From assembly GCA_024644595.1 (NCBI GenBank), contig JAHEHL010000009.1:271512-335511 (forward strand): 64,000 nucleotides of DNA. Reading direction: 5' to 3'. Shown piece by piece: positions 1 through 64,000 of the stretch. The DNA is from Porticoccaceae bacterium (lineage in GTDB: Bacteria > Pseudomonadota > Gammaproteobacteria > Pseudomonadales > Porticoccaceae). Numbering within the stretch: the first letter of the stretch is position 1; every line of letters starts with the position of its first letter. The notes under the pieces are model-generated. The model was not told the DNA's origin. It did no database searches and saw only the letters and a list, made by a program, of their open reading frames with translations. The position numbers and the translations under genes are program-made.

Positions 1-1345
1 CGCCGCCAGGCTCGCCCAAGAGGCTGGTGTTGACGCCATTGATGTCAGCGCCTACAGCGACACGCAAAAAGGTATCGCCTTTACCGAAGCGCCCTTAGTT
101 CACCAACCCTCAGCCTATGTGCCGTTTAGTGAAAGGGTTAAGCGCGAATTGGACTTGCCAGTGATCGCGGTTGGTCGAATTGAACTGGACAGTGCGGCAA
201 AGGATATCGCTAACCATAAATATGACTTTCTCGGCCTTGGGCGCAAACTCATTGCCGACCCTGAACTACCCAATAAAAGCGCTGCCGGGATGGCTCAGAG
301 TATCCGGCCCTGCATCTACTGCTATATCTGCGTCAGCCAAATTTTTATCAACAAACCCATGCTCTGCGCTGTCAATACCGATGTCGGCCGCGAATACAAA
401 GGTGACCTGATTGCCAGCAGCACGGAGGCCGGCAGATGCTTCACCGTAGTCGGTGGTGGCCCAGGGGGCATGGAAGCAGCACGACTACTGGCCACTGCCG
501 GGCACCAAGTGACCCTGTTTGAAAAAGAACCGCAATTAGGGGGCACCGCACGAATTGCTGCCCTTGCCTATGAACCAAACGGCGGTTTAATCGACTATTT
601 ATCCACGGAACTGCAGCGTCTAAAAGTCGATGTGCGGCTCAACAGCCCAATTACGATAGACGCCCTAAAAGCGCTAAACCCCGACCATGTGATTGTTGCC
701 ACTGGCGCCAAGCGCGAGGCACCGGAAATTGCCGGCAAACATCTCGATCACGTCTTTGATGGTGAAGAGATGCGCGGCCTGCTACTCGGCGGCGATGATC
801 GCGGCCTGAAAAAGCTCAACCCGATTAAGCGCGCGCTGGTGGCCACATCTCAAGCCCTGGGCCTGACCAACAATATTAGCTGGGTACGAGCACTCAGCCA
901 CCTCTGGATGCCCCTGCAGAAAGAGATAGTGATTATCGGCGGCGGTTTGGTGGGTATTGAAATAGCGGAATTTTTAATCGAGAGACGGCGTCGTGTCACA
1001 GTTTTAGAGCCCAGCGCGACCCTATCGCCAGAACTGAGCATTGTGCGCCGCGCACGGGTCATTCATCTGTTGCGCGAACACGGCTGCGATATGTTGACCA
1101 AAGCAGATGTCAGTCACATTGACAAAGCCGGAGTGCACTACAAGCATGATGAAGACATGCACTGCGTCAAGGCCGATCAGGTGATTATTGCCCAAGGCGC
1201 CGACGCCGATACTCGAGTCAGCGAACTGATCAATGAGGCGGGTTATGCGGTGACGACAATTGGAGATTGCCGCTCAATTGGCTATCTCGACGGTGCCATT
1301 GCCGATGCGCGTACTGCCGTGAGAGCCCTGCTACAGCCCGTATAG
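1..1345 (+). CDS. NADH:flavin oxidoreductase / 2,4-dienoyl-CoA reductase-type flavoprotein (5' partial)
   Basis: The reading frame is open from base 2, so the gene starts upstream; about 447 codons are visible. The first part is the end of an old-yellow-enzyme TIM barrel. It is followed by a cysteine cluster (CIYCYIC, then a Cys 12 residues later) that in this family binds a 4Fe-4S cluster. After that comes a FAD-binding fold (VVGGGPGG) and an NAD(P)-binding fold (IIGGGLVG), ending with the GDC motif that contacts FAD. This domain order is that of 2,4-dienoyl-CoA reductase and of the bile-acid enzymes BaiCD/BaiH, which reduce 3-oxo-delta4 steroids. Given the neighbours, a steroid enone or dienoyl-CoA substrate is likely, but this is inference. 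Confidence 0.88.
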   Translation, partial: AARLAQEAGVDAIDVSAYSDTQKGIAFTEAPLVHQPSAYVPFSERVKRELDLPVIAVGRIELDSAAKDIANHKYDFLGLGRKLIADPELPNKSAAGMAQSIRPCIYCYICVSQIFINKPMLCAVNTDVGREYKGDLIASSTEAGRCFTVVGGGPGGMEAARLLATAGHQVTLFEKEPQLGGTARIAALAYEPNGGLIDYLSTELQRLKVDVRLNSPITIDALKALNPDHVIVATGAKREAPEIAGKHLDHVFDGEEMRGLLLGGDDRGLKKLNPIKRALVATSQALGLTNNISWVRALSHLWMPLQKEIVIIGGGLVGIEIAEFLIERRRRVTVLEPSATLSPELSIVRRARVIHLLREHGCDMLTKADVSHIDKAGVHYKHDEDMHCVKADQVIIAQGADADTRVSELINEAGYAVTTIGDCRSIGYLDGAIADARTAVRALLQPV

Positions 1346-1369
1346 CAGCCCTGGCCGCGGCGCTAGACC

Positions 1370-2140
1370 CTACTGCCCGCTCTGCTTGGCAAGGTGCAAG
1401 AATACCGGCACTTCGCCGCCGCCATGGACTTCGAGGCTAGCACCAGACACATAAAAGGCGTCATCCGAGCACAGATAGATCACCGCCTTGGCGATATCCT
1501 CGGGTTCAGCCATGCGCCCCATAGGTAGCATATCCGCGACCCGCTTAAAACCCTCGGCACCGCCGTAGTGAGCTTCTCCTGCAGGGTGATAAACCAGCCC
1601 GACCACGAGACCATTGACGCGTACTTTTGGCCCCCACTCCATGGCCAGAGACTGCGTGGCATTCAACAGCCCAGCCTTTGCCGCTCCATAGGCGGTAGTG
1701 CCGGGCGACGAGCGTACCGCACTGACACTGGAGATATTGATAATACTGCCCGGCACCTCGCCGACACTCAGTGCGGCATAAGCCTGCTGCGACATCACCA
1801 ATGGGGCGACAAGGTTGAGCTGCACCAGTTTTTCGGTCAGGCTCGGGGATGCCGTAGCCGACTCGACCGGTGGACTGCCACCGGCATTATTGACCAGTAT
1901 ATCGAGACGCCCAAAGGCGCCCAGAGCTGCATCGATCACCCGCTGTGACTGCTCGGCCTGGCGAATATCAGCCTGAACAAACAAGGCCTGCTTGCCCCCC
2001 GCACTGACAGCATCCACCGGTTCACGACGGCCACAGATCACCACATCGGCACCTTCGCTCAACAGATAGCGAGTGATGGCCTGACCGATATTACCCGCGC
2101 CTCCAGTGACAATGGCACAACGTCCTTCAAATCGTTTCAT
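1370..2140 (-). CDS. short-chain dehydrogenase/reductase (SDR)
   Basis: A 256-residue classical SDR. The nucleotide-binding motif TGGAGNIG is at residues 12-19, NNAG at 84-87, and the catalytic residues are Ser138, Tyr151 and Lys155. It is the downstream member of a two-gene minus-strand unit, 9 bases after the stop of the next SDR, and it converges with the flavoprotein gene to its left. SDRs of this size in steroid clusters are usually hydroxysteroid dehydrogenases or 3-hydroxyacyl-CoA dehydrogenases. The sequence alone does not say which carbon is oxidised. The family call is firm and the steroid role is inferred from context. Confidence 0.9.
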   Translation of the reverse strand: MKRFEGRCAIVTGGAGNIGQAITRYLLSEGADVVICGRREPVDAVSAGGKQALFVQADIRQAEQSQRVIDAALGAFGRLDILVNNAGGSPPVESATASPSLTEKLVQLNLVAPLVMSQQAYAALSVGEVPGSIINISSVSAVRSSPGTTAYGAAKAGLLNATQSLAMEWGPKVRVNGLVVGLVYHPAGEAHYGGAEGFKRVADMLPMGRMAEPEDIAKAVIYLCSDDAFYVSGASLEVHGGGEVPVFLHLAKQSGQ

Positions 2141-2149
2141 TCGAGACTC

Positions 2150-2926
2150 TTATAAGTAAGGTGGATGAATGGTCGCCGTGTTATCCAGACAGATAGCCGC
2201 GCCATTGATATGCCGCGACTCGTCAGAGGCCAAAAATAGCAGGGTATTGGCGACATCGTCCGGCTGACAGATAAACGGCGCGGTGCGCTGATAGCCGGCG
2301 ATCACGTCCGCTGGCATATCGGCGGCAATCTCCCGCGCCATGGTGGTATTAATGCCATCGGGATGAACTGAGTTGCAGCGCACCCCACCACCTTGCTGTT
2401 TGCACAGTACCGCAGTGCTCATAGTGAGATTGCGCACCGCGGCCTTGGCCGCAGTGTAGGCACAAAAGTGCGGCATACCCAGCAGTGCCGATGAGGAGGA
2501 CATATTGATAATTGAGCCGGCGCCACTGGCGGTGATGATCGGTAACAGGTGGTGAATTGCCATAAATACGCTGTCTGCATTAACCGCCATAACCTGTCGC
2601 CACTGCTGCAAAGACTCCTGCAAAATATCACTGGCACGCAGTATAGCTGCGTTGTTAACCAGTATATCGAGCTTGCCATAATCCTCGACAATAAGTGCTG
2701 CACAGCGCTGCCAATCTGCCTCTTGAGCCACATCCAGCAACATAAACCGTGCGCCGATTTGGGCCGCGGCAGCCTCACCCTGCTCGCTATTGATATCGGT
2801 CATCAACACCGTTGCACCCTCTTGGCAAAAGCGCTGTGCGGTGGCAAACCCGACGCCTCGAGCGGCACCGGTAACAACAGCCACCTTGCCTTGAAGACGG
2901 CCTTTTGACTGCTCTGATAATTCCAT
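2150..2926 (-). CDS. short-chain dehydrogenase/reductase (SDR)
   Basis: A 258-residue SDR with the Rossmann motif TGAARGVG near residues 19-26 and catalytic Ser143/144, Tyr157 and Lys161 (YTAAK). The usual NNAG is NNAA here, a tolerated variant. It is the first gene of a two-SDR operon and diverges from the MaoC-type hydratase across a 135-base gap. The presence of two adjacent, clearly different SDRs suggests oxidation of different hydroxyl groups or opposite stereochemistry, for example 3-alpha/3-beta- or 17-beta-hydroxysteroids. That assignment is inference only. Confidence 0.9.
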   Translation of the reverse strand: MELSEQSKGRLQGKVAVVTGAARGVGFATAQRFCQEGATVLMTDINSEQGEAAAAQIGARFMLLDVAQEADWQRCAALIVEDYGKLDILVNNAAILRASDILQESLQQWRQVMAVNADSVFMAIHHLLPIITASGAGSIINMSSSSALLGMPHFCAYTAAKAAVRNLTMSTAVLCKQQGGGVRCNSVHPDGINTTMAREIAADMPADVIAGYQRTAPFICQPDDVANTLLFLASDESRHINGAAICLDNTATIHPPYL

Positions 2927-2980
2927 TCTGAACCCCTTTTGGTGTTGTTCTATTCTAGCGGCATCGCCACCGCGCTAGCG

Positions 2981-2996
2981 TAATGCGAATGGACTA
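2981..2996. promoter_or_regulatory. weak copy of the cluster palindrome
   Basis: TAATGCGAATGGACTA matches the best cluster palindrome TCGTCCATATGGACGA at 10 of 16 positions, with an intact right half ATGGAC. It lies in the divergent gap between the SDR pair and the MaoC gene. On its own this match would not be convincing; it is listed only because the other divergent promoters carry better copies. Confidence 0.25.
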
Positions 2997-3061
2997 AAGC
3001 CCGGCAAACAGGCTCCAGCAATGTCGGCAGCGGTGATAAACTGCAAAAAAAGGAGCCTCGC

Positions 3062-3520
3062 ATGGCCACACTTATCGTCCAACATCCCAGCGACCTGTTT
3101 TCCGTTGTCGGCCATCAACTGGGCCCCACTGAATCGATCCTTGTCGATCAACAGCGGATCAACCAATTTGCCGAATCCACTGGTGATCATCAGTGGATTC
3201 ATGTCGACCCAGTAAAAGCTGCCGCAGGACCGTTTGGCACCACCATTGCTCATGGCTACCTGACCCTGTCGCTGGCCAATTTGTTTATGCCCGAGTTAGT
3301 TCGCGTAGAGACTCTCTCCATGGGCGTCAATTATGGCGCCGACAATATACGTTTCCCGGCAACTGTTCCCGTCGACTCCAAGGTTTTCGCCAGCGGTGAG
3401 ATACTGTCTGTGGATGAGGCAAAAGGCGGCGTACGCTTGATAGTAAGAGTCAGTGTTTTTGTCGAGGGCAGCGAAAGACCAGCCTGTGTTGTCGACACTA
3501 TTAGTTTAATGTACCCATAG
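3062..3520 (+). CDS. MaoC-family (R)-specific enoyl-CoA hydratase
   Basis: A single hot-dog domain of 152 residues. The hydratase motif is visible as Asp42 and His47 (GDHQWIHVDP), followed by the conserved TIAHGYLTLSL helix. Proteins of this type add water to trans-2-enoyl-CoA thioesters. In steroid catabolism MaoC proteins act in side-chain beta-oxidation. An AGGAG ribosome-binding site 7 bases upstream supports the ATG at 3062. The gene stands alone, divergent from the SDR pair, and is followed by a strong terminator. Its 3' end is part of a short tandem repeat. Confidence 0.9.
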   Translation: MATLIVQHPSDLFSVVGHQLGPTESILVDQQRINQFAESTGDHQWIHVDPVKAAAGPFGTTIAHGYLTLSLANLFMPELVRVETLSMGVNYGADNIRFPATVPVDSKVFASGEILSVDEAKGGVRLIVRVSVFVEGSERPACVVDTISLMYP

Positions 3521-3540
3521 AATAGTTTAATGGACCCATA
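3502..3540 (+). repeat. short tandem duplication at the end of the MaoC gene
   Basis: TAGTTTAATGTACCCATA (3502-3519) is followed by TAGTTTAATGGACCCATA (3523-3540): 18 bases with one mismatch and a 21-base period. The first copy encodes the last codons of the hydratase and the second lies just past its stop, so it looks like a local 3' duplication. Confidence 0.7.
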
Positions 3541-3579
3541 AAAAACCCCCAATGACTGAGTCGTCATCAGGGGGTTTTT
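3541..3579. terminator. bidirectional rho-independent terminator
   Basis: AAAAACCCCC and GGGGGTTTTT form the stem around a loop that itself contains the pairing segments TGAC/GTCA. The run of A on the left and T on the right let it stop transcription from the MaoC gene and from the convergent amidohydrolase gene. Confidence 0.85.
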
Positions 3580-3627
3580 GCGACCAGATTTTTAGCCCCT
3601 GCTTAGTTTCAGCCGGCTAAATTAGCC

Positions 3628-4497
3628 TCAGAGCTTAAATACCCGCTGTGCGTTCTCACGCAGAAATTTTGGCCACACCTCATCCTTGAAGGGCACATTT
3701 GGCATGTCGCCAAAAATTCGTTCAAGAGACAGACCCATGGGAAAATAACCTGCATACATAATCTTATCGGCACCGCGAGTGTTGGCGAAATTAACAATAT
3801 CCTGCGGGTAGTGCTTGGGTGCAAAAGCGCTGGTCATATAATAGAGATTGGGGTATTTGAGCATTAATTTCCAAGCCAGCTCTGTCCAGGGCTCTCCGCC
3901 GTGGCGCATCACCACACGCAAATCGGGGAAAAACCAACAGATCTCATCAAGGTGTTCAACCTTTTGCGGTTCCATGGGGATTCGCGGACCGGGTACGCCG
4001 ACACAGGGGCAGAAGGGAATATCTAAATCGATACAGATGACAAAAATCGGATACCACTTTTTATCACTCAGTGACACCTGAGGGCAGAGGCCCGACGGAA
4101 AAGCAGTAACCGCCTTAATATCATACTGCTCTTTGAGGCGACGAATTTTCCGCACCTCCTCCATACCATTATTGGGATTGCAGTCATAACAGGCAAAGAA
4201 GCGATCCGGGTGCTTTAGCACCGCTTCATTCTGGGTGAAATATTGGTCTTCATCGACACCGAGCATGGCCTTCTCAATGCCGAACTCATCCATCTTGGCC
4301 AGCGTATAGGCGATGTAGTCGTCCTGTACACCGGTCTTTGGCACATCCTTAAACATGTACTGCGCAGGCATCTTAAACATCGCGCGACTCTGCTCATCCA
4401 TCAGCAATGGCTTGATAAAGTCATAGTAATTAGATGTGTCGTTATTAGGTACCGCTAACATCAAGTCAATAACGCCAATATCCTTGGGCATGGCCAT
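3628..4497 (-). CDS. amidohydrolase-2 family (metal-dependent TIM-barrel) protein
   Basis: About 289 residues with the look of the ACMSD-like amidohydrolase family: a YDCNPNNG turn, a central barrel, VMRHGG in the last third, and a C-terminal 'AQRVFKL' ending. Such proteins hydrolyse or decarboxylate carboxylated ring compounds. The N-terminal HxH metal pair expected just after the first strand is not present (the segment reads VIDLML), so activity may differ or be lost. The ATG at 4497 is preferred over the upstream in-frame ATG at 4518 because AGAGGA lies at a good distance from it. It is the last gene of a four-gene minus-strand operon and its substrate is unknown. Confidence 0.75.
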   Translation of the reverse strand: MAMPKDIGVIDLMLAVPNNDTSNYYDFIKPLLMDEQSRAMFKMPAQYMFKDVPKTGVQDDYIAYTLAKMDEFGIEKAMLGVDEDQYFTQNEAVLKHPDRFFACYDCNPNNGMEEVRKIRRLKEQYDIKAVTAFPSGLCPQVSLSDKKWYPIFVICIDLDIPFCPCVGVPGPRIPMEPQKVEHLDEICWFFPDLRVVMRHGGEPWTELAWKLMLKYPNLYYMTSAFAPKHYPQDIVNFANTRGADKIMYAGYFPMGLSLERIFGDMPNVPFKDEVWPKFLRENAQRVFKL

Positions 4498-4553
4498 AGC
4501 TTTTCCTCTTTCTCTCATTATTTTTTATTGGTTGTCACCGTAACTGCATCGTA

Positions 4554-5639
4554 TTACTGGTCTTCTAAAAGGCTCGCCTGCTCAACTGTCGGATAGTCAA
4601 TATAACCTTCGGCACCTGGGGTGTAGAGTGTTTTACCATTCATTTTACTCAGGGGTGCAGCACTTGCCACACGGCCGACAAAATCTGGATTGGCAATAAA
4701 GGGTCGGCCAAAGGATACCGCGGCAGCGCCCTGATCGACGAGCAACTGGTTGGCCTCTTCCGGGCTGTAGCTATCATTGACGATCAGTGCGCCCTTGAAG
4801 TGCTGCTGAGCGAGAGCAATATTATCGATACCGGTGGACGCCATGCGAATAACGTGCAAATACGCCAAGCTCATCGGTGTCAGGGCCCTAAACAGGGCGG
4901 CAAAGGTTTCGCTGGCGTCCTCATCCTGCAGGTCATTAAAGGGGTTGCCCGGACACACGCGCACACCCACTCGACCGGGGCCTACGGTATCGCAAAGTGC
5001 CTGAGTGAGCTCAACGACAAAGCGCAGGCGATTTTCTAAACTGCCTCCATAGTTGTCAGTGCGCTGATTGCTGCCGGTGGATAAAAACTGCGCTGGCAGA
5101 TAACCGGAAGTGCAGTGCAATTCGATGCCATCAAATCCCGCCGCCATAGCGCGCTTGGCCGCCTCGCAGTACTCGCTGATAATCCCGGGAATCTCCGCGC
5201 TTTCAATTGCTCTGGGCGTAGGCATTGATTGCATGCCCTTGGGGGTGAAAATCTCTGCCTGGCAGGGAATCGCCGAAGGGCCAATCAATTCGCTGCCCGG
5301 CGCCTTATTGTCTGGATGTCCAACCCGACCGCAGTGCATTATCTGGGCGACGATGCGGCCGCCTTTCTCATGCACTGCATCGGTAACGGCGCGCCACAGA
5401 ATCTGCTGCTGGTTATTGTAGAGACCGGGAGAGAGCGTGTAGCCTTTGCCGGTTGGCGAGGGGTGTATCCCTTCACTAATAATCAACCCGGCGGTGGCAC
5501 GCTGAGCGTAATATTCAACGTGCAGAGCTGATACCGAGTCGTCTGGATTGGCCCGACTGCGTGTCATTGGCGCCATCACAATACGGTTTTGCAACTCGAT
5601 ATCGCCAAGGCGAAGTGGGGTAAAAAGTGCATCAAACAT
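4554..5639 (-). CDS. old yellow enzyme family alkene reductase
   Basis: A 361-residue FMN TIM barrel with the N-terminal pattern of NemA/OYE (FTPLRLGDIELQNRIVMAPM) and the NYGGSLENR segment near residues 196-204. Members reduce the C=C bond of alpha,beta-unsaturated ketones with NAD(P)H, and several act on steroid enones. The substrate carbonyl is normally held by His-His or His-Asn; here the positions are His175 and Ser178, with the proton-donor Tyr180 conserved. This substitution may change substrate choice. It sits between the NTF2-like gene and the amidohydrolase in one operon. Confidence 0.9.
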   Translation of the reverse strand: MFDALFTPLRLGDIELQNRIVMAPMTRSRANPDDSVSALHVEYYAQRATAGLIISEGIHPSPTGKGYTLSPGLYNNQQQILWRAVTDAVHEKGGRIVAQIMHCGRVGHPDNKAPGSELIGPSAIPCQAEIFTPKGMQSMPTPRAIESAEIPGIISEYCEAAKRAMAAGFDGIELHCTSGYLPAQFLSTGSNQRTDNYGGSLENRLRFVVELTQALCDTVGPGRVGVRVCPGNPFNDLQDEDASETFAALFRALTPMSLAYLHVIRMASTGIDNIALAQQHFKGALIVNDSYSPEEANQLLVDQGAAAVSFGRPFIANPDFVGRVASAAPLSKMNGKTLYTPGAEGYIDYPTVEQASLLEDQ

Positions 5640-5701
5640 GTAACTGACCTTTAGTTCTCTAACTTTTGATTACCAGCCCTGAAGTGGCTAGAAACTGCAC
5701 C

Positions 5702-6337
5702 TTAGCGCGTCCGAATACTCGGCGCACCGTTATCGCGGCGCATCGTTTTTAAAAACTGTTCAATCGGTGCGGGCTCTGCAACCACCGGCAAATCGTCGGT
5801 AATCGGGTTATCCCAAAACTCTTGCCAACTCGGCCACAGCTCATGGAAGGCACCGTCGTAATTGTCACGGTCAGGCCAACGCATTTTGTGCTCGCCGACC
5901 GGTGGTTTATTGAGATCTGTCGCGTACCAGTAACAGGGCAAGCGCCTTTGAAAATACCAGCGACCATCAATGCGCTGATATTGGTCCCAGTAGATCATCT
6001 GCATAATCACCCAGTCGATACCGCCATCGGCCCGAGCGGTCTCGTGTTCATTCTTGGAATAGACAACACCCAGGGCATGATCTGGGTCGTTAAATTCAAT
6101 AATATGGTTACCAATATGATGCGAGGTGCCGGTAAATTGAACTCTGAGGGTTTCATCCATCCAGCGTTTAAAGTGCGCTCGCCCCTGCATACCTTTACCG
6201 ACTCGAACATCGGCGGGAAACAGATTGACCAGCGCGTCCAAGTCTCGCATATCAAGCGCTAGCGAGTACTTGGCCGGCAACTGACGAATTTCATCGAGAG
6301 ATTCCAGGCGCTCAATTCGAGCAAGTATGTCATTCAT
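5702..6337 (-). CDS. NTF2-fold (SnoaL-like) protein
   Basis: A protein of 211 residues when started at the ATG at 6337, where AAAGGA is 8 bases upstream; the longer frame would run into the preceding gene. It is a cone-shaped NTF2/SnoaL fold by pattern: N-terminal helices (DEIRQLPAKYSLALD), a TSHHIGNHIIEF strand and a YQRIDGRWYFQRR strand. In steroid clusters proteins of this fold act as isomerases, hydratases or cyclases, but no known active-site set is clear here. It lies 13 bases after the FAD dehydrogenase gene, so the two are probably co-translated. Confidence 0.75.
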   Translation of the reverse strand: MNDILARIERLESLDEIRQLPAKYSLALDMRDLDALVNLFPADVRVGKGMQGRAHFKRWMDETLRVQFTGTSHHIGNHIIEFNDPDHALGVVYSKNEHETARADGGIDWVIMQMIYWDQYQRIDGRWYFQRRLPCYWYATDLNKPPVGEHKMRWPDRDNYDGAFHELWPSWQEFWDNPITDDLPVVAEPAPIEQFLKTMRRDNGAPSIRTR

Positions 6338-6350
6338 ATGTATATTTCCT

Positions 6351-7832
6351 TTAACGTTTTTCCCGCGCGCCTGCCGCAGCGCCAGCCATGCGCCCGCTAA
6401 AAGAGGCATCACCAACGGAAATACCCGAGGCGTAACCATCGGCACGGCGTGGAACACCGCAGGCAGTTCGACCCGCGGCATAGAGGCCGGGAATAATCTC
6501 GCCAGCCTCGGTTAGCACTTCCCCAGAAACCCTTGTATCCAAGCCGCCAAGGGTAAAGTATGGCATATTGACACCTCGCCCCGGCGTGCAATCAAGCGCC
6601 ACAAAGGGCGCCGTCAGCGGCTTTAACCACTCGCCCGACTTGTGAAATTCCGGGTCTGCCAACTGCTCCGCATGGCTGTTATAACACTCAATAGTCTGTC
6701 TTAACTGGTTCTCTGGCACATCAAGTTCGGCCAGCAGTTCATCCAGAGTCTCGCCAGTAGCGGCAACTGCTGCACCCAGATAAGAGTGTGTTTCATACTT
6801 GCCGTAATCCTCAACACTTAGTACCAGATAAACCGGCCCAGAGGGCTGTTGTAACACATGGGCACCGACCCGACCATGGTAACAATCTTCATTGATAAAG
6901 CGCTTGCCATGGGCATTGATAAATATCCCAAAGGTCAGTGACGAGGGCGGATAAAATGGCAGGCTGACAAACCCTTCATGCATATTAGTGACGGCTGCAC
7001 CCATGCTCTGGCCGATCAAAATACCACTACCGGTATCGCCAGTATTGCCAATCGGCAAGTTGCAGCGCATTAAATCCGGCGCGTATTCGGCGAGCATTTC
7101 GCGGTTCATCACGAACCCGCCCGCCGATAAAATAACGCCTTGGTTGCTGCGGAGATAGCGCTCTTGCATGTCACTGCGAACAACCAGCCCGACTACTTCA
7201 CCCGAATCTTCGATCAATCGCAGCGCGCGTGTTTCGAAGTGAACCTCGACACCGCGCTGAAGTGCGGCGGCGGTGAGTATTTTCATAAACAGCGGACCAC
7301 CATGGTCACCCTTTATCGCAAGGTTGTGTCCTCGAGGAGCTGGTGCAATGCTCTCGACATAGGGCCAGGCTTTTTCACTGCCGGTATAAAGCAGGCCATC
7401 ATCGGTGGTAGCGACAATCGCGCGAGCCTTAAACTCACTGTCATTAAATGGCACCCCCAGATCAACCAGCCAATCAAAATGGTCGGCACTGCCCTCACAA
7501 TAGGCGCGAATTTTTGCTGGGTCAGCCTGAGGGCCATTGCTAAGCATTAGATAGTCATACATGGCTTCAACGCTATCGTTATAGCCACAGGCCTTTTGAA
7601 CGCGAGTTCCAGCGCCCAAATAAAGCTCTGCGGACGACAGCGCCGTAGAGCCACCAGAACCAGAGGCGATATCGCAAATTAACACTGAACAGCCCGCATC
7701 GGCAGCCGCTATGGCTGCACAGGCACCAGCAGCACCAAATCCCACTACGATTACATCGTAGCGCCCATGCCATTGCGCTATATCCGCAGCAGTGATGGGA
7801 GAGTGTGAATGTGGGTGCGGTTCAGTTTTCAT
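6351..7832 (-). CDS. FAD-dependent 3-ketosteroid dehydrogenase-like flavoprotein (fumarate reductase family)
   Basis: A 493-residue flavoprotein with the FAD-binding GFGAAG at residues 31-36, GSGGSTALSS after the second strand, and the C-terminal FAD segment GLYAAGRTACG. It belongs to the fumarate reductase/KstD superfamily but is shorter than the 569-residue KstD in this window. One plausible role is a delta4(5-alpha)-3-ketosteroid dehydrogenase (the TesI/Kst4D type), but a delta1-dehydrogenase or another flavin reductase cannot be excluded. It is the first gene of the operon running down to the amidohydrolase, and it diverges from the 5-alpha-reductase-family gene over a gap that carries the cluster palindrome. 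Confidence 0.8.
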   Translation of the reverse strand: MKTEPHPHSHSPITAADIAQWHGRYDVIVVGFGAAGACAAIAAADAGCSVLICDIASGSGGSTALSSAELYLGAGTRVQKACGYNDSVEAMYDYLMLSNGPQADPAKIRAYCEGSADHFDWLVDLGVPFNDSEFKARAIVATTDDGLLYTGSEKAWPYVESIAPAPRGHNLAIKGDHGGPLFMKILTAAALQRGVEVHFETRALRLIEDSGEVVGLVVRSDMQERYLRSNQGVILSAGGFVMNREMLAEYAPDLMRCNLPIGNTGDTGSGILIGQSMGAAVTNMHEGFVSLPFYPPSSLTFGIFINAHGKRFINEDCYHGRVGAHVLQQPSGPVYLVLSVEDYGKYETHSYLGAAVAATGETLDELLAELDVPENQLRQTIECYNSHAEQLADPEFHKSGEWLKPLTAPFVALDCTPGRGVNMPYFTLGGLDTRVSGEVLTEAGEIIPGLYAAGRTACGVPRRADGYASGISVGDASFSGRMAGAAAGAREKR

Positions 7833-7949
7833 CGCGTTTCCGAAGCATCTTTTAGCGGCTGATTTTTGATAACCGCCAGGCTGTTTAAGCTCAGTTTCTG
7901 AGGCTTTCTTACAGCCCCTAAAGTTAGTGCCATTAGACGTCGGACACAG

Positions 7950-7965
7950 CGTCCAAACGGACGAT
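7950..7965. promoter_or_regulatory. cluster palindrome, putative operator
   Basis: CGTCC AAAC GGACG (7951-7964) is an inverted repeat, and with flanks it matches the best cluster site (35223-35238) at 13 of 16 bases. It sits in the 285-base divergent gap between the KstD-like and 5-alpha-reductase-like genes. Apart from this site I see nothing I can name in that gap. Confidence 0.65.
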
Positions 7966-8117
7966 GCTGCATTTTGTCTTGATGATCGCGACGGAATTTT
8001 TGTGCGTTGAATTAAAATTTATACGTTGCTGAAAAAACATAGTCCGAATGGTTGTATTACTTTACTCCATTCAACCTTAATCTAGCCTTTTAACTATGTA
8101 TCTGCGGAGAGCACGCC

Positions 8118-8918
8118 ATGCAATGGTATACAGGCAATACTTTTTACGACTCATTATTAATTGTGGGCTTTCTCTACGCAGCCCTGGTATTTGTCTCAAG
8201 CCTTTTTGGCACGGCGCAATACGGCGGTCGCTTCAGCGGCAGCAAGCGGTCGAAGGGCGTCAAACTGCACGCCAAAACCGGCTGGGTGCTAATGGAGCTG
8301 CCCGGCTTAATTATTTTCCCAATCGTCTTTTTTATGGGTGAAAATTCAGATCAGCTGGTACCGCTTATTTTTCTTGCCATCTGGATGATCCACTATACCA
8401 ACCGCGCTCTGTATACGCCGCTGATGATGCGCGTTCAGCCCGGCTCCAGCTCATCATTTGCACTCAACGTTGTTATCGCCGGCTGGTTAACGCTGTTTTT
8501 ACACGGTTATTTTAACGCCGCCTTTATCACCCAGTTTGGCACTCAGTACACTGAGGCCTGGCTGAGTGACCCGCGCTTTATTGTCGGCATTGCCATCTAT
8601 CTGTTTGGATTTTCGTTAAATATTCACTCCGATTCGATCTTGCGCAATCTGCGCTCAAAAACGCCCTCTGCCGACGAACCACGATACAAAATTCCCTATG
8701 GCGGAGCTTTCCGTTTTGTCTCCTGCCCACAGTACCTTGGTGAGATACTCTCGTTTGTCGGATTTGCCATCATGACCTGGAACCTGGGTGCCGTATTTGT
8801 GTTGGCCATGACAGTGGGCAATCTCGGTCCCAGAGCGCTGTATACCCATCGCTGGTTCAAGAAAAATTTTGCCGATTACCCGCAAGAGCGCAAGGCCGTT
8901 ATTCCGTATATTCTTTAG
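8118..8918 (+). CDS. 3-oxo-5-alpha-steroid 4-dehydrogenase (5-alpha-reductase) family membrane protein
   Basis: A 266-residue integral membrane protein with several hydrophobic spans and the family's C-terminal signature: FRFVSCPQYLGEI, a following helix, and an ending YPQERKAVIPYIL close to that of eukaryotic steroid 5-alpha-reductases. The family reduces or desaturates the delta4 bond of 3-ketosteroids using NADPH at the membrane. A GGAGA ribosome-binding site precedes the ATG. It is followed 76 bases later by the sulfatase gene and is probably co-transcribed with it. A role in handling 5-alpha-stanols or delta4-3-ketones is likely, and direction and position remain inferred. Confidence 0.85.
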   Translation: MQWYTGNTFYDSLLIVGFLYAALVFVSSLFGTAQYGGRFSGSKRSKGVKLHAKTGWVLMELPGLIIFPIVFFMGENSDQLVPLIFLAIWMIHYTNRALYTPLMMRVQPGSSSSFALNVVIAGWLTLFLHGYFNAAFITQFGTQYTEAWLSDPRFIVGIAIYLFGFSLNIHSDSILRNLRSKTPSADEPRYKIPYGGAFRFVSCPQYLGEILSFVGFAIMTWNLGAVFVLAMTVGNLGPRALYTHRWFKKNFADYPQERKAVIPYIL

Positions 8919-8994
8919 AGCCACCGCGCACAACTGCAGAACGCTACATCGCTGGACAGAGAGGGACAATTAAGCAAAAAAAGGCGCATCATTT

Positions 8995-10659
8995 ATGATC
9001 AAACCTTATCGCCAATTAGCCACTGCGCTATTGTCCCTGCTTGTGTGTTCACAAGCTGTCTCAACCGTGCAGCCAAATGTCATTGTTATTGTCGCTGACG
9101 ATTTAGGCTGGAATGATGTCGGTTTTCACGGCGGTGATATCGATACCCCCTCGCTGGATAAACTGGCCAATGAGGGGGTCAGTCTCAATCGTTTTTACAC
9201 CACACCGATCTGCTCGCCCACCCGAGCAGCATTGATGACCGGCCGCGATCCGATGCGTCTGGGTGTTGCCTACAGTGTAATTCTGCCCTGGGACAACAAC
9301 GGCGTTCATCCCGATGAACATTTTATGCCGGAGTCGTTTCGCGCCACTGGCTACCAAACAGCAATGGTCGGCAAGTGGCATCTCGGCCATGCGCAGATGA
9401 GCTATCACCCAAACCAGCGTGGCTTTGAATATTTTTACGGCCACCTGCACACTGAGGTTGGCTATTTTTCGCCCTTTGCCAATATGGGCGGCAGCGATTT
9501 TCAGCGCAACGGCAGCACTATTTACGATGAGGGCTACGAGACCTTTCTGCTGGCCGACGACGTCTCGCGTTATATTCGCCAGCGCGATAAAACCAAGCCC
9601 TTCTTTATTTATATGCCCTTTTTGGCTCCGCATACACCACTGGCAGCACCACAACAGCTCACAGAGAAATATGCCAATATCAATACTGACCTCGCCCCCG
9701 CGCGCTCGCGGCACACCGATGAAACGCGGCGGTCAGCCAAGGCTCAGGGACGCCCCAGCGCCAGACCGGTCTATGCGGCAGTAGTCGACGCCATGGATCA
9801 GGCCATCGGTCAGGTGCTCACCACACTGGATGAAGAACAACTCAGTGAAAACACCCTGGTCATGTTTTTTAGTGACAATGGCGGCGCCGCCTATTCAGTC
9901 GGTGGCGCTGACAATTCACCACTGCGCGGCGGTAAGGGCGAAACCTTTGAGGGCGGCATTCGCGTGGTGTCGCTGTTGCGCTGGCCAGCGGTCATCAAAC
10001 CTGGCAGCGTGTCAGAACAGGTGATGCACGTGTTTGATGTATTCCCCACTCTTGCCGCTGCTGCCGGAGTGACAATGCAAAACAGTAAAAAACTCGATGG
10101 CGAGAACCTGTGGCCGTTCATTCAGTCGGGCCAGACAACGCCACGATCGAAACCACTGTTTTTTACCTCCGAGATTCCCATCTTTGGCAATTTTAATTTT
10201 GCCGCGATCGATGGCAACTGGAAATTGGTGCAAGAAGTGAAGCAGACTTTAGTTGAGACAAACACGACCAACTGGCTGTTTAATTTGTCTGAGGATCCCA
10301 ACGAATATCGTGATCTCAGTGCGGATCAACCGCAGCGTGTCGCTGCACTGGCCAACGCTATTCTGGATTGGCGCGCTCTGCATCCAATTAATGGGGTGCG
10401 CGCTAAAATGGCACCGCCGCCCGGCTGGCGTGCGCCCATTGACTGGGCTGACTATCCGAGATCGCTGCAAAGCCTGCAAAACACCTCCGCACCCAGTATG
10501 GCGCCAACGGCTGTTATTGAGGAGATTCTCGACCGCCAACATGAGCGGCGCGGACGAGTTGTCTATGATTGCGATCGTGGCCCAGAGCTTTCCATTCCCT
10601 GCCACCCGCCCGTGTTTAAACAGCCGAGCGCGGAGAATAAACCGCCAAGCGGTCAATGA
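8995..10659 (+). CDS. secreted type I sulfatase (arylsulfatase family)
   Basis: A 554-residue sulfatase with an N-terminal signal peptide (roughly residues 1-23), the metal ligands Asp35-Asp36, and the signature CSPTR at residues 73-77. Cys73 is the residue normally converted to formylglycine. FFSDNGG further along supplies more metal ligands. The enzyme removes sulfate esters in the periplasm or outside the cell. Next to a 5-alpha-reductase homolog inside a steroid locus, sulfated steroids are a reasonable substrate, though algal polysaccharide sulfates are also possible. A formylglycine-generating enzyme is not present in this window. Confidence 0.92.
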   Translation: MIKPYRQLATALLSLLVCSQAVSTVQPNVIVIVADDLGWNDVGFHGGDIDTPSLDKLANEGVSLNRFYTTPICSPTRAALMTGRDPMRLGVAYSVILPWDNNGVHPDEHFMPESFRATGYQTAMVGKWHLGHAQMSYHPNQRGFEYFYGHLHTEVGYFSPFANMGGSDFQRNGSTIYDEGYETFLLADDVSRYIRQRDKTKPFFIYMPFLAPHTPLAAPQQLTEKYANINTDLAPARSRHTDETRRSAKAQGRPSARPVYAAVVDAMDQAIGQVLTTLDEEQLSENTLVMFFSDNGGAAYSVGGADNSPLRGGKGETFEGGIRVVSLLRWPAVIKPGSVSEQVMHVFDVFPTLAAAAGVTMQNSKKLDGENLWPFIQSGQTTPRSKPLFFTSEIPIFGNFNFAAIDGNWKLVQEVKQTLVETNTTNWLFNLSEDPNEYRDLSADQPQRVAALANAILDWRALHPINGVRAKMAPPPGWRAPIDWADYPRSLQSLQNTSAPSMAPTAVIEEILDRQHERRGRVVYDCDRGPELSIPCHPPVFKQPSAENKPPSGQ

Positions 10660-10666
10660 AGAGCAA

Positions 10667-10695
10667 AAAAAATGGCCGCTTTCACGGCCATTTTT
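10667..10695. terminator. bidirectional rho-independent terminator
   Basis: AATGGCCG / CGGCCATT form a perfect stem around a 6-base loop, flanked by A-run and T-run. It separates the convergent sulfatase and NTF2-like genes. Confidence 0.9.
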
Positions 10696-10710
10696 AACGT
10701 CGATGAGGAA

Positions 10711-11178
10711 CTACTCCACGGCTTTTTGAATCGGCCTGGAGGTCAGGCGAATATCTGGTGAACGGGGATGAATCTCTTCCCAGAGTCGCTCATAACCGGT
10801 CTTGGAAATTTTCCACTGGCCATCAATCTTGCGGTACTCATCATGGTATAGCGCACTGCCCATAATGGTGATGTTGTACTTGAGATTGATAAAAATATCC
10901 TGCAGATACCAGATACCGGTGGCCTGATCACCGTCGACGCAAATTTCCGGATGATGACCGTTGTGCATGCCAAATTTTTCCGCGGTAAACGAACGCTTGT
11001 AAAAGGTCTCAAGCTCAGGCCAACCATTCATCTCAAAATCATACTCAGTGCTTTTAAAATGCGCATGGACATCCTCGCTAAACACACTGTGCAATCCCGG
11101 CAAATCTGCGGTATCTAGAAAACGGAAATACCGTGCCTTTAATTGTTTTATTAATTCAATCGCCTCTAAATCGAGCAT
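10711..11178 (-). CDS. NTF2-fold (SnoaL_4-like) protein
   Basis: A 155-residue protein with the small-barrel pattern of bile-acid 7-alpha-dehydratase (BaiE)-like and SnoaL proteins: an N-terminal helical part (LIKQLKARYFRFLDT), then HNGHHPEI and YHDEYRKIDGQWKI strands. The HH pair and the acidic residues could form an acid/base centre. It begins 3 bases after the KstD stop codon, so the two are one transcription unit and probably act on the same or consecutive steroid intermediates. A dehydratase or isomerase role is suggested, but no specific reaction can be proven from sequence. Confidence 0.8.
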   Translation of the reverse strand: MLDLEAIELIKQLKARYFRFLDTADLPGLHSVFSEDVHAHFKSTEYDFEMNGWPELETFYKRSFTAEKFGMHNGHHPEICVDGDQATGIWYLQDIFINLKYNITIMGSALYHDEYRKIDGQWKISKTGYERLWEEIHPRSPDIRLTSRPIQKAVE

Positions 11179-11181
11179 AAT

Positions 11182-12891
11182 CTAATCCTGATAGTTGTTT
11201 ATCGCTTTGGCTGCTTGATACGCCATGGTCATAGCGGGACCGAGAGTTGCGCCAGGGCCAGGGTAAGTTGGCAGTATCGCAGCAGAGCAGTTACCAATCG
11301 CGTAGAGCCCGCCAATAGTCCCTCCCTGCTCATGCATTACATTGGCATTGTTGTCAGTATCCAAACCGCCAAGCGTGCCAAAATCACCGGCCTCGATACG
11401 CATAGCGTAAAATGGCGCTTCAGCAATCGGTGCCAAGCAAGGGTTGGGAACAATACTCGGGTCAGCATAGTAACGGTCATACTCGGACTCGCCGCGATGA
11501 AAGTCTAGATCGACACCGGTTTCGGCATAGCTATTCATCTTCGCCACGGTTGCCTCGAGACCATCGGCATCAACACCTAAATGGTCGGCCAGCTCGCGTA
11601 CCGTGTTGGCCTTTGCGACAAAACCTGTGTCATACCATTTTTTCGGAATGGTCCAGTCAGGCTTCATCGATGCAGTCATCATTGGCCCAACAATATAATT
11701 GCGGCGGAAGCGCGCGTCGAAGACATGGTAGGCCGGGGCGCAGGGGTTATCGTCACTGTGGGCTTTAAACAGCTCTTTTTGAAAGGCCATATAGTTCTGT
11801 GATTCGTTGGCAAATCGCTCGCCCTTTTTATTCACCACACAGGAACCGGGGAAAGATTTTTCCATAATACTCAAACGCGGTGCAGGCTCGTCAGGCACGC
11901 ACAGTGTTGTGGTCCACCAGGCGCCATTCATGAGGCGTGTTTTCGCCCCCAGTTTCAGCGATGCCTGCAGGGCGTCGCCGCGATTGCCTCGGGCACCGGC
12001 GCTCCACTCGGTGTTGGTGGGTTTGGGCAGGTATTTGTCGCGCAGTGCTTGGTTGTGCTCAAAACCCCCGGCAGCCAGGATCAGGCCTTTCTTCACCTGA
12101 ATATGTCTGGTCTGACCGTTTTGGCTGACAGCAACGCCAATCACTTTGCCGTCTTCGGTAATAATATCGCTGAGCGCGGTTTCAAATTGAATCGGAATAT
12201 CACGATCCAGCACTGAGGCGTAGAGACGGCCGACACCGGCGGCGCCGCAACACAGGCGGCGGGATATGCGAGTGCGCAGGCGCCAGGGTATATCGATGGC
12301 GTAGTCCCAGATCATTTTGCCCAACATCTTGATCCAGCCGGGCATTTTTAACATCAAAACCTGCGCTTCCACTTGAGTAAAGTGAATCACGCCAAACATG
12401 CGCATCATATGATGGGTGTAGGTCATACGCTTGTAGTTGCTGCCCAACTCAGAGGCCATAAATGGCGCCGGTTCCAGTGAGCGATGACCGTGTTTAGCAC
12501 CGGCAACATTAGTGTAGTAGTCGGGATAGTGATCCAGTGACTCGTAGCGCACCTGCGTGCGATCATGCAAAAACTGGAGCATTTTCGGGCCATTAACAAT
12601 ATAGTTTTCGATCAGCTCGGCGGGCACATCTTCACCCTGTAGCGTGTTTTTCAGGTACTCGCGGGCTTCGTCAAGGGAGTCCTCGGCGCCTGCGGCCTGA
12701 GCATAGTGATTGACCGGAATCCAGATGCCGCCACCGGAGGTGGCACTGGTGCCACCCACCTTGTCAGCCTTCTCAATAATCAGCACATCTTTCGTGCCCA
12801 TTTCATAGTTGCAAACAGCAGCCGTAAGGCCGCCATTACCGGTACCCACAACCAGTACATCAACACTACTATGCCAATTAATTTTGCTCAC
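11182..12891 (-). CDS. kstD: 3-ketosteroid delta1-dehydrogenase
   Basis: A 569-residue flavoprotein. It has an N-terminal FAD fold (VVGTGNGGLTAA, residues 14-25), GGTSATSGGGIW after it, a central catalytic domain, and the C-terminal family signature YPGPGATLGPAMTMAYQAAK. The segment PFYAMRIEAGDFGTLGGL matches the KstD active-site region, where a Tyr and a backbone Gly stabilise the enolate. KstD introduces the C1-C2 double bond into 4-ene-3-ketosteroids and, with KshA, triggers opening of ring B. Length fits the family. It is upstream of the NTF2-like gene and about 80 bases downstream of the thiolase gene. Confidence 0.93.
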   Translation of the reverse strand: MSKINWHSSVDVLVVGTGNGGLTAAVCNYEMGTKDVLIIEKADKVGGTSATSGGGIWIPVNHYAQAAGAEDSLDEAREYLKNTLQGEDVPAELIENYIVNGPKMLQFLHDRTQVRYESLDHYPDYYTNVAGAKHGHRSLEPAPFMASELGSNYKRMTYTHHMMRMFGVIHFTQVEAQVLMLKMPGWIKMLGKMIWDYAIDIPWRLRTRISRRLCCGAAGVGRLYASVLDRDIPIQFETALSDIITEDGKVIGVAVSQNGQTRHIQVKKGLILAAGGFEHNQALRDKYLPKPTNTEWSAGARGNRGDALQASLKLGAKTRLMNGAWWTTTLCVPDEPAPRLSIMEKSFPGSCVVNKKGERFANESQNYMAFQKELFKAHSDDNPCAPAYHVFDARFRRNYIVGPMMTASMKPDWTIPKKWYDTGFVAKANTVRELADHLGVDADGLEATVAKMNSYAETGVDLDFHRGESEYDRYYADPSIVPNPCLAPIAEAPFYAMRIEAGDFGTLGGLDTDNNANVMHEQGGTIGGLYAIGNCSAAILPTYPGPGATLGPAMTMAYQAAKAINNYQD

Positions 12892-12969
12892 AATTGCCTC
12901 CTGAAGACTGATTTTCTTCGCGTTTTTGATTCAGCTTTTTATTAGTTTTATTTTTTAATAGCGCGCAGC

Positions 12970-14169
12970 TCAGACCTCAAACAGGCCTGCAGCACCCATT
13001 CCCCCGCCGACACACATGGTCACTACGGCGTAGCGGCCACCGCGACGGCGCGTTTCATGCAGCGCATGTCCCACCATGCGCGCGCCACTCATGCCAAAGG
13101 GATGTCCAATTGAGATAGCGCCGCCATTAACATTCATTTTGTCAGGATCTATGCCCAAGGTATCGCGACAGTAGAGCACCTGACAGGCAAAGGCCTCATT
13201 GAGCTCCCAGAGGTCGATATCATTGATGCTCAAACCATGTTGGCGGAGCAATTTGGGAATGGCAAACACGGGGCCAATACCCATTTCGTCGGGCGCACAG
13301 CCCGCCACAGCCAATCCTCGATAGATGCCCAGAGGCGACAGGCCCAACTCCGCTGCCAAGCGCGAGTCCATCAAAATGCTGGCCGACGCGCCGTCGGAGA
13401 GCTGCGAGGCATTACCGGCGGTAATATGTTCTCCGGCACCGGAAAACTGACCCTCCGCAAGAACCGGTTTTAATCCCTGCAAGTTCTCCAACAGAGTGCC
13501 AGGGCGATTGCCTTCATCGCGACTCAGGGTCACCTGCTGTTCGCTGACCTCTTTGGTTTCTCTGTCGACTACCTGCTTGATCGTCGTCATCGGAACGATC
13601 TCGTTATCAAAGCGACCTGCCTCTTGAGCCTCTGCTGTGCGTCGCTGACTTTCACAGGAATACTCATCTTGGGCGTCGCGAGAAATGCCGTAGCGTTTAG
13701 CGACGATCTCGGCAGTTTCAATCATGCTGATATAGGCTTTTGGCTGCTCAGCTAATACGGTCTGAGAAATATTTCTGTGGCTGTTTTTATGTTTGGTCTG
13801 AACCAGTGAAATCGATTCAACACCGCCGGCAATCGCCGCATTGTACTCGTTGCACATAATTGACTTGGCGGCAGTGGCAATCGCCATCATGCCAGACGCG
13901 CACTGGCGGTCGATGGTCATTCCGGCGACAGTGTCGGGCAGGCCTGAGGCGGTGGCGCAAAGGCGACCGAGATTGTAACCCTGCGTACCCTGCTGGGCAG
14001 CCGCACCCATCACTACATCGTCAATTAACGCAGGGTCAATATCCTGTCGCGCCATCATTGCGCGAATCACATGACCGCCCAGAGCGGGGGCTTCGGTATT
14101 ATTAAAGGCGCCACGATAGGCCTTGCCTATGGCGGTGCGGGCTGTATCAACAATAACTGCTTCGCGCAT
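12970..14169 (-). CDS. acetyl-CoA acetyltransferase / 3-ketoacyl-CoA thiolase
   Basis: A 399-residue thiolase with nucleophile Cys90 (DRQCASGM), the His-containing [11 protein letters not shown] segment near 352 and the second cysteine in CVGGGMG near 387. It cleaves 3-ketoacyl-CoA with CoA. It is the last gene of a long minus-strand operon that starts at ipdA, and lies 14 bases after an SDR gene. By context it releases acetyl-CoA or propionyl-CoA from steroid side-chain or HIP intermediates. The [12 protein letters not shown] ending is that of the general AtoB/FadA-like thiolases, unlike the FadA6-like copy upstream. Confidence 0.92.
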
Positions 14170-14183
14170 ACTACTTTCCTTAA

Positions 14184-14972
14184 TCAGGGGTGTTGGCTTG
14201 AGACTGAGACCACTTCGCCAGTCATATAACTGGCATAGTCAGAGGCCAAAAACATCATTACGTTGGCCACTTCCCACACTTCTGCGGGACGGCCAAAGGC
14301 TTCTCGCGCAGACAGCTCGGCAAGCAGTTCTGGCGGCGTCGTTTTACGTAAAAAATCATGCATGGCAATGCTCGGCGACACCGCATTAATGCGCAGGCCA
14401 AACTCGGCCGACTCCATTGCCGCGCAGCGGGTTAGGGCCATCACACCCGCTTTGGCAGCGGCGTAGTGACACTGTTCCGCCTGTGCTCGCCAACCCAATA
14501 CCGACGCATTGTTAACAATTACTCCGCGACCTCGGGGATGCATATAGCGCACCATGGCGCGCATCATGCGCATGGTTCCGGTAAGGCTGATATCAATCAC
14601 TCGATTCCAGGCCTCATCCTGCATATCGGCAAGCGTGCAGGTGCCTCCCAGTCCGGCGTTGTTAATCAATACATCGATGCCGCCACTTAACCGCTCAGCC
14701 TCATCAACCAGGTGCTGAACCTGCTGTTCGTTGGTGACGTCGGCGACAATGCCGTGCACGGAGCACTGGCTGTCGAGGGCGGCAAGGGTCTCTACGGCCT
14801 GTTCTAGGCGCCCTTGGTGAATATCACTGATCACCAGAGTGGCGGCGCCCTCTTCGACCGCACGCTTGGCCGCGGAAAAACCGATTCCGGCACCAGCGGC
14901 AGCGGTAATTAAAATATGTTTGCCTGCGAGTAACTGATGTCCGGCAACATAGGCGGGAATCTCTTTTGACAT
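14184..14972 (-). CDS. SDR family oxidoreductase of the HIP-degradation operon
   Basis: 262 residues from the ATG at 14972, chosen because AGAGGA lies 6 bases upstream; the in-frame ATG at 15008 would overlap the preceding gene. The Rossmann motif is AAAGAGIG near 24-31, NNAG at 105-108, and Tyr170/Lys174 are catalytic. The extra alanines in the glycine motif resemble the mycobacterial Rv3549c/Rv3559c (IpdF) group, which oxidise hydroxyl groups on the C/D-ring propionate. That specific match is from memory and is tentative. It lies between an acyl-CoA dehydrogenase and a thiolase. Confidence 0.85.
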   Translation of the reverse strand: MSKEIPAYVAGHQLLAGKHILITAAAGAGIGFSAAKRAVEEGAATLVISDIHQGRLEQAVETLAALDSQCSVHGIVADVTNEQQVQHLVDEAERLSGGIDVLINNAGLGGTCTLADMQDEAWNRVIDISLTGTMRMMRAMVRYMHPRGRGVIVNNASVLGWRAQAEQCHYAAAKAGVMALTRCAAMESAEFGLRINAVSPSIAMHDFLRKTTPPELLAELSAREAFGRPAEVWEVANVMMFLASDYASYMTGEVVSVSSQHP

Positions 14973-14982
14973 AGTCTTTCCT

Positions 14983-16179
14983 CTATTCGTTATTGCCGCG
15001 AGGTTCACGGGGCATGCCGAGGGCCCGCTCAGCGATTAAGTTGCGTTGAATCTGGTTGGTGCCACCATAGATAGTGTCGGCGCGGGTAAACAAAAACATC
15101 GACTGAAGGCGATTGAGCGCATAGGGCTCAGCCTCTAAAATTTCGCTATCTGCACCCATTACATCCATCGCCAACTTACCGAGATTGCGATGCCAAGAAG
15201 ACCAGTAGAGCTTGTAAATCATACCCTCAGCTTGGAGCTCACCCTGATCTGATCCAGACAGTACACGCAGAGTGTTGTAGCGCATAAGCCGCAGGCCAAT
15301 ATGGGCTTCGGCTATACGCTGGCGCAGCATCGGGTCGCGGTCCGCGCCATTGCGCTTGGCCAGTTGAACAATGTCATTAAATTCATTTTGAAACAGCATC
15401 TGCTGGCCGAGGGTCGACACACCCCGCTCAAAACCCAGCAATGCCATGGCAACCTGCCAGCCCTCACCGGGTTTACCGACAATATCGTCAGCGCTGCAGA
15501 CTGCACTATCAAAAAACACTTCATTAAATTCCGAGGTACCCGTGAGTTGCTCAATGGGCCGAATAGTGACACCTGGCTGGTCCATATCGAGCATGAAAAA
15601 GCCCAGACCTTTATGCCCCTTGGCTTGAGGGTCAGTGCGCGCGACCACAAAACAATACTGCGATTCATGGGCCAATGACGTCCATACCTTTTGCCCAGTG
15701 ATATGCCAAACCTGCGCCTGTTCGTCGAAAACTGCTTTGGTCTTCACATTAGCGAGATCAGAGCCCGCAGAGGGTTCACTATAGCCCTGACACCAGATCG
15801 CGTCACCGCTGCGAATTGCGGGCAGATATTTGACTTTTTGCGCCTCGCTGCCATAGGCAATAAGAGTCGGCCCCATCAAGGTCTCACCTATATGGCCAAT
15901 TCTTCCGGGGCCACCGGCGCGGGCGTACTCCTCATTAAAAACCACCTGCTGTTCAATGCTTGCGGCGCGACCGCCCCAGGCTTGTGGCCAGCCGATACAG
16001 GTCCAGCCGGCCTCGCCGAGTTTGCGCTCCCAGGCTTTACGTTCTTCGACAAAACTGTGTTCATCGCCGGGCCCACCGCGAAAGCGGATTGATTCAAACT
16101 CGCCACAGAGATTGTCGCGCAACCAATTGGCTACCTCGACACGAAAGGCTTCATCGCTGGCGCTAAAGCGTAATTTCAC
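14983..16179 (-). CDS. acyl-CoA dehydrogenase, large subunit of a pair
   Basis: A 398-residue acyl-CoA dehydrogenase with the helical N-domain, the YSEPSAGSDLA flavin-contact strand near residues 133-143 and the C-terminal IYGGTNQIQRNLIAERALG. The Glu of the usual YEGT motif is Gly here, as in the steroid FadE enzymes that place the base elsewhere or work as hetero-oligomers. Its start overlaps the stop of the next acyl-CoA dehydrogenase gene (ATGA), so the two are translationally coupled and probably form one heteromeric enzyme of HIP or side-chain beta-oxidation. Confidence 0.9.
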   Translation of the reverse strand: MKLRFSASDEAFRVEVANWLRDNLCGEFESIRFRGGPGDEHSFVEERKAWERKLGEAGWTCIGWPQAWGGRAASIEQQVVFNEEYARAGGPGRIGHIGETLMGPTLIAYGSEAQKVKYLPAIRSGDAIWCQGYSEPSAGSDLANVKTKAVFDEQAQVWHITGQKVWTSLAHESQYCFVVARTDPQAKGHKGLGFFMLDMDQPGVTIRPIEQLTGTSEFNEVFFDSAVCSADDIVGKPGEGWQVAMALLGFERGVSTLGQQMLFQNEFNDIVQLAKRNGADRDPMLRQRIAEAHIGLRLMRYNTLRVLSGSDQGELQAEGMIYKLYWSSWHRNLGKLAMDVMGADSEILEAEPYALNRLQSMFLFTRADTIYGGTNQIQRNLIAERALGMPREPRGNNE

Positions 16180-17342
16180 AACGTCACCTCGCTACCCAAC
16201 AGCTGTTTGGCCAGACGCTCGCGATGCTCACTGGCATTGCCAAGAAAGCTCTCAAGGGCTTTGGCGCGCTTAAAGTAGAGCTGGATATCGTATTCAGAGG
16301 TGATGCCAACACCACCGTGGAGTTGAATACCACAACCGGCGTTAAAGAAAAATGCCTCACTGCTGTAAGCTTTCGTAATGCTGGCCGCTTCAGCAAGCGT
16401 CTCAGCATCACAGGCACCGGCAAGAAACTCATCGGCAATACAGGCGGCATAATAAAGTCCTGAACGGGCCGACTCGGCCTTGAGCATCATATCGGCACAC
16501 TTGTGTTTGATCGCCTGATAAGAAGCAATGGTGCGGCCAAATTGAACACGCTCTTTGATATAGGCTACCGAGATATCCAGTGACTGCTGCGCGCCACCTA
16601 CCTGCTCGGCGGACACAGCAATGGCAGCCAAGTCGAGAATAGTGCTGAGCAGCTGGGCCTGACACTTAGCCTCTCCGCCGAGACGCTGTTGCGGAGAGAA
16701 CACCACATTATTGAACTGCAATTCGGCTAAGCGCCGGGTTTGATCCATGGTCGGCAGGGATTTAATCGTCAGACCCTCAGTACCGCTGTCGACAAACCAC
16801 AACGACACACCCTGCTCGCCGCTGGCAAAGGTTTCTTTGGCCGCGACAATAAAAAAGTCAGCTGTCTGGCCATTCAGTACATGGCGTGAAATACCGTTTA
16901 AACAGACGCCCTGATCGGTAACATTAGCCTGCACATTGATATCACTGCCGTGAGTTTTAATACCACTGTGCGCCAGCGTCGCCACTTGCCCCTCGAGAAT
17001 GCGGCCCAGATATAACGCCTGCTGCTTATCGCTGGCAGCCAGCCTAATGGCTGGCACGGCGAGCGCCGTGGTGGCCATCAACGGTGAGCAGAGCAAAAAG
17101 CGCCCGGTCTGCTCCAAGGTGGCAGCAAGCTCAACGTAACCCAGCCCCAGACCACCCAAAGCCTCGGGAACAGGCAGCGCCTGCCAGTACATATCGGCAC
17201 TAATTTGCCGCCATAGATCGGCGTCATAGCCTGCAGGCATCAGCATCGCGCTGCGTACGGCAGCACTGGTCGAGACCTCGCTGACGAAGGCTTCAGCGGT
17301 ATCGCGAATCATGATTTGTTCGTCGGTAAACTTAAATTCCAC
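16176..17342 (-). CDS. acyl-CoA dehydrogenase, small subunit of a pair
   Basis: 388 residues if started at the GTG at 17342, where GAGGT sits 5 bases upstream. The ATG at 17399 would overlap the preceding SDR by 50 bases and lacks a good ribosome-binding site. The family is clear from VEFKFTDEQ at the start and QLHGGVGITSEYDIQLYFKRAK near the end. The protein ends soon after that helix and has no YEGT-like segment. It is paired with the downstream large subunit through a 4-base overlap, the arrangement known for the alpha2beta2 FadE enzymes of steroid degraders. Confidence 0.88.
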   Translation of the reverse strand: MEFKFTDEQIMIRDTAEAFVSEVSTSAAVRSAMLMPAGYDADLWRQISADMYWQALPVPEALGGLGLGYVELAATLEQTGRFLLCSPLMATTALAVPAIRLAASDKQQALYLGRILEGQVATLAHSGIKTHGSDINVQANVTDQGVCLNGISRHVLNGQTADFFIVAAKETFASGEQGVSLWFVDSGTEGLTIKSLPTMDQTRRLAELQFNNVVFSPQQRLGGEAKCQAQLLSTILDLAAIAVSAEQVGGAQQSLDISVAYIKERVQFGRTIASYQAIKHKCADMMLKAESARSGLYYAACIADEFLAGACDAETLAEAASITKAYSSEAFFFNAGCGIQLHGGVGITSEYDIQLYFKRAKALESFLGNASEHRERLAKQLLGSEVTL

Positions 17343-17349
17343 TGTGACC

Positions 17350-18261
17350 TCAGGTGCCGTAAACGTTTTGTGCTGGCTTTTCACCGGCAAGCAGATCATT
17401 CATCGCGGCGTCGAGGGCTTGAGGGGTCCACTGCTGACCATTATCGAGGCCAGTGGTGGTACGCCAACCGTCAGCAATCGACAATTTGCCGCCTTCGGCT
17501 TCAAAGATTCGGCCGCTGACATGACTGGAATTTTCGGAGCAGAGCCAGGCCACCAATGGCGACACATTCTCCGGCGCCCAGTAATCAAAACTCCCATCCT
17601 CTGGTTTGGCCATACGCGCAGCCATAGATGCCACTGCCGTAGTCATACCGGTGCGTGCTGCAGGGGCAATGCCATTGGCGGTAACACCATAGCGACCGAG
17701 CTCGGCGGCCTGATTCAGCGTTAAGGCACAGATACCCGCTTTGGCGGCGGCATAGTTGGACTGCCCTACCGAGCCCTGCAGGCCGGCGCCAGATGTAGTG
17801 TTAACAATACGTGCGGCGAGTCCCTCACCTTTTTTCGCCAGCTCACGCCAGTATTCCACCGCATGTCTGGCGGTGCAGAAATGGCCTTTTAAATGCACCG
17901 AAATAACCGCGTCCCAGTCCTCTTCACTGAGTGATGCAAACATACGATCGCGATTATTACCGGCGTTATTGACCACCGCATGGAGTGCACCAAATTCACT
18001 TATTGCCTGCTCGACACTGCGTTTACTGTCAGCAAAATCAGTGATATTGGCGCAGTTGTAAACTGCCTCACCACCACTGCTGAGAATATCCTTTACCACC
18101 TGCTCAGCGGCCGACGCATTGATATCATTGATCACGACTTTAGCACCGTGACTAGCCAACACTCTGGCGTGGGCAGCACCTAAACCACCCCCGGCACCGG
18201 TGATAATGACCACGCGATCCTGACAAAATTTCTCCACCTGAAGCTCCTTATAATCGCTCAA
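17350..18261 (-). CDS. SDR of the MFE-2/17-beta-HSD4 type
   Basis: 303 residues, longer than a usual SDR. Motifs: TGAGGGLG (21-28), NNAG (98-101), Tyr170 and Lys174 in SNYAAAK. The NRDRMFASLSEEDWDAVISVH segment and the C-terminal extension are typical of hydroxyacyl-CoA dehydrogenase domains of peroxisomal multifunctional enzyme 2 and of mycobacterial Rv3548c, which lies in the KstR2 regulon. It probably oxidises a 3-hydroxyacyl-CoA in HIP degradation. The gene overlaps the end of the FadA6-like thiolase by 14 bases, so expression is coupled. Confidence 0.88.
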   Translation of the reverse strand: MSDYKELQVEKFCQDRVVIITGAGGGLGAAHARVLASHGAKVVINDINASAAEQVVKDILSSGGEAVYNCANITDFADSKRSVEQAISEFGALHAVVNNAGNNRDRMFASLSEEDWDAVISVHLKGHFCTARHAVEYWRELAKKGEGLAARIVNTTSGAGLQGSVGQSNYAAAKAGICALTLNQAAELGRYGVTANGIAPAARTGMTTAVASMAARMAKPEDGSFDYWAPENVSPLVAWLCSENSSHVSGRIFEAEGGKLSIADGWRTTTGLDNGQQWTPQALDAAMNDLLAGEKPAQNVYGT

Positions 18262-19402
18262 TAATAGTCACGTTGGCCTGACCGCCACCCTCACACATAG
18301 TCTGCAACCCATAGCGACCGCCACGGCGTTCCAACTCGTGTAACAATGTGGTCATTAACTTAGTGCCCGTCGCACCCAAGGGATGCCCCAGAGCAATGGC
18401 GCCGCCGTTAACGTTGGTCTGATCATGGGCATAACCGGTCTCTTGCAACCAGGCCATCGCCACAGAGGCAAACGCCTCATTAATTTCAACCAGGTCAATA
18501 TCATTGAGGCTGAGACCGGCTTTTTTGAGCGCATATTTAGTCGCCGAGATCGGCGCGGTGAGCATCCAAATGGGGTCAGCTCCTCGCACGCTCATATGAG
18601 CGATGCGCGCTCGCGGTGTCAGGTTGTAGCGCTTTAGCGCGCGCTCAGAGACCACCAAAACAGCCGACGACGCATCACAGGTTTGGCTGGAGACTGCAGC
18701 AGTAATACGCCCGTCCTCTTGCAGCGGCAGTAGCTCGGCCATTTTTTCCAGCGACGTATCACGCACCGTTTCATCCATCTCTAAGCCGTTTAACGGCGCA
18801 ACTTCGCGGTCAAAATAACCACTGGCAATGGCCTGCGCTGCGCGCTCATGAGAGCTCAGGGAAAACTGTTCCATGGCCTGGCGGCTGAGATTCCAATGCT
18901 TGGCAATCATCTCGGCAGAGTTAAACTGCGACACCGGCACATTGCCGTAGCGCTCAACCCAGCCCTGGCTACCGGAAAAGGGATCGCTAAAGCCCATCGG
19001 TTCGGCCACCAGCATGGCGGACGAAATTGGAATAGAACTCATGGTCTGCACACCACCGGCGACCACTACATCCATGGTACCTGACATGACCGCTTGGGCG
19101 GCAAAGTGGACAGCCTGCTGGGAAGAGCCACACTGGCGATCGATGGTTGTTCCCGGTACCGCATCCGACAGGCCCGCCGCCAACCAAGCCGTGCGGGCAA
19201 TATCCCCGGCCAGCGGGCCAATCGTGTCGACACAGCCAAAAATCACATCATCGTATTCGTCGTCGGGAATTCCATTGCGCTCGACCAGCGTGCGCAAGAC
19301 ATGGGCGCCCAAGTCAGCACCGTGAACATCAGCCAATGAACCGCGACGGCGGCCAGTTGGCGAACGCACTGCATCGACAATATAAGCAGAGGGAATAGTC
19401 AT
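18248..19402 (-). CDS. 3-ketoacyl-CoA thiolase, FadA6-like
   Basis: A 384-residue thiolase with nucleophile Cys91 (DRQCGSSQQ), a His in [10 protein letters not shown] and a distal Cys in MCEGGGQAN rather than the common CxGGGMG. The [16 protein letters not shown] segment and the GGGQAN ending fit the FadA6/steroid-thiolase branch. FadA6 acts late in C/D-ring degradation. It lies between an acyl-CoA dehydrogenase and the MFE-2-type SDR. The subfamily assignment is moderate, and the enzyme class is certain. Confidence 0.9.
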
Positions 19403-19411
19403 AGTTAGTCT

Positions 19412-20521
19412 CTAGACAGCAATAGTTGGATTAACCGCATCGCCCAGATGGCGGCGACCAAAAGTGTATTGGGGGCCGAGCAGTGCATTGGGCTGCAACA
19501 GCCATTCGTGAATACGGTTTTTGTGGAAGCCGGCATCACCCCACTCTCTGTCGAGGGTCCAGGCACGCTTCATCCAAATGTGCAGATCGCACTCCCAGGT
19601 ATAACCCATGGCCCCATGCACCTGAGTGCAGTTACGGCTGGCGGCGCGCGCGGCATCACCGGCACTGGCTTTGGCATGGGACACAGACCAATCGGCGCGG
19701 GTCGGCGCCACGGCAACGGTGTAAGCCGCTCGATAGATGGCCGGTTTGGCAAATTCCGCTTTCACTGCACAGTCGGCAAGCAGGTGTTTAACGGCCTGAT
19801 TGACACCAATTGGGCGGCCAAACTGTTCACGATCAGTGGCAAATTGTACTGATCGCGCCACCATCGCCTCACTTAACCCGAGCAGTTGCGCGGCATTGGC
19901 GAGGGCGCCACGATTCAGTGTAGAACGCCACAGGTCGGCACCCATTTCACCGCGGGCAATACAGGTTTCACTGCGCGGCTGCCAGCTGACTTTGCTCAGC
20001 CGGCGACTCAGGTCAACACTGGTTTGCAATTCCAGTTGCACAGCGTCAATCGCGACCAAATGCACTTCATTGCCATGGGGCAACAGCAAATAGTCGGCAC
20101 TGTGGGCAAAGTTGATATAGGGATTGATCGATGGGCCGCAGAGTACGGTTTGATCCCCAGAGGCTATTGCCTGTAGGAGCTCTCCCAGTCGGCTATCACT
20201 TCCTTCAAGGGCGCGATCGGCATCCACTAGCATGGGCGTCGCAACCAGGCAGCTATCGACGATAGGCTCTGGCAATGCCGCCCTGCCGCACTCCTCGGCG
20301 ATCAAGATAAAATCGACGGTATTGAGTCCTAAACCACCCTGCTCTTCGGGAACTAGCGCGGCGGTTAGACCCAGATCGACCAGAGACTGCAATGCTGCGC
20401 TGTCTACACCGCTGTCGCTGTCCCAACGCTGACGAATACGCTCAGCAGTGACTTCATTGCTGAGCAGGTCACGGACGCTATCGCGAAATAATAATTGATC
20501 GTCATTAAAGGTAAAATTCAT
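19412..20521 (-). CDS. acyl-CoA dehydrogenase, small subunit of a pair
   Basis: A 369-residue acyl-CoA dehydrogenase beginning NFTFNDDQLLFRDSV. It carries VHGAMGYTWECDLHIWMKRAW near the C-terminus and has no YEGT-type segment. It follows the large-subunit gene by 21 bases. In mycobacteria such short/long FadE pairs assemble as heterotetramers with one competent active site per dimer, and the same is inferred here. The substrate is probably a CoA thioester of a one- or two-ring steroid remnant. Confidence 0.88.
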   Translation of the reverse strand: MNFTFNDDQLLFRDSVRDLLSNEVTAERIRQRWDSDSGVDSAALQSLVDLGLTAALVPEEQGGLGLNTVDFILIAEECGRAALPEPIVDSCLVATPMLVDADRALEGSDSRLGELLQAIASGDQTVLCGPSINPYINFAHSADYLLLPHGNEVHLVAIDAVQLELQTSVDLSRRLSKVSWQPRSETCIARGEMGADLWRSTLNRGALANAAQLLGLSEAMVARSVQFATDREQFGRPIGVNQAVKHLLADCAVKAEFAKPAIYRAAYTVAVAPTRADWSVSHAKASAGDAARAASRNCTQVHGAMGYTWECDLHIWMKRAWTLDREWGDAGFHKNRIHEWLLQPNALLGPQYTFGRRHLGDAVNPTIAV

Positions 20522-20542
20522 AGTTATCTCTCTTTTTGCCGC

Positions 20543-21709
20543 CTATCGTCGCGGCATGCCAAGCATGCGCTCGGCAATAATATTGCGCTGAATTTCATTG
20601 GTCCCCGCATAAATTGGCCCGGACTGCGCGAATAAAAAGCCATCCAGCCAATTGGATAACTGCTGGTCAGCATCGGGCGAGCTGGGCTCTATCTCAGCCT
20701 TCGCACCGAGCAGAGACATGGCCGTCTCATGAATACTCAGATCCAGTTCCGACCAAAAAATTTTATTGCAGCTCGACTCTGGGCCAATAGCGCCGTTATT
20801 GATCAGCCGCGATGCGGTTTGATAAGTCGACAACGCATAGGCCTCGGCATCCATATAACAGCGCACGACGCTGTCTTCGATGGAGAGATCCAAAATATCG
20901 TTTTGGCGCTGGCGATAGAGTTCGACGAGGCGCTTTGATGCTTGCTGAAAGCGCGCCGGGCTGCGCAACATCAGGCCTCGCTCAAAGCCTGCCGTGGCCA
21001 TGGCAATCGCCCAGCCACCACCCTCTTCACCAATCAGATTGAAATCTGAGACACGTACATCGTCAAAAAATATTTCTGCAAATCCAGGCAGGCCGTTGAG
21101 TTGCGGAATCGGCCGCACGGTGACACCGGGTGCGTCAAGAGGCACCAAAATAAAGGACAGACCATGGTGGCGGCTGGATTCGGGGTCGGTGCGCAAGAGG
21201 CAGAATACCCAGTCGGCAAACACTGCCCTGGTCGACCAAATTTTCTGCCCATTGATCACAAATTCATCGCCATCACGATCAGCGCGACAGCGAATTGCTG
21301 CCATATCCGAGCCGGCACCAGGTTCCGACCAACCCTGCGCCCACATTTCCGAGCCGCTGGCCATGGCACTTATAAACCGCTTCTTTTGCGCTGGGGTGCC
21401 ATATTCCATCAATGTTGGTCCGAGCAGAAATATGCCGTTTTGGTTCACTCTCAAGGGCGCGCCAGCGCGGTAATATTCCTCTTCAAAAATAAGCCAATCG
21501 ATAAGATCACAGCCGCGGCCGCCAAATTCTTTCGGCCAGGTGACCATACCAAAATCACCTTGAGCCAGAGTCTTTTCCCACTCGCGATGCGCGGCAAAAC
21601 CTACGTCGGTATCAAAGGACGGCAGCGGCGCTGCGGGAATATGAGCCTTTAGCCAGTCACGCACTTCAGCTCGAAACTGGGTCTGTGCCGCGGTATATAT
21701 TAAATCCAT
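20543..21709 (-). CDS. acyl-CoA dehydrogenase, large subunit of a pair
   Basis: A 388-residue acyl-CoA dehydrogenase with WSEPGAGSDMA near residue 132 and the C-terminal IYAGTNEIQRNIIAERMLG. Here the YEGT glutamate is Ala. Its ATG overlaps the stop of the crotonase gene by one base (TAATG), and it is followed by its small-subunit partner. This is the second such pair in the operon, so at least two different desaturation steps are covered. Confidence 0.9.
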   Translation of the reverse strand: MDLIYTAAQTQFRAEVRDWLKAHIPAAPLPSFDTDVGFAAHREWEKTLAQGDFGMVTWPKEFGGRGCDLIDWLIFEEEYYRAGAPLRVNQNGIFLLGPTLMEYGTPAQKKRFISAMASGSEMWAQGWSEPGAGSDMAAIRCRADRDGDEFVINGQKIWSTRAVFADWVFCLLRTDPESSRHHGLSFILVPLDAPGVTVRPIPQLNGLPGFAEIFFDDVRVSDFNLIGEEGGGWAIAMATAGFERGLMLRSPARFQQASKRLVELYRQRQNDILDLSIEDSVVRCYMDAEAYALSTYQTASRLINNGAIGPESSCNKIFWSELDLSIHETAMSLLGAKAEIEPSSPDADQQLSNWLDGFLFAQSGPIYAGTNEIQRNIIAERMLGMPRR

Positions 21710-22584
21710 TAAGACTTATCCCCAGCTTTGTTGTGTTCAGCCATTTTTTTCGCATCAAAACCGCCAAGCTTATGGCCGGACACCAGATCATTGTGGGCAT
21801 GAGAAAAGTGATGCCAGGCAAATGCCGCCTCCATACCTGTGCGCTTACCCTGCAGATCCTCAATATGATTGATCGCCTGTTTGGTCAAGGCCAGGCCCAA
21901 GCGCGGCTGAGCAGCTATTTTCGCGGCCAAGGCGCTGACATCATCATGCAGCGTCTCGCGCGTCGAAAGGCGATTGACCATGCCCACTTGATAAGCACGC
22001 TCAGCGGACATTTTGTCGCCGGTAAACAAGAACTCTTTGGCAATTCGCGGCGGCATTTCAAACGGATGGGCGAAATACTCAACGCCGGGAATACCCATGC
22101 GAACCACCGGATCACTGAAAAAAGCATCATCCGTCGCAACAATAATATCGCAGACCCAGGCCAGCATAAGGCCGCCAGCGATACAGGCACCTTGTACTGC
22201 CGCAATGGTCGGCTTGGGAATCTCGCGCCAGCGACGGCACATGCCGAGATAAGCTTCAGCTTCGCGCACATAGAGATACTCGCCGCCGGGCTTGTTGGCA
22301 TGGTCATACCACATGCCAGCACGCTCTTGGCTCAGGTGGACGTCGCGGCCTGGGGTACCAATATCATGGCCGGCAGAAAAGTGTTTGCCATTGCCAGCGA
22401 GGACAATAACCTTAACCTCATCGTCGGCCACTGCGCGCCGAAAGGCGGCGTCTAGCTCATAGGTCATTTTGCCATTTTGAGCGTTGTGGTAGCTCGGGCG
22501 ATCCATAGTAATGGTCGCTACACCCTCGCTTGCGCTGTAGATAACGGTGTCAGCGTTGGGGTCGTAACTGGCGCTGTCAGACAT
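21709..22584 (-). CDS. enoyl-CoA hydratase/isomerase (crotonase) family protein
   Basis: 291 residues with the crotonase core: the oxyanion-hole strand GNGKHFSAGHDI near residues 64-75 and ACIAGGLMLAWVCDI near 132-146. It is longer than EchA20 (about 250 residues) and has an insertion after the first oxyanion strand (GTPGRDVHLSQERAG), a feature of EchA13-like hydratases. It overlaps ipdB by 8 bases and lies downstream of ipdAB, so it serves the HIP pathway as a hydratase or hydrolase. The EchA20-like copy elsewhere in the window is the better candidate for ring-D opening. Confidence 0.87.
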   Translation of the reverse strand: MSDSASYDPNADTVIYSASEGVATITMDRPSYHNAQNGKMTYELDAAFRRAVADDEVKVIVLAGNGKHFSAGHDIGTPGRDVHLSQERAGMWYDHANKPGGEYLYVREAEAYLGMCRRWREIPKPTIAAVQGACIAGGLMLAWVCDIIVATDDAFFSDPVVRMGIPGVEYFAHPFEMPPRIAKEFLFTGDKMSAERAYQVGMVNRLSTRETLHDDVSALAAKIAAQPRLGLALTKQAINHIEDLQGKRTGMEAAFAWHHFSHAHNDLVSGHKLGGFDAKKMAEHNKAGDKS

Positions 22585-23398
22585 TGTTAGACTCCTCTAG
22601 CCGTCGGCGATCGCCAACGGGGTTGTCTTTTAGTTGTTTGGCGCGGCTGTTGGCCGGGTCCAATGTCGCCATAATGGCCATTTGTTCTGCCGTGGGCGCG
22701 GGAGTCGTTGTCAGATTATCAACCTGGGCAAGATCGAAGCTGGTGTTGTCTTGCACCTCGTCGAAGCTGACGCCCGGGTGCAGGCTGACAACACGCAATT
22801 GGTGATTGGCGCCACCCCAGTCCATAACACAAAGGTTGCTAATCACCAGGCGTATATCAATATCATCGAGACTGTATCCGCGAGGCAAACGCTGAGGGTT
22901 GTAGCCAATCGAGCAGACCACATCACATTCTCCCGGGACAAAAACACGGCGCGAGTGGTTGGGCACAAAAAATGAGTTGGCATGGCATATTGAGTTGCCG
23001 GGAAAACCACGCACACCGAGCATCTGGATTTTCGGCTTGGTGTACTCACCACCCAGTGCGGAAATATTGGTTTGTCCATAGGCGTCGATCTGAGTTGGAC
23101 CGACCATCGCGTGGCGCTTGCCACTCCAAACATTGTCGAAAATACGCGAAAAGCCCATCCAGGACTCCTGCGCTTGCTGATCGCTGGCCGCTCGGCCACT
23201 GACATTATTGGGCTCCGACAGCAGCCAGCTTTGGCTGTCGGTCATCATCAGCTCTGGGGTAAATGTCTTCATCGCCAAACTGGCTGCCAGGCGCGGTAAC
23301 AAACCTATGCCTGTAGCCAACACCTCACCGTTGCCGCGAAACGCTTCTGCGGCAGCGACTGTCATCAATTCCGCTAAACTGTAATCCTGCTGTGTCAT
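22577..23398 (-). CDS. ipdB: IpdB-like CoA-transferase-fold subunit
   Basis: About 273 residues from MTQQDY; an ATG four codons upstream is also possible. It is the beta-type half of a class I CoA-transferase fold, with GPTQIDAYGQTNISALG and a GGANHQLRVVSLHPGV segment. In steroid degraders the IpdAB heterodimer is not a transferase. It opens the last ring of the C/D-ring remnant (COCHEA-CoA) by hydrolysis (ScdL1L2 in Comamonas). The adjoining ipdA, fadD3 and fadA6-like genes support this reading. Confidence 0.88.
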   Translation of the reverse strand: MTQQDYSLAELMTVAAAEAFRGNGEVLATGIGLLPRLAASLAMKTFTPELMMTDSQSWLLSEPNNVSGRAASDQQAQESWMGFSRIFDNVWSGKRHAMVGPTQIDAYGQTNISALGGEYTKPKIQMLGVRGFPGNSICHANSFFVPNHSRRVFVPGECDVVCSIGYNPQRLPRGYSLDDIDIRLVISNLCVMDWGGANHQLRVVSLHPGVSFDEVQDNTSFDLAQVDNLTTTPAPTAEQMAIMATLDPANSRAKQLKDNPVGDRRRLEESNNV

Positions 23399-23431
23399 AG
23401 ACTGATCCATTGCAACTGTTAATTGGCGTCG

Positions 23432-24334
23432 TTAATAGACAGGTAATGGCAGCGCGCGAATCGCGTCGATACCGCCCACCAATGATTGATAGGTTTGCTC
23501 ATCCTTGGCGCTGACATACTTTTCCAGATAGGCGCCGATGCCGTCGCCAGACGCGCTCGCGGCGTACTCTTTAAAGTGCCCCATATCGAAGCCATAGAGC
23601 GGGTCACAGGAACTGGGGTGAGCACCGCCCGCAATGGGAACTACCATTTGCGTTACATTGCGCTCCCAGAAAACCGAACGGGCATTGTCGCCCTGATGGA
23701 AATGAGCGCTGTCGACCAGCTCATCACAGGAGACAATTGTGGTTTCTGCGGCGCGGGCAAACCAGTCGTCCATGTAGACATCGGGGCTGTCGATTTGGCA
23801 GACGCCACGCTGGTCAGCGCGACTGACATGAATAAGTGCGACGTCGAGTTTCAGCGCCGGCATCGCCAGCCACTCTTTATCGTCGTAGGGGCTATCGACC
23901 ATTTTGATCTGCGGGTTGAGACGCACCACGTCAGTACCCAAACCAATTTTCGTCGGAATATAGGGCACGCCCCAAGCGGCGGCGCGCAGACCCAACAGCA
24001 TCATGCCTTCGTCAATTTCGCTCACCTCGATGGCGCCGCTTTCGCGAGCCTTGCGAAAATAGGGTTCAAGGGGAATAAAATCGAGCGACACAAAAGCAAA
24101 AATGACCCGCTTGACCTTGCCCGCTGCGCAGAGCAACCCAACGTCTGCTCCACCATAGGCAACCACTGTTAAATCCTTTACTGGCGAGCGAAGCAACTCT
24201 CTGATCAGAGCCATAGGTTTGCGGCGTGGTCCCCAGCCTCCGATACCGATAGTCATGCCATCTGTTATCGCAGAGACTGCCTCGCGCGCTGAACGCACCT
24301 TATCCATACCCACTCCCAAGTAATCGATTTTCAA
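23432..24334 (-). CDS. ipdA: IpdA-like CoA-transferase-fold subunit
   Basis: 300 residues, alpha-type class I CoA-transferase fold. GIGGWGPRRKPM (residues 30-41) forms the CoA-binding loop, and the acidic segment EVSEIDEG (103-110) holds the glutamate used for catalysis in IpdA. Together with IpdB it hydrolyses the final carbocycle of steroid C/D-ring degradation. It is the first gene of a minus-strand operon that runs on to the thiolase near 13 kb, and it diverges from fadD3 over about 108 bases containing a copy of the cluster palindrome. Confidence 0.9.
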   Translation of the reverse strand: MKIDYLGVGMDKVRSAREAVSAITDGMTIGIGGWGPRRKPMALIRELLRSPVKDLTVVAYGGADVGLLCAAGKVKRVIFAFVSLDFIPLEPYFRKARESGAIEVSEIDEGMMLLGLRAAAWGVPYIPTKIGLGTDVVRLNPQIKMVDSPYDDKEWLAMPALKLDVALIHVSRADQRGVCQIDSPDVYMDDWFARAAETTIVSCDELVDSAHFHQGDNARSVFWERNVTQMVVPIAGGAHPSSCDPLYGFDMGHFKEYAASASGDGIGAYLEKYVSAKDEQTYQSLVGGIDAIRALPLPVY

Positions 24335-24370
24335 TGCTACGGATTATCTAGTTGCGCTATTTAGGGAGCA

Positions 24371-24386
24371 TCATCCATAGAGACTA
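24371..24386. promoter_or_regulatory. cluster palindrome, degenerate copy
   Basis: TCATCCATAGAGACTA matches TCGTCCATATGGACGA at 12 of 16 positions with an intact left half. It is placed centrally in the short ipdA/fadD3 divergent promoter, about 37 bases from ipdA and 57 from fadD3. Confidence 0.45.
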
Positions 24387-24442
24387 TGACAAGCAAGATG
24401 GCGAGCAATAACATGCTCAAAACAGACTAATTTGACTACGCC

Positions 24443-26026
24443 ATGAGCACAACCATTGCAGCGGCCCTGAACAGCGCCATCAAAAATTTTGACGACAAAA
24501 TCTTTATTGAAGACGGCGAGCTAAAGCTCACTTTTAGCGATACTCAACGACTCTGCCACCAAGCTGCAGCGACACTGATTGGTCGCGGCTTTGCCCTCGG
24601 TGATCGCGCGGCAATCTGGGCCCCTAACATCTCCGAATGGGTATTAGCAGCGCTGGCGATTCATTGTGCTGGCGGCGTTGTTGTGCCGATCAACTCGCGA
24701 TTCAAAGGTGTCGAAGCCACAGAGATTTTGGCCACCAGTGGGGTTAAATGGCTGTTTAGCATCGGCGAATTTCTCAATTCAGATTATCCCAGTCAGATTG
24801 ATCGCAACCAACTTAGTCAACTTGAGGGTATCGTCGTTTTAAGGGGTGGATCCATAGCGCCTCACACTACTTGGCTAGACTGGCTAAGCGAGGGAAAACA
24901 GCACCTCGCCGTCAACCCCGAACAAGTCAACGAGCGCAGCGCTCTGGTCAGTGGCGACGACTGTTCCGATATTATTTTCACCTCCGGCACCACGGGTAAA
25001 GCCAAGGGGGTTATCACTACCCATCAACAAAACCTGCGCACCTTTACGACTTGGAGCGACCTTGTTGGCCTCGATGAAAGCGACCGCTATTTAATCGTCA
25101 ATCCCTTTTTCCACAGCTTTGGTTACAAGGCGGGTATTCTTGCCTGCCTGCTGAAAGGCTGCACCCTAATTCCGCAGCTGGTTTTCGATGTCGATGAGGT
25201 GTTAGCGCGCATTGCTCGGGACAAAATAACCATGCTGCCTGGGCCGCCAACCCTCTATCAATCCCTGTTGGCGCACCCCAAGCTAAATCAATACGACCTC
25301 AGCTCGCTGACCAAGGCGACGACCGGCGCCGCAGTGATACCCACCGAGTTAATCGACAGTATCCGCAATGAGCTTGGCATTACCACAGTGCTTACGGCTT
25401 ATGGCCTGTCTGAATCCTGCGGCCTCGCGACCATGTGCCGTCATGGCGACCCCAATGCAACCATCGCCAGCACCTCCGGCCGCGCGATCCCCGGCATCGA
25501 AGTCGCCTGCCTGCACAGCGACGGTCGCCACTGTGGTGCTGATGAAATCGGTGAAATTGTGATTCGCGGCTTCAATGTTATGCAGGGTTATCTGGACAAT
25601 CCCGAGGCCACTGCCGAAACCATAGACAGCTCTGGCTGGCTGCACACCGGCGATATTGGCAGCCTCGACCACGACGGCAATCTGAAAATCACTGACCGCC
25701 TCAAAGACATGTATATCAGCGGCGGATTTAACTGCTATCCCGCCGAGATTGAATCGAGCCTAAACCGCCACCCAAGTATTGTTATGAGCGCGGTGATCGG
25801 CATTGCCGAAACCTTAATGGGGGAAGTGGGCGCGGCTTTTATCCAGAGCACCGACCCACAGCTGACGGCCGACCTGATGCACCAGTGGTGCCGCACCAAT
25901 ATGGCTAACTACAAAGTCCCCAAGCACTTTGTCTTTGTCGACAACTTGCCGCTCAATGCAACCGGCAAAATTCACAAACCTACACTGCGCGAGATCTGGT
26001 CTCAGCGTCAGTTACCCAGCGTTTAA
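24443..26026 (+). CDS. fadD3: FadD3-like acyl-CoA synthetase (HIP-CoA ligase)
   Basis: A 527-residue adenylate-forming enzyme with the P-loop-like DIIFTSGTTGKAKG near residues 177-190, the GYLDNPEATAETID segment, WLHTGDIG and the C-terminal catalytic Lys motif PLNATGKIHK. FadD3 activates the C/D-ring propionate (HIP) with ATP and CoA, the entry step for ring C/D degradation. It is divergent from ipdAB and 13 bases upstream of hsaC. No strong ribosome-binding site is seen before the ATG. The position beside ipdA and hsa genes matches actinobacterial and proteobacterial steroid clusters. Confidence 0.87.
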   Translation: MSTTIAAALNSAIKNFDDKIFIEDGELKLTFSDTQRLCHQAAATLIGRGFALGDRAAIWAPNISEWVLAALAIHCAGGVVVPINSRFKGVEATEILATSGVKWLFSIGEFLNSDYPSQIDRNQLSQLEGIVVLRGGSIAPHTTWLDWLSEGKQHLAVNPEQVNERSALVSGDDCSDIIFTSGTTGKAKGVITTHQQNLRTFTTWSDLVGLDESDRYLIVNPFFHSFGYKAGILACLLKGCTLIPQLVFDVDEVLARIARDKITMLPGPPTLYQSLLAHPKLNQYDLSSLTKATTGAAVIPTELIDSIRNELGITTVLTAYGLSESCGLATMCRHGDPNATIASTSGRAIPGIEVACLHSDGRHCGADEIGEIVIRGFNVMQGYLDNPEATAETIDSSGWLHTGDIGSLDHDGNLKITDRLKDMYISGGFNCYPAEIESSLNRHPSIVMSAVIGIAETLMGEVGAAFIQSTDPQLTADLMHQWCRTNMANYKVPKHFVFVDNLPLNATGKIHKPTLREIWSQRQLPSV

Positions 26027-26039
26027 ACAGGAGAACAGC

Positions 26040-26945
26040 ATGGCGATCAAAAGTCTCGGTTATATAGGCATCAACAGTACCAATCTCGACCAATGGCGCC
26101 ACTACGGCTGTCAGGTGATGGGGTTAGAAGATGCCAGTGAGCGCAATGGCGCCACTGACAGCAGCCTCTATTTAAAAATGGATGAGCACCCCTATCGCAT
26201 TACCGTGCAACTTGCCGATAGCGACGGCTTTGGTTTTTGTGGCTGGGAAACAAACAATCAACAGGGTTTTGACGAGGCAGTCAGCCGTCTGGAAGACGCC
26301 GGCGTTGATGTCGAGATGGGTTCCAAAGAGCTGGCCGCGGCGCGCAAAGTACACCAGCTGGCGCGTTTTAGTGATCCGTCGGGAAATCAACACGAAATTT
26401 ACTGGGGTATGATTTCAGACTTTAAACGGCTGGTCTCACCGGTCGGTGTGCGACAATTTGTCACCGGGAATATAGGTATGGGCCACGCCGTATTGCCGGC
26501 ACCTAACTTTGACGCCACCATTGAGCTCTTTACACGTGTGCTTGGCTTCGGCCTCTCCGACATGATGGAGCTGCGCTTCACTCCCGATCCCAACGAGCCG
26601 ATCAAACGACTGTGGTTTATGCACTGCAACTCGCGTCACCACAGCTTGGCCTTTTTTGAGATGCCCCATCCTGCAGGCTGCATTCATATTATGACGGAAG
26701 TTGACAGTATCGATGAAGTGGGTCGCGGCAACGATCGCCGAATCGCACACAATGTCGATTTATCAGGCACCCTCGGACGTCATGCCAACGACCATATGGT
26801 GTCCTTTTATATGAAATCACCCGGTGGCTTTGATGTTGAATATGGTGCCGAGGGGCGCACTGTCGAAGACTGGGCCAGCTATGAGGTTTTTGAAAGTACG
26901 GTAGCGAGCTTTTGGGGTCACGATTTTTCAGTGGGTCAGAAATAA
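26040..26945 (+). CDS. hsaC: extradiol dioxygenase, 3,4-DHSA dioxygenase
   Basis: 301 residues from the ATG at 26040, which has AGGAGA 6 bases upstream; a longer frame reaches into fadD3 and is rejected. It is a two-domain type I extradiol enzyme of the BphC/TesB/HsaC family. Iron ligands by pattern are His149 (GMGHAVL), His201 (RHHSLAF) and Glu268 (FDVEYG). It cleaves the catechol of 3,4-dihydroxy-9,10-seconandrost-1,3,5(10)-triene-9,17-dione between C4 and C5. It is followed by the hydroxylase genes hsaB and hsaA. Confidence 0.93.
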   Translation: MAIKSLGYIGINSTNLDQWRHYGCQVMGLEDASERNGATDSSLYLKMDEHPYRITVQLADSDGFGFCGWETNNQQGFDEAVSRLEDAGVDVEMGSKELAAARKVHQLARFSDPSGNQHEIYWGMISDFKRLVSPVGVRQFVTGNIGMGHAVLPAPNFDATIELFTRVLGFGLSDMMELRFTPDPNEPIKRLWFMHCNSRHHSLAFFEMPHPAGCIHIMTEVDSIDEVGRGNDRRIAHNVDLSGTLGRHANDHMVSFYMKSPGGFDVEYGAEGRTVEDWASYEVFESTVASFWGHDFSVGQK

Positions 26946-27017
26946 GCGCTGGCGGCCAGTAAGCCAAATGAGTTAGATCACATCATTGATTTAATGCATT
27001 CGGGGTATGCGCAAACA

Positions 27018-27045
27018 GATGGGTGTTTGGGACTATACACCCATC
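27018..27045 (+). promoter_or_regulatory. inverted repeat ahead of hsaB
   Basis: GATGGGTGT (27018-27026) and ACACCCATC (27037-27045) form a perfect 9-bp stem with a 10-base loop, ending 27 bases before the hsaB ATG. There is no T-run, so it is not a simple terminator. It may be an operator or an RNA hairpin setting the hsaC/hsaB ratio. Confidence 0.5.
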
Positions 27046-27072
27046 AAAATTGCGAACTCGATTGAGACCATT

Positions 27073-27576
27073 ATGAATAGCGAACAAGCAAAAGAATTGC
27101 GTCAGGCTTTCGGCCATTTTGCCACAGGGGTCACCGTGGTGACGACCATGGATCATGATCAGGCGAGTGGTCAGGTTAAACCTCTGGCAATGACCGCCAA
27201 TAGTTTTTCATCCGTGTCGTTAGATCCGCCACTGATCCTCTGGAGCATCGACAAAAATGCTCAGAGTTTCGCTGCCTTCGAGCGCAATGAACACTTTGCC
27301 GTTCATATTTTGCATGCTGGGCAGGAAGCCCTTTCAACGATTTGCGCAACCCGCAACGCCGATAAGTTTGCCAATATCGAATGGCAGCCGGGTATCGGCG
27401 AAGCGCCCATTTTCAATGAGTTTAGCGCACGTTTTCAATGCCGTGTTGAACATCGCTATGAGGGTGGTGATCATCAGATTATTGTCGGTCGTGTGCTCGA
27501 TTACAGCTGCCAAAATGAACATCAAAAAGAGCAACCGCTGGTCTTTTTCAAAGGAAAGTACTGCGCCGTCGCTTAG
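27073..27576 (+). CDS. hsaB: flavin reductase component of 3-HSA hydroxylase
   Basis: 167 residues from the ATG at 27073; an in-frame ATG at 27007 would include the upstream inverted repeat in the coding part and is less likely. It has the flavin-reductase split-barrel pattern: FGHFATGVTVVTT at residues 11-23, LAMTANSFSSVSLDPPLILWS, and FAVHIL. It supplies reduced FMN/FAD to the monooxygenase HsaA in the two-component system that hydroxylates 3-HSA at C4. It lies between hsaC and hsaA, and the same set occurs in all known 9,10-seco pathways. Confidence 0.9.
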   Translation: MNSEQAKELRQAFGHFATGVTVVTTMDHDQASGQVKPLAMTANSFSSVSLDPPLILWSIDKNAQSFAAFERNEHFAVHILHAGQEALSTICATRNADKFANIEWQPGIGEAPIFNEFSARFQCRVEHRYEGGDHQIIVGRVLDYSCQNEHQKEQPLVFFKGKYCAVA

Positions 27577-27650
27577 TAAGACAGGCTTGTTACAACCCAA
27601 TAAAAATAACAGCAAGAACCCCATTACCGACTAATTCTGAGGACAATATT

Positions 27651-28769
27651 ATGACCACCATTACAGCAGACGTTAGCGCAATTATTGAAAGTCATGCCGC
27701 AGAGACACGCAGCAATCGCGAAATTGCCAAACCAGTGATTGAGGCGTTAAAAGAGTGTGGTTTTTTCAAAATGATGTTACCGAAAAAATGGGGTGGCAGC
27801 GAAAATACACCGCAGGAATTTTTTGCCGCGCAAATGGCCATTGCCGAAGCCGATATGAGCGTCGCATGGGCTTGCGGAATTATCTCTGTGCACTCCTTTC
27901 AATTAGCCATGATGGATGAGCGCGCTCAGAGCGATGTCTATAAAGATGATGCCGATACCTTGATCAGCAGCTCTTACAATCCCGCCGGCGCCCTTGCCGA
28001 ACCCTGTGAAGGTGGCTTTATGCTCAGCGGTCGCTGGGGCTGGAGCTCAGGCTCAGGGCACTGTTCTTGGGCGCTGCTCGGCGGCTATATGCCCAGTCAC
28101 GGCTACCGTACATTTTTGGTGCCTAGAGCAGATTATGAAATCGAAGATACCTGGGATGTAATGGGTTTGCAGGGCACTGGGTCGAACGATGTTGTTATAG
28201 AAAAACCAGTCTTCGTACCCGATTACCGCACCCATAAACAGATCGATGGTTTCAACTGCGTCAACGACCAGGAAAACCCTATGTACGGACTACCCTGGGC
28301 GCAGACCTTTATTCGCGTGGTTAACACCCCGGCGATTGGCGCTCTGAAAAAAGCGCTGAAACTGTTTATTGAAACCCGCAATGGCAGTGCCACCACAGAT
28401 ATGACCAAGCTGGCTGGCGATGTGGAAATTCAAGAGCGAATTGCCAAGGTGAAATATATTATCGCTGAGCTCGAATCGATTTTGTTCCGCAACTTTGATG
28501 AGATGCAGAGCAACAATTGGAAGCCAAGTCTCGAGCAGCGAATTTTATATCGCTATCAGGCCAGTCTGGTGATTGAAAAGTGCATTGCCGGTGTCGATCT
28601 ATTGTTTGATGCTGCCGGCGGTCGCTCGGTGTTTAACAACCACCCGCTGCAGCAATTGTGGCACGATATTCATATTGCTCGCTGTCATGTTGCCAACAAT
28701 CCGACACCTTTCGCTCGCGGTTTGGGTAGCACCCAGCTCGGCGTCGATAATATGGATATGTTTATATGA
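27651..28769 (+). CDS. hsaA: flavin-dependent 3-HSA 4-hydroxylase, oxygenase component
   Basis: 372 residues with the acyl-CoA dehydrogenase fold used by two-component flavin monooxygenases (HsaA/TesA2, HpaH-like): an N-domain KPVIEALKECGFFKMMLPKKWGG, central WGWSSG and GTGSNDVV strands, and a C-terminal helical part with DAAGGRSVFNNHPLQQLWHDIHIARCHVA. It uses reduced flavin from HsaB and O2 to make the catechol cleaved by HsaC. Its stop overlaps the hsaD start (ATGA). Confidence 0.92.
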   Translation: MTTITADVSAIIESHAAETRSNREIAKPVIEALKECGFFKMMLPKKWGGSENTPQEFFAAQMAIAEADMSVAWACGIISVHSFQLAMMDERAQSDVYKDDADTLISSSYNPAGALAEPCEGGFMLSGRWGWSSGSGHCSWALLGGYMPSHGYRTFLVPRADYEIEDTWDVMGLQGTGSNDVVIEKPVFVPDYRTHKQIDGFNCVNDQENPMYGLPWAQTFIRVVNTPAIGALKKALKLFIETRNGSATTDMTKLAGDVEIQERIAKVKYIIAELESILFRNFDEMQSNNWKPSLEQRILYRYQASLVIEKCIAGVDLLFDAAGGRSVFNNHPLQQLWHDIHIARCHVANNPTPFARGLGSTQLGVDNMDMFI

Positions 28770-29614
28770 TTGTCGACAATCAAAGTTTTTTGGCCCGCGG
28801 TCAATTTGTTGATTTGGCCTGTGGGCTGCGCACTCATGTTATCGAAATACCCGGCAGCGATGCCGCCGCCAAGACCGTTGTGTTTGTTCACGGTAGCGGT
28901 CCCGGCGCCAGCGGCTGGAGTAATTTTCAAGCCAACATCCAACCCTTTGCCGACGCTGGCCATCGCGTCATAGCTTATGATCTGCCGGGCTATGGTGAGA
29001 CCGACAAACCCACAGATGCGATTTATACCCTCGACTATTTCGTTGATCATCTCCGCGACTTGCTCGATTACCTGAAGATCGACCAGGCCATTCTGGTCGG
29101 CAACTCTCTCGGTGGCGCGATCTCTCTGGGCCTGAGCTTGGCCCACCCCTCCAGAGTGGAAAAGCTTATTTTGATGGCAACTGGTGGTGTCGAAGAGCGC
29201 GAGGTGTACTTTGCCATGTCTGGCATTCAGGCGATGATGGCCTACCCCATGGGCTCACCGACATTTACCCGGGAAGTACTTGGCACGCTGCTCGAACAAC
29301 TGGTTTTTGATAAACGCCATGTCACCGAACAGTTGATCAGCCAGCGCTGGCATATTTTGCAACAGCAGAACGCACAGGTATTGGCCACAATGCAGATACC
29401 CAATCTAAAGAGCAGATTGAAAGACATTAACTGTCCAGTGCTGGCTTTTTGGGGTAGAGACGATAAGTTTTGTCCAGTCAGTGGCGCACTGACACTCCAG
29501 AGCGAGTGCCAGCAGGTCAAAGTAATTACCCTCAGCCAATGTGGTCACTGGGTGATGGTTGAACACCCCGAGATGTTTAACCGTGAGTGTCTTGAGTTTG
29601 TGGAGAACACCTAA
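28766..29614 (+). CDS. hsaD: meta-cleavage product hydrolase 4,9-DSHA hydrolase
   Basis: A 282-residue alpha/beta hydrolase with oxyanion motif HGSGPGASGW (42-51), nucleophile Ser114 in GNSLGG, an acid at Asp232/233 and base His261 (CGHWVMVEHP). It hydrolyses the C-C bond of the meta-cleavage product to give HIP and 2-hydroxyhexa-2,4-dienoate. The position of Ser114 equals that of mycobacterial HsaD. It has a four-base overlap with hsaA. Confidence 0.93.
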   Translation: MIVDNQSFLARGQFVDLACGLRTHVIEIPGSDAAAKTVVFVHGSGPGASGWSNFQANIQPFADAGHRVIAYDLPGYGETDKPTDAIYTLDYFVDHLRDLLDYLKIDQAILVGNSLGGAISLGLSLAHPSRVEKLILMATGGVEEREVYFAMSGIQAMMAYPMGSPTFTREVLGTLLEQLVFDKRHVTEQLISQRWHILQQQNAQVLATMQIPNLKSRLKDINCPVLAFWGRDDKFCPVSGALTLQSECQQVKVITLSQCGHWVMVEHPEMFNRECLEFVENT

Positions 29615-29615
29615 C

Positions 29616-30422
29616 ATGGCGCTCACTAAACTCCAGCATCAAGAGCTAGGCGAAGCACTTTATAGGGCGCTTCGCACCGGCACCACTTTAGACCCGCTGA
29701 GTGACCGCTATGGCTCTATCGACATCGAAGATAGCTACCATATTTCTCGTGCCATGTTGGCCTGCCGGATGGCCGACCATCATGAAATTGTGGTGGGTAA
29801 AAAAATTGGCGTCACCTCCCATGTCGTGCAAAAAATGCTCGGTGTATTTCAGCCAGATTTTGGCTTTTTGACCAATACCATGGCCTACGCCAGTGGTGCC
29901 GATATTCCCGTGGCAGGCAATTTAATTCAACCGCGTGCCGAAGGTGAAATTGCCTTTATTCTAAGCCAGGATTTACGCGGCACTAACATCACCGAAGATG
30001 ACGTGCTCCGCGCCACCGAATCCATCACTCCCTGCTTTGAAGTGGTTGACTCGCGCATCCATAACTGGAATATCAAAATTCAGGACACGATTGCCGACAA
30101 CGCCAGCTGTGGCGTTTATGTATTGGGCGATGACCGCATCGATCCCAATGGCTTAAATCTCGCCGAACTGGAAATTGAAGTATTTAAGAATGGTCAACCA
30201 ATCAGCCGTGGTTTGGGTTCTGCCGTTCAGGGTAATCCTTTGACCGCAGTGGCATGGCTAGCCAATACATTGGGCGCTTTTGATATTCCATTGCTGGCTG
30301 GAGAAGTGATTTTGTCCGGTTCAGTTGTACCCTTAGAACCGGTTGTTGCCGGTGACACAATGTCGCTCAACCTGACAGGCGAAGGTCTTAACAGTTCCTC
30401 GGTCAGCTGCCAATTTGTATAA
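29616..30422 (+). CDS. hsaE: 2-hydroxyhexa-2,4-dienoate hydratase
   Basis: 268 residues from the ATG at 29616, which immediately follows the hsaD stop; the longer frame overlaps hsaD and is rejected. It belongs to the fumarylacetoacetase-like hydratase family (MhpD/TesE/HsaE): GKKIGVTSHVVQKMLGV, RAEGEIAFIL, DSRI and the ending with SGSVVPLEPVVAGD. It hydrates the dienoate to 4-hydroxy-2-oxohexanoate, next in the line to HsaF and HsaG encoded just downstream. Confidence 0.92.
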   Translation: MALTKLQHQELGEALYRALRTGTTLDPLSDRYGSIDIEDSYHISRAMLACRMADHHEIVVGKKIGVTSHVVQKMLGVFQPDFGFLTNTMAYASGADIPVAGNLIQPRAEGEIAFILSQDLRGTNITEDDVLRATESITPCFEVVDSRIHNWNIKIQDTIADNASCGVYVLGDDRIDPNGLNLAELEIEVFKNGQPISRGLGSAVQGNPLTAVAWLANTLGAFDIPLLAGEVILSGSVVPLEPVVAGDTMSLNLTGEGLNSSSVSCQFV

Positions 30423-30434
30423 CGAGAAAATGCC

Positions 30435-31355
30435 ATGAGCAAAAAATTTAGAGCGGCTATTATAGGGCCGGGAAATATAGGTACAGACCTGCTAATGAAG
30501 TGCTTGCGAAGCGACATTATTGAGCCGGTTTGGATGGTTGGCATTGACGAGTCACCCGGCATTCAACGCGCCCGCGATTGGGGCCTGCAGGTAACGACTG
30601 GTGGCGTCGATGGTCTGATTGACGCGCTGGGTAACGAGGCTTCCGAAGATAAAACAGTGCATTTTGCCTTTGATGCCACCTCAGCTTACGTACATGCGGA
30701 AAACTCACGCAAACTCAATGCCCTGGGTATTGTTATGATCGATCTAACGCCGGCGGCGATTGGTCCCTACTGCATCCCTCCGGTCAATCTTGGCAGCCTG
30801 ATGGCGAATGGCCCCATCGACAATGTCAATATGGTGACCTGCGGTGGTCAAGCGACTATTCCTTTAGTCCATGCAGTGAGCCGTGTGCAATCCGTTGACT
30901 ATGCTGAAATTGTTGCCACCGTGGCCTCGCCCTCTGTGGGCATGGGCACCAGAGACAATATTGATGAATTTACTCGCACCACCTCCTCGGCGATTGTCGA
31001 CATTGGTGGCGCCAAAGAGGGCAAGGCAATCATTATTATCAACCCTGCCGAGCCACCGATTATTATGCGCGACACGATTCACTGCCTGACCAAAGACAGC
31101 CCCGATCAGGCAAAAATTACCGCCTCGATCCACAGCATGATTGCCGATGTTCAAACCTATGTGCCCGGTTACCGCATGGCCAACCCACCGGTATTTGACG
31201 GCAACCGTGTGACTGTGTCGGTCGAAGTTGAAGGCAAAGGTGATTTTCTTCCCAACTATGCCGGCAACCTCGACATCATGACTGCCGCTGGCCTACGCAC
31301 CGCAGAAATGATGGCTGCACACTGGTACAAAGCTCCTGAGGAGACCGCGCAATGA
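30435..31355 (+). CDS. hsaG: acylating acetaldehyde/propanal dehydrogenase
   Basis: 306 residues. Rossmann motif [10 protein letters not shown] (12-21), and a catalytic Cys in [12 protein letters not shown] near residue 136. It oxidises the aldehyde passed from the aldolase to the acyl-CoA, here propanal to propionyl-CoA by pathway logic. It forms a channelling complex with HsaF, whose start overlaps its stop (ATGA). BphJ/DmpF/TesF homologs have the same length and gene order. Confidence 0.94.
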
Positions 31356-32377
31356 GTAATCCAACAGCCAACGTGACGCTGCACGATATGAGTCTCCGTG
31401 ACGGCATGCACCCCAAGCGCCACCAGATCTCCATTGAACAAATGGTTAGTATTGCCAAGGGGTTAGATGACGCCGGCGTGCCCCTTATTGAAGTCACCCA
31501 TGGTGACGGCTTAGGCGGCGCCTCGGTCAACTACGGATTTCCTGCACACAGTGATGAAGACTATCTCAACGCCGTTGTCGGTACCGTCAAGCAGGCAAAG
31601 ATTTCAGCGTTACTGATTCCCGGGATCGGCACCGTAGACCACCTGAAAATGGCCGCGGACTGCGGTGTCAGCACTATTCGCGTAGCTACTCACTGCACAG
31701 AGGCTAATGTCTCACGGCAGCATATCGCCGAATCGCGAAAAATGGGCCTAGATACCGTTGGCTTTTTAATGATGGCGCATATGATCGAACCAGAACTGTT
31801 ACTCGAGCAAGCACTGCTGATGGAATCCTATGGTGCCAACTGCATTTATTGCACCGATTCAGCGGGCTATATGCTGCCACCGGATGTCACTGCGCGTATT
31901 GGACTATTGCGTAAAGAGCTGTCACCAAACACAGAAATCGGCTTTCACGGCCACCACAATATGGCTATGGGTGTCGGCAATTCTCTCGCCGCCATTGAGG
32001 CCGGTGCCAGCCGCATCGACGGCTCAGCTGCCGGTCTCGGAGCTGGTGCGGGCAACACGCCCTTAGAAGTAATGGCTGCGGTATTAGATCGCATGAACAT
32101 CCCTACCGGGATAGATATTTTCAAGCTGATGGATGTTGCCGAAGAATTGGTTACCCCAATGATGGATGACCCAGTCCGCTTGAGTCGCGATGCCCTGGTG
32201 CTCGGCTATGCCGGCTGTTACTCGTCATTCCTGCTGTTTGCCGAACGCGCCTCGGTCAAATACGGCGTGCCTGCCCACAAGATTTTATTGGAGATGGCCA
32301 ATCGTAAAACCGTTGGTGGACAAGAAGACTTAATCGATGATGTCGCGCTTGAGTTAGCTCGCCAGCAAAAGGGCTGA
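31352..32377 (+). CDS. hsaF: 4-hydroxy-2-oxoacid aldolase (4-hydroxy-2-oxohexanoate aldolase)
   Basis: 341 residues, HMG-like aldolase of the BphI/DmpG/TesG family. The catalytic and metal region [13 protein letters not shown] (about 10-22) and the metal ligands in [14 protein letters not shown] are intact, with a C-terminal communication domain. It splits 4-hydroxy-2-oxohexanoate into pyruvate and propanal. It is the last catabolic gene of the fadD3-hsa operon, followed after about 80 bases by a LuxR regulator. Confidence 0.94.
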
Positions 32378-32457
32378 GAGGGTTGGGGTTTTAAGAACAT
32401 TGATTGAATAACTGTTTCGGTGTTTACTCTGCGTCTCAATAGGTTCTAAGTGCGATT

Positions 32458-33600
32458 ATGAAACAGCCGACTCTTCAAGACTTCTCCGCACTGTTGGCCA
32501 GTCTCTATGATGGCCATATCGAGGAAGACCCCTACAGCACGTTTCTCACGGGCTTGCGCAGCATAATTGATGCCAGTTTTGCCTCAATCACTATGCGTGA
32601 ACCCGCCAGTGATGACGGCGGACTGCTGTTCGTATCCTGTGAAAAATTACAAAAAACCTTTATTAACGATCACGAAAACCCCTATACAGATCGCTACTAT
32701 ACCTCCAATTTGATGACCAATTTACCGTGGGGGCAGGTCATTTCACTGGATGAGTGCCACCCCTATTCCAAACTGGAAGATACTGACCTCTACAACTTTT
32801 GTATGAAACCGCTGGATATCTATCATATGCTCGGCGTTGATCTGCGGAGTGCTAATGGTCAGCGCTTTAGTGTGCGCTTTTGCCGTCCCAAATCAGCGGC
32901 AAATTTTGAACCGAGCTGCCGTGATTTTCTCTCCATGCTGTCGACTCATATCCAACGTGCCATTGCCAATGGCATGCAGCTAATCCAGCTCGACAATGAG
33001 CGCAAGGTTTACAGTAAGACACTCTCGCGACAGGCAATTGGGGTGATTACATTAGATGAAAAGGGCAATGTCATTACGCGCAATGCCATTGCCGATGAAA
33101 TTTTGCATGAAAAAGACGGCCTTCATATTATTAACCAGCACATCCATTTGGAGAGCCCGGCTAGCAGAGCCAAACTCAATGGCTATATCAATGAAGTGAT
33201 TGAGGCCCAGCGCAACCACCAGCCGCCACCCGTCAACGCGCTCTCGGTCGATCGGCCATCAGGCAAACCCGATCTGGAAATCTTAATTAAACCGATGATG
33301 ATTGATAAAACTGTCGAGCCGAGCAACACGCCGCATATGATGGTCTTTATCAACGCCCCAGACAAAACCTCCGATATTGATATTCGTATCTTGATCTCAC
33401 TCTACAAGCTCACACGCGCAGAGGCGATGCTGGCGAAATATTTGGCAGACGGCGCCAACCTCGACCAGAGCGCAGCGCAATTAGGTATTGCACGCAACAC
33501 CGCGCGCGCACAACTGCGTTCGATCTTTGCTAAAACAGGGGTCAGCCAACAGTCGATGTTAGTGAGTTTGATTTTGAAAAGTTTGGTGACTTTTTCTTAG
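32458..33600 (+). CDS. LuxR-family regulator, TeiR-like
   Basis: 380 residues. The N-terminal two thirds is a sensor-type region without a receiver phosphorylation site. The C-terminus carries a LuxR-type helix-turn-helix (ISLYKLTRAEAMLAKYLADG, then AAQLGIARNTARAQLRSIFAKTG). This layout and length resemble TeiR, the testosterone-responsive activator of Comamonas. It lies at the end of the hsa operon, suggesting feedback control of the cluster. A similar protein is encoded at 45411-46550. The steroid-sensing role is inferred. Confidence 0.85.
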   Translation: MKQPTLQDFSALLASLYDGHIEEDPYSTFLTGLRSIIDASFASITMREPASDDGGLLFVSCEKLQKTFINDHENPYTDRYYTSNLMTNLPWGQVISLDECHPYSKLEDTDLYNFCMKPLDIYHMLGVDLRSANGQRFSVRFCRPKSAANFEPSCRDFLSMLSTHIQRAIANGMQLIQLDNERKVYSKTLSRQAIGVITLDEKGNVITRNAIADEILHEKDGLHIINQHIHLESPASRAKLNGYINEVIEAQRNHQPPPVNALSVDRPSGKPDLEILIKPMMIDKTVEPSNTPHMMVFINAPDKTSDIDIRILISLYKLTRAEAMLAKYLADGANLDQSAAQLGIARNTARAQLRSIFAKTGVSQQSMLVSLILKSLVTFS

Positions 33601-33642
33601 TGCGGTGAAAACCCGCGCTGGCAGTAATTCAATCAACTGTGT

Positions 33643-34065
33643 TTACACCGCGCGCATATTTTCGCGACTCCAAAATGCACGCATCGAGACAATCTGCTCA
33701 GCCTCAATCACAAAAACATCAATAATATCCATAGCAAAGGATTGACCTTGAATGTTCATATGCAGATTAAAAGCAAAGGCCACTTCATTACCGGCAACAC
33801 GAATAGGCCCGCTGAGTTCAGCGGCCTCAATATTCCCCAAACCTTTGCTGTAAAACTCGACAATGGGCTCACGCCCAACTAACGGCGTCGACCCCACGGG
33901 GTCTTCTAGGCGCGCTTGAGAATGATAGAGGGCACCAATACCGTTGGCGTCAGCGGCCACCAACAGACGCATATAATCGTCAACCAGGCGTTGTGCCAAG
34001 GCACTATCGAGCCCAGCTTTTTGCTCCTCGACGTGCTGTGAATCCAGTTCAGTACTCACATTCAT
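33643..34065 (-). CDS. ksi: delta5-3-ketosteroid isomerase
   Basis: 140 residues that align closely with Comamonas and Pseudomonas KSI. The catalytic triad is fully conserved at a constant 17-residue offset: Tyr31 (Tyr14), Asp55 in LEDPVGS (Asp38) and Asp116 in IDVF (Asp99). The C-terminal VSMRAFWSREN is also family-typical. It moves the delta5 double bond to delta4 in 3-ketosteroids, the first nuclear isomerisation after 3-beta-OH oxidation. It starts 8 bases after the kshA stop, so the two form an operon. Confidence 0.95.
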   Translation of the reverse strand: MNVSTELDSQHVEEQKAGLDSALAQRLVDDYMRLLVAADANGIGALYHSQARLEDPVGSTPLVGREPIVEFYSKGLGNIEAAELSGPIRVAGNEVAFAFNLHMNIQGQSFAMDIIDVFVIEAEQIVSMRAFWSRENMRAV

Positions 34066-34073
34066 GCCCTCCG

Positions 34074-35165
34074 CTAAAACGGTAGCCCATCATCGATAGC
34101 ATGATTGGCCTCCTCTGGACTGGCAACACCTGTCACCAGATGACTGCCATTGACTTCGGCTTGGATCGCGGCGACATTCTCGCGCGCAGCGTAGAACTGA
34201 GAATACCATTTGCGACCGATACGGAAAGGCCCGTCAGTTTTTAACTGCATAATGGTCAATGCGGGCTTTTTGTGTCGCCAAATTTGAAAGTCAGTGGCAA
34301 AGGCGCCGAGCGCACCGGCCTGACTTTGCCGTGCCATCTCGCGATCCTCTTCGGTAATCTCAGTCGACGACGCCTTGACTAAACAGCCATGCCAGCACTT
34401 GCTGACACCGTCATCCACTGGCGTGTTAGCAATAAATTCATACTGCAAGGCATCGCCAAACACCTGTTTGGAAAGCAGAATACCAGGGCCAGTGTACCAA
34501 GTGCTGGTATACAGCATCACGCCACCGTAAAGCTGCATGGGGCCGCCCTGCCGCTGAATGTAAAGATGATCTTTGGCTTGGTTCTCAAAATATTCTGCCG
34601 GTGCACCATGGGTTGGCCCCAAATGGCGAATATCGCTCATATTGTCGAGAATTTCCTGCGGGTGAACATCCAACTCACCCAAGTGATCGAGCTTCCAGTG
34701 AATCCACTGTGGGTCATTCCACTCAGGCAGGCTGGGCACAGCGTAATCTGGCTCAGCGCCGTCCTCATCAAACCAGGCCATAATGCAGCCCATATTATCA
34801 ACCACAGGGTAAGAGCGAATCGATGCTGATTTTGGGCAAGGACCTTCGAAGTAGGGAATATCATCAACATCACCGGCAGCGTTATAGCGCCAGCCATGAT
34901 ACGGACAACGAATGGAATCACCTTCGATCTGATGGCCATTGACTACGATCATTGCCGAGTCACTGGCGGTAAGATGAGTGCCCATATGTTTGCAATAGGC
35001 ATCCAGCATCACCGGGCGACCGCTCTCACCGCGATAAAGTGCCAAGTCACGACCCCAGAAACGCACTGCCATCGGACCCTTGTCTAACTCACAGCTCTCG
35101 GCCACAACAAACCATCCCCGAGGGAAAGTGTGCGGTCCCAACTTGTATTCAACTGACGATGCCAT
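34074..35165 (-). CDS. kshA: 3-ketosteroid 9-alpha-hydroxylase, Rieske oxygenase component
   Basis: 363 residues. Rieske ligands Cys58, His60, Cys87 and His90 (YCKHMG, CPYHGW). The mononuclear iron site shows Asp178, His181 and His186 in NMSDIRHLGPTHG. KshA hydroxylates C9 of 4-androstene-dione-type substrates; with KstD this breaks ring B. A flavin/2Fe-2S reductase (KshB) is required, but none is encoded in this window. The divergent neighbour is a rubredoxin-reductase fusion. The gap carries a perfect copy of the cluster palindrome. Confidence 0.92.
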   Translation of the reverse strand: MASSVEYKLGPHTFPRGWFVVAESCELDKGPMAVRFWGRDLALYRGESGRPVMLDAYCKHMGTHLTASDSAMIVVNGHQIEGDSIRCPYHGWRYNAAGDVDDIPYFEGPCPKSASIRSYPVVDNMGCIMAWFDEDGAEPDYAVPSLPEWNDPQWIHWKLDHLGELDVHPQEILDNMSDIRHLGPTHGAPAEYFENQAKDHLYIQRQGGPMQLYGGVMLYTSTWYTGPGILLSKQVFGDALQYEFIANTPVDDGVSKCWHGCLVKASSTEITEEDREMARQSQAGALGAFATDFQIWRHKKPALTIMQLKTDGPFRIGRKWYSQFYAARENVAAIQAEVNGSHLVTGVASPEEANHAIDDGLPF

Positions 35166-35222
35166 GCGCGCTTACTCCGACATTAATTTGCTTCTAGTAT
35201 ATTAGGCAGCTTCACTGGGTAA

Positions 35223-35238
35223 TCGTCCATATGGACGA
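35223..35238. promoter_or_regulatory. perfect cluster palindrome, putative operator
   Basis: TCGTCCATATGGACGA is a perfect 16-base palindrome in the kshA/rubredoxin divergent promoter, the best copy of a motif that recurs in the other divergent promoters of the steroid region. Its symmetry fits a dimeric regulator such as TetR. It is 58 bases from the kshA start and 150 from the start of the fusion gene. Confidence 0.75.
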
Positions 35239-35387
35239 CAGCTTGATAATATTTTGTTGTTGCCAAAAGCCCGTCGATTAACTCATATTTTTGCCGGGAC
35301 GATTTACAGCTTACTCTATCTGGGTGATGCGGCACGTCGCCACCAACGGCATAATAAAGTCCTAACCCTGTCGAGGAACAGCGAACA

Positions 35388-37058
35388 ATGACCAGCTATC
35401 AAATTTGGGAATGCCTAATCTGCGGCTTTATCTATGATGAGTCAATCGGTATGCCCGAGGATAATATTGCACCGGGCACCCGCTGGGCCGATATTCCTGA
35501 CGACTGGCTGTGTCCCGACTGCGGCGTGGGCAAGCAGGACTTCGAGATGGCCGAAGTAAAATCCGCGCCCGCGGCCACAGCCGCCGCAGGTTCGCCTGCC
35601 ACAACAGTGGTCGCAGCTGAGAGTGCAGATGATGCGGTGGCACCAGCAGAGCAAACGGCATTAGCCGCAGCGGTGATGGCCGATTACAGCGTCTGGGAAT
35701 GCCTGGTTTGTGGATGGCAATACGATGAGTCACTGGGTCTGCCGGAGGACAATATTGCTCCCGGCACACGCTGGGACGATATTCCCGATGACTGGCTGTG
35801 TCCCGATTGCGGCGTGGGCAAGCAGGACTTCGAGATGGTTGAGATCAAAAAAGCCAGCGCTGCCAACACTGTGGCACAACCCATATCCCCTGAGATAACC
35901 GACAGCGAAGAACAGTCCCTGGTGATTATTGGCGCTGGACTCGCCGCCTACAATTTGGTGAAAGCTTATAGGCAGCACAACCCTTCACGCCCTATTACGC
36001 TGATCTGCGCCGACGACGGTAGCTTCTATTCGAAACCACAAATTTCCACCGGCTTTAGCAAAAATCGCTCCGCCGAAGCCATGGTCACCGCCGACGCCGT
36101 AACCATGGCCCGGGATTACAATTTACAGCTTCTCAACAACAGTCGCGTCGAAGCCATCGACCGCGACGCCAAACTGGTGCAGTTGGCAGATCGAGCCATT
36201 GCCTACGGTGAATTGGTTTTGGCTCTCGGCGCCCAGTGCATACAGGCGCCTCTGGAAGGTAGCGGCCTCGATCTGGTTTATACCGTCAATGACCTCGATG
36301 ATTACGGCAAATTTCGTGCCGCAGTGGCCGGAAAAAAGCGGGTTCTGGTGATAGGTGCTGGATTAATTGGTTCTGAATATAGCAATGACTTGCTGCAGGC
36401 CGGCTTGCAGATTGAAGCGGTGGATCCAATGCCCGGTGTGCTCGGAACTCTGCTGCCTGAAGAGGCCGCCAAAGGCGTTCAAACCGCCCTGGAGAACGCC
36501 GGTGCCCGCTTCCACTTTGGCACCACGGTGCAGCGAATAGATCGTCAGGACAGCGGCGTGGTTGCCCAGTTAAACAATGGCCAAACAGTACAGGCGGATA
36601 TTGTGTTGTCGGCGATTGGTGTTCGCGCCAACACCGAACTTGCGGCCGCCGCCGGGCTTGAGATCAATCGCGGCATTTGCACCGACAGTTACTGCCGTAC
36701 CAGTGATCCCGATATCTATGCCTTGGGTGATTGCGCCGAAGTTGACGGCCAGCTGCTCTACTATGTGGCGCCACTGATGAACTGTGCCCGTCAATTGGCA
36801 AAAACCCTGAATGGTAAGCCCTCCGCCGTGCACTACAACATTATGCCGGTGGCGATTAAGACCACCCTGTATCCAGTCATGGTTGTGCCGGCACCCCGCG
36901 ACTGCCCGGGTGAATGGCACGTCGAGGTCAATTCAGCGTCAGGCTATGCCGGATACTTTGTGGCTGAGGGCGGTGAAGACAGCGGTTCTGTAAAGGGGTT
37001 TGCGATCACCGGTGATCAAATTAATCTGCGCGAATCGATGCTGGCGAAGATGTCTTAA
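35388..37058 (+). CDS. double rubredoxin / rubredoxin reductase fusion
   Basis: A 556-residue fusion. Two rubredoxin domains are at residues 4-54 (Cys9, 12, 42, 45) and 100-150 (Cys105, 108, 138, 141), 43 of 51 residues identical, joined by an Ala-rich linker. From residue 169 there is a FAD/NAD(P)H reductase of the rubredoxin reductase type ([36 protein letters not shown]). It would move electrons from NAD(P)H via FAD to the rubredoxin iron sites. Classical AlkG/AlkT systems have separate genes. It is divergent from kshA and shares its palindrome. Supplying KshA or another oxygenase is an inference. Confidence 0.9.
35397..35837 (+). repeat. tandem duplicated rubredoxin module
   Basis: The two rubredoxin coding modules repeat at a 288-base offset, including a 31-base identical stretch (35520-35550 and 35808-35838). 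Such DNA-level identity points to a recent duplication or ongoing gene conversion. Confidence 0.85.
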
Positions 37059-37078
37059 AAAACGGCTTTTAAAAGACA

Positions 37079-37828
37079 CTAGTCAAACTTGGCGTCGCGC
37101 TTTTCAACAAAGGCATCTCGGGCTTCCTGGGAGTCCTTGTCCTTGTAGGCCTGGAGCGTAAAGCCCTGCTCCCAGCGATATTTATCCTCAAGATTGCCGT
37201 CTTCAATACCGCTCAAAGCCTCTTTCGCCAACTTAATCATGGCCGGAGATTTTTCGGCAATTTTCGCCGCGATGGCCATGGCTGTATCTCGCAGATCAGC
37301 TAACGGCACCACAGACTCCACCGCTCCCAGCCGGTAGGCTTCCTGTGCATCAATAAACTCGCCGGTAAAATACATGTAGCGAACTTTTTGCACGGGGAAC
37401 ATGCGCTGCAAGTGGGCACCACCACCCAGCGCGCCGCGGTCCACTTCAGGCACACCAAAGCGTGCGCATTCCGACGCCACAATAATATCCGCCGCCCCGG
37501 CAATGCCAATGCCACCACCGAGAACAAAACCGTGAAGCGCAACAATTACCGGCTTGGGGTTGCGGTGAATAGCGGCAAACGTATCGTAGTTGCCTTTGTT
37601 AACACTGAGAATCTTATGACTGTCTGCAGCCAGCTCCTTGATGTCGACACCGGCGCAAAATCCACGCCCCTCCGCACGCACGACAATCACATGAACCTGA
37701 TCATCGCGGCCCAATGTTTCTAGTGATTCGGCAATGGCAGCCCATTCATTGCTGTCAAACGCGTTAACTGGTGGTTTAGAAAAAATAACTTCAGCAATAT
37801 TAGCCTCAATAACAACCGAAAAAGCCAT
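37079..37828 (-). CDS. echA20: EchA20-like crotonase (ring-D hydrolase candidate)
   Basis: 249 residues with the crotonase core: AEGRGFCAGVDIKEL near residues 52-66 and GFVLGGGIGIAGAADI near 99-114, followed by VPEVDRGALGGG. Length and the GRGFCAGVDIKE strand fit EchA20, which in mycobacteria opens ring D of HIEC-CoA by hydrolytic retro-Claisen cleavage. It directly follows the IpdC-like gene with a 4-base gap, matching the functional link of these two enzymes. It is convergent with the rubredoxin fusion. Confidence 0.85.
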   Translation of the reverse strand: MAFSVVIEANIAEVIFSKPPVNAFDSNEWAAIAESLETLGRDDQVHVIVVRAEGRGFCAGVDIKELAADSHKILSVNKGNYDTFAAIHRNPKPVIVALHGFVLGGGIGIAGAADIIVASECARFGVPEVDRGALGGGAHLQRMFPVQKVRYMYFTGEFIDAQEAYRLGAVESVVPLADLRDTAMAIAAKIAEKSPAMIKLAKEALSGIEDGNLEDKYRWEQGFTLQAYKDKDSQEARDAFVEKRDAKFD

Positions 37829-37832
37829 GAGT

Positions 37833-38918
37833 TTAATCCTGTGGTGGGTTGAGAGTGGAGGGAGTGCCAGAGGACAATGCCGTCAGTCCGGCAATGGCAT
37901 GCTCGGCTTCAATGACAATCGCCGCTATTAGCGCGCCGACCGTCGGCTGGTCAGAAATAATGCCGGCGACCTGGCCGCTGGGCAAAATACCGCGGTCGGG
38001 ATGCCCGTTAACCATCGCCTCTTGAATCATCATCGGCGCGTTGGCCGCCATCAGCGTCTGCGCCCAGCTCAAGTCGCCGGTTCGACTAATTGCCCAGGCC
38101 GACTTTAGGCTCGATAGCAATGACGAGTTAGCTCCCTTAGAAAAGGCTAAGCCATTTTTTACCGCCAGCAGCCACATGCCCAGAGTCGAGGTGTGATTGA
38201 GTTTATTGAGACACGGATTGTTGATCATGCGCTGGGGAAGTCCATCGAGCTTGGTACTGATTTGGATTTGCTCGGGCATGGCATGCAGGTAGTTGGTTTT
38301 GGTTAATTCAGGCACGGGTGACTCTTCTGTCATCAAAAACCGCGTTCCCATTGCAATGCCATCCGCACCCATCGCCAGAGCCGCCACCAGCCCGCGACCG
38401 TCGCGATAGCCTCCGGCAGCAACGACCGGAACCTGAACCTGGTCCAGCACATCCGGCAGCAGTATTGTAGAGGCCACCGCGCCGGTGTGTCCGCCACCTT
38501 CACTGCCTTGAACAACAACCGCATCGGCACCCAGAGTAACCGCTTTAACAGCATGTTTTGTGGCGCCGACGGTGGGTATGCAAAGAATCCCAGCCGCCTT
38601 TAACTTTTCAATCAGGGTAGGTACCGGCGAGCGACTGTAACTCACCGCGCGCACGCCGTATTTCACACAGAGATCAACAATCTCCGGGGCCTGTGCCATA
38701 TACATGTGAAAGTTAACACCAAAGGGGCCATCAGTGAGAGATTTAATCTCAATAATCCCCTGCTCGACCTCCTGCGCCGTCATCACTGCACCGGCTAAGA
38801 ATCCAAAACCTCCGGCATTCGTTGTCGCCGCAACCAATTTGGCATCCGCTACCCAGCCCATTGCCGTCTGGATAATCGGGTAACGGCAGCCGAGCATGTC
38901 GGTTAAACGTGTTTGCAT
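37833..38918 (-). CDS. ipdC: IpdC-like flavin-dependent oxidoreductase (nitronate monooxygenase fold)
   Basis: 361 residues, FMN TIM barrel of the nitronate monooxygenase/2-nitropropane dioxygenase family: YPIIQTAMGWVADAKLV, GSEGGGHTGA near residue 140, and VVAAGGYRDGRGLVAALAMGADGIAMGTRFLMT. IpdC/ScdK of steroid degraders have this fold and introduce a ring double bond during HIP-CoA degradation. It is the first gene of a two-gene operon with the EchA20-like crotonase, divergent from a fadD gene across a gap with a copy of the palindrome. Confidence 0.85.
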   Translation of the reverse strand: MQTRLTDMLGCRYPIIQTAMGWVADAKLVAATTNAGGFGFLAGAVMTAQEVEQGIIEIKSLTDGPFGVNFHMYMAQAPEIVDLCVKYGVRAVSYSRSPVPTLIEKLKAAGILCIPTVGATKHAVKAVTLGADAVVVQGSEGGGHTGAVASTILLPDVLDQVQVPVVAAGGYRDGRGLVAALAMGADGIAMGTRFLMTEESPVPELTKTNYLHAMPEQIQISTKLDGLPQRMINNPCLNKLNHTSTLGMWLLAVKNGLAFSKGANSSLLSSLKSAWAISRTGDLSWAQTLMAANAPMMIQEAMVNGHPDRGILPSGQVAGIISDQPTVGALIAAIVIEAEHAIAGLTALSSGTPSTLNPPQD

Positions 38919-38996
38919 AGGTCGTTTCCTTTAGTCTCAGGCGACCTATTATTGCGCGATTCATTTACCGCGTCTGTATTTCCCCATCTCGCGGCA

Positions 38997-39012
38997 TAGT
39001 GCATCTGGACGA
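38997..39012. promoter_or_regulatory. cluster palindrome, putative operator
   Basis: TAGTGCATCTGGACGA matches the perfect copy at 13 of 16 positions with an intact right half. It lies in the ipdC/fadD divergent gap, 79 bases from ipdC. Confidence 0.6.
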
Positions 39013-39142
39013 TACCGCAGCAGAAAAAACATTTGTCCTGAAATGTTTTTTTCTGGATACTTTTGAAACAGATAAACCGCCTGTGCAATGTTTTGCTTGT
39101 ACCGCCGGAAAATAATAAAAAATCTCTCGAGGGAACACCACT

Positions 39143-40846
39143 ATGCCAGCGACAAGTGCCGCCTACCACAGTGCCGTAAGTCAATTGACCTCCGCCGGCG
39201 CCCCCTTTGAGATCATTGACTCGGTGCGCAATGGCGCTGTCATGAAAGCCTATAAGAATGCGCCTCAGAGCCTCTTAGCGATCGTCAGCCAGGGTCGCCA
39301 GTTTGGTGATGCGCCCTTTGTTACCTACCAGGGGCAGACCCACAGCTTTTCAGATTTCTTTGCCCAGGTAGACAGCTTGCGCACTGTATTGATCAATCAA
39401 CAGCAGATTCAAAAGGGCGACAAAATTGCCATTGCCATGCGCAACTGCCCGGAGTGGATGATTGCTTTTGTCGCCATTCTCGGTTGTGGCGCTGTCGCCG
39501 TGCCCCTCAATAGCTGGGGCCGCGAAGAAGAGCTTAGCCAGGGTCTGGATGACAGTGAAGCCAAACTGGTGATCTGTGATTGGTCACGCTACCAGTTTAT
39601 TGAGCACAAGTTGCCCGCTATAAACGCCATTGTTGTCGACCCCGAAGGTGAATGCGCGTCGGGCGCCAGTCTGTGGCAATTGGAGAAAACTACCAACGGC
39701 AGTGCTCCCGAGGTTGAATCGAAACCCGAAGACCCAGCGATCATGCTGTTCACCTCTGGCACATCAGGACGTCCCAAAGGGGTGCTTTTTGATCACTACA
39801 GCGCCTGCCAGGCGCTATTCAATATCGAGTTTATTGGTGCCGCAACCTATATGACCAATGTCGAGGCAATGACAGAGCAGCTAGCGGCTGGTATTCCGGC
39901 AAAAACCTTACTCAGTGTGCCGCTATTCCATATCAGCGGTCTGTACTCGCAGTTTTTGGTCAATCTGAAATACGGCCGTGCCGTTTACCTGATGTACAAA
40001 TGGGATGTCGACGAAGCCTATCGCCTTATCGAAAATGAGGGCATTACTGTGCTGATGGGCGCACCGACCATGTTGCTGGATTTGCTGCAGCACCCGGATA
40101 TAGACAAACTCGATCTGAGTCGGATTAGCAACATCAGTGCCGGTGGCGCCGCAACCCCCTCCGCGCTTGCCGATCTCTATAAAAGCAAACTTCCAAAATC
40201 AATGCCTGGTGCTGGCTGGGGTCTCACAGAGACTGGCGGTACCGGCGCAGCTTTCACTGGCGCGTTAATGAGCCAGTTTCCAGGCACGGCGGGTTTTCTC
40301 AGCCCGATTATCGAAAGCAGTTTTCGCGACGAAACCGGTCAACCGGTAGCCGATGGCGAGCCAGGGGAGATTTGGATTAAGTCGCCTACCTGTATTCAGT
40401 CTTACGTAAGCGGTGACTTTTCCGGCGATGACTTTTTCGAGGGATGGTTTAAATCTGGTGATGTGGGTTATCTCAATGCCGAGGGCATACTGGTCATCTG
40501 TGATCGAGTAAAAGATATGATTATTCGCGGCGGCGAAAATATTTATCCCGCCGAGATTGAAAACTGCCTGCTGTCTCTCGACGGCTGCCAAGAGGCCGCT
40601 GTTTTTGGAATACCAAACGACCGTCTCGGTGAAGAAGTCGCAGCAACGGTTGTCTGCAGTGCAGAAGTACCTCTTACCGTCGCAGAGATCCAGGCCTATT
40701 GCAGCAAGCATCTGGCCGCATTTAAGGTGCCACAGCATATTCATATCAGCGCTCAAACACTACCGCGCAATGCTACCAAGAAGCCCCTAAAGCGACAGAT
40801 TAAACAACAGTTCATGGATCACCAGGCTGCCAATGCAGACTGCTGA
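39143..40846 (+). CDS. acyl-CoA synthetase (class I adenylate-forming)
   Basis: 567 residues with AMP-binding MLFTSGTSGRPKG near residues 200-212, WGLTETGG, WFKSGDVGYLN and the C-terminal Lys motif LPRNATKKPLKR. The N-terminal extension of about 35 residues before the core is longer than in FadD3. It is the second ligase of the window, so it probably activates a steroid side chain (for example a C22-C24 carboxylate) rather than HIP. It is the first gene of an operon with TetR, two acyl-CoA dehydrogenases, an EthD protein and an SDR. Confidence 0.88.
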   Translation: MPATSAAYHSAVSQLTSAGAPFEIIDSVRNGAVMKAYKNAPQSLLAIVSQGRQFGDAPFVTYQGQTHSFSDFFAQVDSLRTVLINQQQIQKGDKIAIAMRNCPEWMIAFVAILGCGAVAVPLNSWGREEELSQGLDDSEAKLVICDWSRYQFIEHKLPAINAIVVDPEGECASGASLWQLEKTTNGSAPEVESKPEDPAIMLFTSGTSGRPKGVLFDHYSACQALFNIEFIGAATYMTNVEAMTEQLAAGIPAKTLLSVPLFHISGLYSQFLVNLKYGRAVYLMYKWDVDEAYRLIENEGITVLMGAPTMLLDLLQHPDIDKLDLSRISNISAGGAATPSALADLYKSKLPKSMPGAGWGLTETGGTGAAFTGALMSQFPGTAGFLSPIIESSFRDETGQPVADGEPGEIWIKSPTCIQSYVSGDFSGDDFFEGWFKSGDVGYLNAEGILVICDRVKDMIIRGGENIYPAEIENCLLSLDGCQEAAVFGIPNDRLGEEVAATVVCSAEVPLTVAEIQAYCSKHLAAFKVPQHIHISAQTLPRNATKKPLKRQIKQQFMDHQAANADC

Positions 40847-41495
40847 AGCGATTTCCATGCCATTGGAGAAACGCTGCAACTCGCTACAGGCGCAAAAAGC
40901 CAAAGCGACGCGAGACAGAATTATCCAAGCAGTTGTCAGCATTATCAGAGAGTCGGGACTCAGCGCCGCTTCCGCCAGCGCCATTACCGCCCGAGCGGGA
41001 ATTACCTGGGGTGCCGTGCAGCATCATTTTGGTGGTAAAAACGAAATACTCCAGGCTATTTTAGAGCGTGCCTACAGGGTCTATCTCGAGCGCATTAATA
41101 GTCCGGCCCTTCACCGAGGTGATCTGGCGACACGCATTGACTGTTACGTTGAGATCATTTGGGGGCACTACAGAAGTGACCTCTATTTCGCCTTTCAGGA
41201 AATCTTGATGGCCCATCGTGACACCGATATGGCCCTCGACTTGCATGATTTCAGACCCGCAGAAGCCAGTGCGTTGAGTCTTGAATGGTTGCAGGGGTTT
41301 TTCCACAAAGATGAACAAAGCCAACAAACCATTAGTCAGGCAATACGCTTTGCTCACCGATTTTTAGCCGGCTTTGCCGTCGACTGCACACTGGAACCCA
41401 AAATGCCCTTTGAACAGGAGCATCTGGCCAGCCTTAAAGGTCTGCTGCGAACGCAACTGATCGAGCAAAGCAACCGAATTGAAATACCTAACTAG
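40833..41495 (+). CDS. TetR-family transcriptional regulator
   Basis: 220 residues. The N-terminal helix-turn-helix (DRIIQAVVSIIRESG, then ASAITARAGITWGAVQHHFGGKNEIL) is a clear TetR DNA-binding domain, followed by an all-helical ligand domain. It overlaps the ligase stop by 14 bases. KstR and KstR2, which control steroid catabolism in actinobacteria, are TetR proteins that respond to CoA thioesters. By position this is the best candidate to read the palindrome in the divergent promoters, but nothing in the sequence proves it. Confidence 0.88.
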   Translation: MQTAEAISMPLEKRCNSLQAQKAKATRDRIIQAVVSIIRESGLSAASASAITARAGITWGAVQHHFGGKNEILQAILERAYRVYLERINSPALHRGDLATRIDCYVEIIWGHYRSDLYFAFQEILMAHRDTDMALDLHDFRPAEASALSLEWLQGFFHKDEQSQQTISQAIRFAHRFLAGFAVDCTLEPKMPFEQEHLASLKGLLRTQLIEQSNRIEIPN

Positions 41496-41503
41496 GAGTT
41501 ACT

Positions 41504-42694
41504 ATGTCCCCTATTGATGAGTTCCGACAGCAGACCCGTGCTTGGTTGGAAGAAAATTGCCCGGCGTCACAACGTCGTCCAGTCGTTAAAGAAGAACAGA
41601 TCTGGGCTGGCCGCGATCGTGTGTTTGCCACGCCGGACGCAAAGCTGTGGTTTGAACGCATGCGCGACAAAGGCTGGACCGCACCCTCATGGCCGACAGA
41701 ATATGGCGGTGGCGGATTATCCCGTGATGAGGAAAAAGTACTGGAGCAGGAAATGGCCCGTTTGCATTGCCGGCCACCGCTCTACGATCTCGGCTTATGG
41801 ATGCTTGGGCCCGCTCTGTTGGTGCATGGCAATGAAGCGCAAAAACAGGAACATATTAGCAAAATCGTGCGCGGTGATATCCGCTGGGCACAGGGCTACT
41901 CTGAACCCGCCGCCGGTTCGGATCTCGCCAGCTTAAAAACCCGCGCCGAGGATATGGGCGATCATTTTTTGGTCAATGGCACCAAAATATGGACCACGCA
42001 GGCGGACAAGGCAGACTGGATTTTTGCTCTGGTGCGCACTGATGCCAGCGGCACGAAACATGAGGGCATTAGCTTTATATTGATCGACATGCGTACCGCC
42101 GGCGTGTCGACCACTCCGATCGAACTAATCAGTGGCGAATCGGAGTTTTGCCAAACCTTTTTTGATGACGTCAAAGTCCCTAAAGAAAATATTGTCGGAG
42201 GACTCAATAACGGCTGGGCAGTGGCTAAGGAATTACTCAAGCACGAGCGCAAGTTGATGGCCACCATGGAGTCAATTATTCAGCGCGAAGATGAAAGTCT
42301 CGTTGAACTGGCCACCCAATATATTGGCATGGACGAAAGCGGCAAACTCAATGACAGCAGCATCCGCTCCCGTATCACGGATCAACTGATGACAGCCGAA
42401 GCGCTGGAGTATCTTAACGAACGTCTGTTTTTTCAGCACCGCAGCAAGCAGGTGGATCCGGGCTTACCCCTGACGGTAAAGTATTTAGGCACCAACGCCA
42501 TGCAACAAAAAGACGAGCTTTTACTCCAGATTCTCGGCAATCACGGCCTTAGCTGGCAAGAGCAAAGTCACACTCCCCGAGAGCATAATATTGTGCAAAA
42601 TTGGGCCTATAACAAAGCCCATACCATTGCCGGTGGTACCTCCGAAATTCAATTAAATATTATTGCCAAGCGCGCGCTCGGCCTACCTGCCTGA
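41504..42694 (+). CDS. acyl-CoA dehydrogenase, large subunit of a pair
   Basis: 396 residues. YSEPAAGSDLASLK near 130-143 contacts the flavin. The C-terminus reads IAGGTSEIQLNIIAKRALG, with the canonical Glu replaced by Gly. It is followed by a shorter acyl-CoA dehydrogenase gene 19 bases later, forming the third long/short pair of the window. Since it shares an operon with a side-chain type ligase, dehydrogenation of a side-chain acyl-CoA is likely. Confidence 0.9.
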   Translation: MSPIDEFRQQTRAWLEENCPASQRRPVVKEEQIWAGRDRVFATPDAKLWFERMRDKGWTAPSWPTEYGGGGLSRDEEKVLEQEMARLHCRPPLYDLGLWMLGPALLVHGNEAQKQEHISKIVRGDIRWAQGYSEPAAGSDLASLKTRAEDMGDHFLVNGTKIWTTQADKADWIFALVRTDASGTKHEGISFILIDMRTAGVSTTPIELISGESEFCQTFFDDVKVPKENIVGGLNNGWAVAKELLKHERKLMATMESIIQREDESLVELATQYIGMDESGKLNDSSIRSRITDQLMTAEALEYLNERLFFQHRSKQVDPGLPLTVKYLGTNAMQQKDELLLQILGNHGLSWQEQSHTPREHNIVQNWAYNKAHTIAGGTSEIQLNIIAKRALGLPA

Positions 42695-42713
42695 GCGAAA
42701 AAGGAACATAACC

Positions 42714-43832
42714 ATGGTTTTAAATGAAGAACAGCGCTTACTCCAAAGCAGCATCCGTGATTTTTTAAATCAACGGGCGCCCGTGTCCGCTCTGCGCGAA
42801 TTGCGCGACAACCCCACGCCTCAGGGCTTTGATACTAGCCTGTGGCGCGAACTGGTTGATCTCGGCGTGTCGTCCATTGTCCTCAGCGAAGCGCACGGTG
42901 GGTTTGGCTTTGGCTGGATGGGCCTCGGCGCCGTTATGGAAGAGATCGGTCGACACCTTGCCGTTACGCCAATATTCTCTAGTGTCGTGATTGGCGCAGC
43001 GCTAATTGAAGCTGCCGATGACCACCACAGCACAGAGATCCTGCCAGAGATTGTCGCCGGAACCCGCACCCTCGCCTTTGCCTGCGATGAGGGTTTGCGC
43101 TTTAACCCAGGAGCAACCGCAACATTATTGAATCAGGGTGTGCTGCAGGGTGAAAAAAGTTTTGTCCTCAATGGTTCAGGTGCCACAGACTTTCTTGTTC
43201 TTGCCCGCACTGCGACTGATACCAAAGGTACCGATGGACTCTCGTTAATTCTCATTCCACGCGATGCTACCGGCGTCACGGTTGACACCATTCACAGTGT
43301 TGATGGCCACAACTTTGCCAGAGTCAAGTTTGATCAGGTAGCCGTTGATCACCGACAATTTGTCGGTGCACCAGATCACGCCTGGGACTTTGTTTCCGGG
43401 GTTCTCGATCGCGCCACACTGGCACTTGCTGCAGAAATGCTTGGTGGTGCCCGCGAACTATTAGAAAGAACCCTCGCCTACCTCAATGATCGCGAACAAT
43501 TTGATGTCAAGATTGGCAGCTTTCAAGCACTGCAGCACCGCTGCGCGCAGCTGTTCTGTCAATTGGAGCTTGCCCAAAGTGTTGTCTACAAAGGCCTGTC
43601 GGCCATCGACCAGGGCCAGCAAGATGTCGCCAAACTGGCTAGCCATGCAAAAGTGTTGGCTATCGACTGCTACCAAAAAATGAGCAATGAAGCGGTGCAA
43701 ATGCATGGTGGCATGGGTATTACCGACGAAGTCGATATTGGCCTGTTCCTCAAGCGATCGCGGGTGTGTAACCAAATACTGGGAGACAGCAGCTTTCACC
43801 GCGAGCGCTTTGCCACACTGTGCGGGTACTAA
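42714..43832 (+). CDS. acyl-CoA dehydrogenase, small subunit of a pair
   Basis: 372 residues from the ATG at 42714, preceded by AAGGAA; the in-frame upstream start lies inside the partner gene. It carries MVLNEEQRLLQSSIRDFL at the start and AVQMHGGMGITDEVDIGLFLKRS near the end, without a YEGT segment. It is the partner of the upstream large subunit, as in the heterotetrameric steroid FadE enzymes. Confidence 0.9.
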   Translation: MVLNEEQRLLQSSIRDFLNQRAPVSALRELRDNPTPQGFDTSLWRELVDLGVSSIVLSEAHGGFGFGWMGLGAVMEEIGRHLAVTPIFSSVVIGAALIEAADDHHSTEILPEIVAGTRTLAFACDEGLRFNPGATATLLNQGVLQGEKSFVLNGSGATDFLVLARTATDTKGTDGLSLILIPRDATGVTVDTIHSVDGHNFARVKFDQVAVDHRQFVGAPDHAWDFVSGVLDRATLALAAEMLGGARELLERTLAYLNDREQFDVKIGSFQALQHRCAQLFCQLELAQSVVYKGLSAIDQGQQDVAKLASHAKVLAIDCYQKMSNEAVQMHGGMGITDEVDIGLFLKRSRVCNQILGDSSFHRERFATLCGY

Positions 43833-43853
43833 AAAAATGTGGATAGTATCAAG

Positions 43854-44561
43854 ATGACCTACACCCTCAAGTGCCTGTTTGAGCATCTGCCAAGCGATAA
43901 TATCGCTGACTTGGCAGCGCTTCTTAAGCAGCACTGGAAGCGACATGGCGCCGGTCAATCGATTGTCTCAGCGCATTTAGCCATTGCTGACAGTTTGGTG
44001 GCCGATGGCAGCCGCTGGCAGCGGCCGCGCGAGGGGAACAGATTAAAGGCGCTGCTTAGCTTGGACCTTCAGGGGGAGGGCAGCGAGATTGAAGGACTGG
44101 TGCCATCATGGCCGCTCCTGGGCGTCTACAGCGTCGACTCAAAGGTAGTGCTGGCACCTCCGCTTGTCGAGCAAACCCGTGCTGAGCAACGAACCCCAGG
44201 TAGCTTGCAAGTGTGCCTTTTTCGTCTGCGTGGAGATAGAGCAAAAGCCGATGCGCTGGATTATTGGCACCAAGAGCATGGCGCAATTGCCTGCGCCACT
44301 CAATCGACCTTCGGTTATAGGCAGCATCTTATTCAGGCCACCAAGACCAGAGATAGTGCTCATTACGACGGGCTCGTTGAAGAGTACTTTCCGGACGGTG
44401 CTTTAACCAGTGCCAAGATTTTCTTTAACGCGGAAAACCCAGATCAACTTGCCGATCATATCGCCAAATTGACAGACAGTAGCAGCCGTTTTATTGATAT
44501 GACTAGCCTGCTTGTCAGGCATCTCAGCGAATACAAAATAGACCTGACTACCTGTCACTAA
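43854..44561 (+). CDS. EthD-like (dimeric alpha/beta barrel) protein
   Basis: 235 residues from the ATG at 43854; a GTG at 43839 is also possible and neither start has a clear ribosome-binding site. The second half shows an EthD-type ferredoxin-like fold: RGDRAKADALDYWHQEHG, then GYRQHLI and DGLVEEYFP. The first half (CLFEHLPSDNIADLAALLKQHWKRHGAG) looks like a diverged copy of the same fold. EthD-type proteins have few known reactions. Its place between beta-oxidation and SDR genes suggests an accessory step in side-chain or ring metabolism. Confidence 0.7.
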   Translation: MTYTLKCLFEHLPSDNIADLAALLKQHWKRHGAGQSIVSAHLAIADSLVADGSRWQRPREGNRLKALLSLDLQGEGSEIEGLVPSWPLLGVYSVDSKVVLAPPLVEQTRAEQRTPGSLQVCLFRLRGDRAKADALDYWHQEHGAIACATQSTFGYRQHLIQATKTRDSAHYDGLVEEYFPDGALTSAKIFFNAENPDQLADHIAKLTDSSSRFIDMTSLLVRHLSEYKIDLTTCH

Positions 44562-44583
44562 CTATTTAGATAAAGGTAACCCC

Positions 44584-45351
44584 ATGACTCAAACTGCTCT
44601 AAAAGATCATGTTGCAATCATCACCGGCGCCGGACAAGGAATAGGCCAAGGCATCGCCCTAGCGCTGGCCAAAAAAGGGGCTCGCGTAGTGGCCGTTGGC
44701 CGTACGCTGGAGAAGTGTCAGGCAACCTGCGACGCAATCGCAGCTGCAACCGGGGTCGATGCCATGGCCCTGCAAGCTGATATCAGCGTGCTGGATACTC
44801 TCGATACCGTGGTTGAAAAAACCATTGAGCGCTTTGGGCGCATCGATATTTTAGTCAACAATGCTGTGGCCACCTCCATCGGCCCGCTGCTCACACAAAC
44901 TATGCAACAGGTGCAAATGGCGTTTCAAACCGGCCCCATGGCAACATTGAAACTGATGCAACTCTGCCACCCCCACCTCAAAGTTCGTGGCGGCAGTATT
45001 ATCAACATGGCCAGTAGCGCGGCCAAGCGCTGGGACATGAGTAACTACGGTGTCTATGCTGCGGAAAAAGATGCAATTCGCGCACTTACTCGGGCGGCAG
45101 CCTCTGAGTGGGGGTCAGACAATATTCGCGCCAACAATATCCTGCCCCATGCCAAATCTCCGGCGCTGGAAAAATGGATAAAATATCAACCGGCAGAGGC
45201 TGAGCTGTTTGTGAAAAGCATTCCGCTGGGTCGCGTTGGCGACTGTGAAAAAGATATTGGTAATTTTGTCGCCCTACTCTGCTGCCCAGAGAGCTCCTAT
45301 ATCAGCGGCCAAAGCATCGCCCTTGATGGCGGTCAGGCCTATATGAATTGA
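44584..45351 (+). CDS. short-chain dehydrogenase/reductase
   Basis: 255 residues with TGAGQGIG near 15-22 and Tyr/Lys in YAAEKDA. The usual NNAG reads NNAV. The motif NILPHAKSPALEKW in the substrate loop departs from the common NxxxPG segment, so substrate selection is probably unusual. It is the last gene of the fadD-tetR operon and is followed by a likely terminator. Confidence 0.88.
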   Translation: MTQTALKDHVAIITGAGQGIGQGIALALAKKGARVVAVGRTLEKCQATCDAIAAATGVDAMALQADISVLDTLDTVVEKTIERFGRIDILVNNAVATSIGPLLTQTMQQVQMAFQTGPMATLKLMQLCHPHLKVRGGSIINMASSAAKRWDMSNYGVYAAEKDAIRALTRAAASEWGSDNIRANNILPHAKSPALEKWIKYQPAEAELFVKSIPLGRVGDCEKDIGNFVALLCCPESSYISGQSIALDGGQAYMN

Positions 45352-45369
45352 GTTGAAAAGGAGCAGGTG

Positions 45370-45398
45370 AAAACGCCCTTTTGGGTGGCGTGTTTTAT
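45370..45398 (+). terminator. probable rho-independent terminator
   Basis: ACGCC and GGCGT pair around a 9-base loop, flanked by an A-run and by TGTTTTATATTTT. It lies between the convergent SDR and LuxR genes and could serve both. Confidence 0.55.
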
Positions 45399-45410
45399 AT
45401 TTTGCAGCGC

Positions 45411-46550
45411 CTATAGCCAATGATCGCTTAAGACATCTGAGACTAACTTTACCAACTGTGTCTGGCTGTTAAGGTTGGTCTTGGAAAAAACCGAGCTTAA
45501 TTGTGTGCGCGCAGTATTGCGGGAGATTCCGAGTGCTTCAGCCGCCGCGGTCAAGCTCAAACCCTCGAGCAGTTTTAAGGTCAGTCTCGCCTCTGCCAGA
45601 GTCACACCAAAGATATCAATCAATAAACTGGGTGTTGGTAATTGACGTCGATTGGAGTCGCGCAACAGCAGCAATAGTTCAGGGTTATTTTCGGCGCCCA
45701 TGAAATCACCGCTGTCGACCGGACGAATCAAAACACCCCATGTGGAACCTGCTTGCGGGCGATTAATGGTGAAGTTATCGGCCAGCTGTGGGCGATTGCC
45801 CTGAGCTATATTCTGACGAATTGTGTCGCACATAGTCGTCAGGGTGAGTTGATCCGCCTTATCAATACAGACTAATTTCTTGCCAATGATCGATAGACCA
45901 TCTTTATTTTTAAGCACATGTTCAGCTAAATAATTCTTCGCCATCACCTCATAGTTTGCCCCGAGAATAAAAGAAGCAATCCCCATTGACGACAGCAGCT
46001 GCTGATAGATCTCTTGGCTAATGCCGCCGATCTCCATTCGAGAGTAGATGGTCAACGACTTTTTCATCAACGGAATAATAGTGGCAAAGCGTCGCTTTTC
46101 GTCATCCGAAAATTTGGGTTCATCGCCGATGCGAACAACCCGCAACCTTAGCCGGCTATGGTTATCATTGTCTTTGTCACATATATCAAAGCCCATGATA
46201 TCGGTTACATCATAGACTTTTAGAAAATATTTATAATGGTCAAGGTCTTCCAATTCACGCTGAGTAACTCGGTCACTCAAGCAAAACACCTGACCCTCTG
46301 GCAACTCAGCAAAGGGTGAATCTTTATAACTGTTGGTTTGAAAATCTAACAGCGCATCTTGGTTGTCAAAGAGTGTTATTGTCGACCCGGGCCCCTCTTC
46401 TGTCGGGCGCCTAATCACTAGCGATGCACTTTTTGTTGAAACATAGTCTTCAAGTAACTTCAGTAAACTATGCCATGGCGGTGTCTCTAAAACGCCCTCA
46501 TAGATGGCCTCACTGAGAGGATGTGACTGAACCAGTTCATTTATCGACAC
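45411..46550 (-). CDS. LuxR-family regulator, TeiR-like
   Basis: 379 residues with a sensor-like N-terminal region and a C-terminal LuxR helix-turn-helix (IFGVTLAEARLTLKLLEG, AAEALGISRNTARTQLSSVFSKTN). It is a paralog of the regulator at 32458-33600: same length, and the same RNTARxQL(R/S)S(I/V)F recognition-helix pattern. It marks the right edge of the steroid region and begins 44 bases after the 3' end of selC on the same strand. Steroid sensing is inferred from the resemblance to TeiR. Confidence 0.85.
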   Translation of the reverse strand: MSINELVQSHPLSEAIYEGVLETPPWHSLLKLLEDYVSTKSASLVIRRPTEEGPGSTITLFDNQDALLDFQTNSYKDSPFAELPEGQVFCLSDRVTQRELEDLDHYKYFLKVYDVTDIMGFDICDKDNDNHSRLRLRVVRIGDEPKFSDDEKRRFATIIPLMKKSLTIYSRMEIGGISQEIYQQLLSSMGIASFILGANYEVMAKNYLAEHVLKNKDGLSIIGKKLVCIDKADQLTLTTMCDTIRQNIAQGNRPQLADNFTINRPQAGSTWGVLIRPVDSGDFMGAENNPELLLLLRDSNRRQLPTPSLLIDIFGVTLAEARLTLKLLEGLSLTAAAEALGISRNTARTQLSSVFSKTNLNSQTQLVKLVSDVLSDHWL

Positions 46551-46593
46551 AACAAACCTCGTGTTATCGGTTAAGGGCGCTCTCTAAAAAAGA

Positions 46594-46687
46594 TGGCGGA
46601 AGGGGTAGGAGTCGAACCCACCAAACACCTTATCAGCGTCTCATTGGTTTTGAAAACCAGGCGCCCCACCGGGGACGTCGCCCTTCC
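46594..46687 (-). tRNA. selC: tRNA-Sec (UCA anticodon)
   Basis: 94 bases starting GGAAGGG and ending with an encoded CCA after discriminator G. The anticodon TCA is at 46651-46653 in the loop TTTCAAA. There is a long variable arm (AGACGC/GTGTTT, several G-U pairs), the T loop TTCGACT and the D arm GTCCCC/GGGGC. It closely follows the E. coli selC plan but is one base shorter. The acceptor plus T stems give 12 pairs (7+5) instead of 13, because base 8 (C) faces no G. The first anticodon-stem pair is C-A. It is directly downstream of selB. Confidence 0.95.
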
Positions 46688-46738
46688 ATTATCAGGAAAA
46701 AACACTTATCAATTTAAGCAGTTTTTCCAAAAAGCCCT

Positions 46739-48670
46739 TTAAAGAAACAGTTCCCGTCCCTCATTTTTTCTTCGGGTAAAGTGAATCGAATCAAGGTGTT
46801 CTAAAATCTCAATTGTCAGTCCTCTGCCCAACCCCAACTGCGCCTTTGCATCAATAACCGTAAAACAAGCATGGGCGTTGGCCAGTTGCATTATGGCTGC
46901 TGCAATAGCGTCTCTGGTTTCGGCGAGCATATAACGTTTTTGACTCAACTGAATTAGATCGCCACTTTTTAGTGCCGGTATTATCAATGCCGATAACTGT
47001 TTTTTACTCAAGCCGCTCTCTTTCTCGATCTCAGACAGCAGTGGAACCTGAAATCCACCTTTACGCAATATATTACTGAATAAAAACCAGTGCTGCTGAA
47101 CCTGAGATGAGAGGGTGGGTCGATGGCCAGCCAAGCTCAAATATCCATTATTGATGCAGACCCTCGCCTCTTTTAATAAGTCAGACAGTGCGAGCTTACA
47201 AAGCAGAGCCGAATCGCTCTTGAACTGGCCGGTTAAATCAACTGTTAACACTCCCGCTTCCATTGGGCGATCACGATGCATGGCCTGCAAACTCTCACAA
47301 AGCATTCGCTGCATTTCCCCCAAACGGTGTTTGGCAACTAAATACTTGCACCCTTCGTGCTCAATGATCGCTGTACTCTGATGTAATTGCGCGTCGAGCA
47401 AAAGCACCTGACTCTGCTTTTCAGTCATATTCCAGCCGCGCATAAAAGCGGATAAATCTAGCGGCTGCTGACTCTCGACAATAATATTGTGCAGTGCCTG
47501 TAATGGCTCATCGTGCTCCATAGCGGCCAAGTACTGCAGGCGCTGTAAATCGCCCTTGCGCCATGGTGATGCCTGCGGCAACAACACTGTGCCACCACCG
47601 AGGTTAATGCTCTCGCTGTTATCGCGAACTAAAAACCGATCACCATGACAAACCAGCAGCGCTTGCTCTACTGCAATTTGGACAATAACGTTATCGGCTG
47701 CGACCAGTTTTCGCGCGCCATTATCCCCCGGTATCGATTCTGTTTTGGGAATAACTATTTTCCCCACTACCCGCCGTGCTCCGAGGTAGAGTTTGACGGC
47801 CATCATATGTTTGATGGGGAAGTTAATATCAGCTGCTATCCGTATGCGCGCATCAAATCGATCACTGGGTTCTATACAACTGATGGCCGACAAATAATCA
47901 CCCCGCCTGACTGAGTGTTTATCAAAGTCGCCAACAATATTAAACGCACAGCGCTGACCCGCCATGCCTTCATTGGCTGATTGGTTATCGGCATTGAGAC
48001 TGCGCACTCGTACAGTTGATGAACAGCCCGATAACCCTGATAGCAGGCGCAGAGTATCGCCAACAGCAACGGTTCCGGCAGCAACCGTACCGGTTACCAC
48101 CAGCCCTACTCCCTTTAGCGTGAAGACGCGATCGATTGACATCCTGAACAAGCCGTCTGCGTTTCGCGGCTGTAGACACTTGGCCTGCTTATCGAGAAAC
48201 ATTTGCAGAGCGTTAATGCCAATGCTGTTACCTTTAGCGGTGTTGGACACTTCAAATATCTGGCTCTGGGGCAACAGCTCAAACACAGTATCTCGCACCG
48301 CTTCAACACGCACTCGCTCGACACAGTCGATTTTACTGATGACGACCACTGTCTGCTCAATACCCAGCAGGCGTATAATTTGCAGGTGTTCTAGGGTCTG
48401 TGGCATCAGTCCATCGTCGGCGGCAACAACCAGCATGGCGATATCGATACCACTGATCCCGGAGATCATGGTGTTGATAAAGCTTTTATGGCCCGGCACA
48501 TCAATAAAGCCGATGCTGACGTGGTCATCAATTTTGCGATAAGCAAAGCCGAGATTAATCGACAGCCCCCTGCGCTTTTCTTCTTCTAGCCGATCGGTAT
48601 CCACACCGGTTAACTGTTTCACCAGTGATGTCTTGCCATGATCCACATGGCCGGCTGTCGCAACAATCAT
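46739..48670 (-). CDS. selB: selenocysteine-specific elongation factor SelB
   Basis: 643 residues from MIVATAGHVDHGK; the upstream in-frame codons belong to selA. The GTPase core has G1 AGHVDHGKTS (5-14), the switch with RRGLSINLGFA, G3 DVPGHKSF and G4 SKID. Translation-factor barrels follow, and then C-terminal winged helices (for example SEIEKESGLSKKQLSALI) that bind the SECIS hairpin. It delivers Sec-tRNA to UGA. The start lies 1 base after the selA stop codon. Confidence 0.95.
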   Translation of the reverse strand: MIVATAGHVDHGKTSLVKQLTGVDTDRLEEEKRRGLSINLGFAYRKIDDHVSIGFIDVPGHKSFINTMISGISGIDIAMLVVAADDGLMPQTLEHLQIIRLLGIEQTVVVISKIDCVERVRVEAVRDTVFELLPQSQIFEVSNTAKGNSIGINALQMFLDKQAKCLQPRNADGLFRMSIDRVFTLKGVGLVVTGTVAAGTVAVGDTLRLLSGLSGCSSTVRVRSLNADNQSANEGMAGQRCAFNIVGDFDKHSVRRGDYLSAISCIEPSDRFDARIRIAADINFPIKHMMAVKLYLGARRVVGKIVIPKTESIPGDNGARKLVAADNVIVQIAVEQALLVCHGDRFLVRDNSESINLGGGTVLLPQASPWRKGDLQRLQYLAAMEHDEPLQALHNIIVESQQPLDLSAFMRGWNMTEKQSQVLLLDAQLHQSTAIIEHEGCKYLVAKHRLGEMQRMLCESLQAMHRDRPMEAGVLTVDLTGQFKSDSALLCKLALSDLLKEARVCINNGYLSLAGHRPTLSSQVQQHWFLFSNILRKGGFQVPLLSEIEKESGLSKKQLSALIIPALKSGDLIQLSQKRYMLAETRDAIAAAIMQLANAHACFTVIDAKAQLGLGRGLTIEILEHLDSIHFTRRKNEGRELFL

Positions 48671-48671
48671 A

Positions 48672-50075
48672 TTAGATGCGAGGTAACAGTTGCAGCTGCT
48701 GTAGAAAGCGATCCTCATCATCCAGACAGCGTAAATCGAGGAGCAATTCACCCTTGTGGATACGGCCAATAATGGGATGAGGTAAAGCCCTCAACGCCGC
48801 AGACAATTCGCGTACAGCGCTGTCGCACGGCTCTAATGGCGCAAGATACAGCACCATGCTGTCGAGTGTGTCGACAGGCAGTGCGCCACTGCCGATCTGA
48901 CTGTAACTTGCCTTACTACCCACGTGAAAGCGGTTTGGCACGGCCGCCTGTACCAGCGGCACGAGCCGCTCGGCTTGCTGCTGCATATCGGTTAATGAGC
49001 GTGTCAGGTATCTCAGGGTGGGAAGTTTTTTGACTAAGCTGCTCGGATCGAGATACAACGTCAATACTTCAGCCAATGCGGCAATGGTCATCTTGTCCAG
49101 CCGCAAGGCGCGCTTGAGTGGATTGTTACGCATTTTCTCTACAAGGTCTTTGCGGCCCGCAATAATGCCGCACTGGGGACCGCCTAATAGTTTGTCACCA
49201 CTGAAGGTAATGATATCTACGCCATTGGCGATAGACTCCGCTGCTGTGGGCTCATGGGGCAAGCCCAAAGCTGCAAAATTAATCAGGCTACCACTGCCCA
49301 AATCCGCGACCAGTGGCAACTGATGCAGCTGAGCTAACTCGGCAAGATCATGCTCTGACACAGAATCGGTAAAACCTTCTACCTTGTAATTACTGGTGTG
49401 CACTTTTAATAACAGCGCAGTGTTTTCACCGATCGCTGCAGCATAATCTTTAAGGTGGGTCCGATTGGTGGCACCAATTTCCACCAGCCGACAACCGGAG
49501 CCTTGCATCACTTCAGGAATGCGGAACGAGCCGCCAATCTCGACTAGTTCTCCTCGTGACACGGGTACTTCTCGATGGTTGGCCAGCGTATTTAACGTCA
49601 GGAATACCGCGGCAGCATTGTTGTTAACAACAGTAGCCGCCTCGGCTCCGGTCAGTTCACATATCAACTTTTCTATATGGCTATCACGCTCGCCGCGGCC
49701 GCCATGCACCAAATCATACTCAAGGTTGCTGGGCGCTCCGGCCACCTTTAACACAGCGTCTAGTGCCTCTTGTGGCAATATGGCACGGCCCAAGTTGGTA
49801 TGGATAACAGTACCCGTGAGGTTCATAACAGCTTTAAGAGACGGTTGGTTTTTTACGTCAAGGTATTGAATGGTGGCGGCTTTAATGCCGTCGATACTAA
49901 TCAACGGATTAATACCCTGGCCAATCTGGTGACGAAGCTCATCGATGGTTATGCTGACAACCTTGCTAACTTCCGCGTGCCCTCGCAAGCGAATTGTATC
50001 TCCCATTTCTCGCAGAACGGCATTGACAGAGGGCAGGCGTCGCTTCAGGTTGTTCACGGCCTCAATTTGATTCAT
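48672..50075 (-). CDS. selA: L-seryl-tRNA(Sec) selenium transferase SelA
   Basis: 467 residues, PLP enzyme. The N-terminal tRNA-binding part begins RRLPSVNAVLREM. The PLP lysine is in TFSGDKLLGGPQCGI, with NLGRAILP and NNNAAAVFL in the cofactor domain. It converts Ser-tRNA-Sec to Sec-tRNA-Sec with selenophosphate. It starts 27 bases after the KAS III-like gene and is nearly fused to selB, so selenoprotein and machinery share a transcript. Confidence 0.95.
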   Translation of the reverse strand: MNQIEAVNNLKRRLPSVNAVLREMGDTIRLRGHAEVSKVVSITIDELRHQIGQGINPLISIDGIKAATIQYLDVKNQPSLKAVMNLTGTVIHTNLGRAILPQEALDAVLKVAGAPSNLEYDLVHGGRGERDSHIEKLICELTGAEAATVVNNNAAAVFLTLNTLANHREVPVSRGELVEIGGSFRIPEVMQGSGCRLVEIGATNRTHLKDYAAAIGENTALLLKVHTSNYKVEGFTDSVSEHDLAELAQLHQLPLVADLGSGSLINFAALGLPHEPTAAESIANGVDIITFSGDKLLGGPQCGIIAGRKDLVEKMRNNPLKRALRLDKMTIAALAEVLTLYLDPSSLVKKLPTLRYLTRSLTDMQQQAERLVPLVQAAVPNRFHVGSKASYSQIGSGALPVDTLDSMVLYLAPLEPCDSAVRELSAALRALPHPIIGRIHKGELLLDLRCLDDEDRFLQQLQLLPRI

Positions 50076-50102
50076 AGATTTCCCGCCACCGCCCTTCGGC
50101 GC

Positions 50103-51161
50103 TTAACGAATGCTTTCGTTGGGCACGTTTTTGCCTGCGGGCATCAACAACCCTGAGCCAAATGCGTAGGGTGTGCTACCGGCCATTAAATACGGTTCAT
50201 GACAGCCGGTCGATTTAAGTAATTTATCCAGCACAATTAAAATATCAGCCGAACCGACGTGCCCAGTATCGTGCCCTGTGATTAAAAAATTGTCGATGGG
50301 TATTTCAATAACACTGGCGATCAACAACATAAAAAGATTCGATGTTTGATTACACAGCGCACGCTCAGGTACAACGTTAAAGCGCTCTTTTAAAGCTTGA
50401 TAGCTAGCTTGATAGCCCTGCGCATATCGCTCTCTCATATCGACGCCTTCGACACCGACAAATTTGCGTTCAAAGGCCGTTTCACCGTCGGGGGCTGTCG
50501 GCTTGCGGGTGCCGCCATACTCAACCAGCACCGCGCCATTGAGATCACTTTGGCTGACAAACTCGGCACCATAAAAAAGCCCTTTGGCTACGTGTTCGGT
50601 GTTCATCGCCACCACGGTCGCTGCGCCGCCATCGGCATGGGCCCACAAACCATAACTTTCGCTGGCGCTGTGATCGACGGTATAGGACCATCGCTCGGCG
50701 GTGACCACCGCCGCGACACCGCCGCCACGCAGAGCTAACCATCCCTGCGCCATATCGAGAGCGGTTAGCGCACCCATACAACCAACCGTGAGATCAACAC
50801 AATTGCAGGTGCCACTGATTCCGGCATTTTTTATCAACTCAGCTGACACTGACCAGGACGGCAAATAATCGCGCGACATACCGGCAAAAATCACCAGCTT
50901 GACCTCACTGGGGTCAACTCCAGCATCCACTAGGGCCGCTTGCAGAGCCTTGCCTCCCATGCTGCTGGGATGATCATCTTCAAGCGCATGACAGACATTA
51001 TTCCAACCTTCATAAATACTCGTATCAGCACTCCCGGCTTCAGCAACAACCTCCCGCACTGGCCTCGCTGGCGGCAAGTAAGTACCGCTACCCAGAATAG
51101 ACAAGGCTTGGTTTTTAGCCTGGTCACTAGGGCCGGATCTCGTTTCAGTAAAGTGTGTCAT
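50103..51161 (-). CDS. 3-oxoacyl-ACP synthase III (FabH)-like protein
   Basis: 352 residues, thiolase fold. The nucleophile is Cys128 in DLTVGCMGALTAL. At the FabH His244 position there is Asn271 (NQTS), and at the FabH Asn274 position there is His301 (GHVGSAD), at the exact 30-residue spacing. The Cys-His-Asn triad is therefore present with His and Asn swapped. It could condense or transfer acyl groups, and the substrate is unknown. Its ATG overlaps the stop codon of the selenoprotein gene (TAATG), so the two are translationally coupled and likely act together. Confidence 0.85.
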   Translation of the reverse strand: MTHFTETRSGPSDQAKNQALSILGSGTYLPPARPVREVVAEAGSADTSIYEGWNNVCHALEDDHPSSMGGKALQAALVDAGVDPSEVKLVIFAGMSRDYLPSWSVSAELIKNAGISGTCNCVDLTVGCMGALTALDMAQGWLALRGGGVAAVVTAERWSYTVDHSASESYGLWAHADGGAATVVAMNTEHVAKGLFYGAEFVSQSDLNGAVLVEYGGTRKPTAPDGETAFERKFVGVEGVDMRERYAQGYQASYQALKERFNVVPERALCNQTSNLFMLLIASVIEIPIDNFLITGHDTGHVGSADILIVLDKLLKSTGCHEPYLMAGSTPYAFGSGLLMPAGKNVPNESIR

Positions 51162-51760
51162 TAGGGACTCTCATTATTTAATAAACGCTGTGCAGCATCG
51201 GCGATTTGTGTAGCGCGCTGATACAAAATATCGTCATCAACCATCTGAGTGGGATGATTAATCACAATTGCAGGTAATGGGATATCCGAAGGTTGATAAA
51301 CCATTGCCCGTTCGACCTGCCCCCCAAAGGGCTCAGTCAAGATAGCGAAGCCGGCAACGCCGATTCGCTGTAGTGCTATAGAGTCAAGCGAACTGCCCGA
51401 CGAACAACTGCCTCAGTCGGATATTCCGCAGAGAACCAGCCCTCCCTCCCGGGAGAGCGAGTCAAGCATGGCCGCTGGCATAGGTCGGCTGGCATCTTCC
51501 TTGACCAGAATCTGATCATCAACCTCAATTCCCCGTTCGCGCAGGATGGTTTGAGTCAATTTAAGAATCGCCATAGAGTTTGGTTTTAAATGATCGACCA
51601 AAACCACTCGCGACAGCTTGGGTTTGATCGTCACTTTAATGGGCTCAGGTGCCGGCCTTGGAATGGGGTCGACCAAAAGCTCACAGGTGATATCGCCACA
51701 GCTCATCAACTGCTTGCTCGGCAATGTTAATCCACCTGACGTGGGTGTTTTATCCGTCAT
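51161..51760 (-). CDS. UGSC-motif selenoprotein (in-frame UGA read as selenocysteine)
   Basis: 199 residues if the TGA at 51413-51415 is decoded as Sec116. A normal gene finder stops there. After the TGA the frame stays open for 83 codons, to a TAA overlapping the next ATG. The redox motif is Sec116-Gly-Ser-Cys119, followed by SSGSSLDS. The post-TGA part has regular protein character (RIGVAGFAILTEPFGGQVERA; AIVINHPTQM). The start is the ATG at 51760 with AAGAGG 6 bases upstream. I recall a family called 'UGSC (seleno)protein' with unknown function. It shares an operon with selA, selB and selC. Confidence 0.9.
51383..51401 (-). promoter_or_regulatory. bacterial SECIS-like hairpin
   Basis: GTCGGGCAGTTCGCTTGAC folds into a 7-bp stem (two G-U pairs) with loop AGUUC, starting 11 bases after the in-frame UGA. 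Both the spacing and the GU-containing small loop resemble the E. coli fdhF SECIS. Recognition by SelB is inferred. Confidence 0.6.
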
Positions 51761-51797
51761 AGTTAACCTCTTTATGATCAAGCTAGTTTACTTTTTC

Positions 51798-52808
51798 TTA
51801 TTCTATCGGCCGACACACGACTTGCTGGCTGCCCACCCAGCGCGGTATCACCGCGGAAAAACGGCCGCCTTCACCGCCGCACTCAATAAACGATAATTGA
51901 TCGATGCTTTTTAATGGCGACCGCATACTGTGCTCCTCAACTTCTGCGTAGGGAATGGGCTGTTTGGCGATACGACCCACGTTGGTCAAATCATCAGTTT
52001 GACGCCGCGCATGAGCATAAATATATTGCGCCGCCTGCTCACGGCTAAACTGCGCTTTGACCAATGCCATATGATCGGGGGGAATGACAACCACAAAACC
52101 GCCGGAGCGGTAATACCAAGCTGTCTGGCCATAGTGGTTCATGCAGTCGCCGATGGTATCGAGAATACTCGCACCGGTTTCACCGTAGTGGTTGTTGCAC
52201 GAATTGGGGCCCTCGGCCGACATGATCGATACTGCAGAGGCCGTGGCTGGTAAACCATGTTGGGTATGGTATGGCTCCCATTCCGTTGTCGGATGCTCAG
52301 CAATACAAAAACTGAGCCTACCAGGATGGCCAACTGTACCGTGGGATACCAGCACGCCACCGCCACTGCCACAAAAATAACGCATCATCTGAGCAAATCG
52401 CCCGACGGTGGCATTGGCACGGTTGTTAGCCCCCAGAGCATTGGCGCCATGCTCAAACCCCAGCTGCTCAACAATAGGTCCACTTACAATGACTAAGACT
52501 GCAGCGCCACCAGTCGTAACTTCAACACCACTGATATTAAACTTTGGATCGAGCAAGGCCAGTGACAAGCTTTTCAGCAACGGGCCATATTCAGTTTTAC
52601 AACCCGCCATAACGGCCGTCGCAGCTGCTTTCTCCGCCCGAATAATGATGTTTTGATCAGGAATTTCGCCTATCACGTCACTGGCTTGCCAGCCCATTGC
52701 AGAGAGCATTTCGTCGACCAGGGAACCGTAGGGTGGGATAACAGGTAACCCATCGCTCCAGCCGTTGTTCATGCAATTTTCAATATCTTGAAGCGTCTCG
52801 TAGGCCAT
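51798..52808 (-). CDS. uncharacterised protein of the selenoprotein operon
   Basis: 336 residues from the ATG at 52808; a GTG at 52841 is possible. I do not recognise the family. Visible features are NGWSDGLPVIPP near residues 15-26, a GCKTEYGPLLK segment, FCGSGGGVLVSHGTVGHPGR in the middle, and NSCNNHYGETGASILDTIGDCMNHYG, rich in Cys, His and Gly. No signal peptide or membrane span is evident. It is the first gene of the operon, 37 bases before the selenoprotein, so it is probably a partner enzyme subunit. No function is claimed. Confidence 0.8.
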   Translation of the reverse strand: MAYETLQDIENCMNNGWSDGLPVIPPYGSLVDEMLSAMGWQASDVIGEIPDQNIIIRAEKAAATAVMAGCKTEYGPLLKSLSLALLDPKFNISGVEVTTGGAAVLVIVSGPIVEQLGFEHGANALGANNRANATVGRFAQMMRYFCGSGGGVLVSHGTVGHPGRLSFCIAEHPTTEWEPYHTQHGLPATASAVSIMSAEGPNSCNNHYGETGASILDTIGDCMNHYGQTAWYYRSGGFVVVIPPDHMALVKAQFSREQAAQYIYAHARRQTDDLTNVGRIAKQPIPYAEVEEHSMRSPLKSIDQLSFIECGGEGGRFSAVIPRWVGSQQVVCRPIE

Positions 52809-52859
52809 GATCTCAGGGGCACCCGTGGTAAAAAATATCACTGCTAACGGAGTCTAACG

Positions 52860-52869
52860 GGGTTAACCC
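52860..52869. promoter_or_regulatory. palindrome in selenoprotein/MFS divergent promoter
   Basis: GGGTTAACCC is a perfect 10-base palindrome 52 bases upstream of the ATG at 52808. Confidence 0.35.
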
Positions 52870-52945
52870 GGACTGGGAATAATACAGTTGTACTATGGCG
52901 TAGATGGTTCCCAGAAATTACTATAGATGAGGGTTAATATTGAGT

Positions 52946-52965
52946 TACTCTTCTATATAAGAGTA
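52946..52965. promoter_or_regulatory. inverted repeat in selenoprotein/MFS divergent promoter
   Basis: TACTCTT and AAGAGTA are perfect 7-base arms around CTATAT. The AT-rich centre could hold a -10 element. It lies midway in the divergent gap. Confidence 0.45.
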
Positions 52966-52996
52966 TTTACGCTCTAACTGAAAAAAACACTAGACC

Positions 52997-53009
52997 GTTG
53001 TAATACAAC
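52997..53009. promoter_or_regulatory. palindrome close to MFS start
   Basis: GTTGTA-A-TACAAC is a perfect palindrome ending 43 bases before the transporter ATG. A half-copy (GTTGTAC) occurs near 52886, as expected for an operator with two sites. Confidence 0.5.
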
Positions 53010-53052
53010 ACGAGTTATTAAATACCATTTATTGATTAGCTGAAGGTGAACT

Positions 53053-54258
53053 ATGTACTACGGTTGGTTTGTTGTTAGCGGCGCACTTCTTTCTCAAGTC
53101 GCCATAGTAGGGTTCTTTTCTTATGTCTTCAGTCTCCTGGTACTCCCCTTACAAAACAGCTTCGACGCCACCCGTACAGAGGTAATGTACAGTATGAGTT
53201 TCACAGCGATGCTGGGGCTATTTCTGGCCCCTACGATTGGTGTTTTGGCTGACAAATATCCAATCCGCTGGCTGATGGTGTTAGGTGCAGCTATTTTTGG
53301 CGCCGGCTTATTCGCCTTGTCACTGACTCAAACCCTGCTGCAATTTACTTTATTGTTTGGCCTTGTGATGGGGTTAAGCAACCAGTTACTAGGCCCATTA
53401 TGTGGGTCAGCAATGATATCGCGCTGGTTTACCGACAGCAGAGGCAAAGCCTTAGGTATTGCGGCGACAGGCTCATCGCTGGGCGGCATATTCCTGCCCG
53501 CGCTATTTGTTTACTGGCTCGAAGACGACGGTAATTGGCGCAGCGCCCTACAAAATCTCTCTTACGGTGTACTGTTTATCCTGCTGCCTTATCTCATGAT
53601 TGTTATGCGCGATTTTAATCAGGACCAACAGGTTAACCAAACCATTGAAGACGATCCTACAAAACAAAACAACGAGCACAATGATTACACCTTAAAGCAA
53701 ATCATCAAGAACCCAAGTTACTGGATAGTGGGTATTAGCATGGCCTTGTTGTTCAGCACCTACAGCGCGCTGCTTGCCAACCTCACACCTTACTTATTGG
53801 GTCAAGGTCTGGATAAGACCATAGCCGCGCAAGCGATTATGATTATTGCCATTTCAGGGTTGGTGGGGAAAATTTCGTTTGGCTATGCAGCCGATAAAGT
53901 CAGCCTAAAACTCGCCTTATCGGTGACACAACTGGCGGTAATAGGCGGTCTGTTAATACTCGCCGCAAGCCCATCTTATTGGGTAATAACGTTAGCGCTA
54001 GCTATTCTCGGCTTGTCTACCGGCGGCATGCTGCCAGTTTGGGGCGCTTTGCTGGCGGCTATTTTTGGCACCGTCAGTTATGGCCGAGTAATGGGTCTAA
54101 TGATGCCATTGATTGTCTTGATCGTGATACCGGGTTATAGCTTAGCCGGTTATCTCTCTGACCAGTCAGGCAGCTACGGCTTATGCTTTGTGATTTTTTC
54201 AGCCGTGATTGCTATCTCAATGCCTCTGGCCCTTATGCTTAAAATACCGTCAAAGTAA
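53053..54258 (+). CDS. MFS transporter
   Basis: 401 residues with twelve predicted hydrophobic spans, the loop-2/3 motif GVLADKYPIRW near residues 66-76 and a hydrophilic central loop (about 190-220). The start MYYGWFVVSGALL resembles the monocarboxylate/oxalate-formate (OFA-like) antiporter branch, which carries small organic acids. It is divergent from the selenoprotein operon and shares its promoter region, so it may import the substrate or export the product of that system. An AAGGTG ribosome-binding site precedes the ATG. Confidence 0.87.
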   Translation: MYYGWFVVSGALLSQVAIVGFFSYVFSLLVLPLQNSFDATRTEVMYSMSFTAMLGLFLAPTIGVLADKYPIRWLMVLGAAIFGAGLFALSLTQTLLQFTLLFGLVMGLSNQLLGPLCGSAMISRWFTDSRGKALGIAATGSSLGGIFLPALFVYWLEDDGNWRSALQNLSYGVLFILLPYLMIVMRDFNQDQQVNQTIEDDPTKQNNEHNDYTLKQIIKNPSYWIVGISMALLFSTYSALLANLTPYLLGQGLDKTIAAQAIMIIAISGLVGKISFGYAADKVSLKLALSVTQLAVIGGLLILAASPSYWVITLALAILGLSTGGMLPVWGALLAAIFGTVSYGRVMGLMMPLIVLIVIPGYSLAGYLSDQSGSYGLCFVIFSAVIAISMPLALMLKIPSK

Positions 54259-54474
54259 GAGCGCGGATTCAACAAGTTAGAACGTTAGTGTGAGCCTTGA
54301 AATTGGCGACATTCTCAGCAATCTATCGAACTAAGCCATCGTTGTGACGATTCCTCTATGATCTGAGATCTGACTAATTTCTGGATACGTTATTGGTGCT
54401 TTTTCATAAAACCAGTTAAGGAATACATCTTTAATATCGGCTAAATCATTAACTGATAGATTTTTTATTATTTA

Positions 54475-56052
54475 TTATTCCCACTCAATAGTCGCCGGCG
54501 GCTTGCTCGACACATCATAAGTCACTCGTGAAATTTCGGTGATCTCATTGATGATGCGATTGGAGACTTTCTCGAGAAGCTCGTATGGCAAATGCGCCCA
54601 GCGCGCTGTCATAAAATCGATGGTCTCGACGGCACGCAGCGCTATCACCCATTCGTAACGGCGCGCGTCACCGACCACACCTACCGATTTAACGGGCAAA
54701 AATACCGCAAAGGCCTGGCTGGTTTTGTGGTACCAGCCGCTGTTGTGCAGCTCTTCGATAAAGATGGCATCGGCTTCACGGAGTATATCGGCATACTCTT
54801 TTTTCACTTCACCAAGAATGCGAACACCCAGTCCAGGGCCCGGGAAGGGATGTCGATAGACCATGTCGTAGGGCAAGCCTAACTCGACACCGATTTTGCG
54901 CACTTCATCTTTAAACAGTTCACGCAGGGGTTCAACCAGTTCCAGCGCCATGTCGTCTGGTAAACCGCCAACATTGTGGTGCGATTTGATCACGTGAGCT
55001 TTGCCGGTTTTGGAAGCAGCGGATTCAATTACATCCGGATAGATGGTGCCCTGGGCAAGGAACTTAACATTGTCGATTTTCTGCGACTCTTCATCGAACA
55101 CTTCGATAAACGTATTGCCGATCACTTTGCGCTTGGCCTCGGGGTCACTCACGCCGATCAGTCCACCCAAAAACTTATCCTGGGCATTGGCACGAATCAC
55201 TTTAACGCCCATGTTTTTGGCGAACATTTCCATCACCATATCGCCTTCGTTCTTACGCAAAAGACCGTTATCGACAAACACACAGGTCAACTGATCACCA
55301 ATTGCCTTGTGCAACAGTGCGGCCACTACGGAAGAATCGACACCGCCTGAAAGGCCTAACAGCACATGACTGTCGCCGACCTGCTCGCGAACTCGCTGTA
55401 TCTGGTCTTCGATAATCGCGGCGGCTGTCCACAGCGGCTGGCAGTCACAGATATCCAGTGCAAAGTGTTTAAAAATACGCTCGCCTTGAAGTGTGTGCGT
55501 CACTTCAGGATGGAACTGGATGCCATAAAGTTTGCGTTCTTCATTGGCCATACCAGCAATCGGACATGATGGGGTCGATGCGATCAATTTAAATCCGTCG
55601 GGCATGGCAACCACTTTATCGCCATGACTCATCCACACATCCAACAACGACTCACCGCTGCTGCCAATATGGTCTTTAATATCCAGCAGCAGACTGTTCT
55701 CCGACTCGACCTTGATCTGTGCATAGCCGAACTCACGCACATTGGAGGTTTCAACCCGACCGGCTAACTGTCCGGCCATAGTTTGCATGCCATAGCAAAT
55801 ACCCAGCACCGGCAGGCCCATATCAAACACCGCTTGAGGCGCACGGGGAGCCTTATCACCATCGGTTACCGACTCTGGTCCACCAGAGAGAATAATGCCG
55901 CGTGGATCAAATTCACGGATTTCTTGTTCACTGATATCCCAAGCACGAATTTCGGAGAACACACCAATCTCACGAATACGCCGTGCAATTAACTGGGTGT
56001 ACTGCGAGCCGAAGTCGAGAATAAGAATTTTTTGCGAGTGTAAATCTGCCAT
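54475..56052 (-). CDS. guaA: GMP synthase (glutamine-hydrolysing)
   Basis: 525 residues, full length. The glutaminase domain is at 1-200 with nucleophile Cys in GICYGMQ and the HPE triad end FHPEVTHT. The ATP-pyrophosphatase P-loop is [15 protein letters not shown], and the dimerisation domain ends in KPPATIEWE. It aminates XMP to GMP. It lies 93 bases downstream of guaB, the standard guaBA operon. The 216-base gap to the convergent MFS gene has no feature I can name. Confidence 0.97.
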
Positions 56053-56145
56053 GCTTTAACCCTGTTTAAAACTACAAAGGGCCGCACTTTTACCAGCGCA
56101 GCCCTTATTAAAAATTGCCTTACCCCAGCAACCTGAAGACAAAAC

Positions 56146-57621
56146 TTAACGTCCACCAGCTGGGTAGTTGGGTGCCTCTTTGGTGATCTGTACATCGTGC
56201 ACATGACTCTCACCCATGCCGGCCGATGTCACCCTCACAAACTCAGGCTCTGTGCGCATCTGCTCAATAGTCGTGCAACCGGTATAACCCATGGCTGAAC
56301 GCAGACCTCCGAGCATCTGGTGGATAATCGCTGATACGGGGCCTTTGTAGGGTACGCGCCCTTCGATTCCCTCTGGCACCAGTTTCTCTGCGCCATCATT
56401 CACATCTTGGAAGTAGCGGTCACTGGAGCCTTGATTACGTGACATAGCACCGAGTGAACCCATGCCGCGGTACGACTTGTAAGAACGACCCTGATAAATC
56501 TCAATCTCGCCAGGTGCCTCTTCTGTACCGGCCAGCATTGAGCCCATCATCACCGCACTGGCGCCGGCAACAATGGCTTTTGACATATCGCCCGAGTAGC
56601 GAATACCACCGTCAGCAATTACCGGTACGCCGGTGCCCTTGAGAGCTTCGACCGCACTGGCAATAGCAGTAATCTGAGGAACACCGATGCCGGTGACAAT
56701 TCGTGTGGTGCAAATCGAGCCCGGACCAATACCTACTTTTACGCCATCGGCACCAGCATCTGCCAAGGCCTTTGCACCTTCACCAGTGGCAACATTGCCA
56801 CCGATAACCTGTACTTCCGGATAGTTATCCTTGATCCAGCGCACGCGATTGAGAACATTTTTTGAGTGGCCATGCGCAGTATCGACCACCAGCACATCGA
56901 CACCCACTTCCACTAGAGCGCGAATGCGATCGTCAGTACCTTCGCCAACACCTACCGATGCGCCCACACGCAGGCGGCCTTGATCATCTTTACAGGCATT
57001 GGGGAACTGCTCGGCTTTATCGATATCGGTAACAGTGATCAAGCCCTTGAGTTCAAAGTTATCATTCACTACCAAGACTTTTTCAATTCTGTGCTTGTGG
57101 AGCAGCGCGCGAACTTCATCAGGATCTGCACCTTCCTTCACTGTGACGAGTTGATCTTTGGGTGTCATCACTGAGGTGACCAGAGCATCCATATCGGTAG
57201 CAAAGCGCACATCGCGGCGGGTGACAATGCCGACCAAGTTGCCGTTTTCAAGAATCGGAACGCCGGAAATGTTATTGGCTACCGTGAGCCTGTGAAGTTC
57301 GGCCAGAGTTGCCGAAGACTGAATAGTAAACGGGTTTTTCACCACGCCACTTTCATATTTTTTCACCGCCCAGACTTCTCTCACTTGCTGTTCGATGGTC
57401 ATACTCTTGTGGACAATACCGATACCACCTTCCTGGGCGATGGCAATTGCCAGGCGAGCTTCCGTAACAGTGTCCATGGCCGCTGAGACCAGTGGGATAT
57501 TCATGGTTATAGCGCGCGTTAATTGCGATTTCGTCGATACGTCTTTGGCTGTCACCTCGGAGTAACCGGGCACCAGCAGAACGTCGTCAAAGGTTAAAGC
57601 TTCGTGAGAAATGCGTAACAT
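56146..57621 (-). CDS. guaB: IMP dehydrogenase
   Basis: 491 residues. TIM-barrel start [16 protein letters not shown], a CBS pair at about residues 90-200 (including [22 protein letters not shown]), catalytic Cys in [13 protein letters not shown] and the mobile flap [19 protein letters not shown]. It oxidises IMP to XMP with NAD+, the committed step of guanine nucleotide synthesis. It is upstream of guaA and divergent from xseA. Confidence 0.97.
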
Positions 57622-57665
57622 GTAGGCGCTTACCTCAAAGAGGGTTTAAAAAAAGTAAGCGACGC

Positions 57666-57694
57666 ATTATAGGTCAGCGCCTATGATCAGGTAA
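57666..57694 (-). promoter_or_regulatory. probable guaB promoter
   Basis: On the minus strand a perfect -10 TATAAT (57666-57671) is preceded, after 17 bases, by a weak -35 TTACCT (57689-57694). The -10 lies 45 bases upstream of the guaB ATG. Nothing else is clear in this 271-base divergent gap. Confidence 0.45.
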
Positions 57695-57892
57695 ACAACT
57701 ATTTATCGTCTCAAATCCGCGTAAAACCTGGGGAAATGGAAATTCGAAAAGATTTTTTATGATTATTTTCTGCGCTTTTCTCTACAATGGTGGACGCAAC
57801 AGTGCAGACCTCAGCGCAGGCCACAGTGCACACGATTGTAGACAGCATAGTACAGAGCCAACAACCGGCATCCCGCGACATAGGGCAACACC

Positions 57893-59245
57893 ATGCAGCA
57901 CGACAGCAGCGAGCGACAGATCTTCAGTATTAGCGAACTTAACAGAACCGTTCGACAACTGCTGGAAACCCACCTTCCCCTACTCTGGGTAGAGGGTGAG
58001 ATATCCAATTTTGCCCGCCCCGCCTCCGGCCACTGGTACCTGACGTTGAAAGACAGTCAGGCCCAGGTGCGCTGTGCGATGTTTCGCAACAGTAATATGC
58101 GCGTCAACTTCAAACCCGCCAATGGCACCCAGGTCTTGGTGCGTTGCCGGGTCGGGCTCTATGAGGGCCGCGGTGACTACCAGCTAATTATTGAACATAT
58201 GGAGGAAGCTGGATTTGGCGCTCTGCAGCGTCAATTTGAAATGCTCAAGCAGCAACTTGCCAACGAAGGCCTGTTTGCGCCGGAGCACAAGCAGCCAATG
58301 CCGACTGCAGTCAAGCATCTCGCCGTCGTCACCTCTCCCACCGGCGCGGCTATCAAAGATATCCTGTCGGTACTAAAACGCCGCTTCCCGTCGATAAAAG
58401 TGAGCATATTCCCCACCGCCGTGCAGGGTGAGCAGGCCGCCGGGCAAATTGCCAGCGCCATTGAAAGCGTTAATCAGTTATCGCAATGCGATGCCATGAT
58501 TGTCGGCCGCGGCGGCGGTTCTCTGGAAGATCTCTGGCCGTTCAACGAAGAGCGCGTCGCCAGAGCAATCCATGCCAGCCGCATTCCGGTGATCAGCGCA
58601 GTGGGCCACGAGGTGGACTTCACCATCGCCGACTTTGTCGCCGATCTGCGTGCACCCACTCCCTCAGCCGCAGCGGAACTGATCAGTCCGGATGGTGAAG
58701 AGATGCAGAGCCAGTTTATGGGCTTTGAAATACTGCTCGCCGACGCCTTAAAACGCAAAACCACAGAACTGTCCCAGCGCGTTGACAGCCTTAAAAAGCG
58801 CCTGCGTCATCCGGGCCACAAGCTACAGGAACAGGCGCAACATCTCGACCACCTGGATATTCGCTTGCGCCGCGCGCTTAACAGCCAACTGCAAACCCAG
58901 CGCCAAAAAATAGATGCACTGCACAGTAAACTGGCCCGCGTGCATCCCGGCAAAGCAATCGACAGCTACCATCAGCTGCTTGATCGTTACATCAAACAAA
59001 TGTCACGCAGCGTTAAGCAGCAACTCCAAATCAAACAGAGTCAAACAGCACAAGCCATGCATCTGCTCGACACTGTCAGCCCGCTGAAAACCCTCGGCCG
59101 AGGCTACTCGATTATTCGCGATAGTCAGGGCGGTGTGATCAAAACGATTGCCGGTGTCACTCCGGGAGACAGCCTGAAGAGCCAGGTTGCCGATGGTGCA
59201 ATTTATTTTACCGTCGACAAGACCAGCAATGAGGAATTGCAGTAA
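57893..59245 (+). CDS. xseA: exodeoxyribonuclease VII large subunit
   Basis: 450 residues. The N-terminal OB-fold is LWVEGEISNFARPASGHWYLTLKD-like (about 23-46), followed by the catalytic region with VVTSPTGAAIKDIL, GRGGGSLEDLWPFN and GHEVDFTIADFVAD. A long coiled-coil lies between about 270 and 400, ending in LGRGYSI. With XseB it degrades single-stranded DNA from both ends. Divergent from guaB, as in many gammaproteobacteria. Confidence 0.96.
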   Translation: MQHDSSERQIFSISELNRTVRQLLETHLPLLWVEGEISNFARPASGHWYLTLKDSQAQVRCAMFRNSNMRVNFKPANGTQVLVRCRVGLYEGRGDYQLIIEHMEEAGFGALQRQFEMLKQQLANEGLFAPEHKQPMPTAVKHLAVVTSPTGAAIKDILSVLKRRFPSIKVSIFPTAVQGEQAAGQIASAIESVNQLSQCDAMIVGRGGGSLEDLWPFNEERVARAIHASRIPVISAVGHEVDFTIADFVADLRAPTPSAAAELISPDGEEMQSQFMGFEILLADALKRKTTELSQRVDSLKKRLRHPGHKLQEQAQHLDHLDIRLRRALNSQLQTQRQKIDALHSKLARVHPGKAIDSYHQLLDRYIKQMSRSVKQQLQIKQSQTAQAMHLLDTVSPLKTLGRGYSIIRDSQGGVIKTIAGVTPGDSLKSQVADGAIYFTVDKTSNEELQ

Positions 59246-59373
59246 GCAGTTTATTGAGAGAAGAACAGGGCGCCAAAGTGCGTGGTGACCCGAGATCTGC
59301 ACAAACAAACTCATGACCTCAGATAACAAACCAAGTACCCTAGCGCATTAACGTTTTTGTGACTCAAAACCCT

Positions 59374-60435
59374 ATGCCAAAAGAACCCAAGACCAGCGAA
59401 CCCGTCCGCTTAACCCAATACAGCCACGGTGCCGGTTGCGGCTGCAAAATTGCGCCGAATGTACTGGAAACCTTTCTGCAAACCGATTTTGTCGCACCGC
59501 AAGATGCACGCTTGCTGGTCGGCAATAGCACCAAAGACGACGCCGCGGTCTATGACCTCGGTGATGGCACGGGGATAATTAGCACGACTGATTTCTTTAT
59601 GCCGATTGTCGACGACCCGTTTGAGTTCGGACGCGTCGCTGCCGCTAATGCGATCAGTGATATCTATGCCATGGGCGGCACGCCGATGATGGCGATTGCG
59701 ATTCTCGGCTGGCCGATCAACACCCTTCCCGCAGAGGTGGCAAGGCACGTTATCGATGGTGGTCGCCATGCCTGTGGCGAGGCCGGCATTCATCTCGCCG
59801 GCGGACATTCAATCGATTCGCCAGAGCCAATTTTTGGGCTTGCGGTCACCGGACGAGTAGCGCTTGAACATCTTAAACAGAACAGCACAGCCAAAGCCGG
59901 CAATCAGCTGTTTCTGACCAAGCCGATTGGAGTGGGCATTCTGACGACTGCGGAAAAACAGGGAAAATTACAGCCGGAGCATGCCCGATTAGCGGTTGAG
60001 AGCATGATGAAGCTCAATACCATTGGCGCCGAATTGGCCAAACTTGAAGGCGTTACGGCCATCACCGATGTGACTGGCTTTGGTTTACTCGGCCATCTGC
60101 TGGAAATCTGTCAGGGCAGTAATCTATCGGCAGTTTTACAATTCGACGAGGTTCCGTTACTCAATAGTGCTGTGCTCGATTATCTGGCTCAGGGCTGCGT
60201 TCCCGGAGGCAGCAAGCGCAACTGGGACAGCATCCAGCAAAATGTGTCGGGAACCGATCCCCAGAGCCAGGCGCTACTCTGTGACCCGCAAACCAGCGGT
60301 GGTTTGCTGGTTGCCGTTGAGCCACAAGTTTCCGATCAGGTACGCGAACTATTGGAGCGAGCCAACTGTTACGCACAACCGATTGGCGAATTGGTCAAGA
60401 GCCACGCTGAGTCGGCCATCCGAGTGATCCGTTGA
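59374..60435 (+). CDS. selD: selenide, water dikinase (selenophosphate synthetase)
   Basis: 353 residues from the ATG at 59374; a GTG at 59359 adds five residues. The N-terminal active loop [10 protein letters not shown] has Cys22 (equivalent to E. coli Cys17) and Lys25, so this SelD is the cysteine form and does not itself need Sec. The PurM/AIRS-like ATP domain follows ([25 protein letters not shown]). It makes selenophosphate for both Sec-tRNA and 2-selenouridine. It overlaps the next gene by 4 bases. Confidence 0.95.
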
Positions 60436-61520
60436 ACCTGCCACTGACAAATGACTATCGCCAGCTGCTGCTGAGCGATACACCCATGATCGACGTTCGG
60501 GCACCGGTAGAGTTTGCCGGCGGTTCACTACCCAGTGCAGTAAACCTGCCGCTGATGAATAACGACGAACGACACCAAGTCGGCCTGCGCTATAAAAATA
60601 ACGGCCAGCAATCCGCCATCGAGCTTGGCCATCGACTGGTTAGCGGCGAAACAAAAACGCAGCGCGTTCAACGCTGGTGTGATTTTATGTCAGCCAATGC
60701 CGGTGCTGTAATGTATTGCGCCCGAGGCGGATTGCGCTCGCAACTGAGTCAGGAATGGTTGGCTGAGGCTGGCGCTGAGTGCCCCAGGATTGAGGGTGGC
60801 TATAAGTCTCTGCGCGGATTTTTGCTCCAGTATCTAATCGATTATTGCGCCAACAACCGCTTCACGATCTTGTCCGGCATGACCGGAACGGGCAAAACCG
60901 AGATTATTCACCAGCTGCCAAACGGCGTCGATCTGGAGGGTGCCGCCAATCACAAAGGCTCGAGTTTTGGCCGCCCTCTTGATGAACAACCGGTACAGAT
61001 AGATTTTGAAAACCGTATCGCGATTGACCTTCTCAAAGTATCTGACCAACATCCAGATACTGCAGTGGTTCTGGAAGATGAAAGTCGCAATATCGGCGCG
61101 CGCCATCTGCCACACTATTTTGCCGATCAAATGGCTCTGGGTCAGTTTGCTGTCATCGAAATGGATTTTGAGGAGCGTCTGGAACGGCTCTGGCAGGAGT
61201 ATGTGGTGGAGCGCTATTTAAAAACCATGGCGTTTTTTGGTGCTGACGGTGAACACGAGTTTGCCTGTTATCTTCGTGACAGCTTACTGCGCATTCAGAA
61301 GCGTCTTGGCGGTCAACGCACCAAAGAGCTGCTGGCCTCTATGGATAATGCTATTGCCGTGCAACATTCAGACAATTTCGCCAGTCATCGTCACTGGTTA
61401 TCGGTTATTACCCGAGACTATTACGATCCGATGTACTGCTATCAATTGGAAAAGAAAAAAGACCGAGTGGTATTTAGGGGGTCGCGAGACGCGGTGATAG
61501 AGTGGCTTCAACACAGTTAA
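60432..61520 (+). CDS. mnmH: tRNA 2-selenouridine synthase
   Basis: 362 residues from a TTG start that overlaps the selD stop. The rhodanese domain (about 1-125) carries the active Cys96 in [11 protein letters not shown]. The P-loop GMTGTGKTE is at about 149-157 in the second domain. It replaces sulfur by selenium at the wobble uridine of some tRNAs, using selenophosphate from SelD. The selD-mnmH pair is common, and with selABC it shows the host uses selenium in both tRNA and protein. Confidence 0.95.
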
Positions 61521-61537
61521 TTGCTGGCATTAAAAAC

Positions 61538-62023
61538 TCAAGCCAGCCACTTGTACAAAACTAACGCATCGACATAACCTTGCTCGGGATGATTGAAAGC
61601 CTTCGGTAGTCGACCGACGATATCAAATCCCAGTTTCTGCCACAGTCGCACGGCGCCCTCATTGCTGGATGCGACGAAATTAAACTGCATCGCCTGATAA
61701 CCTAACTCCACTGCAACCTGCTGAGAGTGCTCACACATTGCAGCCGCCAAACCACGTCCACGGGCCGCATGACTCACCATATACCCACAGTTACAGACGT
61801 GGGCACCGGGGCCCGCATGGTTGGTTTTGATGTAATAGGTGCCGAGAATTTGGCCCTGCTGCTCGATAACATAAGTCCTGGCGGGGGCTGTCATCCATAC
61901 CTGATATGCATCCTGCCGACTAATGGTCTGACTGTAAGCATAGGTATCGCCGGCTGCTGCTATCTGTTCGAAAATCGGCCAGATAGCAGCAAAGTCGCTT
62001 TCGTCAGCTTGGCGTATAGACAT
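61538..62023 (-). CDS. GNAT family N-acetyltransferase
   Basis: 161 residues with the acetyl-CoA loop ARGRGLAAAMCEH (motif A, about 88-100) and the C-terminal LWQKLGF helix typical of small GNAT enzymes. The substrate cannot be told. Its ATG overlaps the stop of the SDR gene by one base, so they form an operon. Confidence 0.9.
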   Translation of the reverse strand: MSIRQADESDFAAIWPIFEQIAAAGDTYAYSQTISRQDAYQVWMTAPARTYVIEQQGQILGTYYIKTNHAGPGAHVCNCGYMVSHAARGRGLAAAMCEHSQQVAVELGYQAMQFNFVASSNEGAVRLWQKLGFDIVGRLPKAFNHPEQGYVDALVLYKWLA

Positions 62024-62796
62024 TAACGAGGCTGCATTCTCACCGCGCCATCGAGTCGCACGGTCTCACCATTGAGATAGCTATTTTCCACCATATGCAC
62101 AACCAACTGACCAAACTCTGAGGGCTCACCAAGGCGCTTGGGAAAGGGAATGCCAGACACAATACCGTCCTGTACCTGCTGAGGCGCACTGAGCAACAAT
62201 GGCGTTGCCATTACCCCCGGAGCAATTGTGTTACAACGGATACCGACGCTCGATAAATCCCGCGCCATCGGCAGAGTCATCCCGACAATGCCACCCTTGG
62301 TAGCAGAGTAGGCAACCTGACCCATCTGGCCATCGAAGGCAGCAATGGACGCAGTGTTAATAATCACCCCGCGCTCGGCTTTCTGATCCGGCTCGTTGCG
62401 TGCCATCGCAGCTGCAGCACAGCGGGAAACATTAAAGGTACCGATAAGGTTAACTTCGATCACCTTGCGATAGAGATCAAGATCGTGGGGGTTGCCATCG
62501 CGATCAAGGGTTTTGGCTGCAATACCAATTCCTGCACAATTCACACAGATATCGACACGACCTAAATCCGCTAAAATCTTTTCAAACGCTGCCTCGACAT
62601 CAGAACCACTAGAGACATCGAGCTGCACAAAGCTTGCGTTGGCTGCACCCAGCTCTTCCACCGCTTTGGCGCCTGCCTCGGCGTTCATATCCACAATCAC
62701 TACTTTAGCGCCACCATTGACCAGCTTCTCTGCCGCCGCGCGACCTAGGCCCGATGCTGCACCTGTTACCACGGCAACTTTATTACTTAACTCCAC
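62023..62796 (-). CDS. SDR, HSD17B10-like 3-hydroxyacyl-CoA dehydrogenase
   Basis: 257 residues with TGAASGLG (11-18), NCAG and YSATKGG catalytic residues. The segment GGIVGMTLPMARDLSSVGIRCNTIAPGVM and the ending EFGQLVVHMVENSYLNGETVRLDGAVRM are those of type 2 3-hydroxyacyl-CoA dehydrogenase (HSD10). Members oxidise short branched 3-hydroxyacyl-CoAs and also hydroxysteroids. It is 45 kb from the steroid SDRs in an otherwise housekeeping area, so a fatty-acid or branched amino-acid role is equally likely. Confidence 0.9.
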   Translation of the reverse strand: MELSNKVAVVTGAASGLGRAAAEKLVNGGAKVVIVDMNAEAGAKAVEELGAANASFVQLDVSSGSDVEAAFEKILADLGRVDICVNCAGIGIAAKTLDRDGNPHDLDLYRKVIEVNLIGTFNVSRCAAAAMARNEPDQKAERGVIINTASIAAFDGQMGQVAYSATKGGIVGMTLPMARDLSSVGIRCNTIAPGVMATPLLLSAPQQVQDGIVSGIPFPKRLGEPSEFGQLVVHMVENSYLNGETVRLDGAVRMQPR

Positions 62797-62816
62797 AATT
62801 CACCTCATTAGTTTTT

Positions 62817-63125
62817 CTATTTTAATTCTTGGACTAACACAAAGGGGGGAATAACCAGCGCCCAAAGTAGTTGATTTTTTGCATACCAATCGAGGGCTTG
62901 CTGATCGCTGACGGGTGATAAGCTGCCATCAGATATCCACGCTTTAACCTGACTAGCCTCATCGCGGTGTAACGCTATAGCAACAGCAATCAGATCGCGC
63001 CCTGACACCACCTTCAACACATTGCCCGACGCATAATGTTTTTGCAGCTCATGCCAGCCAATTTTTGCCGTTTCAGAGTTTAGCCGAGAGATCAGCTCTT
63101 GTTGGTCAGTAGCCATTGAGTCCAT
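62817..63125 (-). CDS. DUF2288-like small protein
   Basis: About 102 residues from the ATG at 63125; the ATG at 63158 overlaps hisH. The pattern KIGWHELQKHYASGNVL ... VAIALHRDEASQVKAWISDG and the ending WALVIPPFVLVQ match what I recall of DUF2288, an uncharacterised proteobacterial family. Acidic, soluble, no export signal. It follows hisH closely. Confidence 0.75.
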   Translation of the reverse strand: MDSMATDQQELISRLNSETAKIGWHELQKHYASGNVLKVVSGRDLIAVAIALHRDEASQVKAWISDGSLSPVSDQQALDWYAKNQLLWALVIPPFVLVQELK

Positions 63126-63139
63126 AGCCTGAAGTTGGG

Positions 63140-63790
63140 TCAACCCATCCAGTGACAAAAATTACGCAACAACTGCAGCCCGGCGTCGGCGCTTTTTTCC
63201 GGATGGAATTGCACGGCAAATAAATTGTTATGACTGAGCGCGGCAGCAAAGCGGTGGCCGTAATCACAACGTCCGGCAACGACGTCAGCCTCAGTGGGCT
63301 CGACATAATAGCTGTGCACAAAATAAAACCGGCTGTTCTGCTCGATGCCCTGCCACAGAGGGTGGTCGATCGTTTGCTCAACATTGTTCCAGCCCATATG
63401 CGGAACTTTAAGCTTAACACCCTGATCGTCGAGCAGCTGATCACCAAAAAATTTCACCTGACCCGGCACCAGACCAAGACAGTCAACGCCGCCGTTCTCT
63501 TCACTGTGTTCAAGCAACGCCTGCATGCCGACACAAATCGCCAGTACCGGTTTGGTTTTCATTGCCTGATTGACTACATCGCCAACATTGAGGCGGTTAA
63601 TTTCGCCCATGCAGTCCCGGATAGCGCCAACCCCGGGAAACACGACGCGGTCAGCGTCCTCAACCACATTAGAATCGGCGGTAATCGAGACTTTTGCGCC
63701 CGGGCAGACGTGCTCGAGCGCTTTGGCCACAGAATGCAAATTGCCCATTCCGTAGTCAATCACGGCGATGTGGCTGCGAAAATCACTCAT
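63140..63790 (-). CDS. hisH: imidazole glycerol phosphate synthase, glutaminase subunit
   Basis: 216 residues, class I glutamine amidotransferase: [10 protein letters not shown] near the N-terminus, oxyanion strand and Cys in [12 protein letters not shown], and His-Glu in [12 protein letters not shown]. It supplies ammonia to HisF for imidazole ring closure in histidine synthesis. It lies 44 bases after hisB, the usual order. Confidence 0.96.
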
Positions 63791-63825
63791 AAGCTAACGA
63801 CTAAATTTAGTAACAATCAAAAGAG

Positions 63826-63848
63826 AGGGTACGTCTACAACGTACCCT
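63826..63848 (-). terminator. hairpin at the hisB stop codon
   Basis: AGGGTACGT and ACGTACCCT form a perfect 9-bp stem around TGTAG (minus strand), with the hisB stop codon TAG in the loop. It is followed by TCTTTT only, so it is a weak terminator or an attenuator/processing hairpin between hisB and hisH. Confidence 0.5.
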
Positions 63849-64000
63849 TAGTAGAAGGCATAACTCCGGCCATACGTTCATCGGCAGAGGCCGCCATACG
63901 CAGAGCACGACCAAAGGCCTTGAATATGGTTTCAACCTGGTGGTGGGCATTTGCACCGCGCAGGTTATCGATATGCAGACTGACCAGCGCGTGATTGACG
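63835..64000 (-). CDS. hisB: imidazoleglycerol-phosphate dehydratase (3' part)
   Basis: The last 55 codons are in the window; the gene continues beyond base 64000. The C-terminal HisB signature [20 protein letters not shown], with the HH metal ligands, and the ending PSTKGTL are unmistakable. The enzyme dehydrates imidazoleglycerol phosphate in histidine synthesis. Transcribed towards hisH. Confidence 0.95.

Follow-up and report, generated by a model that had tools for sequence, protein, structure and literature searches.

The window analyzed here, a stretch of 64,000 nucleotides from a Porticoccaceae bacterium of marine type (GenBank assembly GCA_024644595.1), contains a gene whose product is, with near certainty, a selenoprotein of a known family, UGSC. 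Judged from sequence, its in-frame UGA behaves as a selenocysteine (Sec) codon, and the protein belongs to a unit that also includes a constant partner protein. The comparative evidence suggests that UGSC works with this partner and with thioredoxin (Trx) as a selenium-based reductase.

The UGSC gene lies on the minus strand (51164..51760) and encodes 199 aa with Sec at position 116, followed by a TAA stop at 51161-51163. The earlier note had described, naming no strand, an apparent 122-aa ORF ending at a TGA, 83 further open codons and a TAA overlapping the next start codon, and all three are seen in the sequence. The mechanically listed ORF (122 aa, 51413-51781, minus strand) runs from a TTG at 51781 to the TGA at 51413-51415, which the read-through frame places as U116 in a U-G-S-C motif. 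A Shine-Dalgarno-like AGAGG precedes the UGSC ATG at 51760 (by eye). The UGSC TAA (51163-51161) shares bases with the ATG (51161-51159) of an acyltransferase-like gene as TAATG (51163-51159), so that ribosomes reaching the distal UGSC stop are positioned to start the acyltransferase gene.

The neighboring genes on the minus strand are the partner gene (51798..52808, ~336 aa with a probable start at MAYET), the KAS III-fold acyltransferase-like gene (50106..51161), selA (48672..50075; TIGR00474, 1.1e-172), selB (46739..48673; TIGR00475, 7e-110, matching from ORF residue 33, with a probable start at MIVATAGHVDHGK within a longer ORF) and selC, the tRNA-Sec gene (46598..46687, found by two programs), which bears out the earlier statement that the operon holds selA, selB and selC. 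A LuxR-type (HTH) regulator follows (45411..46550, minus strand; its Pfam HTH matches are weak and below the cut-offs). In genome G180, the gene immediately upstream of the partner encodes a homolog of this regulator, 48% identical, so the regulator may regulate the module. By eye, it and a second regulator of the window (32458-33600) are of similar size and alike at the C-terminal end (RNTARAQLRSIFAKT / RNTARTQLSSVFSKT). On the plus strand are a divergent MFS transporter (53053..54258; top NCBIfam match an L-lactate MFS transporter, below cut-off), which adjoins the partner gene in L004 too, selD (selenide, water dikinase; 59359..60435; NF002098, 5.9e-163) and mnmH/selU (tRNA 2-selenouridine synthase; 60432..61520; NF008751, 1.8e-141). 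The window thus holds the full Sec machinery, with selA, selB and tRNA-Sec in the same direction as UGSC, and selD and mnmH at 59.4-61.5 kb. Among six loci scanned, five of them picked because of the presence of selA, tRNA-Sec is also found near UGSC in L004, L099, L100, L102 and L104, and none is found in L056. In L004 (11091-13041), selB is apparently split over two frames in the MAG, by assembly error or decay.

The reading of the UGA as Sec is supported by its conservation. The UGA is kept at the same codon in two Pseudomonadales MAGs (L003 and L004; 85% and 84% identical) and in L017 of genome G180. Across 194 genomes of the order, window included, 19 UGSC loci exceed the cut-off, and their motif codon is UGA in 18 and a Cys codon in one (L016); a phylum sample of 398 genomes added five further loci, three with Sec and two with Cys. 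These labels were borne out by reading the motif codons. One of the two Cys genes of the phylum sample (L106 of G449, ~9781-10304) is broken, with its TGA away from the motif; it was rejected as a Sec gene, as its motif codon is TGC, the TGA takes the place of a Trp found in its kin, and the reading frame is broken. It is a case where an in-frame TGA is not Sec. All 27 aligned UGSC sequences, window included, have Sec or Cys at the site, and the invariant columns include U/C116, G117, S118, C119, D126 and F145. Thus the homolog check at residue 116 proposed in the earlier note came out in favor of the selenoprotein: close homologs run past the UGA, similarity continues and Cys or Sec is conserved.

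Selection on the part beyond the UGA points the same way, with dN/dS of ~0.1. For the window and L003, dN/dS is 0.084 past the UGA (dN 0.038, dS 0.453) and 0.18 before it (0.119, 0.644); for the window and L004, the values are 0.094 (0.032/0.340) and again 0.18 (0.130/0.723). For the window and L017, dN and dS are 0.139 and 2.031 past the UGA, and 0.336 and 1.297 before it.

A SECIS-like hairpin of 7 bp with a 5-nt loop (51383..51401, minus strand) was identified 14-32 nt past the U of the UGA by folding and pair counts. Of 24 Sec genes, 23 fold into a hairpin with the loop beginning 21-23 nt past the UGA. The seven pairs defined in the window are met on average in 5.75/7 cases in the 24 Sec genes versus 4.1/7 in 7 Cys genes, and three Sec genes (L011, L022 and L023) meet only 3/7. 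In 22 distinct Sec sequences, 124 of 154 cells are paired, versus 115.6 (sd 1.7, maximum 122 of 2000) with the arms shuffled, a signal that may still include relatedness and coding constraint. Against synonymous shuffles, z is -1 or lower in 13 of the 24 Sec genes. The window hairpin is of ordinary stability versus shuffles (z -0.66; -0.16 against synonymous shuffles). Compared across genes, the RNA evidence is supportive; taken alone, the window hairpin does not decide the matter.

The name UGSC given in the earlier note was confirmed by a Pfam match to PF24696 'UGSC family' (87.8 bits, E=1.2e-24, cut-off 25), and the window protein has the [U/C]-G-S-C motif with Asp126 and Phe145. The NCBIfam equivalog NF041046 scored 74.7 bits against a cut-off of 125, so this model would not name the window protein, which on this score is taken as a relative and is not called an NF041046 equivalog. 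The sequence comparisons place it in a divergent UGSC clade, not in a new family. When 35 sequences are placed in a tree, the window, L003, L004 and L017 come out as one clade on a long branch (support 100/100). Explaining the Sec/Cys labels on this tree takes six changes, of which well-supported branches force two, with 11 inner branches left open. The UGSC proteins of the window clade have an N-terminal extension with a CGDxxC motif.

The protein had been presented as a hidden selenoprotein: it is hidden to gene callers, but the family was already known as selenoproteins. The accessible text of the GOS 2008 paper (PMC2398784) reports 255 UGSC selenoproteins and 21 Cys homologs, that of a 2017 paper describes UGSC-motif selenoproteins in Geodermatophilaceae, with tRNA-Sec of anticodon CUA, and that of a 2021 ocean survey (PMC9402790) puts UGSC proteins at 8.2% of selenoprotein genes. 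That the reaction is unknown, as the earlier note stated, agrees with two reviews: in their accessible parts, the 2022 review lists UGSC in a table with no function given, and the 2026 review places it in a group with biological functions largely uncharacterized. The predicted mis-annotation was also found, as the UGSC gene of Paracoccus ferrooxidans CP038202 is annotated as a pair of 'hypothetical proteins' divided at the UGA; at least one public record still breaks up a Sec form of UGSC in this way. In this genome (L056, 5360-5929), UGSC lies upstream of the partner, with selB ~4 kb away. On the Acidovorax sp. T1 plasmid p2-T1 (L081, 5437-5940), UGSC has a TGA at the motif, and all that is annotated there is a hypothetical protein of 291 bases (5419-5709) inside UGSC.

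Several candidate matches were set aside. A second UGSC match in the same genome (window 7695-7835) lies inside an FAD-dependent reductase frame and is below the cut-off, and single UGSC matches in G069, G092 and G115 are all below the cut-off as well. With the window UGSC as query no plasmid was found; plasmids were found with a query nearer to the core of the family. A search of viral contigs for relatives found none. Among the other selenoprotein families searched for in the genome, a formate dehydrogenase match has no TGA, and SelW-like proteins and GRDB are absent.

The partner gene, absent from the earlier note, is the best clue to function. Of the 194 genomes of the order, 14 have UGSC over the cut-off, and exactly these 14 have the partner; either gene has 19 loci. 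We considered 25 UGSC-first loci with flanks (18 of the order, five of the phylum sample, L004 and the window), leaving out L003, which is cut off before the partner position, and the partner adjoins or is fused to UGSC in all 25. The two genes are on opposite strands in L085 alone, and locus L021/L090 has them fused. On plasmids, 24 records have the partner, and all 18 records with UGSC matches are among these; 18 of the 24 were inspected, and UGSC is adjacent or fused in 17, with none in Haladaptatus (L076). Four haloarchaeal loci (L057, L075, L078 and L084) have the order partner-UGSC-partner, all with a Cys codon. In a 42-sequence partner alignment, Asp26, Gly27, Pro29, Pro33, Gly117, Gly133, Arg144 and Glu178 are present in 42/42 and Cys77 in 40/42 (numbers follow the trimmed alignment row). 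The window partner has no match in Pfam or NCBIfam, the partner part of its relatives has chance-level matches only, and a comparison with the PDB gave no credible match. The accessible text of the GOS 2008 paper (PMC2398784) describes a fusion of UGSC to a domain 'Unknown_1', which is plausibly the partner.

Three more distant plasmid loci outside the alignment have no U-G-S-C motif (L054, L058 and L083, the last from Neorhizobium). In the fused UGSC-like domain of Sporomusa and Vibrio, M-G-T-S replaces U-G-S-C, and these forms are perhaps a non-redox branch. Together with the motif-less L083, they indicate that redox chemistry is not universal in the family, and the lack of redox residues in these forms points to a separate function of the partner there. 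The fused UGSC-like and partner genes of Sporomusa and Vibrio (L054, 5281-7005; L058, 5371-7056) lie beside aconitase X genes.

A link to thioredoxin is seen in the partner itself: of the 25 UGSC-first loci, 12 have a partner with an N-terminal Trx-like CxxC extension, which reads CHTC in L104, CETC in L107 and CPTC in the other ten. The partner proteins of the window and its clade are without this extension. Searched against the PDB with an E limit of 1, a profile of 11 of the 12 Trx-like domains had 152 matches, the top one at 6.1e-6. Of the best 60, 58 bear the name thioredoxin, tryparedoxin or thiol-disulfide oxidoreductase, and two are called 'YkuV protein' and 'Uncharacterized protein'. 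Single-sequence Pfam scans of the extension stayed below the cut-offs. No description of the partner or of its Trx fusion was found in Pfam, NCBIfam or the accessible parts of the literature searched. Thioredoxin reductase (TrxR)-like genes occur around 3 of 24 genome loci (G039, G318 and G321) versus 0.16 expected from 25 matches in ~65.7 Mb scaled to 0.43 Mb (the stretches sum to 0.436 Mb; Poisson P 6e-4). In G039, the TrxR near UGSC is the only TrxR match of the genome, and in G180 a TrxR-like gene lies ~11 kb from the locus, outside the stretch. Eight of 18 plasmid loci have a TrxR-like gene (L051, L052, L055, L075, L077, L078, L082 and L083), a count that has no background rate, and an Arthrobacter plasmid has the order trxB-trxA-partner-UGSC. 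The window has no TrxR at 40-60 kb, and its genome has a single match at the threshold applied, which lies on a different contig.

The UGSC profile was also compared with GRDB (PF07355), the family of PrdB and GrdB, which are the Sec-containing subunits of D-proline reductase and glycine reductase. According to the accessible text of PMC13188914, PrdB is a homolog of GrdB, and that of PMC3091704 describes electrons reaching glycine reductase via TrxR and Trx. Using hhalign, 27 UGSC versus 6 GRDB sequences gave p 9e-4 (probability 23%), and 35 UGSC (34 used) versus 15 GRDB sequences including three PrdB, sets assembled after the first result, gave p 2.2e-6 (probability 89%) over ~63 columns, pairing U-G-S-C with U-[PG]-x-C. 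As controls, 17 other families from the same loci had p 0.0054-0.79 and reversed profiles 0.019 and 0.026. One further control, 'fam 0' (p 4.1e-9), was dropped from the 17 because it holds UGSC-fused proteins, which explains its p value, and it serves as a positive control. UGSC versus the three PrdB alone gave p 2.9e-4; without the window clade the match to GRDB was unchanged (p 2.1e-6), and the window clade alone was not significant (p 0.0038). No Pfam match to GRDB was found at E up to 10 in 10 UGSC-domain proteins, window included. The partner had no match to PrdA, PrdD or GRDB profiles (three PrdA, p 0.38), and without a detectable PrdA relation the substrate side differs. The link to PrdB/GrdB is thus weak, and these profile comparisons probably reflect remote homology of the redox domain and not membership. 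GRDB-like selenoproteins of ~300-430 residues are also present (L059-L066), with UPxC in genomes G039, G133 and G179, whereas L062, from G167, ends before the motif; the GRDB model matches only the C-terminal part in the three scanned.

Predicted structure models had a mean pLDDT of 53.8 for UGSC and 33.2 for the partner, with only 2-3 sequences used. A fold search with the UGSC model gave flavodoxin-like and other alpha/beta matches with TM < 0.6, and the models are too weak for this search to be more than a hint.

The gene coupled to UGSC by the TAATG overlap has KAS III similarity (best PDB match E 3.4e-9), and its Cys128, His301 and Asp306 are kept in L004 and L102. It has Asn at the place where condensing KAS III enzymes usually carry His. 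Among 43 loci clustered, the acyltransferase is found only in the window clade (L004, L102 and the window), and it is present in L003 too.

Combining these observations, we favor, with moderate confidence, a reading in which UGSC and the partner make up a two-protein (seleno)reductase that is fed by thioredoxin and acts on a small organic substrate, with chemistry of the GrdB/PrdB type. A two-subunit, thioredoxin-fed reductase is likely on the comparative evidence, and GrdB-like chemistry with acyl transfer is possible. The two proteins would form one enzyme, in which the UGSC subunit would bear the reactive selenolate U116, with C119 as the resolving thiol, and the partner would bind the substrate. 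The reductive step would act on a small carboxylate or acyl compound, as by GrdB/PrdB in glycine and proline reductase, and the resulting Se-S bond would be re-reduced by thioredoxin, either the Trx-like domain of the partner or the cell's own Trx/TrxR. In the window clade, the KAS III-type acyltransferase may take or hand over the acyl group, and having the sel genes next to the gene that needs them would tie Sec supply to demand. A tentative extension is that UGSC and its partner represent a selenoenzyme class new to bacteria and haloarchaea and fed by thioredoxin. As a distant PrdB/GrdB cousin, it might reduce or reductively cleave an alpha-substituted carboxylate with a different substrate subunit, the window-clade acyltransferase taking the acyl product as a functional counterpart of GrdC. 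GrdC is also FabH-like.

We consider it unlikely that UGSC is instead a Trx-fold peroxidase or disulfide reductase with the partner as a structural or regulatory companion. A Trx-like fold was supposed for UGSC in the accessible text of the GOS 2008 paper (PMC2398784), the UxxC motif is compatible with it, and a peroxidase activity of GrdB appears as the title of a reference in PMC3091704. However, a PDB search with the 27-sequence UGSC profile, run at E up to 10, gave no Trx chain, and 10 UGSC-domain proteins matched no Trx family in Pfam, whereas the domain fused to the partner matches Trx. In the low-confidence model, U116 would follow a late strand of a Rossmann-like chain, and many annotated plasmid neighbors are catabolic (CoA transferases, TRAP/TTT transport and lyases; one locus has no annotation). 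A still more improbable alternative is that the UGA gene is chiefly a selenium sensor, where low Sec would lead to termination at the UGA and less translation of the acyltransferase and selA-selB. The TAATG overlap with the acyltransferase gene and the position of selA-selB further downstream would fit this, as would the order UGSC, selA, selB in L099 and L100 and their proximity in L104, but Cys forms occur with no sel gene annotated in the stretch (e.g., in haloarchaea), selA and selB are on the other strand in G180, and UGSC is under strong purifying selection. That the UGA is a true stop, with a truncated 115-residue protein made and the 3' part a remnant, has a negligible probability, as only the ordinary stability of the window hairpin favors it, against purifying selection past the UGA, homologs with Cys at the site, the full Sec machinery next door and a stop-start overlap that sits at the distal TAA.

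The obligate partner, the Trx-domain fusion and the remote PrdB/GrdB link turn an 'unknown redox protein' into a testable two-subunit reductase. They would also make it understandable if studies of UGSC alone did not succeed.

Compared with the rest of the UGSC family (PF24696/NF041046; ABI76733 in reviews), the window protein has in common the U/C-G-S-C motif and the same adjacent partner family. With the 23 aligned sequences that do not belong to its clade it shares 13-26% identity, and the clade differs in its N-terminal extension and the coupled KAS III-like acyltransferase. The acyltransferase has KAS III similarity in common with CerJ, ChlB3 and DpsC, but this similarity is low, and it adjoins sel genes. 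Its Cys128-His301-Asp306 corresponds to Cys113-His296-Asp301, given for acyl transfer by ChlB3 in the accessible text of PMC9573744, with the same H-D spacing of 5, and differs from the Ser-His-His given for DpsC in the text available. Compared with PrdB/GrdB (PF07355), UGSC has no direct Pfam match, its partner is not PrdA-like, its catabolic neighbors are of another kind, and it has one partner gene instead of the grd/prd set. What the two have in common is the UxxC selenolate, the downstream pattern E..GIPtv.I and HP/PLG in the profile alignment, and the link to Trx/TrxR.
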